Origin: Streptomyces dioscori
GTDB taxonomy: Bacteria; Actinomycetota; Actinomycetes; Streptomycetales; Streptomycetaceae
Direction: 5' to 3'
DNA: 64,000 nt
NCBI RefSeq assembly: GCF_003024195.1
Contig: NZ_KZ679061.1
Span: forward strand, 1 to 64,000
Every line of letters begins with the position of its first letter. Position 1 is the first letter of the stretch. Of the stretch, positions 1-64,000 are shown piece by piece. The position numbers and the translations under genes were made by a program. A model generated the notes under the pieces. It saw nothing but the letters and a program-made list of their open reading frames with translations, was not told where the DNA came from and did not search any database.

Positions 1-919
1 TCGGGTCGACGCCCACCGACTGCCACAGCGTGGAGGAGTAGTAGAACGCCACGTTGATGCCGACGAACTGCTGGAACACCGACAGGCCGATACCGATCCA
101 CACGATCGGCTTGAAGAAGAACGTGCCGCCCAGCAGGTCCTTGAAGGACGACTTGTGCTCGCTCTTCATGGCGTGCTCGATCTCGGCGACGCGGGCGTCC
201 AGGTCGATGTCGCCCTCGACCTCCCGCAGCACCTCACGGGCCCGCTTGTCACGGCCCGCGGAGATCAGGAAACGCGGTGACTCGGGGATCGCGAAGGACA
301 GCAGCCCGTAGATGACGGCCGGGATGACCATCACGCCGAGCATGACCTGCCAGGCCTCCAGGCCCATCACCTTGCCGCGCTGGTCGCCGTCGGCGGCATT
401 GAGGATGCCCCAGTTGACCAGCTGCGAGATCGCGATGCCGATGACGATCGCGGCCTGCTGGAACGAGCCGAGCCGCCCGCGGTAGGCGGCCGGGGACACC
501 TCGGCGATGTAGGCCGGGCCGATGACCGAGGCCATCCCGATCGCGAACCCGCCGACGATCCGCCACAACGCCAGGTCCCACAGGGCGAAGGGCAGCGCCG
601 AACCGACCGCGCTGACGGTGAACAGCACCGCCGAGATCTGCATACAGCGGATCCGGCCGATCCGGTCCGCGATCCGGCCCGCGGTGGCCGCGCCGATCGC
701 ACAGCCGATCAAAGCGATCGCGATGACCTGGGCCAAAGCCGCGGAACCGACCTCGTACCGGTCACGGATGGCCTCGACGGCCCCGTTGATCACGGCACTG
801 TCGTACCCGAAGAGGAAACCGCCCATCGCGGCCGCGGCCGCGATGAAGATGACATGCCCGAGATGCTCGGGAGGAGCCGGACGGGCTCCCGACTGGGGTG
901 GCTGCGCTGTGCTGGTCAC
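1..919 (-). CDS. glcP: MFS sugar porter, glucose-permease like (partial, 3' end outside window)
   Basis: Cytoplasmic-membrane proton/sugar symporter of the major facilitator sugar-porter family. The visible N-terminal 306 residues hold several hydrophobic helices, the inter-helix motif GRIADRIGRIR near residue 75 and the family signature PESPRFLI before the central loop. The start is GTG at 919 with GGAGTTACAC directly upstream. The C-terminal half lies beyond base 1. Location next to smc matches the glucose permease gene glcP1 of Streptomyces coelicolor, which is the reason for the symbol; glucose as substrate is therefore inference from family and synteny. A promoter-like site sits about 120 bp upstream. 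Confidence 0.85.
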   Translation of the reverse strand, partial: MTSTAQPPQSGARPAPPEHLGHVIFIAAAAAMGGFLFGYDSAVINGAVEAIRDRYEVGSAALAQVIAIALIGCAIGAATAGRIADRIGRIRCMQISAVLFTVSAVGSALPFALWDLALWRIVGGFAIGMASVIGPAYIAEVSPAAYRGRLGSFQQAAIVIGIAISQLVNWGILNAADGDQRGKVMGLEAWQVMLGVMVIPAVIYGLLSFAIPESPRFLISAGRDKRAREVLREVEGDIDLDARVAEIEHAMKSEHKSSFKDLLGGTFFFKPIVWIGIGLSVFQQFVGINVAFYYSSTLWQSVGVDP

Positions 920-1040
920 GTGTAACTCCTCGGGCCACCGGCCTCACTGCCGGGGGTGGGGGCGAGCCCTTCCGGACGGTGTCTCCAGTGGCGCACACGT
1001 TTACGCCACCCACCACCTGAAGGTAAAAGCAACGAAGCAG

Positions 1041-1068
1041 AGACTATGCCTTCAAGTTTCGAAGTCAA
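1041..1068 (-). promoter_or_regulatory. Candidate promoter of the sugar porter gene
   Basis: On the minus strand TTGACT (1063-1068) and TAGTCT (1041-1046) are separated by 16 bp, close to the primary sigma factor consensus. The -35 box abuts an AT-rich partial palindrome (CTTCAAG / CTTCGAA type) at 1050-1064 that could bind a regulator. The surrounding gap (920-1385) otherwise shows no credible gene. Confidence 0.45.
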
Positions 1069-1264
1069 CACAGGGTCCGGTGTAGAGAGGGCAACGAGAA
1101 ACCACCCAATGTGACGGAACAGTGTTCAAGACTTGAAGAGACAGGGGCTGCGTAGCTACGGATACCCCGTAAGCGGCGTGGGGAACGCCACAACCGCCGT
1201 CGGTCGCGTACGGCTGTTCCCTGGCGCCCGGAACGGCCGGTACCGCCGTTCGGGCGAGGACCGA

Positions 1265-1304
1265 CGCGGGGCCGGCTTGGGCGCGGGCGCCGACCGGCCC
1301 CGCG
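1265..1304 (-). terminator. Hairpin downstream of smc
   Basis: An 11-bp perfect inverted repeat CGCGGGGCCGG / CCGGCCCCGCG (1265-1275 and 1294-1304) with an 18-nt loop lies about 80 bp beyond the smc stop codon. There is no T-run, as is common for Streptomyces terminator-like hairpins. Confidence 0.4.
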
Positions 1305-1385
1305 TAGGTGCCGGTCGAGACGCCGGCGCTCGCCCAGGCGCGAGTGCCGACCGGGGCGCGGCTGCCGGCAGGGGCGTGGTCGGCG

Positions 1386-5327
<3,942 letters not shown>

Positions 5328-5462
5328 GCAGCCGGACTTTACCTTCCGGGTCCGTCGAACTGGTCGGTCTCACTCCACGAACGCTCGGTTTCACCCATGA
5401 ACGTGCAGGGCACATCAGACGTTGAAGAGGGTGAACAGCGGACGATGAGCAATGGGGCACCG

Positions 5463-5496
5463 GGGGAAAGAAAGAAGGGACGCCGAAGCGTCCCTT
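5463..5496 (-). terminator. Intrinsic terminator after the 67-residue protein gene
   Basis: On the minus strand AAGGGACGC, tetraloop TTCG, GCGTCCCTT (stem 5475-5483 and 5488-5496) is followed by a pyrimidine tract CTTTCTTT. It lies about 70 bp beyond the stop of the upstream small gene and before smc. Confidence 0.75.
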
Positions 5497-5563
5497 GCAA
5501 CTCTGTTAGCGGCTGACATATGCAGCCTGTTCACTGGTGGTGGTGATGGGTGCTCTTCAGCGA

Positions 5564-5767
5564 TCAGGTGAGCGCAGGCTCCGCCTGGGGTACGTCGATG
5601 CTTTCGAGAAGCGAGTCGTGAGAAGCGGCAGCCGCGAGCGCGTCGTTCTCGGCCTGGATTCGTCCGAGCTCGGATTCCAGGTCCTGGACGCGCTGCTGGA
5701 GCCGTCGCATCTCGGCAATGAGTCGCGGGTCGGAGCCGCCGACGTAACCGAGAAGCGCCTTTGCCAT
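5564..5767 (-). CDS. Conserved small coiled-coil protein of unknown function
   Basis: A 67-residue protein. Residues about 12-45 form an amphipathic heptad pattern (RLIAEMRRLQQRVQDLESEL) predicting a short coiled coil; the C terminus is acidic. ATG at 5767 is preceded by GTGGAGGACCATCCATC, giving a strong ribosome site with 8-nt spacing. I recognise it only as a small Streptomyces protein beside smc and assign no function. Its own terminator and a long structured leader indicate an independent transcription unit. Confidence 0.75.
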   Translation of the reverse strand: MAKALLGYVGGSDPRLIAEMRRLQQRVQDLESELGRIQAENDALAAAASHDSLLESIDVPQAEPALT

Positions 5768-5895
5768 GATGGATGGTCCTCCACACTGAGTGACCGACCG
5801 AAGCGGTGTGGGTCGTGAGGGAATCGCACCCGCGATGCTTGGCGATCTTGTGTTCTTACTGCCGCTCTTACATGCCAAACAGCTAAGGTGCGCGG
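5768..5895 (-). promoter_or_regulatory. Structured, partly tRNA-like leader of the small coiled-coil gene
   Basis: Read on the minus strand, a 6-bp stem CGCACC / GGTGCG (5887-5892 with 5825-5830) encloses TTGGC / GCCAA (5874-5878 with 5839-5843), extended by GC/GC across a 3-nt bulge, leaving a loop of about 30 nt. TTAGCTGTTTGGC resembles a tRNA D arm and GGGTGCGATTCCC (5819-5831) a T arm, but no acceptor stem or 7-nt anticodon loop forms. A second stem CCACAC / GTGTGG (5806-5811 with 5781-5786) overlaps the first bases of the GGAGG ribosome site, so translation could be gated. The rest of the gap to 6161 shows no gene. Confidence 0.4.
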
Positions 5896-6161
5896 GGACT
5901 TTCAGCGTCTCACCAAAAAGTTTGACGGTCAACACGATCACGCCCCGTATTGGCGGGCGACCCTCGGCGCGCGGCCTCGGAACGGGCGGCGCGGCCTCTG
6001 TGTCGGGGCCCCTGGGGCGTGGAGATCATCCTTGTCGGCGGAGCCTGCCACGAGTGGCGGTTTCTTGGCAACCACCTGGTGCTTTCTCCCCGGGACGGGT
6101 ACCCGGCGCACGCCCCGCGCTCACGTGGAAGTGGGCCCAGACCGCCGCCGCGGAGTGGATC

Positions 6162-6443
6162 TCACCGGATAGCGAAGCCGTCGTAACCGCCACGGGGCGT
6201 GTCCCAGATCTCAGTGACTCCGTCGACCCTGCCCGGCGTGTCGTCTCCCGTGAGCCACTCCAGCAACCCCTGACACCCCTCACGGGGGCCCTCCGCGACC
6301 ACCTGGACCCGTCCGTCCTCCAAATTGAGAGCAAAACCACTCAGGCCGCCGATCTCCAGGGCCCTGGCTCGCGTGTACCAGCGGAAACCCACGCCTTGCA
6401 CGCGCCCGCGTACCCACGCAACCAGCCTCGTATGCTCACTCAT
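6162..6443 (-). CDS. acyP: Acylphosphatase
   Basis: Small cytoplasmic enzyme hydrolysing acyl phosphates to carboxylate and phosphate. The 93-residue length is typical. The signature [16 protein letters not shown] (residues 13-28) holds the phosphate-binding loop and catalytic Arg; the catalytic Asn is in [11 protein letters not shown]. The gene stands directly upstream of nothing on its strand until the smc cluster and is divergent from the CAP-domain gene. Confidence 0.93.
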
Positions 6444-6574
6444 GGCTGCACGCTAACCGGCCAATTGCTCTCGGAGCACTTCCTCCCCTTGCGCCATGGG
6501 GTACCGTCCCGACCCAATGAGCCTCACTCGTTCGGGTGAGGAACGTTGACCGCAAGGATGAGGAAGGCCAGGAG

Positions 6575-7753
6575 ATGGGACGCCACCGACGCTCCGCCGC
6601 CGGCCGCGCCGCCACAGGCCGCGCCACCGGGGTCACAGATACGTACGAGACGTACACGGGCGGCCACGCGACGGATGACGCGAGCCACTTCGCCGCCCTC
6701 GGCGACCACCCGAGCCTGAGCGACTACCCGAGCTTGGGCGACTACGCCACCGCGGGCGACCACCGCACCGCCGGGGACTACCTGACGGGCGGCCCGTACT
6801 CGACCGCCGGAATGTACGACTCCCCGGGCGGCATCCACGAGACGGGCGACCTCTACTCGAAGAGCGACGCCTACCTCTTCACCGACGACGAGCCCGCCGG
6901 CCACGCGTCGGGCGACTACACACCCGACCGGGGTGCCCGGCGAGGCGGCCAGCGCCGCCGCAGGAAGGGCGCGACGCCCGTACGCACCGGTCTGCTCGGT
7001 GTCTCGGCCGCCGTGGCCATGGGTGCCGTCGCCGTCGCCTCCGGGGTGATACCCGGCAGCGACTCCCTGTCCATCGGCGGCGGCTCGGACAAGGTCCGTG
7101 CCCAGGACACCCCGACCGACGTGGAGACCCAGGGCGGCACGAACGGTTCCGCGGACGACCGCGTGGACCCGGGCACGAGCCGTGACCTGGAACGCTCCCC
7201 CTCCTCTCCTTCGGTCTCGCCGACGAAGGCTCCGGAGAAGGCCGCGAAGAAGCCCTCCGCGAAGCCGTCGACGAAGGCTCCGGCCACCGAGGAGTCGAAG
7301 ACGGAGGAGCCCGCCGCGAAGGCTCCGGCGACGAATGCCCCCGCCGAGACCACACCGTCGAAGGCAGCCTCCACGCCGTCCACGGCCGAGGCCGCGGTCC
7401 TCTCCCTGGTCAACGACGAGCGGGCCAAGGCGGGCTGCAGCCCGGTGACCGCGTCCAGCTCGCTGGCCGCGCTGGCCGAGTCCTTCAGCGAGGACATGGC
7501 CGCACGGGACTTCTTCGACCACACGGATCCGGACGGGGCCTCCCCCTGGGACCGGGCGGAAAAGCTCGGCATAGCGAACCTCGGCGGCGAGAACATCGCC
7601 CGCGGCCAGGCCGACGCCGCCGCGGTGATGGAAGCCTGGATGAACAGCCCCGGCCACCGCGCGAACATCCTGAACTGCGACTTCAAGACCCTCGGCGTCG
7701 GCGCGCACTTCGCGTCGGGCGGCCCGTGGTGGACGCAGGACTTCGGCTACTAG
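6575..7753 (+). CDS. Membrane-anchored or secreted CAP-domain (SCP/PR1-like) protein
   Basis: 392 residues. A basic N terminus MGRHRRSAAGRAA and a 120-residue cytoplasmic stretch with repeated Asp-His/Asp-Tyr units precede one hydrophobic segment (GLLGVSAAVAMGAVAVAS, about 138-158), then a Lys/Pro/Ala-rich linker and a CAP domain (about 272-392) with SLVNDERAKAG, ALAESFSEDMAARDFFDH, GENIARG and MNSPGHRANIL. Bacterial CAP proteins act outside the cell; the biochemical role is not known for this one. ATG 6575 follows GAGGAAGG; a GTG at 6536 would add 13 residues but the Streptomyces family usually begins MGRHRRS. Confidence 0.85.
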   Translation: MGRHRRSAAGRAATGRATGVTDTYETYTGGHATDDASHFAALGDHPSLSDYPSLGDYATAGDHRTAGDYLTGGPYSTAGMYDSPGGIHETGDLYSKSDAYLFTDDEPAGHASGDYTPDRGARRGGQRRRRKGATPVRTGLLGVSAAVAMGAVAVASGVIPGSDSLSIGGGSDKVRAQDTPTDVETQGGTNGSADDRVDPGTSRDLERSPSSPSVSPTKAPEKAAKKPSAKPSTKAPATEESKTEEPAAKAPATNAPAETTPSKAASTPSTAEAAVLSLVNDERAKAGCSPVTASSSLAALAESFSEDMAARDFFDHTDPDGASPWDRAEKLGIANLGGENIARGQADAAAVMEAWMNSPGHRANILNCDFKTLGVGAHFASGGPWWTQDFGY

Positions 7754-7772
7754 CCGGACCGTACGGAAGCGG

Positions 7773-7837
7773 GAAGCAGGCGCTAACTTCTGGTTAGCGC
7801 CTGCTTCTGGTTAGTGCCCACTTCTGGTGAGCGCTGC
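7773..7837. promoter_or_regulatory. 15-bp perfect inverted repeat and three 17-bp direct repeats
   Basis: GAAGCAGGCGCTAAC (7773-7787), loop TTCTG, GTTAGCGCCTGCTTC (7793-7807) is a perfect 15-bp palindrome. Overlapping it, CTTCTGGTTAGCGCCTG, CTTCTGGTTAGTGCCCA and CTTCTGGTGAGCGCTGC repeat at exactly 17-bp spacing (7787, 7804, 7821). Placed between the CAP gene stop and the HxlR gene start, it could be a regulator operator, a terminator, or both. No T-run follows. Confidence 0.6.
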
Positions 7838-7856
7838 ATCGGAGTACGCTCACCGC

Positions 7857-8261
7857 GTGGACCTCACCGAGACGCCTGACCTCGCGTACGACGTGTTCTC
7901 CAAGGCATGCCCCTCCCGGGGCACCCTTGAGCACGTCACGGGGCGCTGGGGCGCACTCACGCTGGGGGCGCTGGCAGCACTGCCCGAGGCCGAGGGATCA
8001 CTGCGCTTCAACGAACTGCGCCGGCGCGTCGACGGCGTGAGCGAGAAGATGCTCTCCCAGACCCTGCACGCGCTGGAGCGCGACGGGCTGGTGCACCGGG
8101 ACGCACAGCCGACGAACCCACCGAGGGTGGACTACGAGCTGACGCCGCTGGGCCGCGAGGTCGCCGGACGGCTGCTGGCCCTCATCCACCTCGTGGAGGG
8201 GCGTATGGACGAGGTGCTGGAGGCCCGCGAGCGCTACGACACCGCGCGCGGCGGACGCTGA
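7857..8261 (+). CDS. HxlR-family winged-helix transcriptional regulator
   Basis: 134 residues with the HxlR signature [22 protein letters not shown], then [21 protein letters not shown] (recognition helix) and the wing ...[13 protein letters not shown]. Family members respond to redox or electrophile signals or metabolites and usually control a neighbour; the ligand here is unknown. I prefer GTG 7857 because it leaves all three 17-bp repeats upstream as operator; GTG 7827 would start the protein inside the third repeat and add 10 residues. The 3' end overlaps mutM convergently by 28 bp. Confidence 0.85.
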
Positions 8262-9094
8262 CAGCGCGGACAGAAGTAGCTGGACCGGTTCATCCACGGC
8301 CTGCGCCGCATCACGGTGCCACAGCGTCGGCACGGCTCGCCCTCACGCCCGTACGCGTCGAGTGAACGGTCGAAATAGCCCGACTCGCCGTTCACGTTGA
8401 CGTAGAGACTGTCGAAGCTGGTGCCGCCGACGGCGAGCGCCGCGTTCATCACATCGCGTACGTGGCCCAGGAGTTCGGCCGTGCGCGGGCGCGTGAACCC
8501 GGTCGTGGGGCGCTCGTAGTGGAGCCGCGCGCGCCAGAGGGCCTCGTCCGCGTAGATGTTGCCGACTCCGCTGATCAACGACTGGTCGAGCAGGGCGCGT
8601 TTGACGGTCGTGCGCCGGCGCCGCAGCGCCTCGTGGAACGCGTCGTCGTCGAACAACGGGTCCAGGGGGTCGCGCGCGATGTGCGCGATGACGTCGGGGA
8701 GTCCGTCGGGCGAGGTCTCGTGCAGGGAGAGACCGCCGAAGGTGCGCTGGTCGACGAAGCGGAGTTCCGTGCCGAGGGCGTCCTCGAACCGGACGCGGAT
8801 GCGCAGGTGCTTCTCGTCGGTCGCGTCCTGCGGCTGGACGAGAAGCTGGCCGCTCATGCCGAGGTGGGCGAGGACGGCGGTCGCGGAGTCCGCGAGCGGC
8901 AGCCAGAGGTATTTGCCGCGGCGCTGGGCCAGTCCGATGCGGTGGCCCTTGAGGCGGGCGCCGAAGTCCTCGCCGCCGGCGATGTGGCGGCGGACGGCTC
9001 GGGGGTGCAGGACGCTGGTGTCCGCGACGATTCGGCCGCTCACCCAGCGTTCGAGGCCTCGCCGTACGACCTCGACCTCGGGCAGTTCTGGCAC
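8234..9094 (-). CDS. mutM: Formamidopyrimidine-DNA glycosylase (Fpg)
   Basis: Base-excision repair enzyme that removes 8-oxoguanine and ring-opened purines and nicks the AP site. 286 residues, usual length. N terminus [14 protein letters not shown] supplies the catalytic Pro2 and Glu3; an H2TH region contains [16 protein letters not shown]; the C-terminal zinc finger has CRRCG...CPRCQ. It follows rnc on the same strand, as in other streptomycetes, but a strong hairpin lies between them, so it may have its own promoter. Confidence 0.96.
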
Positions 9095-9166
9095 GGGCTC
9101 CTCCGGAGGGGGGCGGTTCCATGTTCGGGTGCGGGTGGTGTTCGAGTGCGGGTGGGTGAGGGCTGG

Positions 9167-9293
9167 TCGCGCCGTTCCCCGCGCCCCTTGGGGGCTGCGC
9201 CCCCCTCAAGACAAAAGATTGCGCCGTTCCCCGCGCCCCTGGGGGGGGCGAAGGTCAAAGATTGCGCCGTTCCCCGCGCCCCTGGACCGCGCC
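9167..9293. repeat. Cluster of dispersed GC-rich intergenic repeats
   Basis: Three copies of GCGCCGTTCCCCGCGCCCCT occur at about 9174, 9219 and 9265 in the mutM-rnc gap, two of them in ATTGCGCCGTTCCCC context. The motif is partly self-complementary with flanking G-runs. Same family as copies in six other gaps of this window. Confidence 0.75.
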
Positions 9294-9319
9294 CCTGGAA
9301 GCGAAGGAGAAAAGACTTC

Positions 9320-9346
9320 GCCCGCCCCCGTTGGTCGGGGGCGGGC
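9320..9346 (-). terminator. Intrinsic terminator directly after rnc
   Basis: GCCCGCCCCCG / CGGGGGCGGGC (9320-9330 and 9336-9346), an 11-bp perfect stem with 5-nt loop, followed on the minus strand by GAAGTCTTTTCTCC. It begins 13 bp after the rnc stop codon. Confidence 0.75.
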
Positions 9347-9358
9347 AAAGGCTTGGGG

Positions 9359-10222
9359 TCAGGCTGAGGCCGGGTCGGTCGTGGGTGGGGAGGAGGCGGC
9401 GGGCGGCTCCTCCGTGACCTCGACCGTCGGGGCCTCCGGTTCGGCGGTGGCGGCTGCCGCGGCACGCTCGTCCGCGGCGGCGCGGATGGCCCGCCAGGCG
9501 GACTCCGCGGCCTGCTGCTCCGCCTCCTTCTTGCTGCGGCCGGTGCCGGTGCCGTACGAGACGCCTCCGACGCGGGCAGCAGCAGTGAAGGTCTTCTCAT
9601 GATCGGGGCCGGTCTCGGTGACCAGGTACTCGGGAACCCCGAGCCCCTCGGTCGCCGTGAGTTCCTGGAGACTGGTCTTCCAGTCCAGGCCCGCACCCAG
9701 ATTCGAGGATTTCTCGATCAGGGGATCGAAGAGACGGTGGACGAGTTCGCCCGCCGCACCCAGACCCTGGTCGAGATAGACAGCGCCGATCACCGCTTCA
9801 AGGGTGTCGGCGAGGATGGAAGCCTTGTCCCGGCCACCTGTGCCCTCTTCGCCCCGGCCGAGCCGGATGAAGGAGCCGAGGTCGAGCTCACGGCCCACCT
9901 CCGCAAGCGCACGCGAGTTGACCACCGCGGCCCGCAACTTGGCCAGCTGGCCTTCGGGCAGGTCGGGGTGGGTCGTGTACAGCGTGTCCGTGACCACGAG
10001 GCCGAGCACGGAGTCCCCGAGGAACTCCAGACGCTCGTTGGTCGGCAGACCGCCGTTCTCGTACGCGTACGAACGGTGGGTCAGTGCACGCACCAGAAGG
10101 GCGGACTCAAGTTTGTACCCGAGCCGCCCTTCCAGAAGGGTGTGGGACGAGGCTGTGTTCTCCGCCTTTTTCTTGGCGCTGACTTCCGCCTTGGCGTCGT
10201 CCGCCTTCTTGGGGCTAGACAC
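9359..10222 (-). CDS. rnc: Ribonuclease III
   Basis: Double-strand-specific endoribonuclease that processes rRNA and structured mRNAs; in S. coelicolor the orthologue AbsB globally affects antibiotic synthesis. 287 residues. The catalytic domain shows [13 protein letters not shown] and the second acidic cluster [11 protein letters not shown]; a dsRNA-binding domain follows (residues about 185-255, ending [20 protein letters not shown]), then an Ala/Glu/Pro-rich tail. GTG 10222 is preceded by GAGAGG. Nineteen bp separate it from rpmF, so they are probably co-transcribed. Confidence 0.95.
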
Positions 10223-10241
10223 AGTGCCTCTCACCAGCCGC

Positions 10242-10415
10242 TCAGACCTCGAGGACCTGGCGCTTGTTGTAGGTGCCACAAGCAGGGCACGCGATGTGCT
10301 GCAGCTTGGGCTCGTGGCAGCGCTCGCACGCAACCAGGGTGGGGACCGCAGCCTTCCACTGCGACCGGCGGTGGCGCGTGTTGCTGCGCGACATCTTCCG
10401 CTTCGGAACAGCCAC
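10242..10415 (-). CDS. rpmF: 50S ribosomal protein L32, zinc-binding form
   Basis: 57-residue large-subunit protein beginning [20 protein letters not shown], with the two CxxC zinc pairs CERC and CPAC. Streptomycetes carry zinc (C+) and cysteine-less (C-) copies of some ribosomal proteins, the latter made on zinc starvation; this is the C+ type. GTG start at 10415, two bp after the YceD stop, indicating one operon yceD-rpmF-rnc. Confidence 0.95.
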
Positions 10416-10417
10416 GG

Positions 10418-11071
10418 CTACTTCTCCTGCTTCTCGTCGGCGGGCGCTGATGGAAGCGCGCCGCCGGCCAACTCGTCCTTCTCGCCATCTTCGAGTGAAC
10501 CGGCGAGTCCCTGCAGTGCCGCCCAACGGATGTCGACGGCGTCATGATGGTGGTCCGGGTCGTCCGCGAGCCGGGCTCCACACTGGGAGCACAGGCCCGG
10601 GCAGTCGTCCTGGCACACCGGCTGCATCGGCAGTGCGAGCACCACCGCATCACGCAGCACGGGTTCGAGGTCGAACAAACCGTCCTCGATGAAGAGCGTG
10701 TCCTCGTCGTCCTCGGCGTCGTCGGCCGGCTCCGCTTTCACACGGCCCCGGTCGTCGGCGTCAGGGTACGAGAACATCTCCTGGAAATCCGTTTCGAGCT
10801 GCTGCTCGACCGGCTCCAGACACCTTACGCACTCCCCCTTGGCCAGTGCATGGGCGGTGCCTGTGACAAGCACCCCTTCCATGACCGACTCCAGACGGAG
10901 GTCGAGTTTCACCGGGGCGCCTTCCGGCACTCCGATGACTCCCTGCAGACCGAGGTCCTTGGGAGCGTCGATCTCACGGGTCAGGCGCTGCAGCGCACCG
11001 GGACGCCGCCCCAGCTCGTGTGTGTCGAACACGAGAGGGTTGCGGTGGTCGAGGCGGGCGTTCAGAGCCAT
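10418..11071 (-). CDS. YceD/DUF177 family protein (large-ribosomal-subunit accumulation factor)
   Basis: 217 residues beginning [25 protein letters not shown]. The family hallmark is the central CVRCLEP motif together with the C-terminal [12 protein letters not shown], four cysteines likely binding metal. YceD proteins are almost always immediately upstream of rpmF and are linked to 23S rRNA metabolism. Start ATG 11071 has AGGA immediately upstream, which is unusually close; a later start is possible but would remove conserved residues. Confidence 0.88.
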
Positions 11072-11231
11072 TCCTGCTTTCGATCTCGAAACTCGGGGTG
11101 CTGCCCTCGGTGATTCCCGGGCAGCGGTGATCGCGGACGTGCACACGACCGAAGAGCCAGGATACTGGACCTTTCGCTCACGGCCCAATCCGGTGCCCGT
11201 ACCCCTCCCGTGGCCCTCGCCGGGCCTCCGG

Positions 11232-12335
11232 TCAGCGCCCCTGTTCGTACGCCCGCAGCTGCTCCGCGCTGATCATGGTGGTGTCGAAGAGACTGGTCTC
11301 GTCGAGCGCGTTCTCCTGCGGCTGGGGCGTCTGGGGAGCCTGGGCGTACGCCTGCTGCTGTCCGCCCTGGTCGTACGCGCTCTGCTGGGCCTGCTGGTCG
11401 TACCCCTGCTGCGGGTAGGCGGCGTACGGGTCGGCGTTCTGCTGGTAGCCGTACCCGTCGTGCTGCGCGTACTGCTGTTGCTGGTAGCCGTACGGGTCGG
11501 CGGGCTGCTGCTGGTAGGCGTACGCGTCCTGCTGCCCGTACTGCTGCTGGTGGGGCACCTCCGCCGGGGGCCGGGGCTGGTCGGCGGCCCGGGGCCTGGC
11601 GGCCTGCTCGGGGATCTCCGCGAGGCCGTCCAGGTACTCGGCGTCGGTGGTGTGCTGCCCGGTCGTCCCGTCCTCGCCGAAGGCGCCCAGGTCGCCCAGG
11701 TCGTCGCTGGCGATCCGGCCGTGCAGCTTCTGCCGGCCGCGGCCGACGGCGTCCAGGGTCTTGGCGAGGACGGCCTCGAAGGCGCCGAGCTTGACGTCGA
11801 CGTACTGGTCGGCGTTGTGGCGCAGGGTCTCCGGGTCGAGGCTGCGCTCGGGGGCGTCCTCGTCCTCGTACCCCTGCTCGTCGGTGCCGGGGCCGGTGCC
11901 CAGCAGCTTCTCGCGGCCGCGGCCCACCGAGCCGAGGGTCTTGGTGAGGACGACCTCGAAGTTGGCGAGCTTGGAGTCGACGTACTCGTCCGCCTCGGCG
12001 CGGACCTCCTCGGCCTCCTTGCGGGCCTCGGCCAGGATGCGGTCGGCCTCGTTCTGCGAGCGGCGGGCGACCTCGGTGTCGGAGATCAGCGAGCCGCGCT
12101 CGGCGTGCGCTGACTCGACGATCCGCTCGGCCTCAAGACGGGCCTGCTCGACCATCTGCTCGCGGCCGCCGATCAGTTCCTCGGCCTGGGCGAGAGAGCC
12201 GGGCAGCGCCTGGCGTACCTCTTCGAGCAGGGAGAGCAGCTCGGCGCGGTTGACCACGCACGAGGCCGACATGGGCATCGAGCGGGCGTTGCCGACCGTC
12301 GAGACGATCTCATCGAGCTTCTTCTGCACGTCCAC
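11232..12335 (-). CDS. DivIVA/AtpF-like cell-division-associated protein with Q/Y-rich tail
   Basis: 367 residues. The N-terminal 110 are helical and coiled-coil (LLSLLEEVRQALPGSLAQAE, ARKEAEEVRAEADEYVD). Two similar segments follow: EYVDSKLANFEVVLTKTLGS-VGRGREKL and QYVDVKLGAFEAVLAKTLDA-VGRGRQKL, an internal duplication. Residues about 255-340 are almost only Gln, Tyr, Ala, Asp, Gly and Pro. The Streptomyces orthologue beside coaD is often labelled a cell division initiation protein; direct function unproven. GTG start at 12335. Confidence 0.8.
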   Translation of the reverse strand: MDVQKKLDEIVSTVGNARSMPMSASCVVNRAELLSLLEEVRQALPGSLAQAEELIGGREQMVEQARLEAERIVESAHAERGSLISDTEVARRSQNEADRILAEARKEAEEVRAEADEYVDSKLANFEVVLTKTLGSVGRGREKLLGTGPGTDEQGYEDEDAPERSLDPETLRHNADQYVDVKLGAFEAVLAKTLDAVGRGRQKLHGRIASDDLGDLGAFGEDGTTGQHTTDAEYLDGLAEIPEQAARPRAADQPRPPAEVPHQQQYGQQDAYAYQQQPADPYGYQQQQYAQHDGYGYQQNADPYAAYPQQGYDQQAQQSAYDQGGQQQAYAQAPQTPQPQENALDETSLFDTTMISAEQLRAYEQGR

Positions 12336-12428
12336 CGTGTGCTCGCCACTCTCTACAACCGTGATGGAGACGGACGGTTCGACTGTACGACCACTCCCGC
12401 CCCGTCCGACACCGGATGCCGGACTTGC

Positions 12429-12908
12429 TCAGTCCGTCTTGAGACGTTCCGTCAGGGCCCCGAGGACCAGCGGCGGGACCAGGTGGGAGACGTCTCCGCC
12501 CCAGGTCGCGACCTCCTTGACCAGCGAGGAGGAGAGGAAGCTGTAGGTGGGGTTGGTCGGCACGAAGAGGGTCTCGACGCCGGACAGACCGTTGTTCATC
12601 TGGGCCATCTGCAACTCGTAGTCGAAGTCACTGACCGCGCGCAGGCCCTTCACGATGGCCGGGATGTCGCGCTCCTTGCAGAAGTCGACGAGGAGGCCGT
12701 GGAAGGACTCCACCTCGACGTTCCCGAACTCCGCCGTGACCTGGCGGATCAGGTCGATGCGCTCCTCGATCTCGAAGAGGCCCTTCTTGGACTGGTTGAT
12801 CATCACCGCGACGTGCACGACGTCGTACAGCTTGGAGGCTCTGGCGATGATGTCGAGATGTCCGTTGGTAATCGGGTCGAACGACCCGGGACAGACGGCG
12901 CGGCGCAC
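12429..12908 (-). CDS. coaD: Phosphopantetheine adenylyltransferase
   Basis: Fourth step of coenzyme A synthesis: 4'-phosphopantetheine plus ATP to dephospho-CoA. 159 residues with the nucleotidyltransferase motif [16 protein letters not shown] (HxGH variant NGHLD) and the C-terminal [21 protein letters not shown] 12908 is preceded by GAGGGATCTGAA, a good ribosome site and gives the family length; an ATG at 12938 overlapping the rsmD stop as ATGA would add ten residues and cannot be excluded. Confidence 0.93.
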
Positions 12909-12934
12909 TTCAGATCCCTCGCTCTCCGGTCCGG

Positions 12935-13522
12935 TCATCGTGCGTCTTCGCACGTAGAGGCGGCGCGACCGTACCAAAACGTTCCCTCGCCGTAGCGACG
13001 GGAGCGCAGGGCCTCGAAGCCGTCCGGCCATCGGAATTCGCCGCCTCTTGTACTGCGTTCAACGGTGACGAGCGCATCGTCCGCGAGCCAGCCCCCCGCA
13101 CGGAGTGTGAGCAGGATCTCGCGAAGATCGTCGTCCGTGACCGCGTACGGCGGATCGAGGAACACCAGGTCGTACGGGGCCTCCGGGGCGGCGGTGCGGA
13201 CGATCTGTTCCGCCTTGCCGGACCTCACCTCGGCGCCGGGCAGGCCGAGTGTCTGCACGTTCTCGCGGATCGTGCGGGTGGCGCGGGCGTCGGCCTCCAC
13301 GAGCAGGGTGTGGCCTGCGCCGCGGCTCAGCGCCTCCAGGCCGATGGCGCCCGAGCCGGCGTACAGGTCAAGGACGCGGTCGCCGTCCAGGGGGCCGCCG
13401 AGCAGGGACTGCCAGGTGGAGAAGAGGCCCTCGCGGGCGCGGTCGGAGGTGGGTCTTGTGCCGGTGCCTGGCGGGACCGCGAGGCGTCTGCCGCCCGCGA
13501 CGCCTGCGATCACGCGGGTCAT
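12935..13522 (-). CDS. rsmD: 16S rRNA (guanine966-N2)-methyltransferase RsmD
   Basis: SAM-dependent methyltransferase acting on 16S rRNA in the small subunit. 195 residues. Motif I is [18 protein letters not shown], the catalytic motif IV is FLDPPYA. The usual neighbour coaD follows immediately, with the two genes touching or overlapping depending on the coaD start. Confidence 0.93.
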
Positions 13523-13624
13523 GTGGGGTCCTTGTCGGCGTTACCGGCCGCCTTGCCGGAGGGGGTGGTCACGGGATCAGTCTGGCAGGTGGGGGGTCCT
13601 TCGCACGGTGGGCGGGTGCGGGTC

Positions 13625-13760
13625 CGGTGGGGGCTGGTCGCGCAGTTCCCCGCGCCCCCGGGAGGCGGGGCTGCGCCCCTGCCCTCGGGGTCCTTCGTCG
13701 GGTGCGGGCCGGTGAGGGCCGAGCGCGCCGTTCCCCGCGCCCCTGAAAAGCCGGCTTCGC
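13625..13760. repeat. Dispersed GC-rich intergenic repeats between rsmD and recG
   Basis: Copies GGTCGCGCAGTTCCCCGCGCCC (core at about 13634) and GAGCGCGCCGTTCCCCGCGCCCC (about 13722), each followed by a G/C hairpin-forming stretch. The remaining 13523-13890 gap holds no credible gene. Confidence 0.75.
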
Positions 13761-13858
13761 CGTGCCTTTCATCTCGGCGGCTGGGAAGCGGGGCTGCGCC
13801 TCTGCATTTAAGCCCGTCCGGCGTTTGAGGACGAGGCCGTTCAGGCCGATGCGGGGGT

Positions 13859-13877
13859 CTGGGGGCGCAGCCCCCAG
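13859..13877 (-). terminator. Short hairpin after recG
   Basis: CTGGGGGC / GCCCCCAG (13859-13866 and 13870-13877) with a 3-nt loop, beginning 14 bp beyond the recG stop. No T-run. Confidence 0.45.
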
Positions 13878-13890
13878 GGGAAGGCGGCTC

Positions 13891-16101
13891 TCAGCCTTTG
13901 TCCAGGTACTGCTCTCTTTCGTCGTCCAGCAGGGCCTGGAGCGCCGTGCGCAGGCCGGGGAGGTGCGTGAGGTCCGGGTCGGCGGACACCACCGCCGTCG
14001 CCTCCTCGCGGGCCTCGGCGATGATGTCCTCGTCGTCGATGACCGTGAGCATCCGCAGGGACGTGCGGGCCCCGGACTGGGCCTGGCCCAGGACATCGCC
14101 CTCGCGCCGCTGTTCGAGGTCGATGCGGGAGAGCTCGAAGCCGTCGAGCGTGGACGCCACCGAGGTCAGCCGCTGGCGGGCCGGGCTCGCCTCCGGCATC
14201 TCGGTGACGAGCAGGCACAGGCCCGCGGCGGAACCACGCCCGACCCGGCCGCGCAGCTGGTGGAGCTGGGAGACGCCGAACCGGTCGGCGTCCATGATCA
14301 CCATCGCGGTCGCGTTCGGCACGTTCACCCCGACCTCGATGACCGTCGTGGCGACCAGGACGTGCGTCTCCCCGGCGGCGAAGCGCCGCATCACGGCGTC
14401 CTTGTCGTCCGGGGGCATGCGGCCGTGCAGCACTTCGACCTTGAGTCCCTGGAGCGGGCCTCTGGCGAGCTGGTCGGCGACCTCCAGCACGGCGAGGGGC
14501 GGGCGCTTCTCGGCCTCGTCCTCGGGCGACGGTTTCTTCTTCGACTTCTTCGGGTCGTCGTCCTCGTCACCGATGCGGGGGCAGACCACGTACGCCTGGT
14601 GCCCGTTCGACACCTCCTCCCGCACGCGCTCCCACGCGCGCGAGAGGAAGTGGGGCTTGTCGGCGGCCGGGACGACATGGCTGGCGATGGGCGAGCGGCC
14701 GGCGGGGAGCTGGTCGAGGACCGAGGTGTCCAGGTCGCCGAAGACGGTCATGGCGACCGTGCGTGGGATGGGCGTGGCGGTCATCACCAGCAGGTGCGGG
14801 GGCTGCTTGCCCTTGCCGCGCAGGGCGTCGCGCTGTTCCACACCGAACCGGTGCTGTTCGTCCACCACGACCAGGCCCAGGTCGTGGAACTGCACCTTGT
14901 CCTCGATCAGCGCGTGCGTGCCGATGACGAGCCCTGCCTCGCCGGTGACCAGGTCGAGGAGCGCCTGCCGGCGGCCGGCCGCGCCCATGGAGCCGGTGAG
15001 CAGCACGACCTTGGTGGAGTCCTCGGCCCCGCCGAGCATGCCGCCCTCGGCCAGCTCCCCCATCATCTCGGTGATCGACCGGTGGTGCTGCTGGGCGAGC
15101 ACCTCGGTGGGGGCGAGCATCGCGGCCTGTCCGCCCGCGTCGACCACGGCGAGCATGGCGCGCAGGGCCACCATCGTCTTCCCGGAACCCACCTCCCCCT
15201 GGAGCAGCCGGTGCATCGGGTGTTCCGTGGCGAGGTCGTCGAAGATTTCCTTGGAGACCTTCTGCTGGCCTTCCGTGAGCGTGAAGGGGAGCTTCGCGTC
15301 GAAGGCGGTCAGCAGGCCGTCCTGCTGGGGTTTCCTTGCCACCGCGGGCAGTTGGGAGTCCGCGTGGCGGCGGCGGGCGAGGGCCACCTGGAGGACGAAG
15401 GCCTCGTCCCACTTGAGGCGGGCGCGGGCGTCCTCGATGTCCGCCTTGGTGTGCGGGCGGTGGATCTTGAGGAGAGCCTCCGGCAGGGAGACCAGGCCCC
15501 GGCCCTCCTGGAGCGGTTCCGGCAGCGGGTCGACGGCCTCCTGGACGCTCGGCAGCACCGTCTGCACCGCTTTGGCGATCTTCCAGGACTCCAGTTTGGC
15601 GGTGGCGGGGTAGAGCGGGATCAGTGCCCCGGCCCAGCTGTCCACGGCCTCGTCCGCGTCCTCGCCGCGCAGTGGCTCGTACGCCGGATGGGCCAGCTGG
15701 AGGCGGCGGTTGAAGACGGAGACCTTGCCCGAGAACAGCGCGCGGGTGCCGGGCAGGAGGTCCTTGTGGGGCTTGTGCACGCCGTTGCCGAAGAAGACCA
15801 GCTTGAGCTGGCCGCTGCCGTCCGTGATGGTCACTTCGAGGCGCTGGCCCTTGCCGCGGGGTGCCTTGGCCGAGGCGAACGTGAGCAGGCGGGCGTCGGC
15901 GACCTGGGCGACCACCGTCACGTGCTCGTCCATGGGCAGGTCGGCGAGGTGCGTGAGCTGCCCGCGCTCCTCGTATCTGCGCGGATAGTGGTGCAGCAGG
16001 TCACCGACGGTGTGCAGGCCGAGATGCTCGGCCATCACCTTCGCGGTGGCGGGTCCGAGCACCTTCTTCAGTGGTTCTTCGAGCGCGGGCACGAGATCCA
16101 T
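13891..16101 (-). CDS. recG: ATP-dependent DNA helicase RecG
   Basis: Superfamily 2 branch-migration helicase that remodels stalled forks and Holliday junctions. 736 residues from ATG 16101. An N-terminal wedge OB domain (HYPRRYEERGQ region), Walker A GEVGSGKTMVALRA, DEQH box VVVDEQHRFGVEQR, motif III TATPIPRT and the C-terminal QLRGRVGRG motif VI are visible. ATG 16101 follows GGGGTGG with 6-nt spacing; TTG 16122 and GTG 16116 are weaker alternatives. A Lys-rich acidic insert near residue 520 (KKSKKKPSPEDEAEK) is species-variable. Confidence 0.95.
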   Translation of the reverse strand: MDLVPALEEPLKKVLGPATAKVMAEHLGLHTVGDLLHHYPRRYEERGQLTHLADLPMDEHVTVVAQVADARLLTFASAKAPRGKGQRLEVTITDGSGQLKLVFFGNGVHKPHKDLLPGTRALFSGKVSVFNRRLQLAHPAYEPLRGEDADEAVDSWAGALIPLYPATAKLESWKIAKAVQTVLPSVQEAVDPLPEPLQEGRGLVSLPEALLKIHRPHTKADIEDARARLKWDEAFVLQVALARRRHADSQLPAVARKPQQDGLLTAFDAKLPFTLTEGQQKVSKEIFDDLATEHPMHRLLQGEVGSGKTMVALRAMLAVVDAGGQAAMLAPTEVLAQQHHRSITEMMGELAEGGMLGGAEDSTKVVLLTGSMGAAGRRQALLDLVTGEAGLVIGTHALIEDKVQFHDLGLVVVDEQHRFGVEQRDALRGKGKQPPHLLVMTATPIPRTVAMTVFGDLDTSVLDQLPAGRSPIASHVVPAADKPHFLSRAWERVREEVSNGHQAYVVCPRIGDEDDDPKKSKKKPSPEDEAEKRPPLAVLEVADQLARGPLQGLKVEVLHGRMPPDDKDAVMRRFAAGETHVLVATTVIEVGVNVPNATAMVIMDADRFGVSQLHQLRGRVGRGSAAGLCLLVTEMPEASPARQRLTSVASTLDGFELSRIDLEQRREGDVLGQAQSGARTSLRMLTVIDDEDIIAEAREEATAVVSADPDLTHLPGLRTALQALLDDEREQYLDKG

Positions 16102-16264
16102 TGCACACCACCCCACTGACAATGCCGTATACGTACCGGAAATCCCCTGGTCAGACGGCTCGTTCCGGCTCTAGGATGTGCGGCTCCGGCACTGTTCGCG
16201 GTCGCCTCGTCACGGGACCGCCCGACCCCGCGCCGTCGCACGTCCCCCCACCGGCGCAGCGACG

Positions 16265-18112
16265 ATGGACTCCCAGATCCCACAGCCGTCTCAGGCACCC
16301 CAGTCATCCCAGTCACCTCATTCGTTCCAGGTCGACCTGCGCGGCCTCGTGGACCTTCTCTCCCACCACCTCTACTCCAGTCCCAAGGTCTATCTGCGCG
16401 AACTGCTGCAGAACGCCGTGGACGCGATCACCGCCCGGCGTGCCGAGCAGCCGGACGCGCCTGCCCAGGTGCGTCTGTTCGCCGAGGACGGCACCCTGCG
16501 CGTGGAGGACTCCGGGATCGGGCTCACCGAGGAGGACGTGCACAGCCTCCTCGCGACCATCGGCCGCAGTTCCAAGCGGGCGGACGGCCTGGAGTCGGCC
16601 CGTTCCGACTTCCTGGGCCAGTTCGGCATCGGCCTGCTCGCCTGCTTCGTGGTCGCCGAACGCATCCGGGTGGTCAGCCGCAGCGCGCGTACGCCCGACG
16701 CACCACCCGTGGAGTGGACGGCGAGCGACGACGGCTCGTACCGGGTCCGTACGCTGCCGCCCGAGGCCCGTGCCGAACCGGGCACCACCGTGTATCTGGA
16801 GGCCCGTCCGGGCGCCGCCGACTGGCTGGCCGAGGAGCGGGTGCTGTCGCTGGCCCGGGACTTCGGTTCGCTGCTGCCGTACGACGTCCGGGTGGGCGAC
16901 GAGGCCGTGACGGATCTGCCGGCGCCCTGGGACCGCTCGTATCCCGGCCCCTCCGCCCGGCGGGTCGCCCTGGCCCGGCACTGCCACGACCTGTTCGGGT
17001 TCACCCCGCTGGACTCGATCGAGCTGAACGTGCCGCTGGCCGGGATCCGCGGAGTGGCGTACGTGCTGCCGTCCGCGGTCAGCCCCGCCCAGCGTGCCGG
17101 TCACCGCGTCCATCTGAAGGGCATGCTGCTCACCGAGCGGGCCGAACAGCTGCTGCCCGACTGGGCGTTCTTCGTGCGCTGCGTCCTGGACACGGACAGC
17201 CTGCGGCCCACCGCGTCGAGGGAGTCACTGTACGAGGACGAGACCCTGGCGGGCGTACGGGAGGCGCTGGGCGAGCGGATCCGGACCTGGCTGACGGGGC
17301 TCGCGGCCGGGGATCCGGAGCGCCTCGCCGCCTTCCTGTCCGTGCACCACCTGGGGGTGAAGTCCCTGGCGCGGCACGACGGCGAGATGCTGCGCACGAT
17401 GCTGCCGTGGCTGCCGTTCGAGACGACCGACGGGCGGCTGTCCCTGGAGGAGTTCGCGCAGCGGCATCCGGTGGTGCACTTCACGCGGACCGTGGAGGAG
17501 TACCGGCAGGTCGCGCAGATCGCGTCCGCGCAGGGCGTGGGGGTCGTCAACGGCGGCTACACGTACGACACCGAACTGGTCGAGGCCCTGCCCTCCGTAC
17601 GCCCGGGAACGGTCGTCGCGGAGCTGGACGCCGACACGGTGACCGCCCATCTGGACGCGGTCGACCCGGCGGTGGAGCTGGCCCTGTCGGCCTTCCTGGG
17701 GGCCGCGCGGGCGAAACTCGACCCCCTGGGGTGCGATGTCGTCCTGCGGGCCTTCCATCCGCTCTCCGTGCCGGCCCTGCACCTGGACGACCGGGCGGCC
17801 CGCCACGAGCAGGCCCGCGCGGACGCCGAGGAACAGGCCGACGACCTGTGGGCGGGCATCCTCGGCTCGCTGCGCGGCACCGCCCCGCGCGCGCGGCTGG
17901 TGCTCAACCACCTGAACCCGCTGATCCGGCGGATCAGTTCGCTCGACGACCGGGAGCTGATCGGCACGGCCACGGAGTCGCTCTACGGGCAGGCCCTGCT
18001 GATGGCCCAGCGACCACTGCGGCCCGCGGACTCGGCACTGCTGAACCGCGCCTTCATGGGCCTCCTGGAGTGGGCCACCCACAACGACCCCCCGGAGGAG
18101 GGCCACCGATGA
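16265..18112 (+). CDS. HSP90-family GHKL ATPase
   Basis: 615 residues. The GHKL ATP site is complete: ELLQNAVDA (about residue 45; Glu and Asn), VEDSGIGL (about 81) and GQFGIGLLACFV (about 117). The middle domain has the Hsp90-like PTASRESLYED. The C-terminal region is shorter and unlike the HtpG dimerisation domain. A Ser/Gln/Pro-rich N terminus precedes the domain. It is a distinct Streptomyces HSP90-like family rather than canonical HtpG. It overlaps the following TPR gene by ATGA, so the two products are probably made in fixed ratio and may act together. Confidence 0.88.
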   Translation: MDSQIPQPSQAPQSSQSPHSFQVDLRGLVDLLSHHLYSSPKVYLRELLQNAVDAITARRAEQPDAPAQVRLFAEDGTLRVEDSGIGLTEEDVHSLLATIGRSSKRADGLESARSDFLGQFGIGLLACFVVAERIRVVSRSARTPDAPPVEWTASDDGSYRVRTLPPEARAEPGTTVYLEARPGAADWLAEERVLSLARDFGSLLPYDVRVGDEAVTDLPAPWDRSYPGPSARRVALARHCHDLFGFTPLDSIELNVPLAGIRGVAYVLPSAVSPAQRAGHRVHLKGMLLTERAEQLLPDWAFFVRCVLDTDSLRPTASRESLYEDETLAGVREALGERIRTWLTGLAAGDPERLAAFLSVHHLGVKSLARHDGEMLRTMLPWLPFETTDGRLSLEEFAQRHPVVHFTRTVEEYRQVAQIASAQGVGVVNGGYTYDTELVEALPSVRPGTVVAELDADTVTAHLDAVDPAVELALSAFLGAARAKLDPLGCDVVLRAFHPLSVPALHLDDRAARHEQARADAEEQADDLWAGILGSLRGTAPRARLVLNHLNPLIRRISSLDDRELIGTATESLYGQALLMAQRPLRPADSALLNRAFMGLLEWATHNDPPEEGHR

Positions 18113-21100
18113 GCGAGCCCATGGACATGGACATGGACAGGGGCAGGGGCAGGGACTTCGACGCGCTGCGCCGGGCGATGCAGGACAACTACGAGCAGCC
18201 GGAGGGCCCCGCCCGCAACGCGCGCGCGGAGCAGCTGCTCACCGAGGCCGAGAAGCTGAACATCCCGCTCGCGGTGATCGAGGCGCTCGGCCACCAGCTG
18301 AAGGTCTACAACTACAGCTCCGAGAAGGACCGGATGTTCGTCCCCTTCGCGCGTCTGCTGCGCATGTGGGACGAACGGCCCGAGGACTTCGACGAGTACG
18401 AGATCCACTCCCTGCACTGGGTCTTCAAGTGGGTGTCCTCGGGGATGCTCGGCCAGCCGCACATACCGCTCGCCTCCATCGAGAAGTGGCTCGGCGAGAT
18501 GGAACACCGCTACCGGCTCGCCGGACACTCCGAACGAGCCGTGCGCGCCGCCGAGTTCACCGTGGCCCGGGAGGTCGGCGACCTGGGGCGGGCCGAGCGC
18601 GCGTACGCGGCGTGGCTCGCCGCGGACCGGGACGCCATGGCCGACTGCCACGCCTGCGAGTTGCACGACCAGGGCGGCTGGCGGGCGGAACGGGGCGCGG
18701 ACGCCGAGGCGCTCGACCTGTGGCGGCCGGTCCTGGACGGCGAGTACACCTGCGCCCACGAACCGCACGCCGTTCTCGCGTCCTCGCTGCTGCCCCTGCT
18801 GCGCCTCGGCCGTACGGATGAGGCACGCGCCCACCACTTGCGCGGTTTCCGGCTGGTGCGCCCCATGGAGAGCATGCGCGGCGCGTACGCGGACCACGTG
18901 GAGTTCTGCGTGCTCAGCGGCAACGAGGCGCGTGCCCTGGAACTGCTGTCGGAGCGGCCCTCGTACTTCACGGACGGCGGGGAGCCGCGCAGCCGTATGG
19001 ACTTCCTGGCCGTGGTCGCCCTGCTCGCGGACCGGCTGACCTCGCTCGGGCTCGGCGCCCAGACCGTGCCGGGTCCGGCGGGGCGCACCTGGACGGCGGC
19101 CGAACTCGGCGCCCACGCGCGCGTGGAGGCACTTTCGCTGGCCGGGCGCTTCGACGCGCGCAACGGCACGACACGGGTGAGCGAGCGGATCCGTCGGCGC
19201 ATGGACCGGCAGCCGCTGGTGGAGCGCCTGCCGCTGGGGGTACGGGCAGCGGCGGTGACCGGCGTCGCCACCGCTCCCGTGCGGTCGGCGCCGGCTCCCG
19301 TCGCCGACGCGGGGCCGGAGCTGCCCGCGCTGCTCGCCGAGGCCCGGCGGCTCTCGGCGTCGCTGCATCCGGAATCCGTCGCGGCGTGGGCGGCGGTCGC
19401 CGAGGCCGTCGGAGCCGTGGAGGCCGCCGGGGCCGTCGAGGGCGCCGGGGAGCAGGAGCTGGCTCCTCGCGACCGGGCAGAGATGGTTGACCACCAGGCG
19501 ATGGGGCTCGGCCCGGAGGGCGTGGAACTGTTCGCCCGCGCCGCCGAGTTGTACGAGGACGCGGGCGACCCGGGCGAGGCACTGGCGGCACGCGCGCGTG
19601 GAGCGTACGCGCTGGCCCTGTCCGGCCGGAGCGAGGAGGCACTGGCCGCCGTCTCGGAGCCGTACGAGCTGGTGCTCGCGCTCTTCGCGGAGGGGGCGAC
19701 CGGGCTCCCGCAGGCCGCTTCCGTGCTGGTCGGGCGGGCCCGGATTCTGCTGCAGCAGGTGCACGAGGCGGCGGCGACGAACGGGGTGAACGGCGGCTCG
19801 GAGGGCGGATCGGGGGGCAGGTCGAAGGCTTCGGCCGCCGCCAGGAACGCTGCCCGGACCGCCGCCCGGGAACTGCTGGCCCTCGCCGGGCCGGGCGCCG
19901 GGGACGATCTCCTGGTCGCCTCGCGGGCCGCGGAGGCTCAGGCGATGCTCGGGGAGCTCGCGGCGCTCTCCGGAGACACGGAGAAGGCCGCCGAGCTGCT
20001 CACGGCGGCCTCGGAGGCGTTCGTCGCGGCCGGGGTGCCGTGGTTCGCGGTCGAGTACGAGGCCCGGCTGACCGGGCTCGCGCGCCGGCTGGGCGACGCC
20101 GGGGCGGCCGAGCGGGCGGCCAGGGCCGCGCTGGAGCACGGGGCGCCCTTCATGGAGGCGGTCGGGCATGCCCAGCTGCATCTCCAGCTGGCCGAGATCC
20201 TCGGCGCCACAGGGCGGTTCGGGCCGGCGGCGGACCACGCCCTGGAGGCGTCGCACTGGGCCGACGAGGGCGGCGAGAGTGCCACGTTCGGCGCCTGGGC
20301 GCGGCATCAGCTGGGCGGCTTCCTGCTGCGCCAGGAGCGGTGGGCGGAGGCCGCGGAGGTCCTGGAGTCGGCGCTGACGGAACTGAGCGCGGACACGCAC
20401 GGCGACGAGGCGATCGTGCAGACCCGGTGGTGGCTCGGTGACTGTCTCACCGAGCTGGGTGGGCACCGCGAGGCCGCCGAGCACTGGCTCCGGGCGGCCG
20501 ACCTCGCGCGGCGGTGGCCCGAGCAGCAGGACCACGCGACGCTCGCGCACCTCGCCGCGGAGGCGCTCGGGCACGCGGGGCAGCTTCCTGAGGCGGAGCT
20601 GGCCTATGAGCGTGCCGGGGATCTGTGGGCGGCCCTCGGAAACGTCCACGGGCTGGTCCGGTCGCTGCGGGCCCGCGCGTGGCTCGCTGTACGCGGGCGG
20701 GACGGCGGGGGCCTTGAAGGTGCCGGGGACGCCGAGGTGTCTGCGGGCGCGGGGGTCGATGTGGCGCGGGGGTTGATGGGACGGGCCGTCGGGGCGTGCG
20801 AGGCGGGTGTGACCGGTTCCGTGTCCGGGCCCGAGTCCGAGTCCGGGGACAGGGACGAGGACGGAGACGCGGGCAGGGAGGCTGCTCGTGGGTCACTGGT
20901 CGCCGAACTCGCCCATACGCACCGGCAGTTCGGCGACCTGGTTGCACGGTCCGTGCCCGAGGGTGCCGCGGACGACGCGATCCGTGCCGTGTTCGAGGAG
21001 GCGCTGGGGCATTACACGCTGGCCGCGTCGGGGTTTCTCTCGCTCGGTGAGGGTGCGCTCCATGACCGGACGGGGGCGCAGCTTGCCGCGGGGTGGCTGG

Positions 21101-21255
21101 AGGCGGATCTTGAGCGGCCGGGCGAGGCTGTTGGGCGGGCCCGAGCGGTCCTTGACGCCTACGCCCAGGCCGACGACAGCGCCGGCTCCGACGACGTCGG
21201 GGTGGCTCGGGTTGCTGAGGCGGAGCGGTTGTTGCGGGCTGCGGGAGGGGGCTGA
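18109..21255 (+). CDS. Large tetratricopeptide-repeat protein, partner of the HSP90-like ATPase
   Basis: 1048 residues starting at ATG 18109 with GGAGGAGGGCCACCG upstream. An N-terminal alpha-helical region (about 1-380) with many Trp/Arg/Leu pairs contains His/Cys cluster DCHACELHDQGGW. TPR-like helical pairs run through the C-terminal half, for example AAELYEDAGDPGEALAARAR and WWLGDCLTELGGHREAAEHW. Three low-complexity inserts (Val/Glu/Ala/Gly near 440; Gly/Ser near 565; Gly/Ser/Asp/Glu near 880-925) separate repeats. No enzymatic motif seen. TPR proteins are classical Hsp90 partners in eukaryotes, so a client-adaptor role is a reasonable inference. Confidence 0.8.
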   Translation: MSEPMDMDMDRGRGRDFDALRRAMQDNYEQPEGPARNARAEQLLTEAEKLNIPLAVIEALGHQLKVYNYSSEKDRMFVPFARLLRMWDERPEDFDEYEIHSLHWVFKWVSSGMLGQPHIPLASIEKWLGEMEHRYRLAGHSERAVRAAEFTVAREVGDLGRAERAYAAWLAADRDAMADCHACELHDQGGWRAERGADAEALDLWRPVLDGEYTCAHEPHAVLASSLLPLLRLGRTDEARAHHLRGFRLVRPMESMRGAYADHVEFCVLSGNEARALELLSERPSYFTDGGEPRSRMDFLAVVALLADRLTSLGLGAQTVPGPAGRTWTAAELGAHARVEALSLAGRFDARNGTTRVSERIRRRMDRQPLVERLPLGVRAAAVTGVATAPVRSAPAPVADAGPELPALLAEARRLSASLHPESVAAWAAVAEAVGAVEAAGAVEGAGEQELAPRDRAEMVDHQAMGLGPEGVELFARAAELYEDAGDPGEALAARARGAYALALSGRSEEALAAVSEPYELVLALFAEGATGLPQAASVLVGRARILLQQVHEAAATNGVNGGSEGGSGGRSKASAAARNAARTAARELLALAGPGAGDDLLVASRAAEAQAMLGELAALSGDTEKAAELLTAASEAFVAAGVPWFAVEYEARLTGLARRLGDAGAAERAARAALEHGAPFMEAVGHAQLHLQLAEILGATGRFGPAADHALEASHWADEGGESATFGAWARHQLGGFLLRQERWAEAAEVLESALTELSADTHGDEAIVQTRWWLGDCLTELGGHREAAEHWLRAADLARRWPEQQDHATLAHLAAEALGHAGQLPEAELAYERAGDLWAALGNVHGLVRSLRARAWLAVRGRDGGGLEGAGDAEVSAGAGVDVARGLMGRAVGACEAGVTGSVSGPESESGDRDEDGDAGREAARGSLVAELAHTHRQFGDLVARSVPEGAADDAIRAVFEEALGHYTLAASGFLSLGEGALHDRTGAQLAAGWLEADLERPGEAVGRARAVLDAYAQADDSAGSDDVGVARVAEAERLLRAAGGG

Positions 21256-21284
21256 GCGCCGGGCACCGGGTGCGGGTCCGCTGT

Positions 21285-21740
21285 GGCTGGTCGCGCAGTT
21301 CCCCGCGCCCCTGAGACGGGGCTTCGCCCCGGAGGGGTTGTGGGGTGGGTGCGGGAGCGTCGTGGCCGGCCGCGCCGTTCCCCGCGCCCCTTACGGGACC
21401 CGCCCGTTCGTCGCCGCGCTCACACCGTTCCCCGCATCCCGGAAAAGCGAGGGCAGCGACCGGCTTGCGCCCTGTAAGGGACGCGGGGAACTGCGCGACC
21501 AGCCCCCACCGGGCCCGCACCCGACAGGAGTCCGGGATTCGGGTGCTCCGGCAGCCTCGTGGCTAGGCGCACCGTTCCCCGCGCCCATGAAAGGCGAGGG
21601 CAGTGACCGGCTTGCGCCCTGTAAGGGGCGCGGGGAACTGCGCGGCCAGCCCCCACCGGGCCCGCACCCGACGGAGTCCGGGGTTCGGGTCGGTGCGGGA
21701 GCGTCGCGGCGCTCGCGCCGTTCCCCGCGCCCCTTACGGG
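21285..21740. repeat. Largest cluster of dispersed GC-rich repeats
   Basis: At least seven copies in both orientations fill the gap between convergent genes: GCGCAGTTCCCCGCGCCCCT forms near 21293, 21373, 21425, 21573 and 21716 and reverse forms CGCGGGGAACTGCGCG near 21481 and 21630. Two longer units of about 140 bp (starting near 21475 and 21622) are near-duplicates including CCAGCCCCCACCGGGCCCGC. No gene is credible in 21256-21753. Confidence 0.8.
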
Positions 21741-21753
21741 GCTCAGGCGGCGG

Positions 21754-23556
21754 CTACTCCACGCCGATCAGTAGGAGGGCTCCCTGGTGGCCGCCCCGGT
21801 ATACCACCGTGTCCACCGCCAGGTAGGACTCGCGGACCCTTGCTTCCAGGTGGTCGGCGATCGTCGGGGGCGCCTCGTCGCCCAGGACCAGGGTGACCAT
21901 CTCGCCGCCCGCCGAGAGCATGCGGTTGAGGACCGACTCTGCGGTGGCCGTGATGTCGGAGCCGATCACGGCCACGTCGCCGTCGATGAGGCCGAGGACG
22001 TCGCCGGCCTGGCAGATGCCGGCCATGGTCCAGGACTGGCGTTCCGCGACCTCCACCTCGGCGTACCGGGTCGCGCCCGCCGCCGAGGTCATCGCGACCA
22101 CGTCCTCGTCGAAGCGCCGCTCGGGCTCGTGCACGGCGAGCGCGGCGATCCCCTGCACCGCCGAGCGCGTGGGGATCAGCGCGACCCGTACGCCCTCGGT
22201 GCGGGCCTGTTCGGCCGCCGCGGCGGCCGTGTGGCGCAGCTCGGCGTCGTTCGGCAGCAGGACGACCTCCAGGGCGTGGGCCCGCCGTACCGCGTCCACG
22301 AGTTCTCCGCTGGCCGGCGGCTCCCCGGGGCGCGCGAGGACGGTGGTGGCCCCCGCCTCGGCGTAGAGCCGTGCGAGGCCCTCCCCGGGGACGACCGCCA
22401 CGACCGCGCGCTGTGCCCTCTCCCGGACCGGCCGGACCGTCGAGCCCGTGGTGTGCGCGTCGGCGGGACCGAAGTGCGTGATCCGGATCCGGTGCGGCCG
22501 GCCGGCCTCGACGCCCGCCTCCACGGCCGCGCCGGCGTCGTCGACGTGCACGTGTACGTTCCACAGCCCGTCTCCGCCGACCACGACGAGCGAGTCCCCG
22601 AGCGCGTCGAGCCGGTCCCGCAGCCGCGCCACGGCCGTGTCGTCCGCCTCCAGGAGGTAGATCACCTCGAAGGCCGGGCCGCTCTCGTCGTCCCGGGCGG
22701 GTGCGGGGCCTGCGCCGGTACCGCCGTCGGCGCACTCCCCCGTCTCGGCCTGCACGCGCGCGTGGGGCGCGAGTACCGGGACCGCTCCCACGGCGGGGGC
22801 CGCTCCGGTGAACGTCTCCACCAGCGCCCCCAGCACGGCCACCAGTCCCCGTCCGCCCGCGTCGACCACTCCGGCCCGTTCCAGGACGGCCAGCTGCCCG
22901 GGGGTCGCCGCGAGCGCCGCCCGCGCGCCCTCGTACGCGGCCCGCGCGACCAGCGCGCAGTCCCCCTCGGCACCCGAGGCCGCGTCGGCGGCGGCCGAGG
23001 CGACCGTGAGGACCGTGCCCTCGACCGGATGCGCGACGGCCTGCCGGGCCGCGTCGGCCGCGTGCCGCAGGGCGAGCCGCAGGCCCGGACCGTCGGTCCG
23101 GGCCGTGCCCGTGTCGGCGGCGAGCACCTGCGCCATGCCCCGCAGGAGCTGCGCGAGGATCGTCCCCGAGTTGCCCCGGGCCCCGATGAGCGCGCCGTGC
23201 GCCATGGCCCGTACCGCGTCCGCGAGCGTGGGCGGCTCGATCACAGGCCCGTAGGAGACCGACCGGCCAGGCGCAGACCTCTCGGACGCAGCCCCCTCGG
23301 ACACCGGCCCGCCGGATTCCGGCCCCTCGGGTGTGGTGCCGACCACGGACATCGCCGCGTGCGCCGCGAAGACCGCCTCGACCGCCGCGGCGGCCGACTC
23401 GACGGTCAGATAGAGGTTGGTGCCGGTGTCCCCGTCGGCGACGGGATAGACATTGATCGCGTCGATCTCCTCGCGCGCACGGCCGAGGGCCTCCAGCGCG
23501 AGTCCGCACCAGGCGCGTACCGCGGATGCGTCCAACGTCTGCGGCACCTGCGGCAC
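21754..23556 (-). CDS. DAK2 (DhaL) domain protein, FakA/YloV-like
   Basis: 600 residues. The N-terminal DhaL nucleotide-binding domain shows INVYPVADGDTGTN (about 35-48) and ALIGARGNSGTILAQLLRG; a FakA-type middle and C-terminal domain follows with VVVVGGDGLWNVHVH and AGICQAGDVLGLIDGDV. Known family members phosphorylate fatty acids bound by a DegV (FakB) protein; that activity is inferred. A Gly/Ser/Pro-rich insert near residues 75-100 is lineage-specific. GTG 23556 follows AAGGAGGCGCAG. It is divergent from rpmB. Confidence 0.88.
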   Translation of the reverse strand: MPQVPQTLDASAVRAWCGLALEALGRAREEIDAINVYPVADGDTGTNLYLTVESAAAAVEAVFAAHAAMSVVGTTPEGPESGGPVSEGAASERSAPGRSVSYGPVIEPPTLADAVRAMAHGALIGARGNSGTILAQLLRGMAQVLAADTGTARTDGPGLRLALRHAADAARQAVAHPVEGTVLTVASAAADAASGAEGDCALVARAAYEGARAALAATPGQLAVLERAGVVDAGGRGLVAVLGALVETFTGAAPAVGAVPVLAPHARVQAETGECADGGTGAGPAPARDDESGPAFEVIYLLEADDTAVARLRDRLDALGDSLVVVGGDGLWNVHVHVDDAGAAVEAGVEAGRPHRIRITHFGPADAHTTGSTVRPVRERAQRAVVAVVPGEGLARLYAEAGATTVLARPGEPPASGELVDAVRRAHALEVVLLPNDAELRHTAAAAAEQARTEGVRVALIPTRSAVQGIAALAVHEPERRFDEDVVAMTSAAGATRYAEVEVAERQSWTMAGICQAGDVLGLIDGDVAVIGSDITATAESVLNRMLSAGGEMVTLVLGDEAPPTIADHLEARVRESYLAVDTVVYRGGHQGALLLIGVE

Positions 23557-23841
23557 CTGCGCCTCCTTGAGCAGCCGGTCTGAGCGGCCGGAGCGAGCGG
23601 CCGAACGTCCGACGCAGCGTAGACCCAGGTGGGGTGCCCGCCGGAAGAGGGCCGGACGAGGGCCGGGAGGGACCCCGCGCCGGACATGGTAGTTTCGTTG
23701 TACGGACGCAGTCGTTGTATGCTGCTCCGGTTGCCCGATCTCATCGGGCCTTCCCCCTGGCAGCGCCACTCAGATCCTACGATCCTGATCCCGGCATGCC
23801 GGGATCCACCGTAAGAGCATCTGAAGTCTTTGGAGTGACCC

Positions 23842-24027
23842 GTGGCTGCCAACTGCGACGTCTGTGGCAAGGGGCCGAGCTTCGGCAACAGCATCTCGCA
23901 CTCGCACCGCCGTACGTCCCGTCGCTGGAACCCGAACATCCAGCGCGTCCGTACCGTGGTCAGCGGGACGCCGAAGCGCGTCAACGCTTGCACCTCGTGC
24001 ATCAAGGCCGGCAAGGTCTCGCGCTGA
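23842..24027 (+). CDS. rpmB: 50S ribosomal protein L28, zinc-binding form
   Basis: 61-residue large-subunit protein. [20 protein letters not shown] and the C-terminal [12 protein letters not shown] give the two CxxC pairs of the zinc-binding C+ type. GTG start with GGAGTGACCC upstream. Single-gene unit, divergent from the DAK2 gene and followed by a terminator. Confidence 0.95.
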
Positions 24028-24069
24028 TCGCTCTGCAACAGCGCGCAGCCACTGCTGGTCCACCGCTCG

Positions 24070-24105
24070 AAGCCGGTCCCCCTCACGGAGGACCGGCTTT
24101 CTGCT
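24070..24105 (+). terminator. Intrinsic terminator of rpmB
   Basis: AAGCCGGTCC / GGACCGGCTT (24070-24079 and 24090-24099), a 10-bp stem with 10-nt loop, followed by TCTGCTGTT. Confidence 0.75.
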
Positions 24106-24166
24106 GTTCCCTGGCCGCTCCGCGATGCGGCGGGCGGCCCGGCTGCCCGGTCGCCCTCAGCTGCTC

Positions 24167-24997
24167 TCAGCCGCGCTCGGTCACCGAGGTGAACCGCCAG
24201 CGGTGATCGACCGGGCCTATCCCGGCCCCGAGCGCGAATCCGGCCGCGATCGCCCCGGTGACGTACTCCTTCGCCGCCACGACCGCGTCCGGCACCGACA
24301 GCCCCTTCGCCAGCTCCGAGGCGATCGCGCTGGCGAGCGTGCACCCCGTGCCGTGGGTGTGCCGGTTGTCGAACCGGGGCGCGCGCAGCCACAGCTCGTC
24401 GGAGCCGTCGGTGAGGAAGTCCACCGCGTCCCCGCTCAGGTGACCGCCCTTGATCAGCGCCCAGCCGGGCCCGTAGGACAGCACGGCCTCCGCGGCCCGC
24501 CGCATCCCGTCCTCCGACTCGACCGTCACGCCCGTGAGCTGGGCCACCTCGTCGAGGTTCGGCGTCGCCACCGTGGCCACCGGGAGCAGCTTCGTCCGTA
24601 CGGAGTCCAGGGCGGACGAGGCCAGCAGGGGGTCGCCGTGCTTGGAGACGCCGACCGGGTCGACCACGGCCGGTGCGTCGGTGCCGCCGATCAACTCGGC
24701 GACGGCCTCCACGAGTTCGGCGGATGAGAGCATGCCGGTCTTGACCGCCTGGACGCCGATGTCGTCGACCACGCTGCGGTACTGGGCGCGCACCGCCTCC
24801 ACCGGCAGCTCCCAGGCGCCCTGCACGCCGAGGGAGTTCTGCGCGGTGACGGCGGTGAGCACGCTCATGCCGTGCACGCCGAGCGCGAGCATGGTCTTCA
24901 GGTCGGCCTGGATCCCGGCCCCGCCACCGGAGTCGGAACCCGCGACCGTCAGTACGCGCGGCGGGGTGCCCTGGGGAACATCCGGTGGCGCGCTCAT
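24167..24997 (-). CDS. thiD: Hydroxymethylpyrimidine/phosphomethylpyrimidine kinase
   Basis: Thiamine synthesis: phosphorylates HMP and then HMP phosphate. 276 residues, ribokinase-like fold with [19 protein letters not shown] near the N terminus, [12 protein letters not shown], and the anion-hole/catalytic motif [13 protein letters not shown]. Overlaps the end of thiL by ATGA (24994-24997), so the two enzymes of the pathway are translationally coupled. Confidence 0.95.
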
Positions 24998-25959
24998 GAC
25001 TCGATGTCCCCGAAGTGGTCCCAGCCGCCCTTGCTGGTCCAGGGCGCCCCGTCGACCGTGACCTGGGGCAGCGCCGACGGGTTGAGGACCTCGCCGATGA
25101 CCTTCCAGCGGGCGGGCAGTTTCACGTCCGGCGGGAAGGTGGCGACGATCGCGTGGTCCTCACCGCCGGTCAGCACCCACTGGATCGGGTCGACGCCGAC
25201 GGCCTGCCCGATGTCGTTCATCTGCGTGGGGATGTCGACGGCTCCGGAGCGGATGTCGATGCGTACCTTGCTGGCCTCGGCGATGTGCCCGAGGTCGGCG
25301 ATCAGCCCGTCGCTGACGTCCGTCATGGAGGTCGCGCCGAGCCCGGCCGCCGCGGGGCCGGCGTGGTACGGGGGTTCCGGGCGCCGGTGGGCCTCGACGA
25401 AGGCGCGCGGCGAGCGGAAGCCGCGGGAGAGCACGGCGTGCCCGGCCGCGGACCAGCCCAGCCAGCCCGTCACGGCCACCACGTCGCCGGGCCGGGCGCC
25501 GGCGCGGGTCACCGGCTCGTGGTTGCGCAGATCGCCGAGCGCGGTGATCGCCACGGTGATCGTGTCGCCGCGTACGACGTCGCCGCCGACCACGGCCGCG
25601 CCCGCGACCTGGCACTCGTCGCGCAGGCCGTCCATCAGCTCGGAGGGCCAGGTGGCGGGCAGTTCGGCCGGGACGACCAGGCCTAGGAGCAGTGCGGTCG
25701 GCACCGCGCCCATGGCGGCGATGTCCGCGAGGTTCTGCGCGGCGGCCTTGCGCCCGACGTCGTACGCCGTGGACCAGTCGCGCCGGAAGTGTCGCCCCTC
25801 CAGGAGGATGTCGGTGCTCGCCACGACCCTGCGGTCGGGGGCGGCCACCACGGCCGCGTCGTCACCCGGCCCGACGCGTACCGCCGGGGTGGTGGTGAGC
25901 CGGGAGGTGAGCTCCTTGATGAGCCCGAACTCCCCCAACTCGCCCACGGTTCCCTTCAC
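24994..25959 (-). CDS. thiL: Thiamine-monophosphate kinase
   Basis: Final step to thiamine diphosphate. 321 residues of the PurM/ThiL ATP-grasp-like family: N-terminal [19 protein letters not shown] (metal-binding Asp pair), GGDVVRGDT and [22 protein letters not shown] 25959 chosen; GTG 25947 is also possible with AAGGGA just upstream. No TPP riboswitch is apparent in the 285-bp leader region. Confidence 0.94.
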
Positions 25960-26244
25960 CGAGTCTCACCTGTTCCCTTCGTGCCCATGAACCGGGTTGC
26001 CTTGTCTGCTTCTGTTGCCGCTCAGCTGCGCTTCTGTTCCCACGCCGGCCCGGTCGCGTCGCACGTCCGTCCGGTCGCGGGCCGTCCCGTACCTCGGTAC
26101 CGTCGAGTCAACCGTCAACCTGTGCCGTCCGTGCACCCTGGCGCGCAAGCCCCCGCCCCCGCGGGTCTCCCCGTGGCGTGCGGCGACGCGATACCGTGGC
26201 GTTCCTTTTCCCCACATGATCCTCGTGGCCGCCCTGGAGGTTCC

Positions 26245-26478
26245 GTGGTACAGGCGTACATCCTGATCCAGACGGAGGTCGGCAAAGCGTCGACCGTCGC
26301 CGAGACGATCAGCAAGATTTCGGGGGTGATCCAGGCCGAGGACGTGACCGGGCCGTACGACGTGATCGTGCGGGCCCAGGCCGACACGGTGGACGAGCTC
26401 GGTCGCATGGTGGTCGCGCGAGTCCAGCAAGTGGACGGCATCACCCGCACCCTGACCTGCCCGGTCGTGCACCTGTAG
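26245..26478 (+). CDS. Stand-alone Lrp/AsnC ligand-binding (RAM) domain protein
   Basis: 77 residues that correspond only to the regulatory domain of Lrp/AsnC proteins: VQAYILIQTEVGKASTVAE, then GPYDVIVRAQADTVDELGRM and ITRTLTCPVV. There is no DNA-binding domain, so it may form decamers or octamers that sense a small molecule or modulate a full-length Lrp protein. GTG 26245 follows CTGGAGGTTCC. Confidence 0.85.
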   Translation: MVQAYILIQTEVGKASTVAETISKISGVIQAEDVTGPYDVIVRAQADTVDELGRMVVARVQQVDGITRTLTCPVVHL

Positions 26479-26498
26479 CCCCCGTCTACGCTGGGCCG

Positions 26499-27008
26499 GT
26501 GGACTTCTTCCGTCACCGGCGTGCTTCTTTGGTCGGGCTGCCCGCCCTCGTTCTGCTGATCGCTGCCACAGGCTGCTCCTCAGCAGACGACAACGCCCCG
26601 GCCCCGGTTCCCAGTCCGGGGGCGAAGGCCGCCGAGTTGTGCCGGAACCTGGACAAGTCGTTGCCACGGAAGGTGGACGGCCTCGATCGGGAGGATCCCG
26701 AGCCCCGGTCAGCGCTGACCGCGGGCTGGGGAAGCCCGGCGATCATACTGCGCTGCGGGGTGTCGCGGCCCGCGAAGATGGTCGACCCCAAGGTGGCCGA
26801 CGGGAGCGATCCCGACGCGATCGGGGGTGGCGTGAACGGGGTGGGGTGGCTGATGGAGGAGCGGGACGGTGGGGTGACCCGCTTCACCTCCGCTCAGCGG
26901 CGGGTGTACGTCGAGGTGACGGTGCCTTCGGGGCGGGACACGTCCGCTGTTCTTGTCGATCTGGCCGGGGCCATCAAGAAGGCGATTCCTTTGGGGATCG
27001 CGGATTGA
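26499..27008 (+). CDS. DUF3515-family lipoprotein
   Basis: 169 residues. Basic N terminus, hydrophobic core LVGLPALVLLIAATGC and lipobox ATGC give a lipoprotein anchored outside the membrane, mature from Cys26. Body has two more cysteines (ELCRNL, ILRCGV) likely disulphide-bonded, and the family-typical WGSPAIILRCG. Found next to ddl in many actinobacteria; function unknown. GTG start. Confidence 0.82.
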   Translation: MDFFRHRRASLVGLPALVLLIAATGCSSADDNAPAPVPSPGAKAAELCRNLDKSLPRKVDGLDREDPEPRSALTAGWGSPAIILRCGVSRPAKMVDPKVADGSDPDAIGGGVNGVGWLMEERDGGVTRFTSAQRRVYVEVTVPSGRDTSAVLVDLAGAIKKAIPLGIAD

Positions 27009-27061
27009 TGGCTTAGGCCTGAGCGTTGGCGGGTGCGTTGCCGGGCGCGGGTGCGTCGTGG

Positions 27062-27095
27062 TTGGCGTTGCGCAGTTCCCCGCGCCCCTGAAGGC
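27062..27095. repeat. Single dispersed GC-rich repeat copy
   Basis: GTTGCGCAGTTCCCCGCGCC followed by CCTGAAGGC in the convergent gap between the DUF3515 gene and ddl (27009-27234). Confidence 0.65.
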
Positions 27096-27234
27096 ATGGG
27101 CCCGGCGCCCATGAAGGCGAAGGCCCGGCCCGGCGCCGCCCGAAGAAGCGAAGCCGGTGCCCACGCGCTCAAAGCCGAAAGCCGTGCCCGCCCGCCCGAA
27201 AGCCGGAGTCGGCGCCCCCCTACGGCACAACCCC

Positions 27235-28392
27235 CTACCGCAAGCCCGTCGACCTGCGCAGGGCCGCCTGGATGAGGCGGTCCACCAGTTCCGGGTACGG
27301 GACTCCTGACGCTTCCCACATCTTGGGGTACATGGAGATCGGCGTGAAGCCGGGCATCGTGTTGATCTCGTTGATCACGAACTCGCCGTCCTCCGTGAGG
27401 AAGAAGTCCGCGCGGACCAGGCCCTCGCAGGACGCGGCCTCGAAGGCCTCGACGGCCAGACGCCGGATCTCCGCGGTCTGCTCGGGAGTCAGCGGCGCCG
27501 GCACGATACCGGGCGTCGAGTCGATGTACTTCGCCTCGAAGTCGTAGTACGCGTGCGACTGCACCGGCGGGATCTCGGCCGGTACGGACGCCCGGGGCCC
27601 GTCCTCGAACTCCAGGACCCCGCACTCGATCTCACGGCCGCGCAGCAGCGCCTCGACGAGGATCTTCGGGTCGTGGTGCTGGGCCGCCGCGATCGCCTCG
27701 TCGAGGCCGGACAGGTCCTCGACCTTGGTGATGCCGATCGACGACCCCGCGCGCGCGGGCTTCACGAAGAGCGGCCAGCCGTGCTCCCCCGCGAAGTCGA
27801 TGATCTTCTTGCGGGCCGCCGACTCGTCCTGCTCCCACTCACGGGGCCGGATCACCACGTACGGACCGACGGGCAGCCCGAAGGAGGTGAACACCCGCTT
27901 CATGTACTCCTTGTCCTGGCCGACGGCCGAGGCGAGCACGCCCGAGCCGACGTACGGGACACCGGAGAGCTCCAGCAGACCCTGCAGGGTGCCGTCCTCG
28001 CCGTACGGACCGTGCAGCATCGGGAAGACGACGTCGACCTCGCCGAGCGCCTTAGGCACCGAACCCGGCTCGCTGTAGACCACTTCGCGGTCGGCGGGGT
28101 CGAGGGGCAGGATCACGCCGCCCTCGCTCGACTCGGCGAGCGACTCGACGTCGGGCGTACGACGCTCGGTGATCGTCATCCGTTCCGGGTCGTCGGCCGT
28201 GAGCACCCAGCGGCCTTCCCGGGTGATCCCGATCGGCAGGACGTCGTACTTGGTCCGGTCGACGGCCCGCAGGACGGCTCCGGCGGTGACCATGGAGATC
28301 CCGTGTTCGGAGCTGCGCCCGCCGAAGACGACGGCCACGCGCGGCTTGCGAGGCGGCTGCTCAGGGTTCTGGGGAAGGTTCTCGGTGCTCAT
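27235..28392 (-). CDS. ddl: D-alanine--D-alanine ligase
   Basis: Makes the D-Ala-D-Ala dipeptide for peptidoglycan. 385 residues, ATP-grasp fold: VFGGRSSEHGISM near the N terminus, HGPYGEDGTLQGLLELSG, PLFVKPARAGSSIGITKV and the metal-binding C-terminal EINTMPGFTPISMYPKMW. This is the normal dipeptide ligase (Tyr in SGVPYVGSG region), not a D-Ala-D-Lac ligase as far as can be judged. Confidence 0.95.
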   Translation of the reverse strand: MSTENLPQNPEQPPRKPRVAVVFGGRSSEHGISMVTAGAVLRAVDRTKYDVLPIGITREGRWVLTADDPERMTITERRTPDVESLAESSEGGVILPLDPADREVVYSEPGSVPKALGEVDVVFPMLHGPYGEDGTLQGLLELSGVPYVGSGVLASAVGQDKEYMKRVFTSFGLPVGPYVVIRPREWEQDESAARKKIIDFAGEHGWPLFVKPARAGSSIGITKVEDLSGLDEAIAAAQHHDPKILVEALLRGREIECGVLEFEDGPRASVPAEIPPVQSHAYYDFEAKYIDSTPGIVPAPLTPEQTAEIRRLAVEAFEAASCEGLVRADFFLTEDGEFVINEINTMPGFTPISMYPKMWEASGVPYPELVDRLIQAALRRSTGLR

Positions 28393-28450
28393 ATCGGGTT
28401 GAGAGTACCCGGTGGTACGGCTCCGAGTCAGCGGCCGGTGGCGGGGTCGC

Positions 28451-29470
28451 TCAGTGCCGTTCCGGCTTGGCGGTGCGTGACATCAGTTCCTTGACGGCGA
28501 CCACCGGCGGCTTGCCCTCGTGGACGATCTCGACGACGGTCTCCGTGATGGGCATGTCGACTCCGTGCCGGCGCGCCAAGTCCAGTACGGACTCACAGGA
28601 CTTGACGCCCTCGGCGGTCTGCTTGGTGACCGCGATGGTCTCCTGGAGGGTCATGCCCTTGCCGAGGTTCGTACCGAAGGTGTGGTTGCGCGAGAGCGGT
28701 GAGGAACAGGTCGCCACGAGGTCGCCCAGGCCCGCGAGTCCGGCGAACGTCAGCGGGTCGGCGCCCATCCTCAGCCCGAGCCGGGTCGTCTCCGCCAACC
28801 CCCGTGTGATGAGGGACCCCTTGGCGTTGTCGCCCAGGCCCATGCCGTCCGCGATGCCGACGGCGAGGCCGATGACGTTCTTGACCGCGCCGCCGAGCTC
28901 GCAGCCCACCACGTCGGTGTTGGTGTAGGGCCGGAAGTACGGCGTGTGGCAGACGGCCTGGAGCCGCTGGGCCACCCCTTCGTCGCTGCACGCGACCACG
29001 GCGGCGGCCGGCATCCGGGCGGCGATCTCCCGGGCCAGGTTGGGCCCCGTGACGACGGCGATCCGGTCGGCGCCGACCTTCGCGACGTCCTCGATCACCT
29101 CGCTCATCCGCATCGCGGAGCCCAGTTCGACGCCCTTCATGAGGGAGACGAGGACCGTGCCGGGCGCGAGCAGCGGCGCCCATTCGGCCAGGTTCTCGCG
29201 CAGGGTCTGCGAGGGCACGGCGAGCACCGTGAAGTCGGCTCCGCGGGCGGCCTCGGCGGCGTCGGTGGTGGCCCGCAGGTTCTCCGGGAGTTCGATGCCC
29301 GGCAGGTAGTCGGGGTTCGTGCGGGTGGAGTTGACCGCTTCGGCGATCTCGGCCCGCCGTCCCCACAGCGTCACGTCGCAGCCGGCGTCGGCGAGCACCA
29401 TGCCGAAGGCGGTGCCCCACGATCCGGTCCCGAAGACGGTCGCCTTGACGGGCCTGCCGGATGTCGTCAC
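28451..29470 (-). CDS. gpsA: Glycerol-3-phosphate dehydrogenase [NAD(P)+]
   Basis: Reduces dihydroxyacetone phosphate to sn-glycerol 3-phosphate for phospholipid synthesis. 339 residues. Rossmann motif FGTGSWGTAFGMVLADAG near residue 12, SLMKGVE, catalytic-region VGCELGGAVKNVIGLAVGI, and GLAGLGDLVATC. GTG 29470 overlaps the stop of the acyltransferase gene (GTGA), coupling production of G3P to its acylation. Confidence 0.95.
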   Translation of the reverse strand: MTTSGRPVKATVFGTGSWGTAFGMVLADAGCDVTLWGRRAEIAEAVNSTRTNPDYLPGIELPENLRATTDAAEAARGADFTVLAVPSQTLRENLAEWAPLLAPGTVLVSLMKGVELGSAMRMSEVIEDVAKVGADRIAVVTGPNLAREIAARMPAAAVVACSDEGVAQRLQAVCHTPYFRPYTNTDVVGCELGGAVKNVIGLAVGIADGMGLGDNAKGSLITRGLAETTRLGLRMGADPLTFAGLAGLGDLVATCSSPLSRNHTFGTNLGKGMTLQETIAVTKQTAEGVKSCESVLDLARRHGVDMPITETVVEIVHEGKPPVVAVKELMSRTAKPERH

Positions 29471-30336
29471 TTGCCGTGCCTCTTTTCGTGCTCTGCCTCG
29501 GTCGTGTCCCGCACGCCTGCTTCCCGCGCGGTCTTCTCCTGCGCGGCCGGTCCCCGGCGCGCGGTCAGCTCGTCGTGGTCGTCGTGCGCTTCCTGCTCGT
29601 CCTGTTCCCGTGTCCTGCGCCGCTGCTCGATCCGCACCAGGCGCGGGTCGTACCGCGTGGCCGGCGCCTTCTCGCCGCGGATCAGCTCCAGCTGCGCGGT
29701 GATCGCGGCCATGATGACCTCGGTCGCCTCCTTGAGGAGGTCGGGGGTCATCTCCTTGCCGTAGAACCGCGAGAGGTCCACGGGCGGGCCCGCGAGTACG
29801 TGGTGCGTCTTGCGCGGGAAGAGGTCGGGCTTCTTCGCGTACGGGGCCAGGAGGTGGTTGGCGCCCCACTGGGCCACCGGGATCACCGGGCACCTGGTCT
29901 CCAGCGCGACCCGCGCGGCACCCGTCTTGCCGGTCATCGGCCACAGGTCGGGGTCACGGGTGAGGGTGGCCTCGGGATAGAAGGCGACGCAGTCCCCGCG
30001 CTCCACGGCGTCGATCGCGGCCCGGTAGGCGCTGAGCGCGTCGGAACTCTCGCGGTACACCGGGATCTGTCCGGTGCCGCGCATGGCCGCGCCGACGAAT
30101 CCGCTCTTGAAAAGCCCGCTCTTGGCGAGGAAACGCGGAACCCGGCCGGTGTTGTACTGAAAGTGCCCGTACGCGAACGGATCGGCGTGAGAATTATGGT
30201 TCACCACGGTGATGAATCCGCCATCGGCAGGAATGTTCTCCATTCCGCGCCAGTCCCGCTTGATCAGAACCACCAGCGGCGGTTTGACGAGGACCGCTGA
30301 GAAGCGGTACCAGAAGCCGATTCTGCGGCGGGACAC
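29467..30336 (-). CDS. PlsC-type 1-acyl-glycerol-3-phosphate acyltransferase
   Basis: 289 residues with the LPLAT motifs: I, VNHNSHADPF (catalytic His-x4-Asp); II, GQIPVYR; III, FYPEATLTRDPD; IV, VIPVAQWG. A basic N terminus and short hydrophobic stretch suggest peripheral membrane association. A charged C-terminal tail (about 235-289; Glu, Arg, Asp, His) is outside the domain. Coupled to gpsA, consistent with phosphatidic acid synthesis. GTG 30336 is preceded by GAGGAAGG. Confidence 0.92.
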   Translation of the reverse strand: MSRRRIGFWYRFSAVLVKPPLVVLIKRDWRGMENIPADGGFITVVNHNSHADPFAYGHFQYNTGRVPRFLAKSGLFKSGFVGAAMRGTGQIPVYRESSDALSAYRAAIDAVERGDCVAFYPEATLTRDPDLWPMTGKTGAARVALETRCPVIPVAQWGANHLLAPYAKKPDLFPRKTHHVLAGPPVDLSRFYGKEMTPDLLKEATEVIMAAITAQLELIRGEKAPATRYDPRLVRIEQRRRTREQDEQEAHDDHDELTARRGPAAQEKTAREAGVRDTTEAEHEKRHGK

Positions 30337-30480
30337 GCGAACACCTTCCTCTTGGGCCTTGGGGGCCGCACAAGTGTCACCCCGGGCCGCCGGTCTGTCG
30401 AGAACACCGTACGCCCCGGCCTCGGCCCCTCTCCGGTGCGCGGGGGACAATGGGCCGGACAAGGGAGGGACGAAACGCTC

Positions 30481-31113
30481 GTGCAATGGATCATGGTCGT
30501 ACCCCTCAAAGCCCTTGCGCGGGCGAAGAGCAGGCTCTCGGACACCGCGGCCGACGGTCTGCGCCCCGGGCTCGCCCTCGCCTTCGCACAGGACACGGTG
30601 GCCGCGGCGCTGGCCTGCCCGGAAGTCGCGGGTGTGGCCGTAGTCACGGGCGACGCGCTTGCCGGACGCGAATTGGCGGCCCTGGGTGCCCGGATCGTCC
30701 CGGACGAACCCGGGGGCGGCCTGAACACCGCCCTGCGGCACGCGGAGGCGGTCGTGCGCACCGCGAACCCGCACACCGCGCTGGCCGCGCTGAACGCGGA
30801 TCTGCCCGCTCTGCGCCCTCTCGAATTGGCCCGGGTCCTCACCGCCGCCGCTGAATTCCCCCGTGCTTTCCTCGCGGACGCAGCAGGAATCGGCACCACT
30901 CTCCTGGCCGCGTCCCCGGGCCATGAATTGCTTCCCGCTTTCGGAACGGATTCCCGCGCGCGCCATCGCGCCTCGGGCGCCGAGGAACTCCTGCTGACCG
31001 CGGTGGATTCCGTACGCCAGGACGTGGACACGGGCGCGGACCTGCAAGCGGCATTGACCCTGGGCACGGGCCCCCGCACGACAGCGGCAGCCCAACACCT
31101 CAAAGCAGCCTGA
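30481..31113 (+). CDS. cofC: 2-phospho-L-lactate guanylyltransferase (coenzyme F420 synthesis)
   Basis: 210 residues. The CofC signature MVVPLKALARAKSRLSD sits at the N terminus, followed by the nucleotidyltransferase fold with ALNADLPALRPLEL. In actinobacteria this enzyme activates phospholactate or phosphoenolpyruvate with GTP for F420. GTG 30481 has GGGAGGG about ten nt upstream. It is divergent from plsC and isolated from other F420 genes in this window. Confidence 0.88.
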   Translation: MQWIMVVPLKALARAKSRLSDTAADGLRPGLALAFAQDTVAAALACPEVAGVAVVTGDALAGRELAALGARIVPDEPGGGLNTALRHAEAVVRTANPHTALAALNADLPALRPLELARVLTAAAEFPRAFLADAAGIGTTLLAASPGHELLPAFGTDSRARHRASGAEELLLTAVDSVRQDVDTGADLQAALTLGTGPRTTAAAQHLKAA

Positions 31114-31134
31114 CCCCCGACGGCCGCCCCCAAG

Positions 31135-31260
31135 GGGCGCCCTTCAGGGGCGCGAGGAACTGCGCGACAAGCCCCCACCGAACCCGCACGTACCCACCAC
31201 GCCGGACACCCCAAAGGGGCGCGGGGAACGGCGCGACAAGCCCCCACCGGGCCGGCACGT
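31135..31260. repeat. Two tandem dispersed GC-rich repeat units
   Basis: Two units of about 75 bp, starting near 31135 and 31213, each with GGGGCGCGGGGAAC-like core, GCGCGACAAGCCCCCACCG and ending GCACGTACCCACC. They occupy the gap between cofC and the next small gene. Confidence 0.75.
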
Positions 31261-31323
31261 ACCCACCGACCCCAACCACAGATGCCCCACCCCCCGGCAA
31301 GGGGAACCGCATACCCTGCTGCC

Positions 31324-31524
31324 ATGCAGGCGACCGCGTACACATACGACCCAGAAACCCGCACCGGCCAGGTACTCCTGGACGACGGCACCCCCGTCCC
31401 CTTCGACGCCCCGGCCTTCGACAAGGGCGGCCTCAGACTGCTCCGTCCGGGCCAGCGCGTACGGATCGAGGTCGAAGGCGAGGACAACCACCACATCACC
31501 CTGGTGACCCTGCAGACCTTCTGA
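31324..31524 (+). CDS. Small OB-fold-like (cold-shock-related) protein
   Basis: 66 residues: MQATAYTYDPETRTGQVLLD, then a hydrophobic/turn pattern GTPVPFDAPAFDKGGLRLLR and GQRVRIEVEG, which resembles the five-strand cold-shock domain with a shortened nucleic-acid face. A conserved Streptomyces protein next to hupS. Nucleic-acid binding is inference only. Confidence 0.75.
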   Translation: MQATAYTYDPETRTGQVLLDDGTPVPFDAPAFDKGGLRLLRPGQRVRIEVEGEDNHHITLVTLQTF

Positions 31525-31552
31525 GGCAACCCAAAGCATCCGCAAACGCCGC

Positions 31553-31582
31553 GGGCCGGGCTCCCCCATGGGAGCCCGGCCC
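31553..31582. terminator. Bidirectional terminator between the OB-like gene and hupS
   Basis: GGGCCGGGCTCCC / GGGAGCCCGGCCC (31553-31565, 31570-31582), 13-bp perfect stem, 4-nt loop, between convergent genes. Confidence 0.75.
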
Positions 31583-31608
31583 GGCGCGTGTATGCCCTGC
31601 GCCCCTGT

Positions 31609-32292
31609 CTACCTGCGGGCGGTGGCCTTCTTGGCGGTGGTGGTCGTACGGGCCGCCGACTTCTTGGCCGGCGCCTTCTTGGCCGCGGCCTTCTTCGCGG
31701 GGGCCTTCTTCGCCGCCGCCTTCTTCGCGGTGGTCTTCTTGGCCGCCGCCGAGGTCTTCTTCGCGGTCGCCGACGTCTTCTTGGCGGTCGCCTTCTTGGC
31801 CGTGGCGGTGGTCTTCTTCGCAGCTGCGGACGAGGTCTTCTTCGCCGCGGTCGCCTTCCGGGTCGTCGCAGCGGCCGTGGTCTTCTTCGCGGCCCCCGTC
31901 GCCTTCCTGGCGGTGGTGGCCTTCTTGGCCGCGGCCTTCTTGACCGTGGCGGAGGCGCCACCGCTCAGGCTGCCCTTGGGGGCCTTCTTGACCGCCACGT
32001 CGTTCTTGGGGAGCTTCTTCGAGCCGCTCACCAGGTCCTTGAAGCCCTGGCCCGCGCGGAAACGGGGCACGGAGGTCTTCTTGACCCGAACCCGCTCTCC
32101 GGTCTGCGGGTTGCGGGCGTAACGGGCCGGACGGTCCACCTTCTCGAAGGAACCGAAGCCGGTGACCGAGACCCGGTCCCCGCCGACAACTGCACGCACC
32201 ACGGCGTCCAGTACGGCGTCGACCGCGTCAGCGGCCTGCTGACGCCCGCCGACCTTGTCGGCAATCGCTTCTACGAGCTGCGCCTTGTTCAC
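31609..32292 (-). CDS. hupS: HU-family nucleoid protein with Lys/Ala-rich tail
   Basis: 227 residues. The first 95 are a full HU domain ([40 protein letters not shown]). The C-terminal 120 residues are Lys-Ala-Thr repeats such as [12 protein letters not shown], resembling eukaryotic histone H1. In S. coelicolor HupS is enriched in spores and binds and compacts DNA. The tail is about ten residues longer than the S. coelicolor protein as I remember it. Promoter-like site just upstream. Confidence 0.95.
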
Positions 32293-32343
32293 GTCTTCCC
32301 CTTCGGAGACATTGCCAGAACGAAAGTGTTCAAGCTTTTTCGC

Positions 32344-32372
32344 ACGTTAGGCAGATATATACCGCAAATCAA
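32344..32372 (-). promoter_or_regulatory. Candidate promoter of hupS
   Basis: TTGATT (32367-32372), 17 bp, TAACGT (32344-32349) on the minus strand, in an AT-rich stretch containing TATATATC that is very unusual for this chromosome. A start around 32337 would give a 45-nt leader. Confidence 0.5.
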
Positions 32373-32430
32373 ACACGAAACGGGCTAATCACCCTTGTGC
32401 CGCAACGAACTGGGGCGCCGCCCAAGTTCC

Positions 32431-32661
32431 TCAGCGTTCCTCTTCGGGGATTCGGCCCTCGTCGAGGTCCGTCGTGAACCGCTCCAGACGCCTTGTCGCA
32501 TCGGCGAGATCGTGTTTGGCCACGGCCGTAATGACCAGCAGCTTCCGGGTCAGCGCCATCCGTACGCCCTCCGGGACTTGCAGTGCGCGCACCGATGTGT
32601 GCGCTTCCTTGAGTTGGGACGCGACTGCCGCATAGAGGTCGAGTTGGCCGTCGTGTTCCAT
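32431..32661 (-). CDS. Conserved small helical protein, unknown function
   Basis: 76 residues, MEHDGQLDLYAAVASQLKEA at the N terminus, predicted helical throughout, acidic C terminus DEGRIPEEER. No membrane segment, cysteine or known motif. Lies upstream of hupS on the same strand but separated by the hupS promoter. Confidence 0.65.
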   Translation of the reverse strand: MEHDGQLDLYAAVASQLKEAHTSVRALQVPEGVRMALTRKLLVITAVAKHDLADATRRLERFTTDLDEGRIPEEER

Positions 32662-32849
32662 GCACAGATTGTGCCATCTGGGGCGAGTTGTCGCCTGCGC
32701 AGGGGGTAACTACCGCCTCCCGAAGGCCTCCGGCGCACCTGCCCACAAGGCTCTGCCGGGTTTCGGCTACCCCATCAAAGGCCCCGCAAACAAGGGTAGT
32801 TGAGGCCAATCACAAAGGCCGGAACACCCCTTCCGGAGGCAGACACGGA

Positions 32850-32881
32850 TGTACCCCCAACCGTCCACGATTGGGGGTACA
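32850..32881 (-). terminator. Terminator of the leuCD operon
   Basis: TGTACCCCCAA / TTGGGGGTACA (32850-32860, 32871-32881), 11-bp perfect stem with a 10-nt loop, about 46 bp past the leuD stop. The remaining gap to 32662 shows no gene. Confidence 0.7.
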
Positions 32882-32927
32882 GAGGCTTGTTGCCTGGCTG
32901 GAATCAGCCGTGCGGGTCCGGCTCCGG

Positions 32928-33521
32928 TCAGACCTGAACGGTCCGCGGCTTGTAGGAGGGCCGCTTGGCCTCGTACGTGGAGATGTCCGCCTCGTTCTGC
33001 AGGGTGATGGAGATGTCGTCCAGCCCGTTCAGCAGCCGCCAGCGGGCGTTCTCGTCGAGTTCGAAGGCGGCCGTGATGCCCTCGGCGCGCACCTCACGGG
33101 CCTCCAGGTCGACCGTGATCTCGGCCTGCGGGTCCTTCTCGGTGAGCTCCCAGAGCGCGTCCACGATCTTCTGCTCCAGAACCACTGTGAGCAGGCCGTT
33201 CTTCAGAGAGTTGCCGCGGAAGATGTCCGCGAAGCGCGAGGAGATGACCGTCTTGAAGCCGTAGTTCTGCAGCGCCCAGACGGCGTGTTCGCGCGAGGAT
33301 CCGGTGCCGAAGTCGGGGCCCGCGACCAGGACCGTGGCGCCCGCGCGCTCGGGCTGGTTGAGGATGAAGGACGCGTCCTTGCGCCAAGCCTCGAAGAGCC
33401 CGTCCTCGAAGCCGTCCCTGGTCACCTTCTTGAGCCAGTGGGCGGGGATGATCTGGTCGGTGTCCACGTTGCTGCGGCGCAGCGGGACCGCCCGGCCGGT
33501 GTGCTTGGTGAATGCTTCCAT
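32928..33521 (-). CDS. leuD: 3-isopropylmalate dehydratase small subunit
   Basis: Leucine synthesis, isomerises 2- to 3-isopropylmalate with LeuC. 197 residues with [20 protein letters not shown] and the swivel-domain substrate loop [17 protein letters not shown]. Two bp after the leuC stop; same operon. Confidence 0.96.
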
Positions 33522-33523
33522 GG

Positions 33524-34957
33524 CTATCGGACTCCAGCGGGCGTACGGGCATCGGCTTCGGACAGGTCGGCGGGGGACGCCAGATGGCCCAGTACGGCCG
33601 TGGCGGCGGCGACCTGCGGCGACACCAGGTGCGTACGGCCGCCCTTGCCCTGCCTGCCCTCGAAGTTGCGGTTGGAGGTGGACGCGGAGCGCTCACCGGG
33701 GGCCAGCTGGTCGGGGTTCATGCCCAGACACATCGAGCAGCCCGCGTGCCGCCATTCGGCGCCGGCCTCCTTGAAGACCAGGTCGAGGCCCTCGGAGACG
33801 GCCTGCAGTCCGACGCGCGCGGAGCCGGGGACGACCAGCATGCGTACGCCGTCGGCGACTTTGCGGCCTCCGACGATCTCCGCGGCGGCCCGCAGGTCCT
33901 CGATACGGCCGTTGGTGCACGAACCTACGAAGACGGTGTCGACCCTGATGTCCCGCAGCGGCTGTCCGGCGGTCAACCCCATGTACTCCAGGGCCTTTTC
34001 GGCGGCGTACCGCTCCGAAGCGTCTTCGTACGAAGCAGGATCGGGGACGGCGGCCGAAAGCGGTGCTCCCTGGCCGGGGTTGGTGCCCCAGGTGACGAAC
34101 GGCGCGAGGGAGGCGGCGTCGATGACGACCTCCGCGTCGAATTCCGCGTCGTCGTCCGACTTCAGGGTCTTCCAGTACGCGACGGCGGCGTCCCAGTCCT
34201 CGCCCTGGGGGGCGTGGGCGCGGCCCTCGATGTACGCGAAGGTGGTCTCGTCCGGGGCGATCATGCCCGCGCGGGCGCCGGCCTCGATCGACATGTTGCA
34301 GATGGTCATGCGGGCCTCCATCGAGAGTTTCTCGATGGCGGAGCCGCGGTATTCCAGGATGTAGCCCTGGCCGCCGCCCGTTCCGATCTTGGTGATGATC
34401 GCCAGGATCAGGTCCTTGGCCGTGACGTCCTCGGGCAGTTCGCCGTCGACCGTGATGGCCATGGTCTTCGGGCGGGCCAGCGGCAGCGTCTGGGTGGCCA
34501 GCACGTGCTCGACCTGGGAGGTGCCGATGCCGAAGGCCAGCGCGCCGAACGCGCCGTGCGTGGAGGTGTGGGAGTCGCCGCACACGACCGTGGTGCCGGG
34601 CTGGGTCAGGCCCAGCTGCGGGCCGACGACGTGGACGACACCCTGCTCGACGTCGCCCAGCGAGTGCAGGCGCACGCCGAAGTCGGCGCAGTTCTTGCGC
34701 AGCGTCTCCAGCTGGGCCCGGGAGACCGGGTCCGCGATGGGCTTGTCGATGTCGAGGGTGGGGGTGTTGTGGTCCTCGGTGGCGATGGTGAGGTCGAGCC
34801 GGCGCACGGGGCGCCCCGCCTGACGGAGGCCGTCGAAGGCCTGGGGGCTGGTCACCTCGTGCAGCAGGTGCAGATCGATGAAGAGAAGGTCGGGCTCGCC
34901 CTCCGCGCGCCGGACGACGTGGTCGTCCCAGACCTTCTCCGCGAGTGTCCTACCCAT
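33524..34957 (-). CDS. leuC: 3-isopropylmalate dehydratase large subunit
   Basis: 477 residues, aconitase family. Iron-sulphur ligands are the Cys of [12 protein letters not shown] and the pair in [32 protein letters not shown] is the family signature. Divergent from the IclR-type regulator NdgR, which is known in Streptomyces to act on the leuCD promoter. Confidence 0.96.
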
Positions 34958-35116
34958 CGCTTTCCCTCCGGCCGGCCTGTGTGGCGCCGGCCCAACTAGA
35001 GATTTCCGGGGCGGCGGGCGCCCGTACCCCCCGTACCGGACGTCTTCCGCCAGGCCCGTCGGTCCACGGGCCGTGTATGTATCAGGGTGGCGCGTTCCAC
35101 GGAAAATTGAACTTGC

Positions 35117-35133
35117 GTTTCACAGAGTGAGAC
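35117..35133. promoter_or_regulatory. Palindromic operator candidate between leuC and ndgR
   Basis: GTTTCAC AGA GTGAGAC is a 17-bp palindrome (6 of 7 pairs match), 15 bp before the ndgR ATG. IclR proteins bind palindromes of this size. It may serve autoregulation of ndgR; leuC start is about 160 bp away. Confidence 0.5.
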
Positions 35134-35147
35134 GCGAGTATCGTTTC

Positions 35148-35864
35148 ATGGACAACAGTAGCGGCGTCGGCGTTCTGGACAAGGCAGCCCTTGTCCTGAG
35201 CGCACTGGAGTCCGGTCCGGCCACCCTCGCGGGACTGGTCGCGGCGACCGGACTGGCACGGCCCACGGCACATCGCCTCGCCGTGGCACTTGAACACCAC
35301 CGGATGGTGGCGCGTGACATGCAGGGCCGTTTCATTCTCGGCCCCCGGCTGGCCGAGCTGGCAGCGGCGGCGGGCGAGGACCGCCTCCTCGCGACGGCGG
35401 GCCCGGTGCTCACGCATCTGCGCGACATCACGGGCGAGAGCGCCCAGCTCTACCGCCGCCAGGGCGACATGCGCATCTGCGTCGCCGCGGCGGAGCGTCT
35501 GTCGGGCCTCAGGGACACGGTCCCGGTCGGCTCGACGCTCACGATGAAGGCCGGTTCCTCGGCCCAGATCCTGATGGCCTGGGAGGAGCCGGAGCGCCTG
35601 CACCGCGGCCTCCAGGGCGCCCGCTTCACGGCGACGGCCCTGTCGGGCGTACGGCGCCGGGGCTGGGCCCAGTCGATCGGCGAGCGGGAGCCGGGCGTCG
35701 CGTCCGTCTCCGCGCCGGTGCGCGGGCCCTCGAACCGCGTGGTCGCCGCCGTCTCGGTGTCGGGCCCGATCGAGCGGCTGACGCGCCACCCGGGCCGGAT
35801 GCACGCCCAGGCGATCATCGACGCGGCCGCGCGTCTGTCCGAGGCCCTGCGCCGCACCAGCTGA
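35148..35864 (+). CDS. ndgR: IclR-family regulator NdgR
   Basis: 238 residues: N-terminal winged helix (GPATLAGLVAATGLARPTAHRLA) and IclR effector domain (VGSTLTMKAGSSAQILMAWE). Length, sequence and divergent placement against leuC identify NdgR, a regulator of amino-acid metabolism and of N-acetylglucosamine-dependent growth in S. coelicolor. Followed by a bidirectional terminator. Confidence 0.93.
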   Translation: MDNSSGVGVLDKAALVLSALESGPATLAGLVAATGLARPTAHRLAVALEHHRMVARDMQGRFILGPRLAELAAAAGEDRLLATAGPVLTHLRDITGESAQLYRRQGDMRICVAAAERLSGLRDTVPVGSTLTMKAGSSAQILMAWEEPERLHRGLQGARFTATALSGVRRRGWAQSIGEREPGVASVSAPVRGPSNRVVAAVSVSGPIERLTRHPGRMHAQAIIDAAARLSEALRRTS

Positions 35865-35990
35865 ATCCCCGCCCTGTCGACTCCCCCGGCCGATCGCTTC
35901 AACGCCGCAGCGAACGGCCAGGGTTGACGCCCTCAGCTGATGCCTCACCTGCTGTCCCTCACCCGCTGTCCTCCGGGCGCGCAGCACGAA

Positions 35991-36020
35991 AGAAGCCCTC
36001 CCCAGTTGAGGAGGGCTTCT
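35991..36020. terminator. Bidirectional terminator between ndgR and the tRNA cluster
   Basis: AGAAGCCCTCC / GGAGGGCTTCT (35991-36001, 36010-36020), 11-bp stem, 8-nt loop. Plus strand continues TCTCTCT; minus strand continues TTCG. It ends both ndgR and the tRNA operon. Confidence 0.8.
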
Positions 36021-36028
36021 TCTCTCTG

Positions 36029-36101
36029 TACCCCCGACCGGATTCGAACCGGCGCTACTGCCGTGAGAGGGCAGCGTGCTAGGCCGCTACACAACGGGGG
36101 C
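36029..36101 (-). tRNA. tRNA-Glu (CTC)
   Basis: Full cloverleaf on the minus strand: acceptor GCCCCCG / CGGGGGT, D arm TGTAGCGGCCTAGCAC, anticodon arm CTGCC CTCTCAC GGCAG (anticodon CTC), T arm CCGGTTCGAATCCGG, discriminator A. CCA is not encoded. Last gene of the five-tRNA cluster. Confidence 0.96.
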
Positions 36102-36121
36102 GAGGACCACAAGTGATCCAG

Positions 36122-36193
36122 CTGGGCTACCAGGACTCGAACCTAGAACAACGGAACCAGAAACCGTCGTGTTGCCAATTACACCATAGCCCA
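36122..36193 (-). tRNA. tRNA-Gln (CTG)
   Basis: Acceptor TGGGCTA / TAGCCCA with discriminator G, D arm GGTGTAATTGGCAACAC, anticodon loop TTCTGGT within ACGGT / TCCGT (one T-T mismatch at 31-39), T arm CTAGGTTCGAGTCCTGG. CCA not encoded. Confidence 0.95.
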
Positions 36194-36214
36194 ATAGTGG
36201 TCTACACCACTCTG

Positions 36215-36287
36215 TACCCCCGACCGGATTCGAACCGGCGCTACTGCCGTGAGAGGGCAGCGTGCTAGGCCGCTACACAACGGGGGC
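36215..36287 (-). tRNA. tRNA-Glu (CTC), second copy
   Basis: Identical to the copy at 36029-36101 over the whole mature region, anticodon CTC. Confidence 0.96.
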
Positions 36288-36349
36288 CCTAGCGATCCTG
36301 CATGAGAGTCAGCGGGTGCGACCCGGACTGACCCCCTGGGAAGGATCTG

Positions 36350-36422
36350 TACCCCCGACCGGATTCGAACCGGCGCTACCGCCTTGAGAGGGCGGCGTGC
36401 TAGGCCGCTACACAACGGGGGC
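36350..36422 (-). tRNA. tRNA-Glu (CTC), third copy with changed anticodon stem
   Basis: Same acceptor, D and T arms as the other two, but the anticodon arm is CCGCC CTCTCAA GGCGG: a compensated A-T to G-C type change in the stem and A instead of C at position 38. Anticodon is still CTC, so no TTC isoacceptor is present here. Confidence 0.95.
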
Positions 36423-36464
36423 CTTGCAGAGCTGGTCTCTGCTTGTGCAGATAAGCTCTGCGAG

Positions 36465-36536
36465 CTGGCCTACCAGGACTCGAACCTAGACTAACGGAAC
36501 CAGAAACCGTCGTGCTGCCAATTACACCATAGGCCA
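36465..36536 (-). tRNA. tRNA-Gln (CTG), second copy
   Basis: Acceptor TGGCCTA / TAGGCCA, otherwise close to the other tRNA-Gln, anticodon CTG, T arm CTAGGTTCGAGTCCTGG. First tRNA of the cluster in the direction of transcription; promoter not resolved in the 90 bp upstream. Confidence 0.95.
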
Positions 36537-36625
36537 CTGAAACTCAACCCCATGGGGATTTTGTTTTAGCTTGCGCCTCCGGTCTCCGGCCTTTCGGCCC
36601 GCACTCCGGCGGCGCAGGAAGAACA

Positions 36626-37393
36626 TTACCTGAAGGTGGACGGCGCTCCAAAACGGGTATCGGGCCGGAGGATCCCGGGGAGTTCGGCCAGCGAGACGAT
36701 CCGGCGCGGGTGGGAGAGCCGATCCGCGGGCGGGCCCGGTGCGGTGTCCGGAGCGGGGGGTGTGACCGCGCTCATGCCCGTGCGGTCGATCCAGACGGAG
36801 AACAGGCCGGCGTCGGCCGCGCCCCGCCCGTCGATCTCCGGGTGGTCACCGACGTACGCGACCTCCTGCGGTGGCAGGTCCAGAGCCTCGCAGGCCGTGT
36901 GGAAGGCCTCGGCCGCGGGTTTGGAGACGCCCAGTTCGGCCGCGCACAGCACCGATTCGAAGCGGTCCCGTACGCCGAGGACGCGCAGTTTGTGGTCCTG
37001 GACACGCAGGCTGGAGTTGGAGAGCACCGCGTGCCGGTGGCTTCCCGCGAGAAGGTCGAGGACGGGCAGGACGTCCGGGAACAACGCCCAGGCCCCTTCG
37101 TAGTGACCGAGGTAACGGCCGAACCAGCCCTCCGCCTCCGTGTCGGTCAGGGGCCTGCCCAGAAACGCCCGCACCCGGTCCCGGCGCCCGCCCTCCCAGT
37201 CCACCTCGCCGGCCGCGAACCGCGCCCACTGCTCGTCGGTGAGCTCGCGCCAGCGGTCCAGGGCCTGCTCCACGGACCCGAATCCGTCGAGCAGGCCCTC
37301 GGCGGTCAAGTGCCCGCGCATACCGGCCCTGTCGGCCGTGGTGTAGTCGAAGAGGGTGTCGTCCACGTCCCACAGCACGGCTCGGATCGTCAT
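36626..37393 (-). CDS. HAD-superfamily hydrolase
   Basis: 255 residues. Motif I VLWDVDDTLFDYTTAD, motif II VLSNSSLR, motif III SKPAAEAF with the Lys, and motif IV VGDHPEIDGRGAADAG mark an active haloacid-dehalogenase-type phosphatase with a helical cap after motif I. Substrate unknown. Lies between gltX and the tRNA cluster on the same strand. Confidence 0.88.
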   Translation of the reverse strand: MTIRAVLWDVDDTLFDYTTADRAGMRGHLTAEGLLDGFGSVEQALDRWRELTDEQWARFAAGEVDWEGGRRDRVRAFLGRPLTDTEAEGWFGRYLGHYEGAWALFPDVLPVLDLLAGSHRHAVLSNSSLRVQDHKLRVLGVRDRFESVLCAAELGVSKPAAEAFHTACEALDLPPQEVAYVGDHPEIDGRGAADAGLFSVWIDRTGMSAVTPPAPDTAPGPPADRLSHPRRIVSLAELPGILRPDTRFGAPSTFR

Positions 37394-37431
37394 GGTCCGA
37401 CGGTACCTCCGGCGCGGTTCCCGGTGGACGC

Positions 37432-37470
37432 GGGAAGGGGCGGCATCCCGTACGGATGCCGCCCCTTCCC
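37432..37470 (-). terminator. Strong hairpin after gltX
   Basis: GGGAAGGGGCGGCATCC / GGATGCCGCCCCTTCCC (37432-37448, 37454-37470), 17-bp perfect stem, 5-nt loop, 10 bp beyond the gltX stop. No T-run. Confidence 0.7.
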
Positions 37471-37480
37471 CGTGTATCGC

Positions 37481-38965
37481 CTACGCGGTCAGCTTCGCCA
37501 GGGCCGCGTCGATGCGCGCCAGCGACTTCTCCTTGCCCAGGATCTCCAGGGACTCGAAGAGGGGCAGGCCGATCGTGCGGCCGGTGACGGCGACACGGAC
37601 CGGGGCCTGCGCCTTGCCCAGCTTCAGGCCGTGCGCCTCACCGGCGGCCAGCACGGCCTCCTTGAGGGACTCGGCGGAGGCCCAGTCCGCGGCCTCCAGC
37701 TTCTCGCGGGCCGTCGCGAGGAGAGCGTCCGAGCCGTCCTTCATGGCCTTCGTCCAGGACGCCTCGTCGACGGCAGGCTCCGGCAGGAACAGGAAGTCGA
37801 CGTTGTCGGTGATCTCGGAGAGCACCTTCAGGCGGGTCTGCGCGTGCGGGGCGATCGCGTCCCACTTGGCCGGGTCGAAGTCCTCCGGCGCCCAGGGCGC
37901 GAAGGGGGCCTTCAGCCAGGGGGCGCAGCGCTCGGCGAACTCCTTGACGTCCAGCAGGCGGATGTGGTCCGCGTTGATGGCCTCGGCCTTCTTGAGGTCG
38001 AAGCGTGCCGGGTTGGGGTTCACGTCCGAGACGTCGAAGGCGGCGACCATCTCCTCGACGGAGAAGATGTCGCGGTCCGCCGAGAGCGACCAGCCCAGCA
38101 GGGACAGGTAGTTCAGCAGCCCCTCCGGGAGGAAGCCGCGCTCGCGGTAGAGGTTCAGCGAGGACTCGGGGTCACGCTTGGAGAGCTTCTTGTTGCCCTC
38201 GCCCATCACATAGGGGAGGTGGCCGAAGGCCGGGGTCTCCTTGGCGATGCCCAGTTCGGTCAGCGCCTTGTAGAGGGCGATCTGCCGCGGGGTGGAGGAG
38301 AGCAGGTCCTCGCCGCGCAGGACGTGGGTGATCTCCATCAGGGCGTCGTCGACCGGGTTGACCAGCGTGTAGAGCGGGGCGCCGTTGGCCCGGACGATGC
38401 CGTAGTCCGGCACGTTCTCCGGGAGGTAGGTGATCTCGCCGCGGACCAGGTCCGTGAAGATGATCGGCTCGTCGGGCATCCGGAAGCGGACGATGGGCGT
38501 GCGCCCCTCCGCCTCGTACGCGCTCTTCTGCTCGGCACTCAGGTCGCGGCAGTGGCCGTCGTAGCCGGACGGCTTGCCCGCGGCGCGGGCGGCGTCGCGG
38601 CGGGCGTCCAGCTCGGGGGTCGAGCAGTAGCAGTGGTAGGCGCGGCCGGCGTCCAGCAGCTTCCGGGCGACGTCCTTGTAGAGGTCCATGCGCTGCGACT
38701 GGCGGTACGGCGCGTGGGGGCCGCCGATCTCGGGGCCCTCGTCCCAGTCGAAGCCCAGCCAGCGCAGCGAGTCCAGGAGCTGCTCGTACGACTCCTCGGA
38801 GTCGCGGGCCGCGTCGGTGTCCTCGATACGGAAGACGAACGTGCCGCCGGTGTGGCGGGCGTACGCCCAGTTGAAGAGGGCCGTGCGGACCAGGCCCACG
38901 TGGGGGTTGCCGGTCGGGGAGGGACAGAAACGTACTCGGACGGCGGGGTCGGATGCGCTAGCCAC
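37481..38965 (-). CDS. gltX: Glutamyl-tRNA synthetase
   Basis: 494 residues, class I synthetase: HIGH-type motif [33 protein letters not shown] region, and KMSKS-type [11 protein letters not shown]. In actinobacteria GltX is usually non-discriminating and also forms Glu-tRNA-Gln for GatCAB; no GlnRS is visible in this window. GTG 38965 lies inside the last codons of the FAH gene (8-bp overlap), implying coupling. The tRNA-Glu and tRNA-Gln genes lie 1-2 kb downstream. Confidence 0.95.
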
Positions 38966-39746
38966 GCTTGACAACCTTGTTGGTGAGAGTGCCGATGCCT
39001 TCGATGGTGACGGCGACCTCGTCGCCGGCACTGAGGGGGCCGACCCCGGCGGGGGTGCCCGTGAGGATGACGTCGCCGGGGAGCAGCGTCATGGCCTCGG
39101 TGATGTTGACGATCAGATCCTCGATGGAGTGGATCATCTCGCTGGTGCGGCCCAGCTGGCGCTGTTGGCCGTTGACCGTGCACTGGATGGTGAGGTCGGA
39201 CGGGTCGAGGTCCGTCTCCACCCAGGGGCCCAGCGGGCAGGAGGAGTCGAAGCCCTTGGCCCTGGCCCACTGCTTCTCGCGCCGCTGGACGTCACGTGCG
39301 GTGACGTCGTTGGCGCAGGTGTAGCCGAGGATCACGTCCTTGACACGTTCGCGCGGGACCTCACGGCACATCCGGCCGATGACCACGGCCAGCTCGGCCT
39401 CGTGGTGCAGTTCCTCGGTGAAGGAGGGGTACGCGATCTCGTCGCCGGAGCCGATCACCGAGGTGGAGGGCTTGAAGAAGGCGAACGGGGCGTCGGGCAC
39501 CTCGCCGCCCATCTCCTTGGCGTGGTCCGCGTAGTTGCGGCCGAAGGCCACGACCTTGTTCGGGAGCACGGGCGGCAGGAGGCGGACCTTGCTCAGCGGG
39601 ACCTTGGTCCCGGAGAGCTCGAAGTCGGCGAACGGGATGCCCTTGATGATGTCGAGCACGAGGCCGTCGGTCGATCCAGGAGGGCTCTCGCCCTCGACCG
39701 CACCGAACGCGACGTTGCCGTCGATGGAGAACCTGGCGATGCGCAC
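38958..39746 (-). CDS. Fumarylacetoacetate hydrolase-family protein
   Basis: 262 residues. FAH fold with [16 protein letters not shown], metal ligands in [12 protein letters not shown] and [12 protein letters not shown], and [10 protein letters not shown] near the C terminus. Likely hydrolyses or decarboxylates a 2-oxo acid or acylpyruvate; substrate not deducible. GTG start at 39746. Conserved immediately upstream of gltX in streptomycetes. Confidence 0.88.
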
Positions 39747-39870
39747 GGTGTCCTTGCGCCCCTCACTGAGCTGGCCGGAGTCTGATGCTCCAGGCTAACG
39801 CGGCAAGGGGCGGCCGCCTCGCGCATTACGGGCCGGGCCCACTGGGCTGTGGCCCGCCGGGGTGGGGTGA

Positions 39871-40059
39871 CTACTCGGTGACGCCCGCCGCGACCGGGAC
39901 GTCCATGAGGATCGTGCGGCGGGGGTTGGCGGTCTGCGCGGGGAGCTCGACGGCGTGCCCCTCCTGCTCCGGCGTGCGCAGCTCCTCGGCGTCGTCGAGG
40001 TGCGCGAGGGTGGTGCGCCGCGGGTTGGCTATGTTGAGGAAGGTCATCGTCGTCTTCAT
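39871..40059 (-). CDS. Small peptide with duplicated ANPRRT motif, unknown
   Basis: 62 residues. ANPRRTTL (residues 11-18) and ANPRRTIL (44-51) are near-identical octapeptides about 33 residues apart, with an acidic stretch DDAEELRTPEQEGHAVELP between. In 61 of 62 codons the third base is G or C, strong support for coding. No transmembrane segment, no cysteine. No clear ribosome site before ATG 40059 (AAGGAACAGGG is about 15 nt away); the internal ATG at 40047 is another start. Its short length and repeats recall a peptide precursor, but no modifying enzyme is adjacent. Confidence 0.6.
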   Translation of the reverse strand: MKTTMTFLNIANPRRTTLAHLDDAEELRTPEQEGHAVELPAQTANPRRTILMDVPVAAGVTE

Positions 40060-40659
40060 CTGGGGTTACAGGCCCTGTTCCTTGGAGGCGCCGGCGGGTT
40101 CGGGAACCGTCGCGTAGGCGCGGGTTGTCGGATTTGCCATCCCTGTAAAGCGTCAGGCTAAACATGCGCTTCCCTGTCGAAGCCGTGAAGACTCCGTGAT
40201 CGCCGTGTGAGTTTCCTCACTTACTGCTGGGCATTTGGGTCAATTGGGACCCGCATCCCCAGGCCATCAAACGGACATTGCGCCACGGAAGACATCATTC
40301 CGCTCCTGATCATGGCGACTGGGACACCCCTCGCCCACGAAGGTCTCGTCCCTAAGTGTCCGATATGGACGAGGTCACTTTCTACGTCTCGTGACGCTGC
40401 CCTCACAACGCGTCACGGAGGTCACAGCATGGCTCATGGGCCTTGTTGGAGATCCGGCACTGTGCTGGAATTCCTCGGACCGCCGCAGGAACGACCCGGC
40501 GCGCAGGGGCGCAACGCAGCGCCGAGTGGCGGCGGGAAAGGGGAACCTGCGCCGGTCACTCACGACCACCACTGGGAGTGCTTTCAGGGCGCTCCCAAGA
40601 CGCCGACACCGTCCCACCGTTCACGCGGAGGGGCGCCTGGTCCAGAGGTTGCGACGCTA
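40060..40659. other. 600-bp leader region of the first conservon
   Basis: No convincing gene. GTGAG/CTCAC small palindrome at 40207-40220. The reading frame of cvnA1 stays open back to 40207, but this upstream part is compositionally unlike CvnA (Arg/Ser/Pro/His mixture) and I read it as untranslated. The promoter of the first conservon should lie here but I cannot fix it. Confidence 0.4.
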
Positions 40660-43600
40660 GTGCAGGGACGTTTCAAGAGGGATGGCAGCGCTTCGGCGGA
40701 GCCGGAGCCGCAAGGCGGGACTGGCCCCAGGGCAGTCGGCTCCTCGCCCCAGCACGCCCAGAACCCGGGACCGGCGCAGGCCGGCAACAGCGGTGACCGC
40801 TCCTCGCGGCCCGGTGCGCCCAAGGGCGCCCAGGGCAAGGGCGGTCCGAACGCGGCGAACGGTGCTCCCGGCACCCCGGCACCCGCGCCGCCCAAGGCGA
40901 AGGGCCCCAGCGGCCCCGGCTCGCGCATAGCACTGCGTAACTGGCGCATCTCCACGCGTCTGGTCTCGCTGCTCGCGCTGCCCGTGGTCGCGGCCACCTC
41001 GCTGGGCGCGCTGCGCATCAGCGACACGATGGACGAGATCCAGCAGCTCGAAAACATGAAGCTGCTGACCGACATGACGAAGCAGGCGACCGAGCTCGCC
41101 GCGGCGCTCCAGACGGAGCGCGACAAGTCGGCCGGTCCGCTCGCCAACGGCACCAAGGCCAGCGACGTCACGATCAAGGGCCTCCGCGACAAGACGGACC
41201 GTGCGCGTGCCGCCTTCCTGGAAGGCACCCACGAGCTCGACGACGCGGACAACAACGAGAACCTCGACGGTGTACGCGACAACGTGGTGGCCATCGCCAC
41301 CCAGCTGAACACCCTCAACAAGGTCCGTAACAACGCCTTCCAGGACGAGGACAACTCGTCCCAGTCGGTGGAGGCGTACCACCGCCTCATCGAGCAGCTG
41401 CTCGGTCTCTCCCAGGACATGGCCGAGGCGACCAGCAACCCGGAGATGATCCAGCGCACGCGCGCCCTGGCGGCGTTCTCCACCGCCAAGGAGTACGCGT
41501 CGGTCCAGCGCGCGATCATCGCGGCGGCCCTGCCCTCCACGAACAAGACGTTCGGTGAGCTCTCCCCGAACGACCGGCAGTACGGCCTCTCCGCCTTCGA
41601 GAACCAGAAGTTCGAACTCACGAGCTTCGCCAACATCTACGAGGGCAACGCCGACCAGCTCACCAAGCCGCTCGACGAGCCGAGCCCGACCATCAAGGAC
41701 GCCGACGGTTATCTGTCGCGCGTCCTGCAGCGCAACAACGGTCTGCAGCTGCAGGCCAAGCGCTCGTACCTGGACTGGGTGGACGCCGACTCCGCCAAGA
41801 TCCTGGAGATGTCGAAGATCGAGCTGACGCTCCTCAACCAGATGGAGCAGAAGGCCCGCGAGCTGCGCAACGAGGCCGAGCAGGAAGCGATCATCTCCGG
41901 TGCGCTGATCCTGCTGGTGCTCGGTGTGTCGCTGGTCGGCGCCTTCGTGGTGGCCCGCTCGATGATCCGCTCGCTGCGCCGGCTGCAGGACACCGCGACG
42001 AAGGTCGCCCAGGACCGGCTGCCCGAGCTCGTCAAGCAGCTCTCCGAGTCCGACCCGCAGGACGTCGACACGTCCGTCGAGTCGGTCGGTGTGCACTCCA
42101 AGGACGAGATCGGCCAGGTGGCCGCGGCCTTCGACGACGTGCACCGCGAGGCCGTACGACTCGCCGCCGAGCAGGCCCTCCTGCGAGGCAACGTCAACGC
42201 GATGTTCACCAACCTCTCGCGCCGTTCGCAGGGCCTCATCCAGCGTCAGCTCTCGCTCATCTCCGAACTGGAGTCCCGCGAGGCCGACCCGGACCAGCTG
42301 TCCTCCCTGTTCAAGCTCGACCACCTCGCGACCCGCATGCGCCGTAACGGTGAGAACCTCCTGGTCCTCGCCGGTGAGGAACCCGGCCGACGCTGGACCC
42401 GCCCGGTCCCGCTGGTCGACGTGCTCCGCGCCGCCGCGTCCGAGGTGGAGCAGTACGAGCGCATCGAACTCTCCTCGGTGCCCACCACCGAGGTCGCCGG
42501 CCGCGTGGTCAACGACCTCGTGCACCTGCTCGCCGAGCTGCTGGAGAACGCCACGTCGTTCTCCTCCCCGCAGACCAAGGTCAAGGTCACCGGTCACGCG
42601 CTGCCCGACGGCCGCGTACTGATCGAGATCCACGACACCGGCATCGGCCTCTCGCCCGAGGACCTCGCGGCGATCAACGAGCGGCTCGCCTCGCCGCCCA
42701 CCGTGGACGTCTCGGTCTCGCGCCGCATGGGTCTGTTCGTGGTCGGCCGGCTGTCGCAGCGGCACGGCATCCGCATCCAGCTCCGCCCGTCCGACTCCGG
42801 TGGTACGACCGCGCTGGTCATGCTGCCGGTCGACGTCGCCCAGGGCGGCAAGAAGGTTCCGGGCAACAAGCAGGGCCAGGGCGCTCCCGCCGTCGGCGGT
42901 CCGGCGGCGGCGCAGGCCGCGGCCGGTGTCGCGGCGGCCCGCCGGGGCGGTGCCGGCAGCGGTCCCGCTCTCGGCGCGGGTGCGCAGGGACAGGGCAACG
43001 GTCAGGGCAACGGCGGCCGGCTGAACCCGCCGCCGCAGCGTGGCCAGGTCGGAGCGGGTTCCGCGCCGCGGGCCGCACTGCCCAGGCCCGAGGCGGGCGG
43101 CCGTCCGGGTGGACCGGGTGCGCAGGGCGGAAACCGCAACCAGCAGTCTCCGCAGCAGCCCCCGTATCCCCCGCAGGGCAGGCCGGCACCCGCGGGCGCC
43201 GGTGCCCAGCAGAGCTTCAACGGCTTCGGGAACAACTCCGGCGGCCAGCAGGACCTGTTCGGCGGCAACCGCCAGGACACCATGGGCGGCAACCGCGGCC
43301 CCGGTTCCGGGCAGCAGCCCCAGCAGCGGCCCGCCGGCAACGGCGACCAGGGCCGTCGCCCCCAGCAGCAGTCTCCGCAGCTGCCGCCCCGCGGCGGCCC
43401 GCGCGCCGAGCTGCCGGGCGGCAACCCGCAGCCGCGGGTGCCCAGCTGGAGCGACGACAACGCGCAGCCGCCGGTGCCGCGTTCCGCGCAGGACGCCCCG
43501 CGCGGCCACGAGGAGCCGGACGTCACCTCGCAGATGCCGCGGATCGACGACCGGCAGGCCGGACCCGCGTCCACCGCCGAGTTCCAGCGGCCCGATTACG

Positions 43601-44478
43601 ACGCCCCGCGTCCCGGCGCGAACGCGCCGCAGGACAACGGACAGTTCGTCCGCACGGACGTGTTCGGTGCGCCGAACCACTCCGGTGCGGGGCACAACCC
43701 GCAGGCGGGCGGCCAGTACAACCGCCAGGACCCGGCGCAGTACGCCCCGAACGGGTACGACACCGGGACCAACGGCAACGGCCAGTACGCGGCGCCCGCC
43801 CAGCAGGACACCGGGCAGTACCCGGCGCAGGGCTACGGCGAGCGGCAGGACGGTGGCACCGGTCAGTTCGAGCGGCCGGCCAACGGCAACCGCCCGCCGC
43901 AGCAGCGCCCGCAGGCGCGCCGCCGCCCCGCGCTCCCCCCGGAGCCGGACAACAGGACCGCTCCTCAGCGGCCCGACGAGGTGCGGGGGCCGAACGACGG
44001 CTGGGAACTGCCGCCGGCGACGAGTCCCGGCGACGGACGTACACCGCTGTACGACACCCTGGAAACCAACTGGTTCAACCAGGCTCAGGGCGGCGACGGC
44101 GCCCAGAACGAGCAGACGCCGCAGCAGCCCGTACAGGCTCCCGCGGCCCCGCAGCGTCCGGCACCCGCCGGCGCTTCCGCCTCTTCCTGGCGGACCACTC
44201 CCAATGACGAACTCGGCCGTCAGGCCGAGCGGGTACGCCAGCCCTCCGCGGGTGGCGTGACCGTCTCGGGTCTGCCGCGCCGGGTCCCCCGCGCGAACCT
44301 TGTCGCGGGAACGGCTCAGCAGCAGCAACAGCACCAAACCGGTCCGCAGGTCTCGCGTGCGCCCGATGACGTACGTGGACGGCTGACCAATCTTCGTAGG
44401 GGCATTCAGCAGGGGCGCCAGGCCGGTACCGGCCAGACCGGCAGCTTCCCCAGCCCCACTCACCAGCAGGAGCGTTAG
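40660..44478 (+). CDS. cvnA: Conservon sensor histidine kinase-like protein CvnA (first copy)
   Basis: 1272 residues. A Gly/Pro/Ala-rich N terminus, TM1 (LVSLLALPVVAATSLGALRI), an extracellular nitrate/nitrite-sensing-type helical domain, TM2 (ALILLVLGVSLVGAFVVA), a HAMP-like linker, then a HATPase domain with LAELLENATSFSSPQ (N box), IHDTGIGLSPEDL (G1) and SRRMGLFVVGRLSQRHGI. No classical HisKA phosphoacceptor is seen. A 500-residue Gln/Gly/Pro-rich tail ends in a conserved motif GLPRRVPRANLV. CvnA receives an external signal and works with CvnB-D. GTG 40660 chosen by comparison with family N termini (QGRFKRDGSA). Confidence 0.85.
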   Translation: MQGRFKRDGSASAEPEPQGGTGPRAVGSSPQHAQNPGPAQAGNSGDRSSRPGAPKGAQGKGGPNAANGAPGTPAPAPPKAKGPSGPGSRIALRNWRISTRLVSLLALPVVAATSLGALRISDTMDEIQQLENMKLLTDMTKQATELAAALQTERDKSAGPLANGTKASDVTIKGLRDKTDRARAAFLEGTHELDDADNNENLDGVRDNVVAIATQLNTLNKVRNNAFQDEDNSSQSVEAYHRLIEQLLGLSQDMAEATSNPEMIQRTRALAAFSTAKEYASVQRAIIAAALPSTNKTFGELSPNDRQYGLSAFENQKFELTSFANIYEGNADQLTKPLDEPSPTIKDADGYLSRVLQRNNGLQLQAKRSYLDWVDADSAKILEMSKIELTLLNQMEQKARELRNEAEQEAIISGALILLVLGVSLVGAFVVARSMIRSLRRLQDTATKVAQDRLPELVKQLSESDPQDVDTSVESVGVHSKDEIGQVAAAFDDVHREAVRLAAEQALLRGNVNAMFTNLSRRSQGLIQRQLSLISELESREADPDQLSSLFKLDHLATRMRRNGENLLVLAGEEPGRRWTRPVPLVDVLRAAASEVEQYERIELSSVPTTEVAGRVVNDLVHLLAELLENATSFSSPQTKVKVTGHALPDGRVLIEIHDTGIGLSPEDLAAINERLASPPTVDVSVSRRMGLFVVGRLSQRHGIRIQLRPSDSGGTTALVMLPVDVAQGGKKVPGNKQGQGAPAVGGPAAAQAAAGVAAARRGGAGSGPALGAGAQGQGNGQGNGGRLNPPPQRGQVGAGSAPRAALPRPEAGGRPGGPGAQGGNRNQQSPQQPPYPPQGRPAPAGAGAQQSFNGFGNNSGGQQDLFGGNRQDTMGGNRGPGSGQQPQQRPAGNGDQGRRPQQQSPQLPPRGGPRAELPGGNPQPRVPSWSDDNAQPPVPRSAQDAPRGHEEPDVTSQMPRIDDRQAGPASTAEFQRPDYDAPRPGANAPQDNGQFVRTDVFGAPNHSGAGHNPQAGGQYNRQDPAQYAPNGYDTGTNGNGQYAAPAQQDTGQYPAQGYGERQDGGTGQFERPANGNRPPQQRPQARRRPALPPEPDNRTAPQRPDEVRGPNDGWELPPATSPGDGRTPLYDTLETNWFNQAQGGDGAQNEQTPQQPVQAPAAPQRPAPAGASASSWRTTPNDELGRQAERVRQPSAGGVTVSGLPRRVPRANLVAGTAQQQQQHQTGPQVSRAPDDVRGRLTNLRRGIQQGRQAGTGQTGSFPSPTHQQER

Positions 44479-44901
44479 TTGAGCCAGATGAGCCAGGCGG
44501 CACAGAACCTCAACTGGTTGATCACCAACTTCGTTGACAACACCCCCGGGGTGTCCCACACCGTCGTCGTTTCCGCCGACGGACTCCTTCTGGCAATGTC
44601 CGAGGGCTTCCCGCGCGACCGCGCCGACCAGCTCGCGGCCGTTGCCTCCGGACTCACGTCCCTGACCGCCGGCGCCTCCCGCATCTTCGAGGGCGGCACG
44701 GTGGCCCAGACGGTCGTCGAGATGGAACGGGGTTTCCTCTTCCTCATGTCCATCTCGGACGGGTCCTCCCTCGCGGTCCTCTCCCACCCGGACTGCGACA
44801 TCGGCCTCGTCGGATACGAGATGGCTCTGCTTGTGGACCGTGCGGGCGCAGTGCTCACACCGGATCTGCGGGCGGAGCTCCAGGGCAGCCTGCTCCACTA
44901 G
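44479..44901 (+). CDS. cvnB: Roadblock/LC7 protein CvnB (first copy)
   Basis: 140 residues, MglB-like roadblock fold (NLNWLITNFVDNTPGVSHTV, VEMERGFLFLMSISDGSSLA). In conservons it bridges the sensor CvnA and the GTPase CvnD, likely as a GTPase-activating or scaffold protein. The TTG at 44479 directly follows the cvnA stop and has AGGAG at 6-nt spacing; ATG 44488 lacks a well-spaced ribosome site. Confidence 0.92.
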   Translation: MSQMSQAAQNLNWLITNFVDNTPGVSHTVVVSADGLLLAMSEGFPRDRADQLAAVASGLTSLTAGASRIFEGGTVAQTVVEMERGFLFLMSISDGSSLAVLSHPDCDIGLVGYEMALLVDRAGAVLTPDLRAELQGSLLH

Positions 44902-45003
44902 CAAGGTTCTACCGAATACAGGAAAAACCGTCCGGCCGCCCTCCCCCCACCGGCCCCGTCAGACGGCACGACTGACCGACTTGCTGTCCCGCCCGGAGGA
45001 TCC

Positions 45004-45402
45004 ATGACCCCGCCCACCGCTTCTCATGATCCGTACGCTCATTCGTACGAGGATGAGGGCGACCAGCCGCTGGTACGTCCGTACGCGATGACCGGCGGCC
45101 GGACCCGGCCGCGCTACCAGCTCGCCATAGAGGCACTGATCAGCACCACGGCCGATCCGGCAGCGCTCATGGGGCTGCTCCCCGAGCACCAGCGGATCTG
45201 CCACCTCTGCCGTGAAGTCAAGTCGGTGGCCGAGGTCTCGGCTCTGCTCTCCATGCCCCTGGGCGTGGCACGGATTCTTGTCGCGGACCTCGCGGAGGCC
45301 GGACTCGTCGCGATCCACCAGCCTGGTGGCGACGAGAGCAACGGTGGCGCTCCGGCCGTGACACTGCTCGAAAGGGTGCTCAGTGGACTTCGCAAGCTCT
45401 GA
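45004..45402 (+). CDS. cvnC: DUF742 protein CvnC (first copy)
   Basis: 132 residues; a short disordered N terminus then the DUF742 winged-helix-like core LVRPYAMTGGRTRPRYQLAI, EHQRICHLCREVKSVAEVSA and GVARILVADLAEAGLVAIHQ. No DNA-binding proof; in conservons it forms part of the CvnA-D membrane complex. ATG 45004 after GGAGGATCC. Overlaps cvnD by 20 bp. Confidence 0.92.
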   Translation: MTPPTASHDPYAHSYEDEGDQPLVRPYAMTGGRTRPRYQLAIEALISTTADPAALMGLLPEHQRICHLCREVKSVAEVSALLSMPLGVARILVADLAEAGLVAIHQPGGDESNGGAPAVTLLERVLSGLRKL

Positions 45403-45958
45403 CGGAGGGCGGGCGACCACCTCCGCAAAGATCGTAGTGGCGGGTGGTTTCGGCGTCGGCAAGACCACGTTCGTGGGTGCCGTCTCCGAGATCAACCCGC
45501 TGCGCACCGAGGCCGTGATGACGTCCGCGAGCGCCGGCATCGACGACCTCACGCACACCGGGGACAAGACCACCACGACGGTGGCCATGGACTTCGGCCG
45601 TATCACCCTGGACCAGGACCTGATCCTGTACCTCTTCGGTACACCGGGTCAGGACCGCTTCTGGTTCATGTGGGACGACCTGGTACGCGGCGCGATCGGC
45701 GCCGTCGTCCTGGTCGACACCCGGCGCCTGGCCGACTGCTTCCCGGCGGTCGACTACTTCGAGAACAGCGGACTGCCGTTCGTCATCGCCCTCAACGGCT
45801 TCGACGGACACCAGCCCTACACTCCCGAAGAGGTTCGCGAGGCTCTGCAGATCGGGCCCGACGCCCCGATCATCACGACGGACGCCCGCCATCGTTCGGA
45901 CGCCAAGAGTGCTCTGATCACGCTCGTCGAGCACGCCCTGATGGCGCGCCTGCGGTAG
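45383..45958 (+). CDS. cvnD: Ras-like GTPase CvnD (first copy)
   Basis: 191 residues, MglA-like small GTPase: P loop GGFGVGKTTFVG, switch region TTVAMDFGRI, FGTPGQDRFWFMWDDL (G3), and LNGFDG where the usual NKxD is NGFD. Acts as the switch of the conservon. GTG start inside the cvnC 3' end. Confidence 0.93.
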   Translation: MDFASSDGGRATTSAKIVVAGGFGVGKTTFVGAVSEINPLRTEAVMTSASAGIDDLTHTGDKTTTTVAMDFGRITLDQDLILYLFGTPGQDRFWFMWDDLVRGAIGAVVLVDTRRLADCFPAVDYFENSGLPFVIALNGFDGHQPYTPEEVREALQIGPDAPIITTDARHRSDAKSALITLVEHALMARLR

Positions 45959-46054
45959 GGCCCGCCCTGCGGATGGCGTCCTGGGAGGCTCGGCATTCAA
46001 GTAGGCAACGCCGTACGAAAGTTGTCGTAGACGCATTGGAGCCGGCTGTGTCGT

Positions 46055-46083
46055 TTGACACGGTCGGCCTCAGTGTTCATAAC
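46055..46083 (+). promoter_or_regulatory. Near-consensus promoter between the two conservons
   Basis: TTGACA (46055-46060), 17 bp, CATAAC (46078-46083). A perfect -35 box is rare in this GC-rich genome. The predicted start near 46090 lies upstream of the terminator at 46151-46172. Confidence 0.6.
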
Positions 46084-46089
46084 GTTTCG

Positions 46090-46180
46090 ACAGAGATATC
46101 GAGTGGTGCCGCCACGCGACGCGGTCGTCTGATGCCGCTGTGCTCACAAAAGCCCCGCCTTTTGGCGGGGCTCGTTCTTT
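46090..46180 (+). ncRNA. Candidate small RNA of about 90 nt
   Basis: Promoter at 46055-46083 and intrinsic terminator ending near 46180 delimit a short transcript with no reading frame of note. Alternatively it is a premature-termination leader of the second cvnA. Expression is not demonstrated. Confidence 0.4.
46151..46180 (+). terminator. Intrinsic terminator between the conservons
   Basis: AGCCCCGCC, loop TTTT, GGCGGGGCT (46151-46159, 46164-46172) followed by CGTTCTTT and preceded by CAAAA. Nine-bp perfect stem. Confidence 0.85.
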
Positions 46181-46341
46181 ATGTTCCGTTTTATCTGCGG
46201 TTCACGTCACCCGGAATCTTCGGTTCCGAGTGTTTGGACGAGCACACACTGACGTGCTGGAATGCCAGAACTGCCCAGTAGTAAGGGCCGGAAGACACAC
46301 GCGGCACGACGAAGGTGCCGAGCCGAGAGGTTGTTGGTCGA

Positions 46342-49300
46342 GTGAGGCGAAGCAAGAACGGTCCCGAGCCGTCGGCACGGGGCAACTTCACCCCGCCGCC
46401 GCGCGGAGCGGCACCCGCACATGTGCCCGGCTCGGAGCCGACGGCCGCACCCCCGCCCAGCGGGGGCCGTCTGTCTCCGCGTAACTGGCGCGTACCGACC
46501 AGACTGAATGCCATCCTGCTCATACCCGTGGTGGTCGGCCTCGTCATGGGCGGCTTCCAGGTGAAGAGCTCGATCGACACCTGGCAGGAGGCCGAGGACG
46601 CGGAGAGCACCGCGCGCCTGGTCCGCGCCGCCCTCACCTACGGCGACAAGCTGTACGCCGAACGCGACATCACGGCCGCCCCCCTCCTGGAGGGCAAGGG
46701 CGAGAAGGACGCGACCGTCGTCGAGGCCCGCAGCGAGACGAACGCGGCGGCCGTCGCCTTCAACGAGGCCGCCAAGAACATGCCGGCCAAGGCCGGACTC
46801 GAACGCCGCCTCGCGATCTTCCGCAAGCAGGAGCCCAAGCTCGCCGCCCTGCGCGCGGCCGCGTACACCTCGAAGCTCAAGGGCGTGGAGACCGAAGAGG
46901 GTTACGTCGAGATCCAGCACCCGCTGATGGAGTTCGCCAACGAACTCGGTCTGGGCACCGGAAACATCACCAGCTACGGCCGTACGGTCTACGCGATCTC
47001 CCTCTCCAAGGCCGCTCTCTCGCTCCAGCGCTCCATCGGCACCCATCTGCTGATCAAGCCGGGGCCCTCCGAGGAGAGCCTGGCCAAGCAGCGCGTCGCC
47101 CTCACCTCGTACGCCTACCTCGAAGGCATCGCCATCGAGGAGTACATCGGTGGTGGTACGGAAAGCGACGCCGCCAAGCTGGAGCAGGCCAAGAAGCAGA
47201 TCCAGACAGACGGCGCGGCGCAGGCCAAGGAGGCCGCGGAGACCGCCGCGGCCCGTGGGCAGACGTATGTCCCGCCGCCGTCCGGCGACACCGCCATGGT
47301 CAGCGGTATCGGCACGCTCGCGACGACCGACGCCAGTGCGCGGGTCGCGCTCGCCGACAAGGGCATCACCGCGCAGAACTGGTGGGCGGTCAACACCGCC
47401 AAGTACAACGCCTACCGCACCATCGAGGCGGACCTCGGCGACAAGGCCGTGTCCGAGGCCTCGACCATCGCCTCCGACGCCAAGCGCGACGCCTTCATCA
47501 CCGGTGCCGCCGTCGTCATCGCCCTGCTCGCCGCGTTCATCCTGGCCGGCATGGTGGCCCGCCAGATGAGCCGCTCGATGCGCCAGCTGCGCAACGCCGC
47601 CTTCGGAGTGGCCGAACAGCGCCTGCCGATGCTCGTCGACCAGCTCTCGCGCACCGACCCGGGCCGGGTGGACACCCGTGTCCAGCCCATCCCGATCAAC
47701 ACCACGGACGAGATCGGCGAAGTCGCCCGCGCCTTCGACCAGGTCCACCGCGAGGCCGTACGACTGGCCGCCGAGCAGGCCCTCCTGCGCGGCAACATCA
47801 ACGCGATCTTCACCAACCTGTCGCGCCGCAACCAGTCCCTGATCGAGGGCCAGCTGACCCTCATCACCGACCTGGAGAACAACGAGGCCGACCCGGACCA
47901 GCTGGAGAACCTCTTCCGCCTGGACCACCTGGCCACCCGTATGCGCCGCAACGGCGAGAACCTCCTGGTCCTCGCGGGCGAGGAGCCCGGCCGCCGCTGG
48001 GACCAGCCGGTCCCGCTGGTCGACGTGCTGCGCGCCGCCTCCTCCGAGGTGGAGCAGTACGAGCGCATCGAGCTGTCCGGTGTCCCGGAGGCCGAGATCC
48101 ACGGCCGTGCCGTGACCGACCTCGTGCACCTGCTCGCCGAGCTCCTGGAGAACGCCACCACGTTCTCCTCCCCGCAGACCAAGGTCCGCGTCACCGCGAC
48201 CCGCCTGCCCGACGGCCGCATCATGGTCGAGATCCACGACAAGGGCATCGGCCTCACCGCCGAGGACTTCGCGGACATCAACCACAAGCTGGCCAACCCG
48301 CCGACCGTGGACGCCGCGATCTCCCAGCGCATGGGCCTCTTCGTGGTCGGCCGGCTGTCCGACCGGCACGGCATCCGCGTCCAGCTGCGCCCCTCGGGCG
48401 AGCAGGCCGGCACGACCTCGCTCGTCATGCTCCCCGACGCCATCACCCACGGTGGGGGCGGCGACTACCAGGTGCAGCGCGACGACTTCACGGTCTCGCA
48501 GATCATCCCGGAGCCCGAGCAGCAGCCGCAGCCGCCCTTCGGCGGCGAGGAGTTCCAGAGCGCCCAGCCGGCCCTGCGCACGGCGGCCGAACTGGGCTTC
48601 GACGACAGCCGCTACAACCCCGAGGTCCCCGACGACATACGCGAGCTGGACCCGGTGGGCCGCTCGCTCATGCGTGAGGAGCGCCGCGCGGCCCTGGAGG
48701 CCCAGACGCACGGCCCCGACGGCGAGGCTCCTTCCTTCCAGGGCGAGTTCGACCCGCAGCAGGCCTACGACAACGGTGGCCAGGGGTACGAGAACGGGCA
48801 GCCCGCGTTCGACGACACGTCGGCCGCGTACACCGAGACGCCCGCGTACACCGACGCTCCCGCCTACGACCAGCAGACGTCGTACGAGGGACAGCAGCAG
48901 ACGTCGTACGACGAGACGTACTTCCCGCAGGTCCCGCAGGCCGGCGGGTACCAGGAAGGCACCTACGCGGAGCCGGGCCAGGACGAGCAGCAGCCGGACC
49001 CGGCCGCCGGGCAGGACGCGTTCCCGCCCTTCCAGGAGCAGCCGTACCAGGACGACTGGCCGCAGCAGGACGCGTACCAGAACGGCTTCCCCGCCGAGTA
49101 CGCTCCGCAGGCCGAGTCCTCGCAGACCGCTGAGGCGGCCGAGCAGGACAGCGTAGGCTTCGATGCTCCGGGACCGGTCCCCTCCAGCGCCCCCGAGCTC
49201 ACCGACGCCGGACTTCCGCGCCGCGGAACCACCGACGCCGGACTTCCCCGCCGCGGAGCCACCGCGGCCGGCAAGCAGTCCGTGGGCCAGGAGTCACCGG

Positions 49301-49668
49301 CGCCCTTCGCGAACAACGACAGCAACGGCGGCGGCAGCAGCAACGGCACCGGCGGCAAGGGCGACTGGCGGTCGAACAACGACCAGATGTGGCACCGGGC
49401 CGAAGCGCTGAAGCAGCCCAAGGCGGGCGGGGTCACCTCCTCCGGCCTGCCGCGGCGGGTACCCAAGGCCAATCTGGTCGAGGGCACCGCGGAATCGACC
49501 CCGCAGGGCGGCCCTCAGGTCTCCCGTGCTCCCGAGGAAGTCCGGGGCAGGCTGAGCAGCCTGCGACGGGGCGTGCAGCGGGGCCGAGACGCAACCAGTG
49601 AAACGAACGGTCAGGCCACCAGGAACCAGCACGGTGGCCCTGACAGCACCTACAACCAGGAGCGTTAG
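46342..49668 (+). CDS. cvnA: Conservon sensor histidine kinase-like protein CvnA (second copy)
   Basis: 1108 residues. RRSKNGPEPSARGNFTPPPR N terminus, TM1 (AILLIPVVVGLVMGGFQV), a nitrate/nitrite-sensing domain different in sequence from the first copy, TM2 (FITGAAVVIALLAAFILAGM), HAMP linker, HATPase with LLENATTFSSPQ, IHDKGIGLTAEDF, MGLFVVGRLSDRHG. Tail of about 400 residues rich in Gln, Glu, Tyr and Ala with repeats DAGLPRRGTT / DAGLPRRGAT, ending in the same GLPRRVPKANLV motif. GTG 46342 preferred over upstream starts by family comparison. Confidence 0.88.
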   Translation: MRRSKNGPEPSARGNFTPPPRGAAPAHVPGSEPTAAPPPSGGRLSPRNWRVPTRLNAILLIPVVVGLVMGGFQVKSSIDTWQEAEDAESTARLVRAALTYGDKLYAERDITAAPLLEGKGEKDATVVEARSETNAAAVAFNEAAKNMPAKAGLERRLAIFRKQEPKLAALRAAAYTSKLKGVETEEGYVEIQHPLMEFANELGLGTGNITSYGRTVYAISLSKAALSLQRSIGTHLLIKPGPSEESLAKQRVALTSYAYLEGIAIEEYIGGGTESDAAKLEQAKKQIQTDGAAQAKEAAETAAARGQTYVPPPSGDTAMVSGIGTLATTDASARVALADKGITAQNWWAVNTAKYNAYRTIEADLGDKAVSEASTIASDAKRDAFITGAAVVIALLAAFILAGMVARQMSRSMRQLRNAAFGVAEQRLPMLVDQLSRTDPGRVDTRVQPIPINTTDEIGEVARAFDQVHREAVRLAAEQALLRGNINAIFTNLSRRNQSLIEGQLTLITDLENNEADPDQLENLFRLDHLATRMRRNGENLLVLAGEEPGRRWDQPVPLVDVLRAASSEVEQYERIELSGVPEAEIHGRAVTDLVHLLAELLENATTFSSPQTKVRVTATRLPDGRIMVEIHDKGIGLTAEDFADINHKLANPPTVDAAISQRMGLFVVGRLSDRHGIRVQLRPSGEQAGTTSLVMLPDAITHGGGGDYQVQRDDFTVSQIIPEPEQQPQPPFGGEEFQSAQPALRTAAELGFDDSRYNPEVPDDIRELDPVGRSLMREERRAALEAQTHGPDGEAPSFQGEFDPQQAYDNGGQGYENGQPAFDDTSAAYTETPAYTDAPAYDQQTSYEGQQQTSYDETYFPQVPQAGGYQEGTYAEPGQDEQQPDPAAGQDAFPPFQEQPYQDDWPQQDAYQNGFPAEYAPQAESSQTAEAAEQDSVGFDAPGPVPSSAPELTDAGLPRRGTTDAGLPRRGATAAGKQSVGQESPAPFANNDSNGGGSSNGTGGKGDWRSNNDQMWHRAEALKQPKAGGVTSSGLPRRVPKANLVEGTAESTPQGGPQVSRAPEEVRGRLSSLRRGVQRGRDATSETNGQATRNQHGGPDSTYNQER

Positions 49669-49669
49669 T

Positions 49670-50092
49670 GTGAGCCCGATGAGCCAGGCGGCACAGAACC
49701 TGAACTGGTTGATCACCAACTTCGTGGACAACACCCCCGGGGTGTCCCACACCGTGGTGGTCTCCGCCGACGGACTCCTTCTGGCGATGTCCGAAGGGTT
49801 CCCGCGTGACCGCGCCGACCAGCTGGCGGCCGTCGCGTCGGGCCTGACCTCACTGACCGCGGGCGCGTCCCGCATCTTCGAGGGCGGGAGCGTGAATCAG
49901 ACGGTTGTGGAGATGGAGCGGGGATTCCTGTTCATCATGTCCATTTCCGACGGTTCCTCACTCGCCGTTCTCGCACATCCGGAAGCGGACATCGGTCTCG
50001 TTGGGTACGAGATGGCCCTTCTGGTCGACCGCGCCGGTACGGTCCTCACCCCGGATCTGCGTGCCGAGCTTCAGGGGAGCCTTCTCAACTAG
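49670..50092 (+). CDS. cvnB: Roadblock/LC7 protein CvnB (second copy)
   Basis: 140 residues, nearly identical to the first CvnB; most differences are at the N terminus and in the C-terminal helix. GTG 49670, 1 nt after the cvnA stop, with AGGAG at 7-nt spacing. Same role as above. Confidence 0.92.
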   Translation: MSPMSQAAQNLNWLITNFVDNTPGVSHTVVVSADGLLLAMSEGFPRDRADQLAAVASGLTSLTAGASRIFEGGSVNQTVVEMERGFLFIMSISDGSSLAVLAHPEADIGLVGYEMALLVDRAGTVLTPDLRAELQGSLLN

Positions 50093-50184
50093 CAGACAAG
50101 CGATGCGTTTTGGCGTCCCGTGGCCGTAAGGTTTCGGGACGCGGCTCCACATTGATGGGCCCGGCACATTCGGAGGAGGAGAAA

Positions 50185-50766
50185 GTGGCAACACCCCCAG
50201 GCGGTTCGTCTTCGGGCAACTGGTCCTACGGCCCCGGCCAGGGCCAGGGCGGCGACGGTTCGCCGAACCGGTACAACTTTCCCTCCGCGCCGAGCCCCCG
50301 ACGCCAGCAGCCCTACTCTCCTCAGGGTCCGGGCCCCTCTCCTTACGACCAGCCGCCGGCACCGCGCATCCAGCCCGTGCAGCCGCAGCGGCGCTCGCCC
50401 GAACCGTCTCCCGCGGGGAGCGCCAGCAATCCGCTGGTCCGCCCCTACGCGATGACGGGCGGCCGTACCAGGCCGCGATACCAGCTCGCCATCGAGGCGC
50501 TGGTGCACACTACAGCGCAGCCGCACCAGATGCAGGGGCAGTTGCCCGAGCATCAGCGCATCTGCAACCTCTGCCGGGAGATCAAGTCGGTGGCCGAGAT
50601 CTCGGCCCTGCTGACGATTCCTCTCGGTGTGGCCAGGATCCTTGTCGCCGACTTGGCGGAGGCGGGCCTGGTCGCCATTCATCAGCCCGGCGGCGACGAG
50701 AACGCCGGCGGTCAGCCAGACGTGACTTTGCTCGAAAGGGTGCTCAGTGGACTTCGCAAGCTCTAG
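50185..50766 (+). CDS. cvnC: DUF742 protein CvnC (second copy, long N terminus)
   Basis: 193 residues. A Gly/Pro/Gln-rich disordered N terminus of about 90 residues precedes the DUF742 core (LVRPYAMTGGRTRPRYQLAI). GTG 50185 follows GGAGGAGGAGAAA. The long N terminus distinguishes it from the first CvnC and may give partner specificity. Overlaps cvnD by 20 bp, as in the first conservon. Confidence 0.92.
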   Translation: MATPPGGSSSGNWSYGPGQGQGGDGSPNRYNFPSAPSPRRQQPYSPQGPGPSPYDQPPAPRIQPVQPQRRSPEPSPAGSASNPLVRPYAMTGGRTRPRYQLAIEALVHTTAQPHQMQGQLPEHQRICNLCREIKSVAEISALLTIPLGVARILVADLAEAGLVAIHQPGGDENAGGQPDVTLLERVLSGLRKL

Positions 50767-51328
50767 CGGAGGGCCTTCCCGCTCCACCACGTCCGCGAAG
50801 ATCGTGGTGGCGGGCGGCTTCGGCGTGGGCAAGACCACGTTCGTCGGGGCCGTCTCGGAGATCAACCCGCTGCGTACCGAGGCCGTGATGACGTCCGCTT
50901 CGGCGGGCATCGACGACCTCACCCACACCGGGGACAAGACCACCACGACGGTGGCCATGGACTTCGGCCGTATCACCCTGGACCAGGACCTGATCCTGTA
51001 CCTCTTCGGTACACCCGGCCAGGACCGCTTCTGGTTCATGTGGGACGACCTGGTACGCGGCGCGATCGGCGCGATCGTGCTCGTCGACACGCGCCGTCTC
51101 GCCGACTGCTTCCCGGCGGTCGACTACTTCGAGAACAGCGGACTGCCGTTCGTGATCGCTCTCAACGGCTTCGACGGCAGCCAGCCGTACAACCCGGACG
51201 AAGTCCGGGAAGCGCTCCAGATCGGCCCCGACACCCCGATCATCACGACGGACGCCCGCCACAGGGCGGACGCGAAGTCGGCGCTGATCACGCTGGTGGA
51301 GCATGCTTTGATGGCGCGCTTGCGGTAG
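50747..51328 (+). CDS. cvnD: Ras-like GTPase CvnD (second copy)
   Basis: 193 residues, differing from the first CvnD at only a few sites, chiefly a two-residue longer N terminus and HQPYTPEE to SQPYNPDE. All GTPase motifs conserved, including the NGFD variant. Followed by an 18-bp hairpin terminator. Confidence 0.93.
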   Translation: MDFASSSGGPSRSTTSAKIVVAGGFGVGKTTFVGAVSEINPLRTEAVMTSASAGIDDLTHTGDKTTTTVAMDFGRITLDQDLILYLFGTPGQDRFWFMWDDLVRGAIGAIVLVDTRRLADCFPAVDYFENSGLPFVIALNGFDGSQPYNPDEVREALQIGPDTPIITTDARHRADAKSALITLVEHALMARLR

Positions 51329-51347
51329 CGGGTTTGCTTAAGTATGA

Positions 51348-51388
51348 GATGGGGCGCGGCAGCCGTTCACCGGCTGCCGCGCCCCATC
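51348..51388. terminator. Long hairpin ending the second conservon
   Basis: GATGGGGCGCGGCAGCCG / CGGCTGCCGCGCCCCATC (51348-51365, 51371-51388), 18-bp perfect stem, loop TTCAC, 19 bp after the cvnD stop, between convergent units, so probably bidirectional. Confidence 0.8.
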
Positions 51389-51405
51389 TGCGTCGACCCG
51401 TGCGC

Positions 51406-51651
51406 TCAGATCGCGACCAGATCGATCACGTTGATCACTACGTGCCGGTTCGACACGACGTACGTGATGAAGCCGCCTTCGAAGGACGCCGACCAACTGC
51501 TGTCCCGGTTGCTCTGGGCGGGCGGTCCGAACGGGTTGAGGCTGAGCCTCTTCTCAAGGCTTTCGAGCGCCAGCCGCTGCGGGGCGGCCAGGGCGGCCTT
51601 GCGCCGAGCGGCTCGGTCCACGTACCTGATCGTGTACGCGCTCACGCTCAC
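51406..51651 (-). CDS. RelE/ParE-like toxin candidate
   Basis: 81 residues with the RelE/ParE pattern: YTIRYVDRAARRKAALAAPQ, a Leu-rich helix ALESLEKRLSLNPFGP, then SWSASFEGGFITYVVSNRHV and a final VINVIDLVAI strand. mRNA interferase or gyrase-poison activity is inferred from the fold only. GTG 51651 overlaps the upstream gene's stop (GTGA), a typical toxin-antitoxin arrangement. Confidence 0.65.
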   Translation of the reverse strand: MSVSAYTIRYVDRAARRKAALAAPQRLALESLEKRLSLNPFGPPAQSNRDSSWSASFEGGFITYVVSNRHVVINVIDLVAI

Positions 51652-51968
51652 CTGCCCGTATCCACTGGGTTGTTGTCAGCGTCGAAGGGGCGCCCCTCCT
51701 CGTCCCAGAAGACGAGCCCCTCGGTGTCACCCTCGGTCATCCGCTTGATGGTCTGCTCGATCTCGTCGAGATAGCCCGGGGTCGCGGCGGCGCAGGCGAA
51801 CGGCAGCCACTTGTCGAGTACGCCGTCAAGAGCCCGCTGATCGAAGTCCGCAGCGGCACTTAGCCAGTCCTGCTCGAATCCCTGCAACCAGTCCGGTCGC
51901 CGCTCAAGCGCGGCGCGAATGGCGGCCGGCGTTCTTTCGCAGGCGTTCGGGTCGACTTCGTGGGCCAT
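51648..51968 (-). CDS. DUF6247-like protein, possible antitoxin partner
   Basis: 106 residues, MAHEVDPNACERTPAAIRAAL at the start, acidic, with a helical middle (WLSAAADFDQRALDGVLDKW) and a Gly/Asp/Asn-rich C terminus. I recognise this as the actinobacterial DUF6247 type, often beside a small RelE-like gene. ATG 51968 with CGGAGGTCGCC upstream. An antitoxin role is inference from position. Confidence 0.6.
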   Translation of the reverse strand: MAHEVDPNACERTPAAIRAALERRPDWLQGFEQDWLSAAADFDQRALDGVLDKWLPFACAAATPGYLDEIEQTIKRMTEGDTEGLVFWDEEGRPFDADNNPVDTGR

Positions 51969-52104
51969 GTTCGGCGACCTCCGGCGAGGAACGGGTGAGT
52001 CGCCGCCCACCGTAGAGGGGGTGGGCCCGGCCCCGCACCCCGGACGCGCGACGACGGCGTTCGAGTCGGTGCGTGAACGCCGACGGCCACCCCTGTCCGG
52101 CACG

Positions 52105-52434
52105 TCACGCAAGGAGACCACCTGCGTCCGACTCGGCCTGCGGCCACACGAGACTGCCTACGCTGCCGGGGCACCTGGAGACGAGCTGCGCGGCCCGCTC
52201 GGGGTTCCGCAGCGACATACGCAGTCCGCCGCTCTCGGTGGCGACCTGAGCGCTCCCGTCCCTATGGGCGAGACCCCACGCTGCGACGCGGGCGTCGCGG
52301 TCGCCGGCTTCGGTGGTCCACTCCTCGACCACGGCGAAGAGGCGCGGGGCGGTGGCGTTGACGAGGGCGCGGATCTCGGCGGTTAAGCCGTCGGGACGGT
52401 CGGGTACCGAGTGCCCCGGGGATACGGTGGACAT
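52105..52434 (-). CDS. Hypothetical protein divergent from the XRE regulator
   Basis: 109 residues; MSTVSPGHSVPDRPDGLTAE, then IRALVNATAPRLFAVVEEW and a C-terminal half with SAQVATESGGLRMSLRNPER. No known motif recognised. Such small proteins commonly stand divergent from DUF5753/XRE regulators in Streptomyces, and they share the palindrome-containing intergenic region. ATG 52434. Confidence 0.6.
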   Translation of the reverse strand: MSTVSPGHSVPDRPDGLTAEIRALVNATAPRLFAVVEEWTTEAGDRDARVAAWGLAHRDGSAQVATESGGLRMSLRNPERAAQLVSRCPGSVGSLVWPQAESDAGGLLA

Positions 52435-52487
52435 GGCAATTTTCCTTTGCGCACGGGGAGTTGCTTGGCAGAACGGTAGTCATTAGC

Positions 52488-52501
52488 GCATAGATCTATG
52501 C
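52488..52501. promoter_or_regulatory. Perfect 14-bp palindrome, operator candidate
   Basis: GCATAGATCTATGC lies midway between the divergent hypothetical gene and the XRE regulator gene in an AT-rich stretch. A loose promoter TTGGCA (52475-52480) lies about 18 bp before CATAGA on the plus strand, so bound protein would block the -10 region. Confidence 0.5.
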
Positions 52502-52594
52502 TCAATATTCTGCATGTCCTATGCGGTTCACTCGCGTGAGGGACGCGCAGCGCTCCCGCGCGGACGGGTGAGACGGACAGGAGAGGGAGAAGAA

Positions 52595-53446
52595 GTGGCA
52601 GCGACCGGCCCACCCACGCTGAGGCAGCGACGCCTGGGAACCGAGCTGCGCAAGCTCCGCGAGCGGGCGGGGCTGAGCTCTACGGCGGGTGCCGCGCACA
52701 TCGGCGTACAGCAGGCCCGGATGAGCATGATGGAGGCAGGACGGCACGGTGTCAGCGACGAGCGCGTACGCACGCTGGCGATCGCCTACTCATGCGACGA
52801 CGGCGACTTGGTTCAGGCGTTGGCTGCGATGACCGGGCGCCGCGGCCGGGGCTGGTGGGACGAATACCGAGAACTGCTCCCGCCCTCACTTGTCGAGGTC
52901 GCCGAGTTCGAGGCCGACGCCACCGAACTGCGGATCGGCGTGGTTGCCACCATGCCGGGCCTGGTCCAGACCCTTGAGCATGCACGCGCGGCCTTCCGGC
53001 AGAGCGTCCCCGCGCTGCGCCCGTACGAGATCGAGCACCGTGTCTCGTTCCGCATCAAGCGTCAGGCGATTCTGTTCGCGGAGCGGCCGACCCCGTACAC
53101 CGCGATCGTCCACGAGGCCGCGCTGCGGATGCGAGTGCGCCCTCCGGGCGTGATGCGCGATCAGCTTCTGCACTTGATCGAGATGAGCGAGCACAGAAAC
53201 ATCCGCATCCTTGTCGTCCCCTTCGACCAGGTCGATTTTCCAGCCTCAGGGCAGCCCATCAGTTACGCGTCAGGACTCGTCCCGCAGTTGGACACGGTCC
53301 TGCTCGACTCCGACCACGGCTGCGATTTCCTCGACGCCGAAGCCCAGTTGCACAGATACCGCTCCGTACTCGCCCGCATGGAAGCGTGCGCTCTCGCGCC
53401 CAGCAAGAGCCGCGACTTCATCCGTCATCTTGCCAAGGACCTGTGA
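52595..53446 (+). CDS. XRE-family helix-turn-helix regulator with DUF5753 domain
   Basis: 283 residues. HTH (residues about 12-65: LGTELRKLRERAGLSSTAGA, QQARMSMMEAGRHGV), then the DUF5753 sensor-like domain with YEIEHRVSFRIKRQAILF and the end SRDFIRHLAKDL. In Streptomyces these pair with a DUF397 protein and influence development or antibiotic production; the target here is unknown. GTG 52595 after GGAGAGGGAGAAGAA. Confidence 0.88.
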   Translation: MAATGPPTLRQRRLGTELRKLRERAGLSSTAGAAHIGVQQARMSMMEAGRHGVSDERVRTLAIAYSCDDGDLVQALAAMTGRRGRGWWDEYRELLPPSLVEVAEFEADATELRIGVVATMPGLVQTLEHARAAFRQSVPALRPYEIEHRVSFRIKRQAILFAERPTPYTAIVHEAALRMRVRPPGVMRDQLLHLIEMSEHRNIRILVVPFDQVDFPASGQPISYASGLVPQLDTVLLDSDHGCDFLDAEAQLHRYRSVLARMEACALAPSKSRDFIRHLAKDL

Positions 53447-53455
53447 GGGAACCAC

Positions 53456-53641
53456 GTGCCCACCTACACCTGGCAGAAGTCCTCGTTCAGCACCGAGGGC
53501 GCGAACTGCCTCAACCTCGCCACCGCACCCGACGGCACCCTCCGCCTCCGCGAGAGTGACGACCCCGGCCGAATGCTGGCCCTGCGGCCCGAAGGGCTCT
53601 CCGCGCTGCTGGTGGCCGTCAAGCAGGCCCCCTCCCCCTGA
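53456..53641 (+). CDS. DUF397-domain small protein
   Basis: 61 residues: WQKSSFSTEGANCLNLATAP with the typical W..S.S...CV-like start, then DDPGRMLALRPEGLSALLVA. DUF397 proteins are the usual partner, possibly antagonist, of the preceding DUF5753/XRE regulator. GTG start 10 bp after the regulator's stop, ribosome site GAGGGA. Confidence 0.88.
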   Translation: MPTYTWQKSSFSTEGANCLNLATAPDGTLRLRESDDPGRMLALRPEGLSALLVAVKQAPSP

Positions 53642-53717
53642 GCGGTCCAGGGCCCGGAAACGGCAGTCGCCGGACGCGCTCCACGAGGAGCGGGCCCGGC
53701 GATCGGAAAGCTGGAGC

Positions 53718-53912
53718 TCAGCCCTGCCAGGAGTGCGGCGCACGGAAGCCGGGCGTGCGTTCCAGGCGGCGCCAGCCGGCCTTCGGGTGGGCTCGGTGGG
53801 TCGGGGCCTCGGCGGGCGCAGAGGCCGCGCGGGCCAGGAGGAGGGCCGTTACCGCGGCGAGTTCCTCGGGGCCGGCGTGGCCCTTCTCGACGCGGATATC
53901 AGGAATGTCCAT
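53718..53912 (-). CDS. accE: Acyl-CoA carboxylase epsilon subunit
   Basis: 64 residues: IRVEKGHAGPEELAAVTALL, then APTHRAHPKAGWRRLERTPG and FRAPHSWQG. Actinobacteria-specific small subunit that binds the biotin carboxylase and carboxyltransferase subunits and stimulates activity. Follows accB with 57 bp between, in the same operon. Confidence 0.92.
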   Translation of the reverse strand: MDIPDIRVEKGHAGPEELAAVTALLLARAASAPAEAPTHRAHPKAGWRRLERTPGFRAPHSWQG

Positions 53913-53969
53913 GGGTGTCAGTCTCCGGGAGAGAGAGGTACGCGGGGTTGCCGTCATGAATCCGACGGG

Positions 53970-55562
53970 TTACTGCGGCGGGTTTCCGTGCTTGCGGGAG
54001 GGCAGGTCCGCGTGCTTGTTGCGCAGCATCGCGAGGGAGCGGATGAGGGTCTCGCGGGTCTCGGCCGGGTCGATGACGTCGTCGACCAGGCCGCGCTCGG
54101 CCGCGTAGTAGGGGTGCATCAGCTCTGCCTTGTACTCCTTGACCATGCGGATCCGCATCGCCTCGGGGTCCTCCGCCTCCGCGATCTGGCGGCGGAAGAT
54201 GACGTTCGCGGCGCCCTCCGCGCCCATCACGGCGATCTCGTTGGTCGGCCAGGCGTAGGTGAGGTCGGCGCCGATGGACTGGCTGTCCATCACGATGTAC
54301 GCGCCGCCGTAGGCCTTGCGCAGGATCAGGGAGATCCGCGGCACGGTCGCGTTGCAGTACGCGTACAGCAGTTTCGCGCCGTGGCGGATGATTCCGCCGT
54401 GCTCCTGGTCGACGCCGGGCAGGAAGCCCGGCACATCCAGCAGCGTGACGATCGGGATGTTAAAAGCGTCGCACATCTGGACGAAACGCGCCGCTTTTTC
54501 CGACGCCTCGATGTCCAGCACGCCCGCGAGGGCCTGCGGCTGGTTGGCGACGATGCCCACGACCTGGCCGTCGAGCCGCGCCAGCGCGCAGATGATGTTG
54601 CGGGCCCAGCGCTCGTGGACCTCCAGGAAGTCGCCGTCGTCGACGAGCTCCTCGATGACCTTGGTCATGTCGTACGGGCGGCTGCCGTCCGCAGGCACCA
54701 GGTCCAGCAGGACGTCGGAGCGGCGGTCCGCCGGGTCCTCGGACTCGGTGGCCGGCGGGTTCTCGCGGTTGTTCTGCGGCAGCATCGACAGGAGGTAGCG
54801 GACCTCCGCGATGCAGGTCTCCTCGTCGTCGTACGCGAAGTGCGCGACGCCGCTCGTCTCGGCGTGGACGTCCGCGCCGCCGAGGCCGTTCTGGGTGATC
54901 TCCTCGCCGGTGACCGCCTTGACGACGTCCGGTCCGGTGATGAACATCTGCGAGGTCTCGCGGACCATGAAGACGAAGTCGGTGAGGGCGGGGCTGTAGG
55001 CCGCGCCGCCCGCGCACGGGCCGAGCATGACGGAGATCTGCGGGATGACGCCGGAGGCGCGGGTGTTGCGCTGGAAGATGCCGCCGTACCCGGCGAGGGC
55101 GGAGACGCCCTCCTGGATACGGGCGCCCGCGCCGTCGTTGAGGGAGACCAGCGGCGCCCCGGCCGCGATGGCCATGTCCATGATCTTGTGGATCTTCGTG
55201 GCGTGGGCCTCGCCCAGCGCGCCCCCGAAGATACGGAAGTCGTGGGCGTAGACGAAGACCGTGCGGCCCTCGACCGTGCCCCAGCCGGTGATGACACCGT
55301 CCGTGTAGGGCTTCTTGGCCTCCAGGCCGAAGCCGGTGGCGCGGTGCCGCCGCAGCTGCTCGACCTCGTTGAACGAGCCTTCGTCCAGCAGCAACTCGAT
55401 CCGCTCCCGGGCGGTCAGCTTGCCCTTGGCGTGCTGCGCCGCGGTCGCCTTGTCGCTGGGTCCGCGAAGAGCCTCCGCACGGATCGCCTGCAGCTCGGCC
55501 ACGCGCCCACGGGCATCCGCGGGTTCGTCGGCCAAGGATTCGGTCTCGTCCAAAACGGTCAT
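53970..55562 (-). CDS. accB: Acyl-CoA carboxylase carboxyltransferase (beta) subunit
   Basis: 530 residues. Carboxyltransferase transferring CO2 from biotin to acetyl- or propionyl-CoA, giving malonyl- or methylmalonyl-CoA for fatty acid and polyketide synthesis. Oxyanion-hole loops SLNDGAGARIQEGVSALAGY and LRKAYGGAY are present. Residue 423 (Ile in GGAYIVM) is at the position where the S. coelicolor PccB enzyme has Asp422, a known specificity determinant; Ile is the AccB type, which also accepts acetyl-CoA. Pairing with accE matches this. Confidence 0.94.
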   Translation of the reverse strand: MTVLDETESLADEPADARGRVAELQAIRAEALRGPSDKATAAQHAKGKLTARERIELLLDEGSFNEVEQLRRHRATGFGLEAKKPYTDGVITGWGTVEGRTVFVYAHDFRIFGGALGEAHATKIHKIMDMAIAAGAPLVSLNDGAGARIQEGVSALAGYGGIFQRNTRASGVIPQISVMLGPCAGGAAYSPALTDFVFMVRETSQMFITGPDVVKAVTGEEITQNGLGGADVHAETSGVAHFAYDDEETCIAEVRYLLSMLPQNNRENPPATESEDPADRRSDVLLDLVPADGSRPYDMTKVIEELVDDGDFLEVHERWARNIICALARLDGQVVGIVANQPQALAGVLDIEASEKAARFVQMCDAFNIPIVTLLDVPGFLPGVDQEHGGIIRHGAKLLYAYCNATVPRISLILRKAYGGAYIVMDSQSIGADLTYAWPTNEIAVMGAEGAANVIFRRQIAEAEDPEAMRIRMVKEYKAELMHPYYAAERGLVDDVIDPAETRETLIRSLAMLRNKHADLPSRKHGNPPQ

Positions 55563-55593
55563 GTAGTGACCTTACGAAGTCCACCAAGGAAAG

Positions 55594-55625
55594 CGGGCCG
55601 TCGACTCTGTACAGTCTCCGGCCCG
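55594..55625 (-). terminator. Hairpin between the PL8 lyase gene and accB
   Basis: CGGGCCG / CGGCCCG (55619-55625 with 55594-55600 on the minus strand) encloses GACTGTACAGAGTC-like sequence and is followed by CTTTCCTT. It may end the lyase transcript or lie in the accB leader. Confidence 0.4.
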
Positions 55626-55716
55626 TTTTACTGGTAGCCCTGAACAGAACCCTGCCCGCATGCAGGCGATCCGACTGCTCAGGGGCCCTCTGGCTTGTAG
55701 GGGTCGCACAAAGCGC

Positions 55717-58092
55717 TCAGCTGAGAGTCACCTCACACTCCATCGATGCGCATACCTTCCCTGGAGTGACGCGCAGCCTGAGCCGGCGTCCCGTCGCGAG
55801 TACCTCGATGCCCGGATCCGCGCGCACGACCCCGCGTACGGGACGGTCCCAGAGCACCTCCAGGGCCTCTCCGGTCCGCGGTGGCTCGCTCACGCAGAGG
55901 GTCGCGGTCCTGCCCCGGCGGCGTACGAGCACGCTCGCGGGGGCCGTGACGGTGAGCGGACCGGCCGTTCCCGGGCGCCAGAAGTTCGCCGCGAGGAGCC
56001 CCAGCGCCGGTACGGAGACCGCCTGGCGGCCGGAGTCGTTGGCGAGGACCGACAGCCGGTGCCGGTCGGCGGCGCGGGCGGCGACCGTACGGCGCGAGGC
56101 CCCGGGCAGCACGACGTACGCGTACGAGGCGTCCACCGGGTCGGTGCCGTGGTCGAGCCACAGCGTCTGCCAGCGGCGGGTGCGGCGTTCGGTGGTGGAG
56201 GTGGTGTTGATGTCGGACCAGGCGCCGGTGCGGTCCTCGCGGAGGGTGCGCAGGGCGGGTCCCGCCAGGACGACCCAGCCGCCGTGGCCCTCCAGGTGGG
56301 CCCAGCCCGGACCTCGTACGAAGGCCTGGGTGCCGCCCTCCCCCAGGTTCCTGTTGTCGACGACCGTCTCGACCGGGACGCCGTCCGTGGCGGTGATGCC
56401 CGCGCCGAGGCAGACGATCGCGTCGTCGAGGCAGAACCACGACTTACGGGCCTGGAGGGTCGAGCCGAGGCCCAGCAAGTGCTGCCCGACGGCCGCGAAC
56501 TCCCCGTCCGTCGTGCCGCCGACCCAGCGCGGCGGAGGCTTGGGCTCGCCCCACTCACCGCCGGCCCGGTCGGCGAGCCGCTTGGTGGACACGGTCGTCC
56601 CGGGCAGCCGGTACCAGTCGACGGTCGGCCAGTACCAGTCCGTGTACTGACCGGACCCGCCCGATGGACCGGACCGGCTCCCGTCGGCCCACCAGTAGAG
56701 CATTCCGGCACCCGTGTGCCAGCCGCGCGGGTTCTCGCCGTTGCCGCACTCGTAGTACGCGATCCGCTCGCTCGCCATGGAGATGTTCGCGGTGAAGCCC
56801 GCGCCCTTCCCGGAACCGGTGCCGGAGCCCCGGTGGACCGCCCGGTCCATGGCCGCGAAGAGGTGGTGGCCGGCCGGTTCGGGCGCGGCCGGGAGGGCCG
56901 AGTCGGCGACGGCGTGCAGCCGGGCCAGGTCCGCGACCCCGAACTGCCGGGCCGTCAGGATCGGTGTGACCGTGTCCCGCTCGATCCAGCCCTTGATCCT
57001 CCCCTGCCAGCGCTCGCGTTCCGCGGCGCTCGCGCCCTGGGCGAGGAGGGTGATCGCGGCGATCAGCGCCTGCCCGTGGAAGTGGTCGCTGCGCATGACC
57101 TGCCGGTCGTCGCTCTTGAGGTAACCCCGGCTGATGGCACGGCCGTTGACGCTGTCCATCATCAGCCCGTCGTGGATCAGCGGCGCGTACGCCTGCTCCA
57201 CGCTGTCGAGGATGATCTGCCGGCCGGGATCGGTCACTTCCCACGGCGACCCGGCGAGCAGCGCGAAGAGCCGCCCGAGCCCGTCGAGCATGACCTGCCC
57301 GTACGTTCCCGAGTACGCGACCCAGGTGTGCTGGACGAACGACCCGTCGGCGTAGAGCCCGTCCCCCTTCGTGACGTACGGGAAGACCGGGGAGAGCGCG
57401 TCCCGGGCGAGCGCGATCTTCTCGGGGGCGCGGCCGAGGATGCCGCGCAGGGCGACGGAGCGGCACAGGTCGACGCGGTTGGCGCCGGTCGAGGTGCCCG
57501 TGTAGTCGCCGAGCATGCTGTCCGGGACGAAGTGGTCGACGGCGGCGCAGGCGGCGGCGACCTGCGCGTCCGACAGCTCGCCGTACAGTGCGGCCACGAT
57601 GTCCATGAGGAGGCGGGGGCTGCCGATCTGCCACTCCCACCAGTTGCCGTAACGAGTGGTGGAGGGGTTGTAGACGGTGGCGGAGAGGTGGTCGAGGCCG
57701 CGCAGGACGTCCGCGAGCAGGCCCGCGTCGCCGGTGGACCCGGTGCCCTCCTGGACGTACGCCTGCGTCATCGTCCACAGCCTGCTGTAGGCCTGGGTGA
57801 TGCCGGCGGGCGGGTCGTACGGGTAGCCGGGCCACAGCGAGTTCACCGTCGGCGCCATGGACGCCCGGAATCCGCGGGCCAGTTCACCCGTCTCGGCGAG
57901 GCGGGACGCGTACGGCTCGGTGGCCGGGTCGTAGCCCGCGCCGAGGGCGATCTCCAGCCAGCGGCGGCGGAGCGTGTCGTAGGGGTCGTCATCGGCCGCG
58001 TGGGCGACGGGGGCGAAGGGGGCGGACGCCAGGAGCGGGACGGCCGGTGCGAGCGCCGCCGCCAGCAGGAACGTACGTCTGGTGGAGATCAT
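55717..58092 (-). CDS. Secreted polysaccharide lyase family 8 (hyaluronate/chondroitin/xanthan lyase)
   Basis: 791 residues. Tat-like signal ISTRRTFLLAAALAPAVPLL with AHA-A cleavage near residue 32. PL8 domain: alpha/alpha toroid with YGNWWEWQIGSPR (Asn), FVQHTWVAYSGTYGQVM (His, Tyr) and DSVNGRAISR (Arg), the catalytic set; beta-sandwich domains follow to about 760. Cleaves uronic-acid polysaccharides by beta-elimination; which polysaccharide is not decided. Only 3 bp after the preceding gene, so co-transcribed with it. Confidence 0.92.
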   Translation of the reverse strand: MISTRRTFLLAAALAPAVPLLASAPFAPVAHAADDDPYDTLRRRWLEIALGAGYDPATEPYASRLAETGELARGFRASMAPTVNSLWPGYPYDPPAGITQAYSRLWTMTQAYVQEGTGSTGDAGLLADVLRGLDHLSATVYNPSTTRYGNWWEWQIGSPRLLMDIVAALYGELSDAQVAAACAAVDHFVPDSMLGDYTGTSTGANRVDLCRSVALRGILGRAPEKIALARDALSPVFPYVTKGDGLYADGSFVQHTWVAYSGTYGQVMLDGLGRLFALLAGSPWEVTDPGRQIILDSVEQAYAPLIHDGLMMDSVNGRAISRGYLKSDDRQVMRSDHFHGQALIAAITLLAQGASAAERERWQGRIKGWIERDTVTPILTARQFGVADLARLHAVADSALPAAPEPAGHHLFAAMDRAVHRGSGTGSGKGAGFTANISMASERIAYYECGNGENPRGWHTGAGMLYWWADGSRSGPSGGSGQYTDWYWPTVDWYRLPGTTVSTKRLADRAGGEWGEPKPPPRWVGGTTDGEFAAVGQHLLGLGSTLQARKSWFCLDDAIVCLGAGITATDGVPVETVVDNRNLGEGGTQAFVRGPGWAHLEGHGGWVVLAGPALRTLREDRTGAWSDINTTSTTERRTRRWQTLWLDHGTDPVDASYAYVVLPGASRRTVAARAADRHRLSVLANDSGRQAVSVPALGLLAANFWRPGTAGPLTVTAPASVLVRRRGRTATLCVSEPPRTGEALEVLWDRPVRGVVRADPGIEVLATGRRLRLRVTPGKVCASMECEVTLS

Positions 58093-58095
58093 CTT

Positions 58096-58635
58096 CTAGC
58101 AGCCGCCGCAGTTGTAGTAGAGGACGTCCCAGTGGTTGCCCTCGTCCGCGTAGATGTTCCCCGAGCCCGACTGGTACTGAAGGGCTCCGTCGCCGCGCGG
58201 GCCGATGTAGGTGAACGTGTTCTTGATGTAGTTCGTGACGCAGGTGCTCTTGGCGTAGTCGAGCTTGTAGCCGTTCCAGTGGGAGTACGTGCCGCTCGCG
58301 TGGCCCGTCTCGGTGCCGCCGGTGATGTTCAGGGCGCAGCCGGTGGCGCTCTTCAGGGTCTGGGCGCCCTCGGCGGTCGCGAGGTTCAGCTGGGTGAAGG
58401 ACGTACAGGTGGGGTTGTCGCGGTCCGAGCAGCCGCCGGAGGACGACCAGGTGATACCGGACCGGCTGAACATCGAGGTCGCCGTGGCGTGGCTGATCTT
58501 CGTGACCGCGACGGCGGCGGCACCGTTGGAGGGAGCGGTGGAGGGAGCGGCGATGGCCCCCGTCGCGCCGCCGAGCACGACGGCGGCCGGGGCGGCGAGG
58601 AGGGTGAGGGCGGTCAGGGCGGAACGGAGCTTCAT
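58096..58635 (-). CDS. Secreted protein with M15-peptidase-like motif, partner of the PL8 lyase
   Basis: 179 residues. Sec signal peptide (LRSALTALTLLAAPAAVVLG, cleavage AIAAPS). Mature part has eight cysteines or so (GGCSDRDNPTCTSF, ATGCALN, CVTNY, NCGGC), likely disulphides. GGTETGHASGTYSHWNGYKL resembles the D-Ala-D-Ala peptidase M15 zinc motif (His, then S-H-x2-G-x-x-L/A-D); a third His is in GNHWDVLYY. Whether it cuts peptidoglycan is unproven. ATG 58635 follows AGGAAGG. Confidence 0.65.
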   Translation of the reverse strand: MKLRSALTALTLLAAPAAVVLGGATGAIAAPSTAPSNGAAAVAVTKISHATATSMFSRSGITWSSSGGCSDRDNPTCTSFTQLNLATAEGAQTLKSATGCALNITGGTETGHASGTYSHWNGYKLDYAKSTCVTNYIKNTFTYIGPRGDGALQYQSGSGNIYADEGNHWDVLYYNCGGC

Positions 58636-58752
58636 GGGGGGCCTTCCTGCGGACGACCGTGCCTGCTGCGGGACTTGGGGCGGCTGTGCGGTGGAGCAAG
58701 GCGATCGTGCCCGAGGTCTACACGTGTCCACCAGTGGGGCGGCGGACCACCT

Positions 58753-58764
58753 TAGGAGTAGACC
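58753..58764. promoter_or_regulatory. DasR-like half-matching site upstream of the lyase operon
   Basis: AGGAGTAGACCA matches the DasR consensus TGGTCTAGACCA at 9 of 12 positions, about 120 bp before the operon start. DasR responds to GlcNAc-6-P; a GlcNAc-releasing lyase would be a sensible target. Weak site, inference only. Confidence 0.25.
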
Positions 58765-58807
58765 AATGGCAACCGGGTGTAACCGGGGCAACACGCCGCG
58801 ACCACAG

Positions 58808-58857
58808 TTGAAACCCGTAGGGAATAGGTCTATGGTCGCTCTAGTTGAACGTTAAAC
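58808..58857 (+). promoter_or_regulatory. Promoter and palindromic operator of the YceI gene
   Basis: TTGAAA (58808-58813), 17 bp, TATGGT (58831-58836); predicted start near 58843. GTTGAACGTTAAAC (58844-58857) is a near-palindrome (12 of 14) covering the first transcribed bases, the usual place for a MarR or TetR-type repressor. Confidence 0.55.
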
Positions 58858-58900
58858 AGCTTCGGCACAGGGCCGGAGCTCGTCCCCCAAGGAGCCAGTC

Positions 58901-59509
58901 ATGGGAATCTTCGGCCGCAAGGACACCGACACCGCAACCGCGACGCCCGCCGCCGTGAGCCCCGACCTCGCCGCTCTGACCGGCGACTACACGATCGACC
59001 CGGCGCACTCGACGATCGGTTTCGTGGCGCGCCACGCCATGGTCACGAACGTCAAGGGCGGCTTCCAGGACTTCACCGGCAGCCTGCACCTCGACGGCGC
59101 CGACCCGTCGCTGTCGACCGCGACCATCGACGTCAAGATGGACAGCATCAGCACCGGCTCCGACGACCGTGACGGACACCTGAAAAGCGCGGACTTCTTC
59201 AAGACCGAGGAGTTCCCCACGATGACCTTCCGGTCCACCGCGGCCGAGGCGCTCGGCGGCGACGACTACCGCATCACCGGTGACCTGACGATCCTCGGCA
59301 CCACCAAGCCGCTCTCCATCGACCTGGAGTTCAACGGCGCGGCGAAGGACCCGTTCGGCAACGAGCGCGTCGGTTTCGAGGGCAAGGCCGAGATTCTGCG
59401 CTCGCAGTGGGGCCTCACGTGGAACGCGGCGCTGGAGACCGGTGGGGTGCTGGTGTCCGACAAGATCAAGCTGACGTTCGACATCTCGGCGATCAAGAAC
59501 GCCGCCTGA
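58901..59509 (+). CDS. YceI-family lipid-binding protein
   Basis: 202 residues, YceI lipocalin-like barrel binding polyprenyl or fatty molecules: YTIDPAHSTIGFVARHAMVT, FTGSLHLDG, DDRDGHLKSADFFKTEEFPT, ITGDLTILGTTKPLSID, KLTFDISAIK. No signal peptide, so cytoplasmic, unlike proteobacterial YceI. ATG 58901 follows AAGGAGCCAGTC. Probably repressor-controlled through the palindrome above. Confidence 0.9.
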   Translation: MGIFGRKDTDTATATPAAVSPDLAALTGDYTIDPAHSTIGFVARHAMVTNVKGGFQDFTGSLHLDGADPSLSTATIDVKMDSISTGSDDRDGHLKSADFFKTEEFPTMTFRSTAAEALGGDDYRITGDLTILGTTKPLSIDLEFNGAAKDPFGNERVGFEGKAEILRSQWGLTWNAALETGGVLVSDKIKLTFDISAIKNAA

Positions 59510-59589
59510 GTCAGGTGGCGGGCCACCGGATACCCGGGTTCCGCCCGGCGGCCCGCGTCCGTCACCGCCTGGGGGCTCCGCCCCCTAGA

Positions 59590-59860
59590 CCCCCGTTGCG
59601 CAGTTCCCCGCGCCCCTGGGGGTGCCCGAGTACGCCCGCCCTCCGACTCCCTGTGAGCGGAAGGCGGGCGCTCGGCTGTGCGGGCCCCATGGGGGCGCGG
59701 GGAGCCGCACGATCGGTTGGCGCGCCCAAAAACGGGCCTCGACCCCAATCACCCCAGGGGCGCGGGGAACCGCGCAATCAAGTGGCGCGCCCAAAACGGA
59801 CCCCGACCCCCACCCCCCAGGGGCGCGGGGAACTGCGCACCGGGGGTTCGGGGCGGAGCC
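59590..59860. repeat. Dispersed GC-rich repeats after the YceI gene
   Basis: Four copies (cores near 59596, 59693, 59757, 59819), the middle two in a larger near-duplicate unit with GGTTGGCGCGCCCAAAA / AAGTGGCGCGCCCAAAA. No gene credible in 59510-59941. Confidence 0.75.
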
Positions 59861-59941
59861 CCTGGGCGGTGACGGGGTGCCGGGGACGCTGCCGCGGATA
59901 TACCGGTGCGGCCCCGCCGACCCGCGCGTTAATCTCCGGCC

Positions 59942-60436
59942 ATGACATGGCTGCCCACCGACTTCGCCCACCCCCTCCACGCCACCCTGCCCGGAGGGCT
60001 ACACCTGCGGCCGATCTCCGGTGACGACGCCGCGATCGACTACCCGGCGGTGATGGGCTCCAGGGACCGGCTGTGGTCGATCTTCGGGGAGGCCTGGGGC
60101 TGGCCCGCCGACACGATCACGTACGAGGCCAACAAGGCGGACCTGGAACGGCACGCGGCCGAGATCGAGGCGCACGAGTCCTTCAACTACGTGCTGTTCG
60201 ACGAGGCGGAGACCACCGAGTACGGGTGCGTGTACATCGACCCGCCGGAGAAGGCCGGCGCCGACGCCGAGATCTCCTGGTGGGTCGTGGACGAGCAGGT
60301 GGGGACCCCGCTGGAGCACGACCTGGACGCCTTCGTGCCGCGGTGGATCGCCGAGGCATGGCCCTTCGAACGGCCCCGGTTCATCGGCCGGGACCTGTCG
60401 TGGAAGGAATGGCTGGCCCTGCCGGACCACCCCTGA
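59942..60436 (+). CDS. GNAT-like acetyltransferase-related protein
   Basis: 164 residues. LHLRPISGDDAAIDYPAVMG, NYVLFDEAETTEYGCVYIDP and AEISWWVVDEQ fit the GNAT fold, but the acetyl-CoA P loop (Q/RxxGxG/A) is replaced by VGTPLEHDLDAFVPRW, so catalysis is uncertain. No ribosome site precedes ATG 59942; TTAATC about ten bp upstream suggests a leaderless message. Confidence 0.7.
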   Translation: MTWLPTDFAHPLHATLPGGLHLRPISGDDAAIDYPAVMGSRDRLWSIFGEAWGWPADTITYEANKADLERHAAEIEAHESFNYVLFDEAETTEYGCVYIDPPEKAGADAEISWWVVDEQVGTPLEHDLDAFVPRWIAEAWPFERPRFIGRDLSWKEWLALPDHP

Positions 60437-60518
60437 CGACGGCCCGGACGCGAACGGCTGGTTTTCACCCCTTGTGGCGGTGCTCACAGCGTTCCCATAA
60501 TCCTTCAACAGAAATTGA

Positions 60519-61385
<867 letters not shown>

Positions 61386-61442
61386 CCCACACGGACCCAC
61401 CCGACCCACGCAGACGCACGCGGACCCACGCATGCGGTACGC

Positions 61443-61484
61443 CGCACGCGGGCCCGGCGCCGAACCGCGCCGGGCCCGTGTGCG
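61443..61484 (+). terminator. Long hairpin after the trypsin gene
   Basis: CGCACGCGGGCCCGGCGC / GCGCCGGGCCCGTGTGCG (61443-61460, 61467-61484), 17 of 18 pairs, loop CGAACC, between convergent genes. Confidence 0.7.
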
Positions 61485-61513
61485 TACCGGCGCCCGCCCC
61501 GTGGATCAGAGGG

Positions 61514-62863
61514 TCAGAATCCCCCGCCGAAGTCGCTGCCGCCCCCGCCCCCGAAGTCCCCGCCACCGCCGCCGTCGAAGCCCCCGCCGAAGTCGTTGGA
61601 GTCGAAGTCGGCCCCGGACACGTCCCCGCCCTCGTATCCGCCACCGCCGAAGTCCCCGTAACCGGAGCCGTAGTCCGCCGCGTACGCCGGGCCCGCCATC
61701 ATCGAGCCGAGCACCGTGCCGACGAGAAGGCCGGGCAGGATGCCGCCGCCGAAGTAGCCGCCCGCCCAGGGGCCGTACGCGGGGCCCGCGTCCCAGTAGG
61801 GCCGCCGCCCGTACTCCGTGTCGACCTCGCGTACGGCCGGGTCGGTGCCCTCGGCCAGCCGGACCTGGTCGGCGGCACAGACGGGCACCTCGCGGGCCGC
61901 TCCGCCCGCCGGCGTCCAGGCGGCGTCGGCGACCGAAGGCCCGTGGCGCGGGTCGAAGAAGCAGGGCGCCCGGCGCTCGGGAACCGGCTTGCCCTCGCGG
62001 CGCGCGGCGAGCACGGCCAGCGAGAAGCGCCCGTCCTCCAGCGCCTCGGTGACCCCCCGCACGTCCTCGGGGCGGGTGGCCGCGGCCATGAAGGACTTCG
62101 CCTTGTCGTACGCGTCGAGGGAGCGCTCGTAGTCGGCGCGCATCGCGTCGTCCGCGCCGGCCTCGGCGGGGTGGAAGTCGAGCCGGTCGAGTTCCTCGCC
62201 GAAGGCGGTGATGTCCTCGTCCACGACGACGCGCAGCCGGTCGAGCGCGGCCCGCCGCTCCGCCTCCTTGCGGCGACGGTTGCGCCGCATGAGGGCGTAC
62301 GCGCCCGCGCCGGTCGCCACGACGACCGCGCCGACGCCGATCAGGGCACCGGTGTCGACACCGCCGCCCTCGCCCTCGCTCCAGCTGCCGGGCGCGGAGC
62401 CGCCGACGTTGGCGAGGGCCCGGTCGGTGAAGTGGTTCAGCTGGGTCAGGGCGTCCTCGCCGCGGACGCTGGTGACCAGGTTGCGCACGGCGGTGTTCGG
62501 CATGACGGAGGAGTCGGCCTTCGCGTCGAACCGGGAGCCGAGCCGGATCGCGTACAGGCCCGTGACACCGGTGTCCGTACGCAGGTTCTGGAAGAGGTTC
62601 TCCGTGGGGAAGTCCCCGGGGAGGACGGCGACGAACAGCGGCTTGTCCGCCTTCTCGATCTTCGCGGCCAGGGCGTCGGCGTCCGCGTCGGACAGGACCC
62701 GGGCCATGGACGGATCGACGTACACGGGACGCTCACGCAGCGCGTCCGCGACGGCTGAGACGCCGGTGGCGTCCGTGGCGGCGTGGGCACGGATGCCCCC
62801 GACGCCCAGCGCCGCGAACGCGATCAGGAAAACGGCCAGTCCTCGTGCCAGTACGCCCGTCAT
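61514..62863 (-). CDS. Secreted/membrane protein, TPM-like N-terminal domain, Gly-rich C terminus
   Basis: 449 residues. Signal peptide (LAVFLIAFAALGVGGIRAHA), an extracellular domain (PVYVDPSMARVLSDADADAL, LFVAVLPGDFPTENLFQNLR) resembling TPM/YgcG domains, one transmembrane helix (ALIGVGAVVVATGAGAYALM, about 168-190), a coiled cytoplasmic region, a second hydrophobic stretch GGGILPGLLVGTVLGSMMAG and a tail of Gly/Asp/Phe repeats DFGGGGYEGG. Function unknown. AGGAG is 12 nt before ATG 62863. Confidence 0.75.
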   Translation of the reverse strand: MTGVLARGLAVFLIAFAALGVGGIRAHAATDATGVSAVADALRERPVYVDPSMARVLSDADADALAAKIEKADKPLFVAVLPGDFPTENLFQNLRTDTGVTGLYAIRLGSRFDAKADSSVMPNTAVRNLVTSVRGEDALTQLNHFTDRALANVGGSAPGSWSEGEGGGVDTGALIGVGAVVVATGAGAYALMRRNRRRKEAERRAALDRLRVVVDEDITAFGEELDRLDFHPAEAGADDAMRADYERSLDAYDKAKSFMAAATRPEDVRGVTEALEDGRFSLAVLAARREGKPVPERRAPCFFDPRHGPSVADAAWTPAGGAAREVPVCAADQVRLAEGTDPAVREVDTEYGRRPYWDAGPAYGPWAGGYFGGGILPGLLVGTVLGSMMAGPAYAADYGSGYGDFGGGGYEGGDVSGADFDSNDFGGGFDGGGGGDFGGGGGSDFGGGF

Positions 62864-62937
62864 ACCCCGAACCTACTCCTGACGGCCGCAATTCGGCGGC
62901 CCACACCTCCTGGCACCGGGGCCGCGGACCTACGTGC

Positions 62938-63005
62938 TTCCAGGGGCGCGGGGCTGTGTCCATATGCGGCTCCGCCGCGTGGGCGCGACCGGCCCCCACC
63001 GGGCC
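62938..63005. repeat. Divergent dispersed repeat copy
   Basis: CAGGGGCGCGGGGCTGTGTCC and, 40 bp on, GCGACCGGCCCCCACCGGGC, the two ends of the repeat unit with a diverged middle. Confidence 0.55.
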
Positions 63006-63048
63006 CGCAGACGAAGAACATCGCGGGCCCGATGGCCGTCAGGCCGAG

Positions 63049-64000
63049 TCAGGCCGCCGCATACGCAGCCGCAAGCTTCGCCACAGCCTGTGCGTACTTC
63101 CCGGTCAGCAACAGATGATCCGCATCAGCGAACGGCTTGGCCACAGCCGAGGTGATCCCCTGCCCGACCTTCTGCTGGACGAGCAGCCGCGCCTTGCCGA
63201 CAACCGCCCGTCCCGCCTCCTCGGCCCCGGCGCGCTCGGCGAGCGAGGCCGCGACGGCGAGCGCCTTCAACGTGGCCGCGCCACCCGCCGGCACCTTCGT
63301 GAGCGTCGTCAGCCCCCACCCGTACGGGAACTGCGGGTCGTACGCCGGGTCGCCGACGTTGATCGGCAACTGCGCCTCGGACTTCGGCCAGGTCACGGGC
63401 AGCTGCCCGCTGAACGCGCGCTTCCCGTACAGCACGTCCGCGACCCCGTCGCCCTCCGTGCCCGGCAGCCAGGACGCGACGAGCGCGTCGATGTCACCGA
63501 GCTGGTCGCCGATGAGCTGCGGCCGGCCGGAGACGACGAGCACCGCGCACTTCATGGCGGCGCACACCGTGTCGACGGCGGCCTTGTCCGCCGCGGACAG
63601 CGCCAGGTCGTTGCCGTTGCCGACGTCACCGACGCCCTCCGCGTACGGGGTCTCGCCGACGACCACGACACCCACGTCACTGCCGGCGGTCGGGGCCGAG
63701 GCGTCCTTGGAGTAGGTGACCGAGCTGCCACCGGCCTTCCGGATGCCCTCCAGGATGGTCGTCCCGTCGGTGATGTCCCCGGACGAGCCCTGCCAGGTGA
63801 TGGTCCAGCCACCGGTCTGGTTGCCGATGTCGTCGGCGTTGGACCCGGCTACGTACACCTTCTGGGACTTCTTCAGCGGCAGCACACCGCCCGCGTTCTT
63901 CAGCAGGACCTGCGACTCGGCGGCGGCCTCGCGGGCCACGGCCCGGTGCTTGGCGGAGCCGATCGCCGAGGCGCCGCTCGTGTCGGCGTACGGCTTCTCG
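63049..64000 (-). CDS. Glycoside hydrolase family 3 protein (partial, 5' end outside window)
   Basis: C-terminal 317 residues of a beta-glucosidase/N-acetylhexosaminidase-type enzyme. AREAAAESQVLLKNAGGVLP is the standard start of the GH3 C-terminal domain; VGETPYAEGVGDVGNG carries the Glu-rich loop, and SWLPGTEGDGVADVLYGKRA and SGQLPVTWP are diagnostic. The substrate-specific N-terminal barrel is missing. An Ala-rich helical extension (about 95 residues; AVAASLAERAGAEEAGRAVV) follows the GH3 domain. Confidence 0.88.
   Translation of the reverse strand, partial: EKPYADTSGASAIGSAKHRAVAREAAAESQVLLKNAGGVLPLKKSQKVYVAGSNADDIGNQTGGWTITWQGSSGDITDGTTILEGIRKAGGSSVTYSKDASAPTAGSDVGVVVVGETPYAEGVGDVGNGNDLALSAADKAAVDTVCAAMKCAVLVVSGRPQLIGDQLGDIDALVASWLPGTEGDGVADVLYGKRAFSGQLPVTWPKSEAQLPINVGDPAYDPQFPYGWGLTTLTKVPAGGAATLKALAVAASLAERAGAEEAGRAVVGKARLLVQQKVGQGITSAVAKPFADADHLLLTGKYAQAVAKLAAAYAAA

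Follow-up and report, generated by a model that had tools for sequence, protein, structure and literature searches.

A near-universal small twin-motif protein of Streptomycetaceae, a candidate bivalent linear-motif ligand encoded beside the cvn1 conservon

In the window (the whole stretch of Streptomyces dioscori DNA analysed, 64,000 nucleotides of contig NZ_KZ679061.1), a 62-amino-acid protein with two near-identical motifs is encoded next to the conservon gene cvnA1, and sequence comparison indicated that it represents a previously undescribed core family of Streptomycetaceae, for which a plausible but unproven mechanism can be proposed. What is new here is the recognition of this near-universal twin-motif family. 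A near-universal small protein in a much-studied bacterial family that is missing from curated libraries is an annotation blind spot, and in many genomes the protein presumably carries the label "hypothetical protein". We give about an even chance to the reading that it is a small, cytoplasmic, disordered protein that acts as a bivalent linear-motif (SLiM) ligand on two sites of a dedicated partner.

The gene lies at 39871..40059 on the minus strand, with its ATG at 40059 and its TAG stop at 39871, and its 62 codons are translated into MKTTMTFLNIANPRRTTLAHLDDAEELRTPEQEGHAVELPAQTANPRRTILMDVPVAAGVTE*. Residues 11-18 are ANPRRTTL and residues 44-51 are ANPRRTIL, and only 3 of 20,000 shuffled versions of the peptide contained an exact internal 6-mer repeat. 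The third codon position is G or C in 61 of 62 codons, the sole exception being the ATA of Ile10. The first-pass annotation had reported the 62 residues, the two octapeptides and this GC3, all of which were confirmed by translation, and its remark on a weak ribosome site was also correct: a good Shine-Dalgarno sequence is absent beside the ATG, the sequence directly 5' being AACCCCAG, and an ACAGGG lies about 16 nt 5' of the ATG. Judged from its relatives and from the pN/pS pattern, the ORF is a real protein gene. Synonymous change was very low in codons 2-9 (40036-40056; pS 0.12), and the rare ATA codon was kept in 16 of 29 relatives, which perhaps reflects a translation-start or RNA constraint.

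Selection was analysed as uncorrected pN/pS over all pairs among 29 sequences. Motif copy 1 (40006..40029, minus strand; consensus (I/T)ANPxRTTL(A)(H/S)) gave 0.021 and motif copy 2 (39907..39930, minus strand, after Thr43; consensus TANPxRT(V/I/N)L(M)(D/E)xP) gave 0.177, while the linker between them (residues 19-43, 39931..40005, minus strand) drifts freely only in its middle part, with 0.47 for residues 19-27 and 0.74 for residues 28-42, and the C-tail gave 0.68. This pattern pointed to selection on the protein sequence of the two motifs, with much else drifting. The core motif across diverse genera is (T/I)-A-N-P-x-R-T-x-L. The first Arg is replaced by K, Q, L, N, E or G in some members, but no inspected member had lost A, N or the second Arg, the exceptions at other positions being one T-to-A and one P-to-V, and this combination fits specific recognition better than bulk charge. 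Exactly two motifs, spaced 27-54 residues apart, were present in 188 of the 189 distinct peptides, although the invariance counts in this set are partly forced by the search pattern, the other motif inspections being less biased. A third ANPRRT at one locus was rejected, as it lies 5' of the start codon in an untranslated part of the frame. In the S. dioscori genome, ANPxRTxL (CGN arginine codons only) is coded twice, both times in the twin-motif gene, and in the genomes scanned the motif appears close to private to this protein, which suggests that the protein has a partner of its own with two sites, in the simplest case a dimer. The only recurring in-frame match elsewhere, SANPTRTALE, was taken as convergence; we take its ORF to carry the PLP-enzyme motif of cystathionine gamma-synthase/lyase.

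The protein is probably disordered, as suggested by AlphaFold2 modelling with 51 relatives, which gave a mean pLDDT of 62, a pTM of 0.15 and no domain; the model is too poor for fold comparison, and a low pLDDT at 62 residues is weak evidence for disorder. The linker is usually acidic, as the earlier mention of an acidic spacer had it, and its net charge among the 189 distinct peptides is mostly -3 to -6. An alternative is a nucleic-acid binder, in which the Pro-Arg-Arg turns would hold on to RNA or, in the manner of SPKK/SPRR minor-groove motifs, to DNA, and the acidic linker would be a spacer. The two Asn-capped basic Pro-Arg-Arg turns and the predicted disorder would suit such a protein, but E, G, L, N or Q can take the place of the first Arg, in contrast to the conserved A, N and T. 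The window protein also has 6 K/R against 9 D/E, and the linker is usually acidic, so we consider this reading unlikely. The same motifs could instead be modified by a dedicated enzyme, by Thr phosphorylation after Arg-Arg or on Arg/Asn, which would make the protein a substrate and a switch. The Thr that follows the second Arg hardly varies in either copy, and the motifs are short and equivalent; against this, one member (L216) has Ala for that Thr in copy 1, and no candidate enzyme lies nearby except the histidine-kinase-type cvnA, which leaves a substrate role improbable.

A precursor with a duplicated core had also been suggested for the peptide, that is, a RiPP or peptide-hormone precursor from which two core copies are freed by proteolysis. 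A duplicated short motif in a small peptide does occur in multi-core precursors, but Pfam matching of 27 predicted proteins, mostly encoded within 20 kb, revealed neither a RiPP enzyme nor a transporter or dedicated protease family in the neighbourhood. Cys is absent from all 189 distinct peptides and there is no hydrophobic stretch, and the repeated motif is the most conserved part and near-fixed, with the linker and C-tail most variable, as opposed to a hypervariable, diversifying core. The precursor claim is therefore very unlikely to hold. A secreted trypsin-like gene lies 20 kb from the twin-motif gene. By hydropathy, the window protein has no signal-peptide-like stretch (highest 19-residue Kyte-Doolittle mean 0.34), and a secreted signalling peptide is not supported, given the lack of a Sec/Tat-type stretch. 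The proposal of a signal for the neighbouring sensors thus found no support in its extracellular form, while a physical or genetic link to cvn1 did, because the gene stays with cvnA1.

A profile search (profile built from 29 relatives) found the twin-motif protein in 244 of 249 Streptomycetaceae genomes and 15 of 17 genera, with one copy in nearly all matching genomes, while searching 61 genomes with the single sequence yielded 35 matches, all from the same genus. The named records with relatives were Streptomyces plus one filed as Kitasatospora, so that the family concerned is Streptomycetaceae. Five Streptomycetaceae genomes were unmatched, and three of these (genus g15) hold a diverged copy in which both motifs are kept (STHRTNTANPRRTQLD...GPTANPRRTNLM). 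Another, G197, is 71% complete and a cvnA match is absent from it too. In G074, and in G010 from the 61-genome single-sequence sample, cvnA, FAH and the palindrome between them (described below) are all present and the twin-motif gene is absent, and these two appear to be natural, clean losses, which provide a built-in comparison. Outside Streptomycetaceae, a class-wide sample gave six short matches only (E 0.002-0.01), which were taken as chance because they are short and weak; no convincing relative was found in an outgroup order (best E 0.04) or in the plasmids and phages searched. In an outgroup of the same order, FAH-gltX is present and neither the peptide nor cvnA lies beside it. The absence of a recognised family, already remarked on by the first-pass annotation, was borne out: the window protein had no match in Pfam (E 0.1), NCBIfam, PHROGs or PDB, and 51 relatives gave scattered weak matches to family libraries in 1-3 members only, none of them consistent. 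In the open literature searched, we found no paper describing the protein, nor the terms ANPRRT, SCO5545 or sven5240. The first-pass annotation had named a lack of conservation of frame or motif as grounds for refuting its reading; reading frame, motif and synteny were all kept across Streptomycetaceae.

Domain matches identified the neighbours. On the plus strand, cvnA1 (40657..44478) encodes the conservon histidine-kinase-like sensor (NIT-HAMP-HATPase) and is followed by cvnB1 (Roadblock), cvnC1 (DUF742) and cvnD1 (GTPase) at 44479..45958. A second conservon kinase and GTPase lie within 46315-51328, which agrees with the earlier report of a two-conservon locus on the other strand. On the minus strand, 3' of the twin-motif gene, are an FAH-family hydrolase gene (38958..39746; PF01557, Rv2993c-like) and then gltX. 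In every locus matching both genes, the twin-motif gene is head-to-head with cvnA1, usually 500-610 bp from start to start, and the cvnA1 start is conserved in all of these loci. The gap to FAH varies from 81 to >800 bp. In a further departure, 10 sampled genomes have FAH-gltX at another place, with the twin-motif gene still beside cvnA1. The constant head-to-head arrangement and the variable or lost FAH linkage indicated that the gene goes with cvnA1 or with the shared region and not with FAH-gltX, which makes FAH a neighbour and not a partner; the separation corresponds to 1-3 events on the cvnA tree, and since it may be a single event, it provides moderate evidence only. At two loci, L202 (G103) and L203 (G172), FAH-gltX lies about 11 kb from the peptide-cvn1 block in inverted relative orientation. 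Head-to-head linkage can persist merely through a shared regulatory region, and because G010 and G074 keep cvnA without the peptide, Cvn1 is not strictly dependent on the twin-motif protein.

The position of the ORF 5' of FAH-gltX on the same strand, together with the Glu-rich codons of the window copy, could also suggest a leader peptide or attenuator ORF controlling FAH-gltX. However, amino acids are conserved rather than codons, the Glu-containing linker is the variable part, and the changing distance to FAH and its displacement in the sampled genomes do not suit attenuation, so this explanation is extremely improbable. Five tRNA genes (Glu-Gln-Glu-Glu-Gln) lie near gltX at 36028-36536 on the minus strand.

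The region between the twin-motif gene and cvnA1 contains conserved elements. A -10-like TAGCCT box (40155..40160, minus strand) in the conserved block TTTAGCCTGACGCTTTACA is a putative promoter toward the peptide gene, to judge from its position and conservation. Upstream of it, the palindrome GTGAGGAAACTCACA (40206..40220, minus strand) has CRP/GlxR-type half sites (GTGA-N6-TCAC) and is a putative operator. It is kept in most of Streptomycetaceae in the family form GTGAGCAAA(C/A)TCACA, a pattern that occurs once in the 10.2-Mb genome, and was not found in genera g15 and g18. Where both elements were found, the palindrome lies a fixed 59-60 nt from the TAGCCT box, while the box itself stands anywhere between 44 and 163 nt from the start codon. 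The palindrome fits GTG-N8-CAC of GlxR but is without the G that the Crp consensus of S. coelicolor, GTG-N6-GNCAC, contains (PMC10033298). A CRP/GlxR-type protein may bind the palindrome. Since the palindrome persists in G010 and G074 without the peptide, it may also act for cvnA1 or FAH. Scans for sigma-70 and terminator consensus found nothing, and the stretch 3' of the twin-motif gene folds no better than shuffles (z -0.67). Between 39746 and 39870, a second TTAGCCT lies 5' of FAH, hinting that FAH has its own promoter of the same type.

Toward cvnA1, the intergenic region holds a further conserved block at 40294-40330, ATTCCGCTCCTGATCATGGCGACTGGGACACC, which contains GACAC, a sequence that we take to be the WhiA motif. 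The 5' leader of cvnA1 (40436-40660, plus strand) is strongly conserved across the family and includes the block CCTTGTTGGAGATCCGGCACTGTGCTGGAATTCC; just 5' of the cvnA1 start is a hairpin, CGTCCC...GGGACG. Of its 14 predicted pairs, 5 are changed on both sides with pairing kept. There was no Rfam match, and the leader is a possible cis-regulatory RNA. In S. venezuelae, the cvnA1 promoter is reported to be bound by BldC and WhiA/WhiB, and aerial growth is impaired in the cvn1 mutant (PMC6428758, PMC4850268).

In the bivalent-ligand reading, two equivalent (T/I)ANPxRTxL copies would be joined by a flexible, usually acidic linker, and both would dock on two equivalent sites of one partner, most simply the protomers of a dimer. 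Docking would tether, activate or block the partner, with the protein acting as adaptor, tether or antagonist, and the gene would be expressed from a CRP-type promoter region under developmental regulation. By location only, the Cvn1 proteins stand out as partner candidates, and the partner would be a component of the Cvn1 conservon complex, in which CvnA is of the dimeric-kinase type and CvnB is a Roadblock protein. The "small regulatory protein" proposed at first pass fits this model. A more specific version sees in the protein a conservon accessory of a third type, whose TANPxRTxL pair would bridge the halves of the dimeric Cvn1 sensor complex and tune G-protein signalling as Streptomyces develops, under CRP-type, WhiA/WhiB and BldC control; this version is speculative and on balance rather doubtful. 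Should the twin motif bind Cvn1, it would offer a way into the tuning of conservons, whose signal path is poorly understood, and the motif is short enough for direct testing with synthetic peptides.

Among known systems, TrpM-type small ORFs are similar by description: TrpM is a small protein of Streptomyces whose function was at first unknown and whose gene has metabolic genes beside it, but it lies in a trp operon (PMC5036795). The accessory proteins known from conservons go with CvnA proteins that have no extracytoplasmic sensor domain, and CvnF8, encoded beside its conservon, binds and stimulates its kinase CvnA8 (PMC13343842). The twin-motif protein is likewise encoded beside a conservon, as are CvnE (P450) and CvnF (GAF), but it has 62 amino acids and no GAF or P450 domain, its gene is divergent whereas those of CvnE and CvnF are downstream in the operon, and CvnA1 has a NIT sensor domain (E 8e-41). 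It therefore does not show the defining features of CvnE and CvnF. Short linear motifs also occur repeated in small disordered proteins that bind dimeric or multi-site partners. TANPxRTxL has no counterpart in the libraries searched, but the twin-motif protein resembles these proteins in having at least two conserved short motifs in one chain, nearly identical to each other, in conservation limited to the motifs, and in a flexible acidic linker, disorder being taken here from the low-confidence AlphaFold2 model.
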